This document shows positions 1-6,295 of a stretch of 6,295 nucleotides of DNA, one piece after another (positions within the stretch are counted from its first letter, which is position 1; each line of letters begins with the position of its first letter). The DNA comes from an uncultured Candidatus Saccharibacteria bacterium (lineage in GTDB: Bacteria; Patescibacteria; Saccharimonadia; Saccharimonadales; UBA1547). Both the position numbers and the translations under genes were made by a program. The stretch covers positions 1-6,295 of the forward strand of contig CAMPIW010000021.1 in assembly GCA_946886635.1 (NCBI GenBank), read 5' to 3'. The notes under the pieces were generated by a model. The model saw nothing but the letters and a program-made list of their open reading frames with translations, did no database searches and was not told where the DNA came from.

Positions 1-472
1 CATCTGGGTCTTGTAGTGCGTTTTTTGCTGATGAAATTGCGCTGCTCACTGCCGTTGCCTTCATATCTTTATCAGAGATTGAAAGCGACTTCATAACTTG
101 CTTTACCAACCCCTGGCGATCGGCCTCATCGTAAATAACGAAGTTCCGCGACACATTAATTGCTGCACCGTCCATACGAAGAAGTCGGACACAAATACCA
201 TGAAACGTTCCCATCCACGGCATAAACGAACGGTCGTTAGGTTGCCTTAAGAGCGACGCAAGCCGTTCGCGCATTTCGCGAGCCGCTTTATTGGTAAAAG
301 TTACCGCTAAAATATGGCTTGGCCATACTTTTTGTTCAGCAACCAGCAGGGCAATACGGTGAGTCAGTGTTTTCGTTTTACCACTTCCCGCACCTGCCAA
401 AATTAAAAGCGGACCCGTTATTGTAAGGGCCGCCTTTTGCTGTGCCTCGTTAAGTTCCCCAAGTAAATCCAT
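1..472 (-). CDS. UvrD/PcrA-type superfamily 1 DNA helicase, N-terminal part (3' end beyond the window)
   Basis: ATP-dependent 3'-5' DNA helicase of the UvrD/PcrA/Rep group, expected to act in the cytoplasm in DNA repair and in clearing replication or transcription conflicts. Only the first 157 codons are present; a complete family member is usually about 650 to 750 residues. I translated it directly: it opens MDLLGELNEAQQKA, which contains the Q-motif (residues 8-14). Walker A is AGAGSGKT (26-33), motif Ia is TFTNKAAREM (58-67), and the GTFHGICVRLLR segment (88-99) is the family's motif Ib region, with Gly where Ser is common after TFH. The ATG at 472-470 gives the expected distance of about 25 residues before Walker A. 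It follows the membrane-protein gene by 40 bp and appears to have its own TATAAT box and a leaderless start. UvrD, PcrA and Rep cannot be told apart from this fragment, so no symbol is given. Confidence 0.93.
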   Translation of the reverse strand, partial: MDLLGELNEAQQKAALTITGPLLILAGAGSGKTKTLTHRIALLVAEQKVWPSHILAVTFTNKAAREMRERLASLLRQPNDRSFMPWMGTFHGICVRLLRMDGAAINVSRNFVIYDEADRQGLVKQVMKSLSISDKDMKATAVSSAISSAKNALQDPD

Positions 473-479
473 TGTTCTT

Positions 480-485
480 ATTATA
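480..485 (-). promoter_or_regulatory. -10 box of a probable leaderless promoter for the helicase gene
   Basis: The minus strand reads TATAAT, a perfect -10 hexamer, followed by only seven bases (AAGAACA) and then the helicase ATG. A start site 6 to 8 bases after the box falls on or next to that ATG, so the mRNA would have no leader and no Shine-Dalgarno site; none is visible. The -35 region at 17 bp spacing (503-508, TAGCCC) matches the consensus at only 3 of 6 bases, so the promoter may be weak or rely on other contacts. An 8-bp CCCGCGGG palindrome lies between the upstream stop codon and the box, with no T-tract that would make it a terminator. Confidence 0.6.
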
Positions 486-512
486 ACCGAGATATACCCG
501 CGGGGCTAGCTC

Positions 513-1430
513 CTAAAGTAGTGGGAGAACGAATAAGTAAAAAGCAACGCCTGCGCCTGCGCCTAAAATAACAAGCAAAAGAATCCAGATAACCGTCCAT
601 ACGCCTGAGTGCTTTTTAGGAGCTGCGGTAAGCGGTTGATGATAATTTTCGGTATCAAATATTGCACCTGATTCTTGCAATTTCACTTCTTGTTCGGTGT
701 ACTGCTGAGTGATTGACGTTGGACCAGTAGGTTGGTTAGATGCTTCCGCCGCAGGTGCAGTCGCTTTATCTTCAGATTCAACCGAAGTTTCAAGTTCATC
801 AAGTTGTTCGATAGTTTGTTCGGTCGCTTCATCCTCAACCTTAAAAGGAGCTCCTGTATCTTCATTTTCTGAATCTAAGGCTGAAGATTGGGCTGCAAAA
901 TCAATCGGGTCGGGATAATTAGCTTCAAGCAGTAGCTCTTCTTCAGGTGCTTCAAGTAACGTCTGTGGTTCGGTTTCTTCTGACTCTTCAGGCTTTTTTG
1001 ACTCTTCAGGCTCAGGTTCTGACTGAGCTTGAGATGAAGGTTCAGGCCCCACGCCACCAAGTGGACGCTTTTCAACTTTTGCATCACTTAAAAAGGGTGA
1101 TTCAAGTGGTTTTGGCCCCTCGTCAATGGGTTGATCTTCAGGAACCTCTAAAGATGATTGTTCGTCTTGCACCTTCGAAGGAGTAACGAAAGCCGGCGCC
1201 GAACGGGTGCGCATATCAGATGATGGGTGAACCACGTCCATAAAACGCCCTGATGTTCGTCGCGCCGCTGGCGCTACCTTCGTCGTTGAAATTTCTGGAT
1301 CTTCTGTAGTTTTTGAGGTTTCCGAAACCGTTACAACTGAAGTGTCTTCTTTTTTTGTCACATCCGTCGAATCAGTGCCTATAGCGCCTGCAACCGCCTT
1401 GTCGAGTTCGTCAAAATCGAATTCGGACAT
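513..1430 (-). CDS. Acidic, low-complexity protein with a single C-terminal membrane anchor, function unknown
   Basis: A 305-residue protein I cannot assign to a family. The first 270 or so residues are hydrophilic and rich in Glu, Asp, Ser, Thr and Pro, so probably disordered. The one conspicuous non-acidic island is RRTSGRFMDVVHPSSDMR (57-74), which looks like a short linear motif. An acidic, Pro-rich stretch around 135-170 contains an imperfect EPEESKKPEESEE repeat; at DNA level TGACTCTTCAGGCT recurs with an 18-bp period at 981 and 999. After a basic KKHSG (272-276) comes one long hydrophobic segment (about 277-303) ending at the C terminus. This is a tail-anchor layout, with the acidic domain predicted in the cytoplasm. 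The ATG lies 7 bp after the tpiA stop, with a weak AGG overlapping that stop, so translation is probably coupled to tpiA. It may be a scaffold or envelope-associated protein, but the sequence does not show which. Confidence 0.85.
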   Translation of the reverse strand: MSEFDFDELDKAVAGAIGTDSTDVTKKEDTSVVTVSETSKTTEDPEISTTKVAPAARRTSGRFMDVVHPSSDMRTRSAPAFVTPSKVQDEQSSLEVPEDQPIDEGPKPLESPFLSDAKVEKRPLGGVGPEPSSQAQSEPEPEESKKPEESEETEPQTLLEAPEEELLLEANYPDPIDFAAQSSALDSENEDTGAPFKVEDEATEQTIEQLDELETSVESEDKATAPAAEASNQPTGPTSITQQYTEQEVKLQESGAIFDTENYHQPLTAAPKKHSGVWTVIWILLLVILGAGAGVAFYLFVLPLL

Positions 1431-1437
1431 GCTTTAC

Positions 1438-2220
1438 CTAAGCTTCTTTCTTTGCGCTAGCGAACGCTTTTTCAACGATAGTAGTAAAAGCGTGTGCGTC
1501 AAGGCTCGCGCCGCCCACAAGGAGTCCGTCAACCTCTTGCAATGCAAGGTAATCGGCTGCGCTATCAGCGGTAACGCTCCCTCCGTAAAGTACCTGTGCT
1601 TCATTGGCTGCCTTTGCACCGTACAGGTGTTTTAACTGGCTGCGAATAGAAACGATTGCCTCGGTAACATCGGTTGGCAATGCGTTATCGCCGGTACCAA
1701 TAGCCCAAACAGGTTCGTAAGCAATAATAACCTGTGCAAGTTCGTCACTGGTAACATTAGCGAGTCCACCAAGAAGTTGGTCGTGAATAATATCTTTTGT
1801 TTCACCAGCGGCGCGCTCGCCGGCTGTTTCACCTACACAAAGGATTGGACGAATGCCGTTACGTATTGCCGCTTGCACCTTTGCACGAGTATCTTTATCA
1901 CTTTCGTGAAAGACATGGCGTCGTTCAGAGTGTCCAACAAGGCCGTATGAAACAATGCCACGTAAGCTTGTAGCCGACACTTCACCAGTGTACGCACCAT
2001 GATCACGCCAATAAAAGTCTTGTGCGGCGAGTTTAAATTGTCGGTGATTTATTTGAAGGCTTAACGTTTGCAACGCGAGCATTGTCGGAGCCAAAACCAC
2101 TTCAACATTACGGTGAATCTTCACCTCTTTTGCTAAACGGTGAAGGTATAAACTTGCTTCATGAACCCCAAGGTTCATCTTCCAGTTTCCAATAATGAGT
2201 ACTTTTTTATCAATCGCCAT
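1438..2220 (-). CDS. tpiA: Triosephosphate isomerase
   Basis: Interconverts dihydroxyacetone phosphate and glyceraldehyde 3-phosphate in the cytoplasm. The 260-residue length is close to the usual 250 or so. All the catalytic landmarks are present: GNWKMN (11-16) with Asn12 and substrate-binding Lys14; AAQD (65-68) and GAYTGEVSA (75-83); the electrophile His97 in GHSERR (96-101); the catalytic base Glu169 in AYEPVWAIGTG (167-177), whose AIGTG is the mobile loop 6; and the phosphate-gripping YGGSV (212-216) and GLLVGGASL (232-240). The ATG is 32 bp after the pgk stop. The spacer has an AAAGG too far upstream to be a good ribosome binding site, so initiation signals are weak. In this operon it sits after pyk and pgk and supplies triose phosphate to the ATP-forming branch. 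No key residue is missing. Confidence 0.97.
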   Translation of the reverse strand: MAIDKKVLIIGNWKMNLGVHEASLYLHRLAKEVKIHRNVEVVLAPTMLALQTLSLQINHRQFKLAAQDFYWRDHGAYTGEVSATSLRGIVSYGLVGHSERRHVFHESDKDTRAKVQAAIRNGIRPILCVGETAGERAAGETKDIIHDQLLGGLANVTSDELAQVIIAYEPVWAIGTGDNALPTDVTEAIVSIRSQLKHLYGAKAANEAQVLYGGSVTADSAADYLALQEVDGLLVGGASLDAHAFTTIVEKAFASAKKEA

Positions 2221-2252
2221 AGTGTCTATGCTTTTCTTGCCTTTAGTTTAAC

Positions 2253-3485
2253 TTATCTTGAAGCGTCAAGCAAACTCTCGACCCCAGGGAGTTTTTTGCC
2301 TGCCATTAATTCGAGTGATGCACCGCCCCCGGTTGAAACATGCGTGAAACTTTCACCACCGTTACCGTCCCATTTCAATACAAAATCGGCCGTATCGCCA
2401 CCACCAATAATAGAGGTGGTTTTTGGTTGAGTTGCCAGAGCCAACGCGAGCCGTGCCGACCCGTGAGCAAATTCGGGAAGCTCGGCGTACCCAAGCGTGC
2501 CATTCCAAATAACCGTCCCTGCGCCCTTTACGGCCTCGACAACATCTTCGATGGCCGTATCGCCAATATCCAAAATTATATCGTCTGTAGCCATACCGCC
2601 TTTATCACCAAGCTTCACCGTGCGCCGTTCAGCAGATTCTGATATTTCCTTGGCAACGGCCACGTCAGCCGGAAGCATAATAAAATCATCTGAGTGCCCT
2701 TTTGACTTTTCATGCGCCGCTAGATATATGTCATCAAGCACCTTCTCTTGGCCGTCTTCAACCTTACTCGCACCAACGTCGTAGCCCTTATATTTGAAAA
2801 AGGTGTTGGCCATAGCTCCGCCAATAATAATTTTGTCGGCTACACCAACAAACCGCTCAATAACAGTAATTTTATCGCTTATTTTAGCCCCGCCCATAAC
2901 AGCAACCAGTGGTCGCTTTGGCTTTTCCATTGCACTAGTAATTGTTTCGTATTCGCGTTCTAGTAATAAGCCGGCAACACTTGGTATGTAGTGCGTAATT
3001 GCATCGGTACTAGCGTGCGCACGGTGCACAACCCCAAACCCGTCCTGAACAAAGTAGCGAGCACCGGTACTTTTAGCTATTTTTTTTGCAAAAGCTTCAT
3101 TATTTGCCTCTTCTTCGGGGTAATAACGCAGGTTTTCAAGCAAAATAACTGCGTTGCTTGGTGCTTTTTTGACAGCTTGAATAACTTTATCACCAAAACA
3201 ATCGTCAACGAAAATAACCTCTTTACCAAGAAGTTCAGATAAGCGGTGAGCGACTGGTTCAAGGCTTTGAGATGTATCTTTACCCTCTGGACGGCCCAGA
3301 TGGCTCATAATGACAACTTTTGCGTTATGTTTGAGAAGATACTCGAGAGTGGCAAGGCTCGCCTTAATCCTAAGGTCGTCGCTAATTTCGCCTTTTTTAT
3401 TGAGCGGCACGTTATAATCGGCCCGTACTAGTACGGTTTTGCGATCAATTGGAACATTTTTGATAGTCCGTTTAAAGAAAGTCAT
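2253..3485 (-). CDS. pgk: Phosphoglycerate kinase
   Basis: Transfers the acyl phosphate of 1,3-bisphosphoglycerate to ADP, forming ATP and 3-phosphoglycerate. From the ATG at 3485 it has 410 residues, normal for bacterial Pgk. The N-terminal substrate domain shows RADYNVP (21-27), SHLGRPEG (61-68), ENLRYYPEE (117-125) and DGFGVVHRAHAS (148-159). The nucleotide domain shows VMGGAKISDK (196-205), GGGDTA (361-366) and the terminal STGGGASLE (385-393). A GTG two codons earlier would also open the frame, but the ATG is preferred because AGGG lies five bases before it, while the GTG falls inside that site. Two family motifs are slightly off consensus: RADYNVP for RVDFNVP, and DGFGVVHRAHAS for the usual DAFGTAHRAHAS. 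Both keep the substrate-binding Arg and His. The gene begins 23 bp after the pyk stop. Confidence 0.97.
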   Translation of the reverse strand: MTFFKRTIKNVPIDRKTVLVRADYNVPLNKKGEISDDLRIKASLATLEYLLKHNAKVVIMSHLGRPEGKDTSQSLEPVAHRLSELLGKEVIFVDDCFGDKVIQAVKKAPSNAVILLENLRYYPEEEANNEAFAKKIAKSTGARYFVQDGFGVVHRAHASTDAITHYIPSVAGLLLEREYETITSAMEKPKRPLVAVMGGAKISDKITVIERFVGVADKIIIGGAMANTFFKYKGYDVGASKVEDGQEKVLDDIYLAAHEKSKGHSDDFIMLPADVAVAKEISESAERRTVKLGDKGGMATDDIILDIGDTAIEDVVEAVKGAGTVIWNGTLGYAELPEFAHGSARLALALATQPKTTSIIGGGDTADFVLKWDGNGGESFTHVSTGGGASLELMAGKKLPGVESLLDASR

Positions 3486-3508
3486 ACCCACCCTATTTGT
3501 TACTGCTT

Positions 3509-4921
3509 TTATTCTATCACGCGAACTTTAATTGTGTCAGTAGTTCCAATGACGCCAGGTTGTTGGCCGCTCACAATAATAACCTTTGCTTTTTCTTCAC
3601 CAAAGAAACCTTGTTCTTTTAGCTCTTTTGCAAGATCGAACCCAGCCTCTGGCCCATCTGGTCGGACATAACTTCGGTTAGCGTAACTCAATCCAAGTTG
3701 TTGCGCAGCGCGCTGCTCGCTGGTAACACTAATAATTGGCAAGTTAGGACGATGCGCGGCAATGGTTGCTGCAGTTGCACCCGATTTTGTTTCGGCAATA
3801 ATTGCAGCCACACCAAGTTGCTCGGCAAGACTTACGGTAGCGGTACTAATAGCGTCAAGTTGAATGTTCTCAGCAAGGCTATCGTGCATCGGTTCAACCG
3901 GTGCGTTATCTTGTGTATATAAGATTACCTTTTTCATTGCAGCGACTGTTTCAAGTGGATACCTACCGTTGGCTGTTTCATCAGAAAGCATCACCGTATC
4001 GGCACCCTGTATAACCGCAGCTGCTACGTCGCTAACCTCAGCTCGAGTTGGCTCAGGTGCATCAACCATACTGGCCATCATTTGGGTGGCTACAATACTG
4101 AGTTTTCCATGTTTACGGCAAAGTGCAAGGAGTTTACGCTGAACAATTGGCACAATTTCAGCACCAGCTTCGACGGCAAGGTCACCACGCGCCACCATGA
4201 TACCATCGGTAGCTTTTACGATTTTTTCCATTTCTTCTGGGGTAATTGCTGCTTTGGTTTCAATTTTTGCAATAATTTGGGCTTGTGAGCCACCGGCAAC
4301 AAGAATTTGTCGGAGATTACGTATATCTTCAGCACTTTGGACAAAACTAAGCGCAACATAGTCAATATCCTGAGTAAACCCATATTCGATATCTTTTAAG
4401 TCTTTAGGGGTTAAAATATCACCACCAAAGTCGGTATCAGGCAGGTTAATGCCTTTTTTACTCATTAAAACACCGTCATTTTCAACGCGAAGTTTGATAG
4501 CCGTACTAGAGGTAATCTCAATAACAGTAGTACGAACTTTACCGTCAAAAATGTAGATTGGTTCGCCTACTTTTACTTTTTCGGCCAAGTTGTACTGAAC
4601 AGGAAAGGTAAAGCCGTTATGTTCAGCTCTGTGATCGAGGATAATTTCGTCGCCAGTTTTTACCTCGGTATTTTCATTGAGCATACCAAGACGAATCTTT
4701 GGACCCTGAAGATCTTGAAGAATCGCAACTGGTTTACCGTTTTTAGCACTCGCTTCGCGAATCCAACGAATTTGCTCGGTTCGCTCTTCATAATCACCGT
4801 GGCTAAAATTAAGTCGAAGCCCGTTAACCCCTGCTTCGATGAGCTTTTCAATCATTTCTGGCGTGCTGGTGATTGGCCCTATGGTTGCGAGGATTTTTGT
4901 TCGTTTAAAGATGATTGCCAT
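3509..4921 (-). CDS. pyk: Pyruvate kinase, predicted K+-independent (Lys117-type)
   Basis: Converts phosphoenolpyruvate and ADP to pyruvate and ATP, the last step of glycolysis. The protein has 470 residues, so the A, B and C domains are all present. Visible motifs are KILATIGP (9-16); LRLNFSHG (35-42), with Arg36, Asn38 and Ser40 for substrate and K+/phosphate contacts; DLQGPKIR (70-77); the catalytic IIAKIE (216-221) with Lys219 and metal ligand Glu221; ARGDLAVE (244-251) with metal ligand Asp247; and VATQMM (277-282) with Thr279. The C domain includes an ETKSGATA segment resembling the effector-phosphate loop. A longer frame reaching 4981 would start inside the tRNA gene, so the ATG at 4921, opening MAIIFKRTKILATIGP, is chosen. 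Only a distant, weak purine-rich stretch precedes it. Lys75 occupies the position of rabbit Glu117, and Ala249 replaces the usual Gly of GDLGVE. It lies 48 bp after the tRNA with no terminator between. Confidence 0.97.
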   Translation of the reverse strand: MAIIFKRTKILATIGPITSTPEMIEKLIEAGVNGLRLNFSHGDYEERTEQIRWIREASAKNGKPVAILQDLQGPKIRLGMLNENTEVKTGDEIILDHRAEHNGFTFPVQYNLAEKVKVGEPIYIFDGKVRTTVIEITSSTAIKLRVENDGVLMSKKGINLPDTDFGGDILTPKDLKDIEYGFTQDIDYVALSFVQSAEDIRNLRQILVAGGSQAQIIAKIETKAAITPEEMEKIVKATDGIMVARGDLAVEAGAEIVPIVQRKLLALCRKHGKLSIVATQMMASMVDAPEPTRAEVSDVAAAVIQGADTVMLSDETANGRYPLETVAAMKKVILYTQDNAPVEPMHDSLAENIQLDAISTATVSLAEQLGVAAIIAETKSGATAATIAAHRPNLPIISVTSEQRAAQQLGLSYANRSYVRPDGPEAGFDLAKELKEQGFFGEEKAKVIIVSGQQPGVIGTTDTIKVRVIE

Positions 4922-4969
4922 AGTAAGAGGCCGCCCTTCGTTATTGGTTTGTCCTTTGGTCGGTTCTTT

Positions 4970-5044
4970 TGGTGATCTCACGGAGAATCGAACTCCGATT
5001 GCCAGGATGAAAACCTGGTGTCCTAACCGTTAGACGATGAGACC
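4970..5044 (-). tRNA. tRNA-Glu (anticodon UUC), CCA encoded
   Basis: The minus strand folds into a full cloverleaf. The acceptor strands are GGTCTCA (5044-5038) and TGAGATC (4980-4974), with one G-U pair. The D-arm region carries TAACGGTTAGGAC. The anticodon arm is CCAGG, loop TTTTCAT, CCTGG, giving anticodon TTC. The T-arm is CGGAG, loop TTCGATT, CTCCG. The discriminator base is A at 4973, followed by a genomically encoded CCA at 4972-4970. It is the first gene of the glycolytic block, 48 bp before pyk, with no T-tract or hairpin between. Processing of a joint transcript would therefore release both the tRNA and the pyk mRNA. Its 3' end and trailer are mirrored in the leader upstream. Confidence 0.96.
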
Positions 5045-5061
5045 ATGAAGCCGAGTGGAGC

Positions 5062-5116
5062 GTAAAAGTTTACTTTTACAATCCCGAGGCGATTGGTCCT
5101 CATCTCGCTAGAGATG
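5062..5116 (-). other. Hairpins in the leader upstream of tRNA-Glu
   Basis: Two perfect inverted repeats lie between the probable promoter and the tRNA. GTAAAAGT and ACTTTTAC at 5062-5069 and 5072-5079 are separated by two bases. CATCTC and GAGATG at 5101-5106 and 5111-5116 flank a four-base loop, and GGT/ACC at 5095-5097 and 5121-5123 could extend this second one across an internal loop. The second hairpin abuts the leader arm of the long inverted repeat, so the two folds may compete. I tested this stretch as a second tRNA, SRP RNA and T-box leader and found no match. Confidence 0.45.
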
Positions 5117-5163
5117 GATCACCAAAAGAACAAATCAAAGAAACTATTCTTTTTACCTGCGTT

Positions 5164-5169
5164 ATTTTA
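5164..5169 (-). promoter_or_regulatory. Candidate extended -10 promoter for the tRNA-Glu/glycolytic operon
   Basis: The minus strand reads TGG then TAAAAT, a 5-of-6 match to TATAAT with an extended TGn. At 17 bp spacing the -35 position reads TAGCCA (4 of 6), but it overlaps the upstream terminator stem. Transcription would begin near 5157, giving a leader of about 113 bases before the tRNA. It is the best candidate between the upstream terminators and the tRNA, but only moderately convincing. Confidence 0.4.
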
Positions 5170-5171
5170 CC

Positions 5172-5210
5172 AAAAAAACCCCTGTTTGGCTAGTACCTGA
5201 GAGGGGTTTT
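5172..5210 (-). terminator. Rho-independent terminator, minus strand (second of two)
   Basis: AAAACCCCT (5175-5183) pairs with AGGGGTTTT (5202-5210) around an 18-base loop. On the minus strand the stem is followed by seven T residues (complement of 5172-5178), giving a strong terminator for transcription arriving from the GC-rich unit. On the plus strand the T-tract is shorter (TTTTGC), so termination that way would be weaker. Confidence 0.8.
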
Positions 5211-5233
5211 GCTAAAAATCGCACAAATCAATT

Positions 5234-5258
5234 GAAAAACCTCCCTTTTAGGGAGGTT
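5234..5258 (-). terminator. Rho-independent terminator, minus strand (first of two)
   Basis: AACCTCCC (5238-5245) and GGGAGGTT (5251-5258) form an 8-bp stem with a five-base loop. On the minus strand this is followed by TTTTTC. It is the first terminator met after the GC-rich two-gene unit, and a second follows about 25 bases on. Doubling suggests strong transcription that must be kept out of the tRNA/glycolytic operon. Confidence 0.85.
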
Positions 5259-5262
5259 GGGT

Positions 5263-5304
5263 TCCACTGGAGGCCAAGACAACTTCGTCTCGACCCCCAG
5301 TGGA
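5263..5304 (-). ncRNA. 18-bp RNA hairpin in the 3' UTR of the GC-rich unit
   Basis: On the minus strand the 18 bases at 5304-5287 pair with those at 5280-5263 around the six-base loop GAAGTT. All 18 positions pair as RNA: outer TCCACTGG/CCAGTGGA and inner AGAC/GTCT are exact, and the middle GGGTCG/TGGCCT pairs through three G-U wobbles. On the plus strand those wobbles would be A-C mismatches, so the structure makes sense only in the minus-strand transcript. It starts 8 bases after the last stop and lies just before the two terminators. It may be a 3'-end stabiliser, a protein-binding site or the body of a released small RNA. No known family is recognised. Confidence 0.6.
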
Positions 5305-5311
5305 GGTGACA

Positions 5312-5515
5312 TCAGCGCGTGATGCGCGAGTCTGTACCGTCGTCAACGAGGGGTGTGTCGACAACGATGATGATCGTCCCGGTAGCGAGGGCTCGCGAGT
5401 CTGTCGACTCGAGTTCCTCTGCTTGGAGTTCGACCCTGTGAGGATCTACCTCCAGCTTCTGGTCGAAGCCCGGGTGGATCTTCACCTGGTTTCGCCTGGA
5501 ATCCGCCGAAGGCAT
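5312..5515 (-). CDS. Small hypothetical protein, second gene of the GC-rich unit
   Basis: A 67-residue protein with no family I recognise. It opens MPSADSRRNQVKIHPGF; the middle is charged (QKLEVDPHRVELQAEELE, about 19-36). A short hydrophobic TGTIIIVVDTPLV (about 45-57) is too short for a membrane span. The motif TDSR occurs twice (about 38 and 62), from an 11-bp direct repeat CGCGAGTCTGT at 5325 and 5394. I chose the ATG at 5515 because it lies two bases after the upstream stop (TGATCATG), a typical coupling arrangement. An upstream start that would extend this frame into the preceding gene gives low-complexity Arg/Gly/Ser sequence typical of an out-of-frame read. Third positions are mostly G or C, as in the gene before it. 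Its existence as a protein is likely but not certain. Confidence 0.6.
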   Translation of the reverse strand: MPSADSRRNQVKIHPGFDQKLEVDPHRVELQAEELESTDSRALATGTIIIVVDTPLVDDGTDSRITR

Positions 5516-5517
5516 GA

Positions 5518-5970
5518 TCAGGCGATCGCTTCCTGAAGCGAAGGCTCCGCGAAGAGGAGGTGAGGCACGACCTTCGGCATCACTGCCTGTGCTTCCGCTT
5601 CCACCTTCTTCGCTTCCGCCTTGTGCTGGCGGATCTCTTCGCAGTGGAGACGGATCGCCACGCCGCGCGTCCTCTTGCCGAAGCACCGGATCTCTCCGAT
5701 GATTTCGCGAACGGGAACACCGTTCCTGAAGAGGAAGTCGATCAGTTCGAGGAGGTTGTCCTCGGTTTGCTCCTTGTCGAGCTTGCCCTTCTTGCCCTTG
5801 TGGGCGATCTGGCAGACGAGATACATCTCGTACTGCTCGTCGTGCATGAACTGCTGGCTGGTCGGCTCCTCACCGCTCATCGCGGCGTGCGTACGCGAGA
5901 ACAACTCGCGAAGGTTCGGCGTGACAGGCACGCTGAAGTTTCCGACCATGACAACACTGCTCTGGTGCAA
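5518..5970 (-). CDS. Hypothetical protein, first gene of the GC-rich unit
   Basis: A soluble-looking protein of 150 residues from the TTG at 5970; I do not recognise the family. There is no signal peptide or membrane segment. Visible parts are an N-terminal stretch that may start in beta (about 6-16, SVVMVGNFSVPV), a basic linker AHKGKKGKLDKEQ (56-68), a probable helix LLELIDFLF (73-81), then GVPVREIIGEIRCFGKRTRGVAIRLHCEEI (84-113) with Cys96 and Cys110, and a charged Ala/Glu/Lys helix (about 111-130). The frame could begin at another TTG at 5988, but that one has no ribosome binding site; the TTG at 5970 has AGGAG five bases before it. By hand count about four codons in five end in G or C, far above pyk, pgk or tpiA. 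It has its own promoter and terminators, so is probably an acquired gene. The charged tail might bind nucleic acid or a partner, but this is a guess. Confidence 0.75.
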   Translation of the reverse strand: MHQSSVVMVGNFSVPVTPNLRELFSRTHAAMSGEEPTSQQFMHDEQYEMYLVCQIAHKGKKGKLDKEQTEDNLLELIDFLFRNGVPVREIIGEIRCFGKRTRGVAIRLHCEEIRQHKAEAKKVEAEAQAVMPKVVPHLLFAEPSLQEAIA

Positions 5971-6079
5971 TGTGACTCCTGTTTTCAATATCTCGGCACA
6001 ACCCGAGAGGTGTAACCCGACTGGTAAACCGCCTCGAGGGATGAGGCGGAATGGTTGCTTTTCGGCACCCTACACTTAA
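5971..6079 (-). promoter_or_regulatory. Structured 5' leader of the GC-rich unit
   Basis: About 110 untranslated bases separate the predicted start of transcription (near 6079) from the TTG start. CCGCCTC/GAGGCGG (6029-6035 with 6043-6049) forms a 7-bp hairpin with a seven-base loop. TCTCGG/CCGAGA (5991-5996 with 6003-6008) forms a second hairpin just upstream of the AGGAG site. GTGTA (6010-6014) and TACAC (6071-6075) could close the first hairpin into a larger domain. Such a layout could regulate translation or stability, but it matches no riboswitch I know, and there is no run of Us after the first hairpin to make it an attenuator. Confidence 0.5.
5976..5980 (-). promoter_or_regulatory. Shine-Dalgarno site that fixes the TTG start of the 150-residue gene
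   Basis: The minus strand reads AGGAG, then TCACA, then TTG. This five-base spacing is good and is the clearest ribosome binding site in the window. It places the start at 5970 rather than at the TTG at 5988 or the ATG at 5949. Confidence 0.7.
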
Positions 6080-6085
6080 GCGTGA

Positions 6086-6114
6086 AATATACTCCTATTG
6101 ACAAGAAAAGTCAA
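6086..6114 (-). promoter_or_regulatory. Strong sigma-70-type promoter of the GC-rich unit
   Basis: On the minus strand the -35 is TTGACT (6114-6109) and the -10 is TATATT (6091-6086), each 5 of 6 to consensus, with an ideal 17-bp spacer. Transcription would begin near 6079 and read through the structured leader into the 150-residue gene. Its -35 lies in an inverted repeat shared with a possible plus-strand promoter. Confidence 0.75.
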
Positions 6115-6126
6115 ATATTATCTTAT
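6098..6126 (+). promoter_or_regulatory. Possible divergent plus-strand promoter overlapping the GC-unit promoter
   Basis: TTGACA (6098-6103, perfect -35), 17 bp, then TCTTAT (6121-6126, 4 of 6). Its -35 and that of the minus-strand promoter form a TTGAC-7-GTCAA inverted repeat, so the two would compete for polymerase. No good gene follows within the window, so this may be coincidental. Confidence 0.35.
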
Positions 6127-6241
6127 TTAGTGCTTGAGGATACTCGAAGCCGCTAAATATGGTGTCTGGGATTGTTTTTAGATATAGTAACTCCTCTGCC
6201 CCCATAAAGCTTGTGCTTTTTGTATTATATTGTATAAATCA
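6127..6241. other. AT-rich stretch with no convincing gene
   Basis: Neither strand has a supported coding region here. The only plus-strand frame of note (ATG at 6159, 28 codons) lacks a ribosome binding site. AAAGC-TTGT-GCTTT (6206-6219) makes a small 5-bp hairpin followed by a few T residues, a poor terminator candidate. TTGTGC (6211-6216) with TATAAA (6233-6238) at 16 bp could be a second, weaker plus-strand promoter just upstream of the better one. Confidence 0.5.
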
Positions 6242-6270
6242 TTGACATTTTAACAGTTTTGTGATAAATT
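6242..6270 (+). promoter_or_regulatory. Plus-strand promoter reading out of the window
   Basis: A perfect -35 TTGACA (6242-6247), 17-bp spacer, and a -10 TAAATT (6265-6270, 4 of 6) preceded by TGA, i.e. an extended TGn. Transcription would start near 6277 and run rightward beyond the window, so a plus-strand gene or RNA is expected there. It is the only strong evidence for plus-strand expression in this segment. Confidence 0.6.
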
Positions 6271-6295
6271 AAGAGCATCATTCACGGGTGTGGAA

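What the first reader, a model, noticed from the sequence alone, without database searches (positions are those of the whole stretch)
5230..6115. Self-contained GC-rich two-gene cassette with its own promoter, leader, 3' hairpin and double terminator
Seen: two adjacent minus-strand genes (150 and 67 residues, 2 bp apart) with strong G/C third-position bias sit between AT-rich flanks and next to glycolytic genes of mixed codon use. The unit has a near-consensus promoter, a leader of about 110 bases with hairpins, the only strong ribosome binding site in the window, an 18-bp RNA hairpin and two terminators. Neither protein belongs to a family I know. Inference: an insulated, strongly expressed, horizontally acquired or specially codon-adapted cassette, and the best candidate here for an undescribed system.
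Basis: partly seen in the sequence, partly recalled or inferred. Interest (0 to 1): 0.7.

Follow-up and report, generated by a model that had tools for sequence, protein, structure and literature searches.

The report
GC-rich self-contained gene cassette in Saccharibacteria
This stretch looks like one member of a small, distinct set of genes in tiny host-dependent bacteria (Saccharibacteria) that are written in a different, GC-rich codon style and tend to carry their own strong promoter and a long RNA hairpin at the end; it sits in a chromosomal slot whose control region is shared between species while the genes in it differ.

Summary
The cassette is real. Gene 1 (150 aa) has GC3 0.83 against 0.33-0.43 in its neighbours, 20 relatives among 5.8 billion proteins (one labelled Saccharimonadaceae), and no known family or fold. 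Gene 2 is weaker. The 3' hairpin is far beyond chance (z -7.4); the leader hairpins are not.

Two findings go further. (1) The slot is old: 28 of 80 related pyk loci (23 strongly) share the AT-rich divergent-promoter region, and in 22 a GC-rich ORF, usually with no detectable similarity to the window's genes, lies between it and tRNA-Glu/pyk (13 of 27 by a strict test). (2) It belongs to a genome-wide class: in two relatives, 39 of 661 and 20 of 544 called genes form a second GC3 mode (0.67-0.92), with more near-consensus promoters and long GC-rich 3' hairpins. Their 5' flanks are not GC-rich, so regional bias is unlikely. In smaller samples the class shows in two of three more genomes.

Best reading: a moron-like chromosomal cassette, modularly exchanged among Saccharibacteria, probably serving host interaction. 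Why the GC-rich style persists (import, codon selection, use inside the host) is open. My literature searches found no description of it.

The parts
5518..5970 (-). gene 1: 150-aa protein of no known family, TTG start
   Evidence: 20 relatives in a 5.8-billion-protein database, 21-row alignment; GC3 0.83; AlphaFold2 model mean pLDDT 82.3, pTM 0.73, helical with an N-terminal strand pair
5312..5515 (-). gene 2: candidate 67-aa protein
   Evidence: GC3 0.73, weak coding score 10.5; one relative at 97% identity; could be non-functional
6086..6114 (-). promoter of the cassette, TTGACT-17-TATATT
   Evidence: the TTGAC..TATA pattern is conserved in an alignment of 23 relatives plus the window
6098..6114 (.). 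dyad TTGAC/GTCAA spanning the -35 box and spacer, possible operator
   Evidence: seen in many but not all rows of the alignment; function inferred
6150..6165 (.). degenerate copy of a palindrome, ACGCTAnATnTAGCGT in relatives
   Evidence: the same palindrome also occurs at other places in G001 and TM7i, so it is not specific to this locus
6206..6293 (.). conserved AT-rich divergent-promoter region, with a promoter pointing out of the window (TTGACA 6242 to TAAATT 6270, + strand) and the box AAAGCACAAGC (6219-6209, - strand)
   Evidence: 93% identical to L054; found upstream of pyk in 28 of 80 loci, 23 of them at E below 1e-4; promoter match
6029..6049 (-). leader hairpin of 7 bp near the 5' end of the transcript
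   Evidence: the whole leader is not more stable than its shuffles (z -0.87)
5976..5980 (-). Shine-Dalgarno-like AGGAG, 5 nt before the TTG start
   Evidence: sequence
5263..5304 (-). 19-bp GC-rich 3' hairpin right after gene 2
   Evidence: z -7.4 together with the next hairpin; the same kind of hairpin follows most GC-rich class genes of G001 and TM7i
5233..5258 (-). intrinsic terminator, 9-bp stem and T-run
4970..5044 (-). tRNA-Glu(TTC), conserved downstream border of the slot
   Evidence: same order in 18 of 19 relatives scanned with ARAGORN

Best explanation
The window is from a Saccharibacterium, and the cassette is one member of a class of short, GC-rich, self-contained gene units that these host-dependent bacteria carry among ordinary housekeeping genes. 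A unit tends to have its own near-consensus sigma-70 promoter, one or two short ORFs with GC-rich third codon positions, and a long GC-rich hairpin just after the last stop codon that ends or protects the transcript. Here the unit occupies an old chromosomal slot. A conserved AT-rich divergent promoter region drives a leftward operon (in many relatives a membrane or coiled-coil protein plus a larger secreted or lipoprotein-like protein) and a rightward operon of small proteins of unknown function that ends at tRNA-Glu/pyk. The contents of the two arms evolve very fast and, in the pairs I could compare, partly independently, which fits modular replacement by homologous recombination through the conserved flanks (Saccharibacteria are naturally competent). 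Gene 1 would be a small helical cytosolic protein made strongly from this unit. The arms most likely serve interaction or conflict with the actinobacterial host or its phages. Shown: the anatomy, the class in two near-complete genomes (hints in two more), the shared slot. Inferred: strong expression, exchange as the main mechanism, host-related function.
For: Slot and control region. Second GC3 mode: 39 of 661 genes in G001, 20 of 544 in TM7i. Near-consensus promoter within 2 mismatches in 23 of 49 GC-rich genes with enough upstream sequence against 111 of 593 others, p 2.4e-5. 3' folding: -30.6 against -16.2 kcal/mol (34 and 253 genes, p 1.7e-14) in G001, -28.7 against -15.6 (19 and 239 genes, p 1e-7) in TM7i, excess over shuffles -12.7 against -3.9 and -12.8 against -4.4. 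Partial replication: 6 of 226 genes in 400 kb of G002 and 5 of 265 in 400 kb of G053. 5' flanks of GC-rich genes are no more GC-rich than others (0.442 v 0.426; 0.402 v 0.406). The window's gene 1 fits a GC-rich codon model learned from another genome. Fast turnover: 2 of 39 GC-rich genes of G001 have a reciprocal best hit in TM7i, against 413 of 622 others. Modular exchange: L014/L026 right arm 84-89% identical including non-coding parts while left gene L1 is 59%; L003/L012 left gene 78% while the right gene is 41%; L030/L033 left 74-81%, right 56%; dS of several cassette genes is lower than that of pyk in the same pairs. Competence, T4SS and adhesins needed on the host: PMC10633639 (passages); T4SS: PMC12102498 (abstract and passages).
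Against: 400 kb of G062 show one doubtful GC-rich gene only. TM7i has no empty GC3 bin between the modes, and my gene caller used a GC-rich model seeded on GC-rich ORFs, so genes of intermediate GC3 may be under-called. Hydrophobic segments are not enriched in the class in G001 (9 of 39 v 219 of 622) and only mildly in TM7i (9 of 20 v 179 of 524), which does not help the surface-protein idea. Profile comparison of gene 1 with right-arm proteins of other loci is inconclusive: best L028 28.6 and L016 27.1, but one of 60 control proteins also scored 28.6. The palindrome and box are not marks of the whole class. Low dS could also come from constraint on codons, and not every pair shows it (L014/L015 R1 saturated; L007/L014 dS 2.0). 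No functional test exists.
Confidence: 0.6

Rival explanations
1. Ordinary horizontal acquisition: the GC-rich genes are recent, independent imports from GC-rich actinobacterial hosts or their phages that have not yet drifted to the composition of the genome.
For: Some class members have actinobacterial affinity: G001 NrdH is 62-66% identical to Microbacterium and Arthrobacter phage NrdH; G001 has a GC-rich TPM-domain protein; three TM7i proteins end in LAVTG plus a hydrophobic stretch and basic tail (meaning of the motif recalled). Long 3' hairpins mostly without a U-run resemble the I-shaped hairpins described as fairly common in GC-rich mycobacteria (PMC5335608, passages).
Against: The slot and its promoter region are shared across species. 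Left-arm proteins are homologous between species at 25-75% identity and still GC-rich (fourfold sites 0.60-0.82 GC against 0.36-0.63 in pyk). TM7i ThyA has only 52-56% matches among the plasmid rows listed, from several phyla.
Confidence: 0.2
2. Codon selection: the genes are old residents and their GC-rich codons are kept by selection, for very high expression or for very stable, structured mRNA (for example in free cells waiting for a host).
For: GC-rich third positions persist in diverged homologues; strong promoters and 3' hairpins; own-tRNA adaptation index is higher for the class in G001 (0.615 v 0.582, p 1.4e-9); 5' flanks are not GC-rich.
Against: EF-Tu has GC3 0.44 in both genomes. 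In TM7i the index is equal (0.557 v 0.558). In the Pro box the class avoids CCA (0.05 and 0.07 v 0.43 and 0.44) and uses CCC and CCG although only a Pro(TGG) tRNA was found.
Confidence: 0.15
3. Chance or artefact: a GC-rich misassembled segment, or spurious ORFs in a GC-rich spot.
For: Most relatives of gene 1 sit on contigs of 0.5-6 kb; gene 2 is weak; the GC-rich class was called with a home-made caller.
Against: Same flanks in the same order in L054; 20 relatives with conserved columns; codon model from another genome fits gene 1; 3' hairpin z -7.4.
Confidence: 0.03

Closest known systems
Phage 'morons' (independently regulated extra genes in prophages; glossary definition seen in PMC7380047; 'own promoter and terminator, odd base composition' is recalled)
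   Same: Short gene or gene pair with its own promoter and terminator, base composition unlike its neighbours, unknown products, variable between relatives.
   Different: Lies in the chromosome among glycolytic genes, not in a prophage; many such units per genome; shared codon style and long 3' hairpins; fixed slot with a conserved divergent promoter region.
I-shaped (U-less) intrinsic hairpins of GC-rich mycobacteria (PMC5335608, passages)
   Same: Long GC-rich hairpin after a gene, mostly without a U-run.
   Different: Found in a genome of ordinary GC; in the window a U-tailed terminator follows the hairpin; termination untested.
tRNA-associated genomic islands
   Same: Variable genes next to a tRNA gene.
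   Different: On the 5' side of the tRNA, no integrase ORF and no direct repeat of 14 nt or more in 4900-6295, content bounded by conserved promoters.

Membership tests
Phage moron | sits inside a phage or prophage genome | tested here: not met
   window neighbours are tpiA-, pgk- and pyk-like genes and tRNA-Glu; gene 1 has no PHROGs match at E 1 or better; whole genome not held
Phage moron | independent regulation (own promoter and terminator) | tested here: met
   by sequence only:
Phage moron | fitness advantage to the carrier | not testable with these tools
   no experiment
tRNA-associated genomic island | integrase and direct repeats at the borders | tested here: not met
   no integrase among the ORFs of the window (judged by eye; Pfam run on three ORFs only); 0 direct-repeat families of 14 nt or more in 4900-6295; the window ends at 6295, so the far border is not covered
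Toxin-antitoxin or defence system | match to a known toxin, antitoxin or defence family | tested here: inconclusive
   no PADLOC match at E 0.1 for 7 proteins including genes 1 and 2; no NCBIfam match for genes 1 and 2; Pfam best 0.0098, below cut-off; a new family is not excluded
I-shaped terminator | GC-rich hairpin without U-run that terminates transcription | tested here: inconclusive
   hairpin met; a U-tailed hairpin follows in the window; termination not testable here
GC-rich cassette class described here | GC3 far above the genome, near-consensus promoter, long 3' hairpin | tested here: met
   class defined

The most novel reading that the evidence does not exclude
Saccharibacteria keep a second gene set written in the codon dialect, and ended by the hairpin style, of their GC-rich actinobacterial hosts because these units act in the host: their DNA or mRNA is delivered through the type IV secretion apparatus and expressed there. 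Gene 1 would be one such host-expressed effector.
Probability: 0.06. Interest if true: 0.97.

Novelty: new variant of a known kind. Interest (0 to 1): 0.7.

Why it matters
Most genes that let Saccharibacteria live on other bacteria are unknown. A discrete gene set that can be recognised from sequence alone (odd codon style, strong promoter, long 3' hairpin) and that turns over fast between species is a short, testable list of candidates for host interaction, and the conserved divergent promoter region next to tRNA-Glu/pyk marks one such locus across species. A second codon-usage mode in a reduced genome also raises a clean question: import, selection, or expression in another cell.

Tried and rejected

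Rejected: regional GC bias or GC-biased gene conversion (5' flanks of class genes are not GC-rich; the AT-rich promoter region persists inside the slot). A common regulon through the palindrome, dyad or box: these also occur elsewhere and are not confined to the class. A clear difference in Shine-Dalgarno strength: only modest (best-site energy at most -7 in 0.54 v 0.42 in G001, nulls 0.26 and 0.22; 0.70 v 0.42 in TM7i, nulls 0.30 and 0.27; I assumed the 16S tail, the search for it printed nothing). Misadaptation to own tRNAs as proof of host expression: not borne out overall. Structure of the second right-arm family: alignment A3 too poor, so the second structure job was not used. Rfam on five relatives found tRNAs only.

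Rows dropped: the promoter-region alignment uses 23 of the 28 loci plus the window; the five weakest (L025, L027, L032, L074, L077) were left out. Right-arm proteins (34) were hand-picked from the ORF list. 12 of 80 loci were too short for the strict count. The tRNA test there is a pattern match, not ARAGORN. One search listed 20 of 80 papers; I opened four papers, all in part.

Full report
What the window is. The window carries, on the minus strand, tpiA-, pgk- and pyk-like genes, tRNA-Glu(TTC) and then the cassette (names of the glycolytic genes by eye). The pyk protein is up to 88% identical (best segment) to Saccharibacteria (L054, isolate 49-20), and 80 related loci were fetched out of 91 that qualified. 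No whole genome is held for the window.

The observation. Genes 1 and 2 are at 5518-5970 and 5312-5515, 2 bp apart. GC3 is 0.83 and 0.73 against 0.33-0.43 for five other coding stretches of the window. Gene 1 scores 50.3 with the GC-rich codon model of relative G001 and 10.8 with its typical model; for pyk, pgk, tpiA and the ORF at 513-1430 it is the reverse. Gene 2 scores 10.5 and -2.3, weak. The promoter has 10 of 12 consensus positions. The 19-bp 3' hairpin plus terminator has z -7.4. The leader has z -0.87, and the second terminator lies in the conserved tRNA flank.

The family of gene 1. A first search gave 6 proteins at E 1 or better, a profile search 20, the weakest at 6e-14. All but one sit on contigs of 523 to 5822 bases; P0022 sits on a 644-kb contig named Candidatus Saccharimonadaceae. 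The 21-row alignment has 13 invariant columns. Pfam, PHROGs, NCBIfam and PADLOC give nothing above cut-off for gene 1. The AlphaFold2 model is good in its first 120 residues (mean pLDDT 82.3) but has no meaningful match in PDB or viral models. Gene 2 has one relative at 97% identity.

The slot. In L054 the flanks of the cassette are conserved on both sides, yet between them lie other GC-rich ORFs of 185 and 123 codons with GC3 0.88-0.89. The conserved region (window 6206-6293) was found upstream of pyk in 28 of 80 loci, 23 of them at E below 1e-4. Between it and tRNA-Glu, 22 of the 28 (all but one of the 23) have a rightward ORF of at least 40 codons with GC3 above 0.55, a loose criterion that also admits chance ORFs. 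With a strict test (at least 75 codons, GC3 at least 0.15 above pyk, codon score above 15) it is 13 of 27, and 0 of 41 loci without the region. The alignment of 23 of these regions with the window shows a rightward promoter, a leftward promoter, a box AAAGCACAAGC, a TTGAC/GTCAA dyad in many rows and a palindrome. Leftward, many loci have a GC-rich membrane or coiled-coil protein and a larger secreted, Pro-rich protein; the larger ones are homologous between a number of species at 25-75% identity.

Fast and partly independent turnover. Right-arm proteins of different loci are mostly unrelated by BLAST; clear pairs are L014/L026 (78% and 86%), L030/L033 (29%) and L014/L015 (30%) (small database). 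Gene 1's profile hits L016's ORF at E 0.0016 in that small set, but profile-profile scores of L028 and L016 (28.6, 27.1) are matched by one of 60 controls (28.6), so common descent of gene 1 with other right-arm genes is not shown. In L014/L026 the right arm, non-coding parts included, is 84-89% identical while left gene L1 is 59%; in L003/L012 the left gene L2 is 78% and the right gene 41%; in L030/L033 left parts are 74-81% and the right gene 56%. Synonymous divergence of L014/L026 R1 and R2 is 0.35 and 0.42 against 1.25 for pyk; L003/L012 L2 0.57 against saturated; L030/L033 L2 0.69 against 3.2; L006/L054 L2 0.81 against saturated. More distant pairs give 1.3-2.0 or saturation. This fits exchange by recombination among Saccharibacteria, but codon constraint could lower dS too. 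dN/dS was 0.21-0.77 where it could be computed for cassette genes, so these ORFs are under some constraint.

A genome-wide class. I joined the pieces of two relatives and called genes with a simple two-model caller. G001: 661 genes, 622 with GC3 below 0.64 and 39 at 0.68 or above, none between. TM7i: 544 genes, 20 with GC3 above 0.64, no empty gap. The GC-rich model was seeded on GC-rich ORFs, so intermediate genes may be missed. The class is mostly short (median 181 and 223 codons against 320). Reciprocal best hits between the two genomes: 2 of 39 class genes, 413 of 622 others. Of 30 class genes of G001 with syntenic flanks in TM7i, 12, at five sites including the pyk slot, face a class gene there (no chance control). 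Promoters within two mismatches: 23 of 49 against 111 of 593, p 2.4e-5. The 70 nt after the stop fold at -30.6 against -16.2 kcal/mol in G001 and -28.7 against -15.6 in TM7i, and T5 runs are rarer, not commoner (0.09 v 0.22; 0.16 v 0.20); the hairpins are 14-19 bp in many cases. In 400-kb samples, G002 has 6 of 226 class genes (3' fold -33.7 for 5 of them; promoter 3 of 5 v 18 of 132), G053 5 of 265 (-33.4 for 4; 3 of 5 v 19 of 155) and G062 one doubtful call of 226.

Why GC-rich? 5' flanks of class genes have ordinary GC (0.442 v 0.426; 0.402 v 0.406) while GC3 is 0.81 and 0.74, so the cause acts on coding sequence. 3' flanks are GC-richer (0.537 v 0.448; 0.508 v 0.426), as the hairpins require. 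EF-Tu has GC3 0.44 in both, so the style is not simply that of highly expressed genes. Against its own tRNAs the class is slightly better adapted in G001 and equal in TM7i, although in the Pro box it avoids the codon of the only tRNA found. Class members include an NrdH close to actinophage NrdH, a TPM-domain protein, a ThyA and surface-like proteins. I therefore leave import, selection and use inside the host open, in that order of my belief after the combined reading given above.

Literature. Ten searches of an open-licence library; eight concerned Saccharibacteria or Patescibacteria and none of their listings describes such a class; 80 papers fitted and 20 were listed. Opened in part: PMC12102498 (abstract and passages), PMC10633639, PMC5335608 and PMC7380047 (passages). 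Subscription papers and preprints were not searchable, so 'undescribed' is limited to this.

Verdict. A real, self-contained cassette in a conserved slot, and one of a class that deserves a proper survey. The function of gene 1 is unknown; host interaction is my best guess, not a result.

Noticed in passing
L030 4467-4860 and L033 (also L003/L012): The leader of the leftward operon is more conserved than pyk (91% and 81% identity against 80%) and holds GGAGGTCGTTAACAAGTCAGATC, found once in G001 and once, with changes, in TM7i, both at this locus: perhaps a structured leader RNA. Rfam found nothing there.
   Followed up: partly
TM7i 431939, 457122 and 624490 (in loci L159, L160, L169): Three GC-rich secreted-looking proteins end in LAVTG plus a hydrophobic stretch and a basic tail, like sortase signals (recalled).
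   Followed up: no
window 4954-4977 and 5117-5140: 24-nt inverted repeat (88%) around tRNA-Glu; the window has an extra stretch with small hairpins between this arm and the tRNA that L054 lacks.
   Followed up: no
window 513-1430: 305-aa acidic protein with a C-terminal hydrophobic stretch, no Pfam match above cut-off.
   Followed up: no
G001 and TM7i: Only one Pro (TGG) and one Ala (TGC) tRNA gene were found in each, although the GC-rich class favours C- and G-ending Pro and Ala codons.
   Followed up: partly
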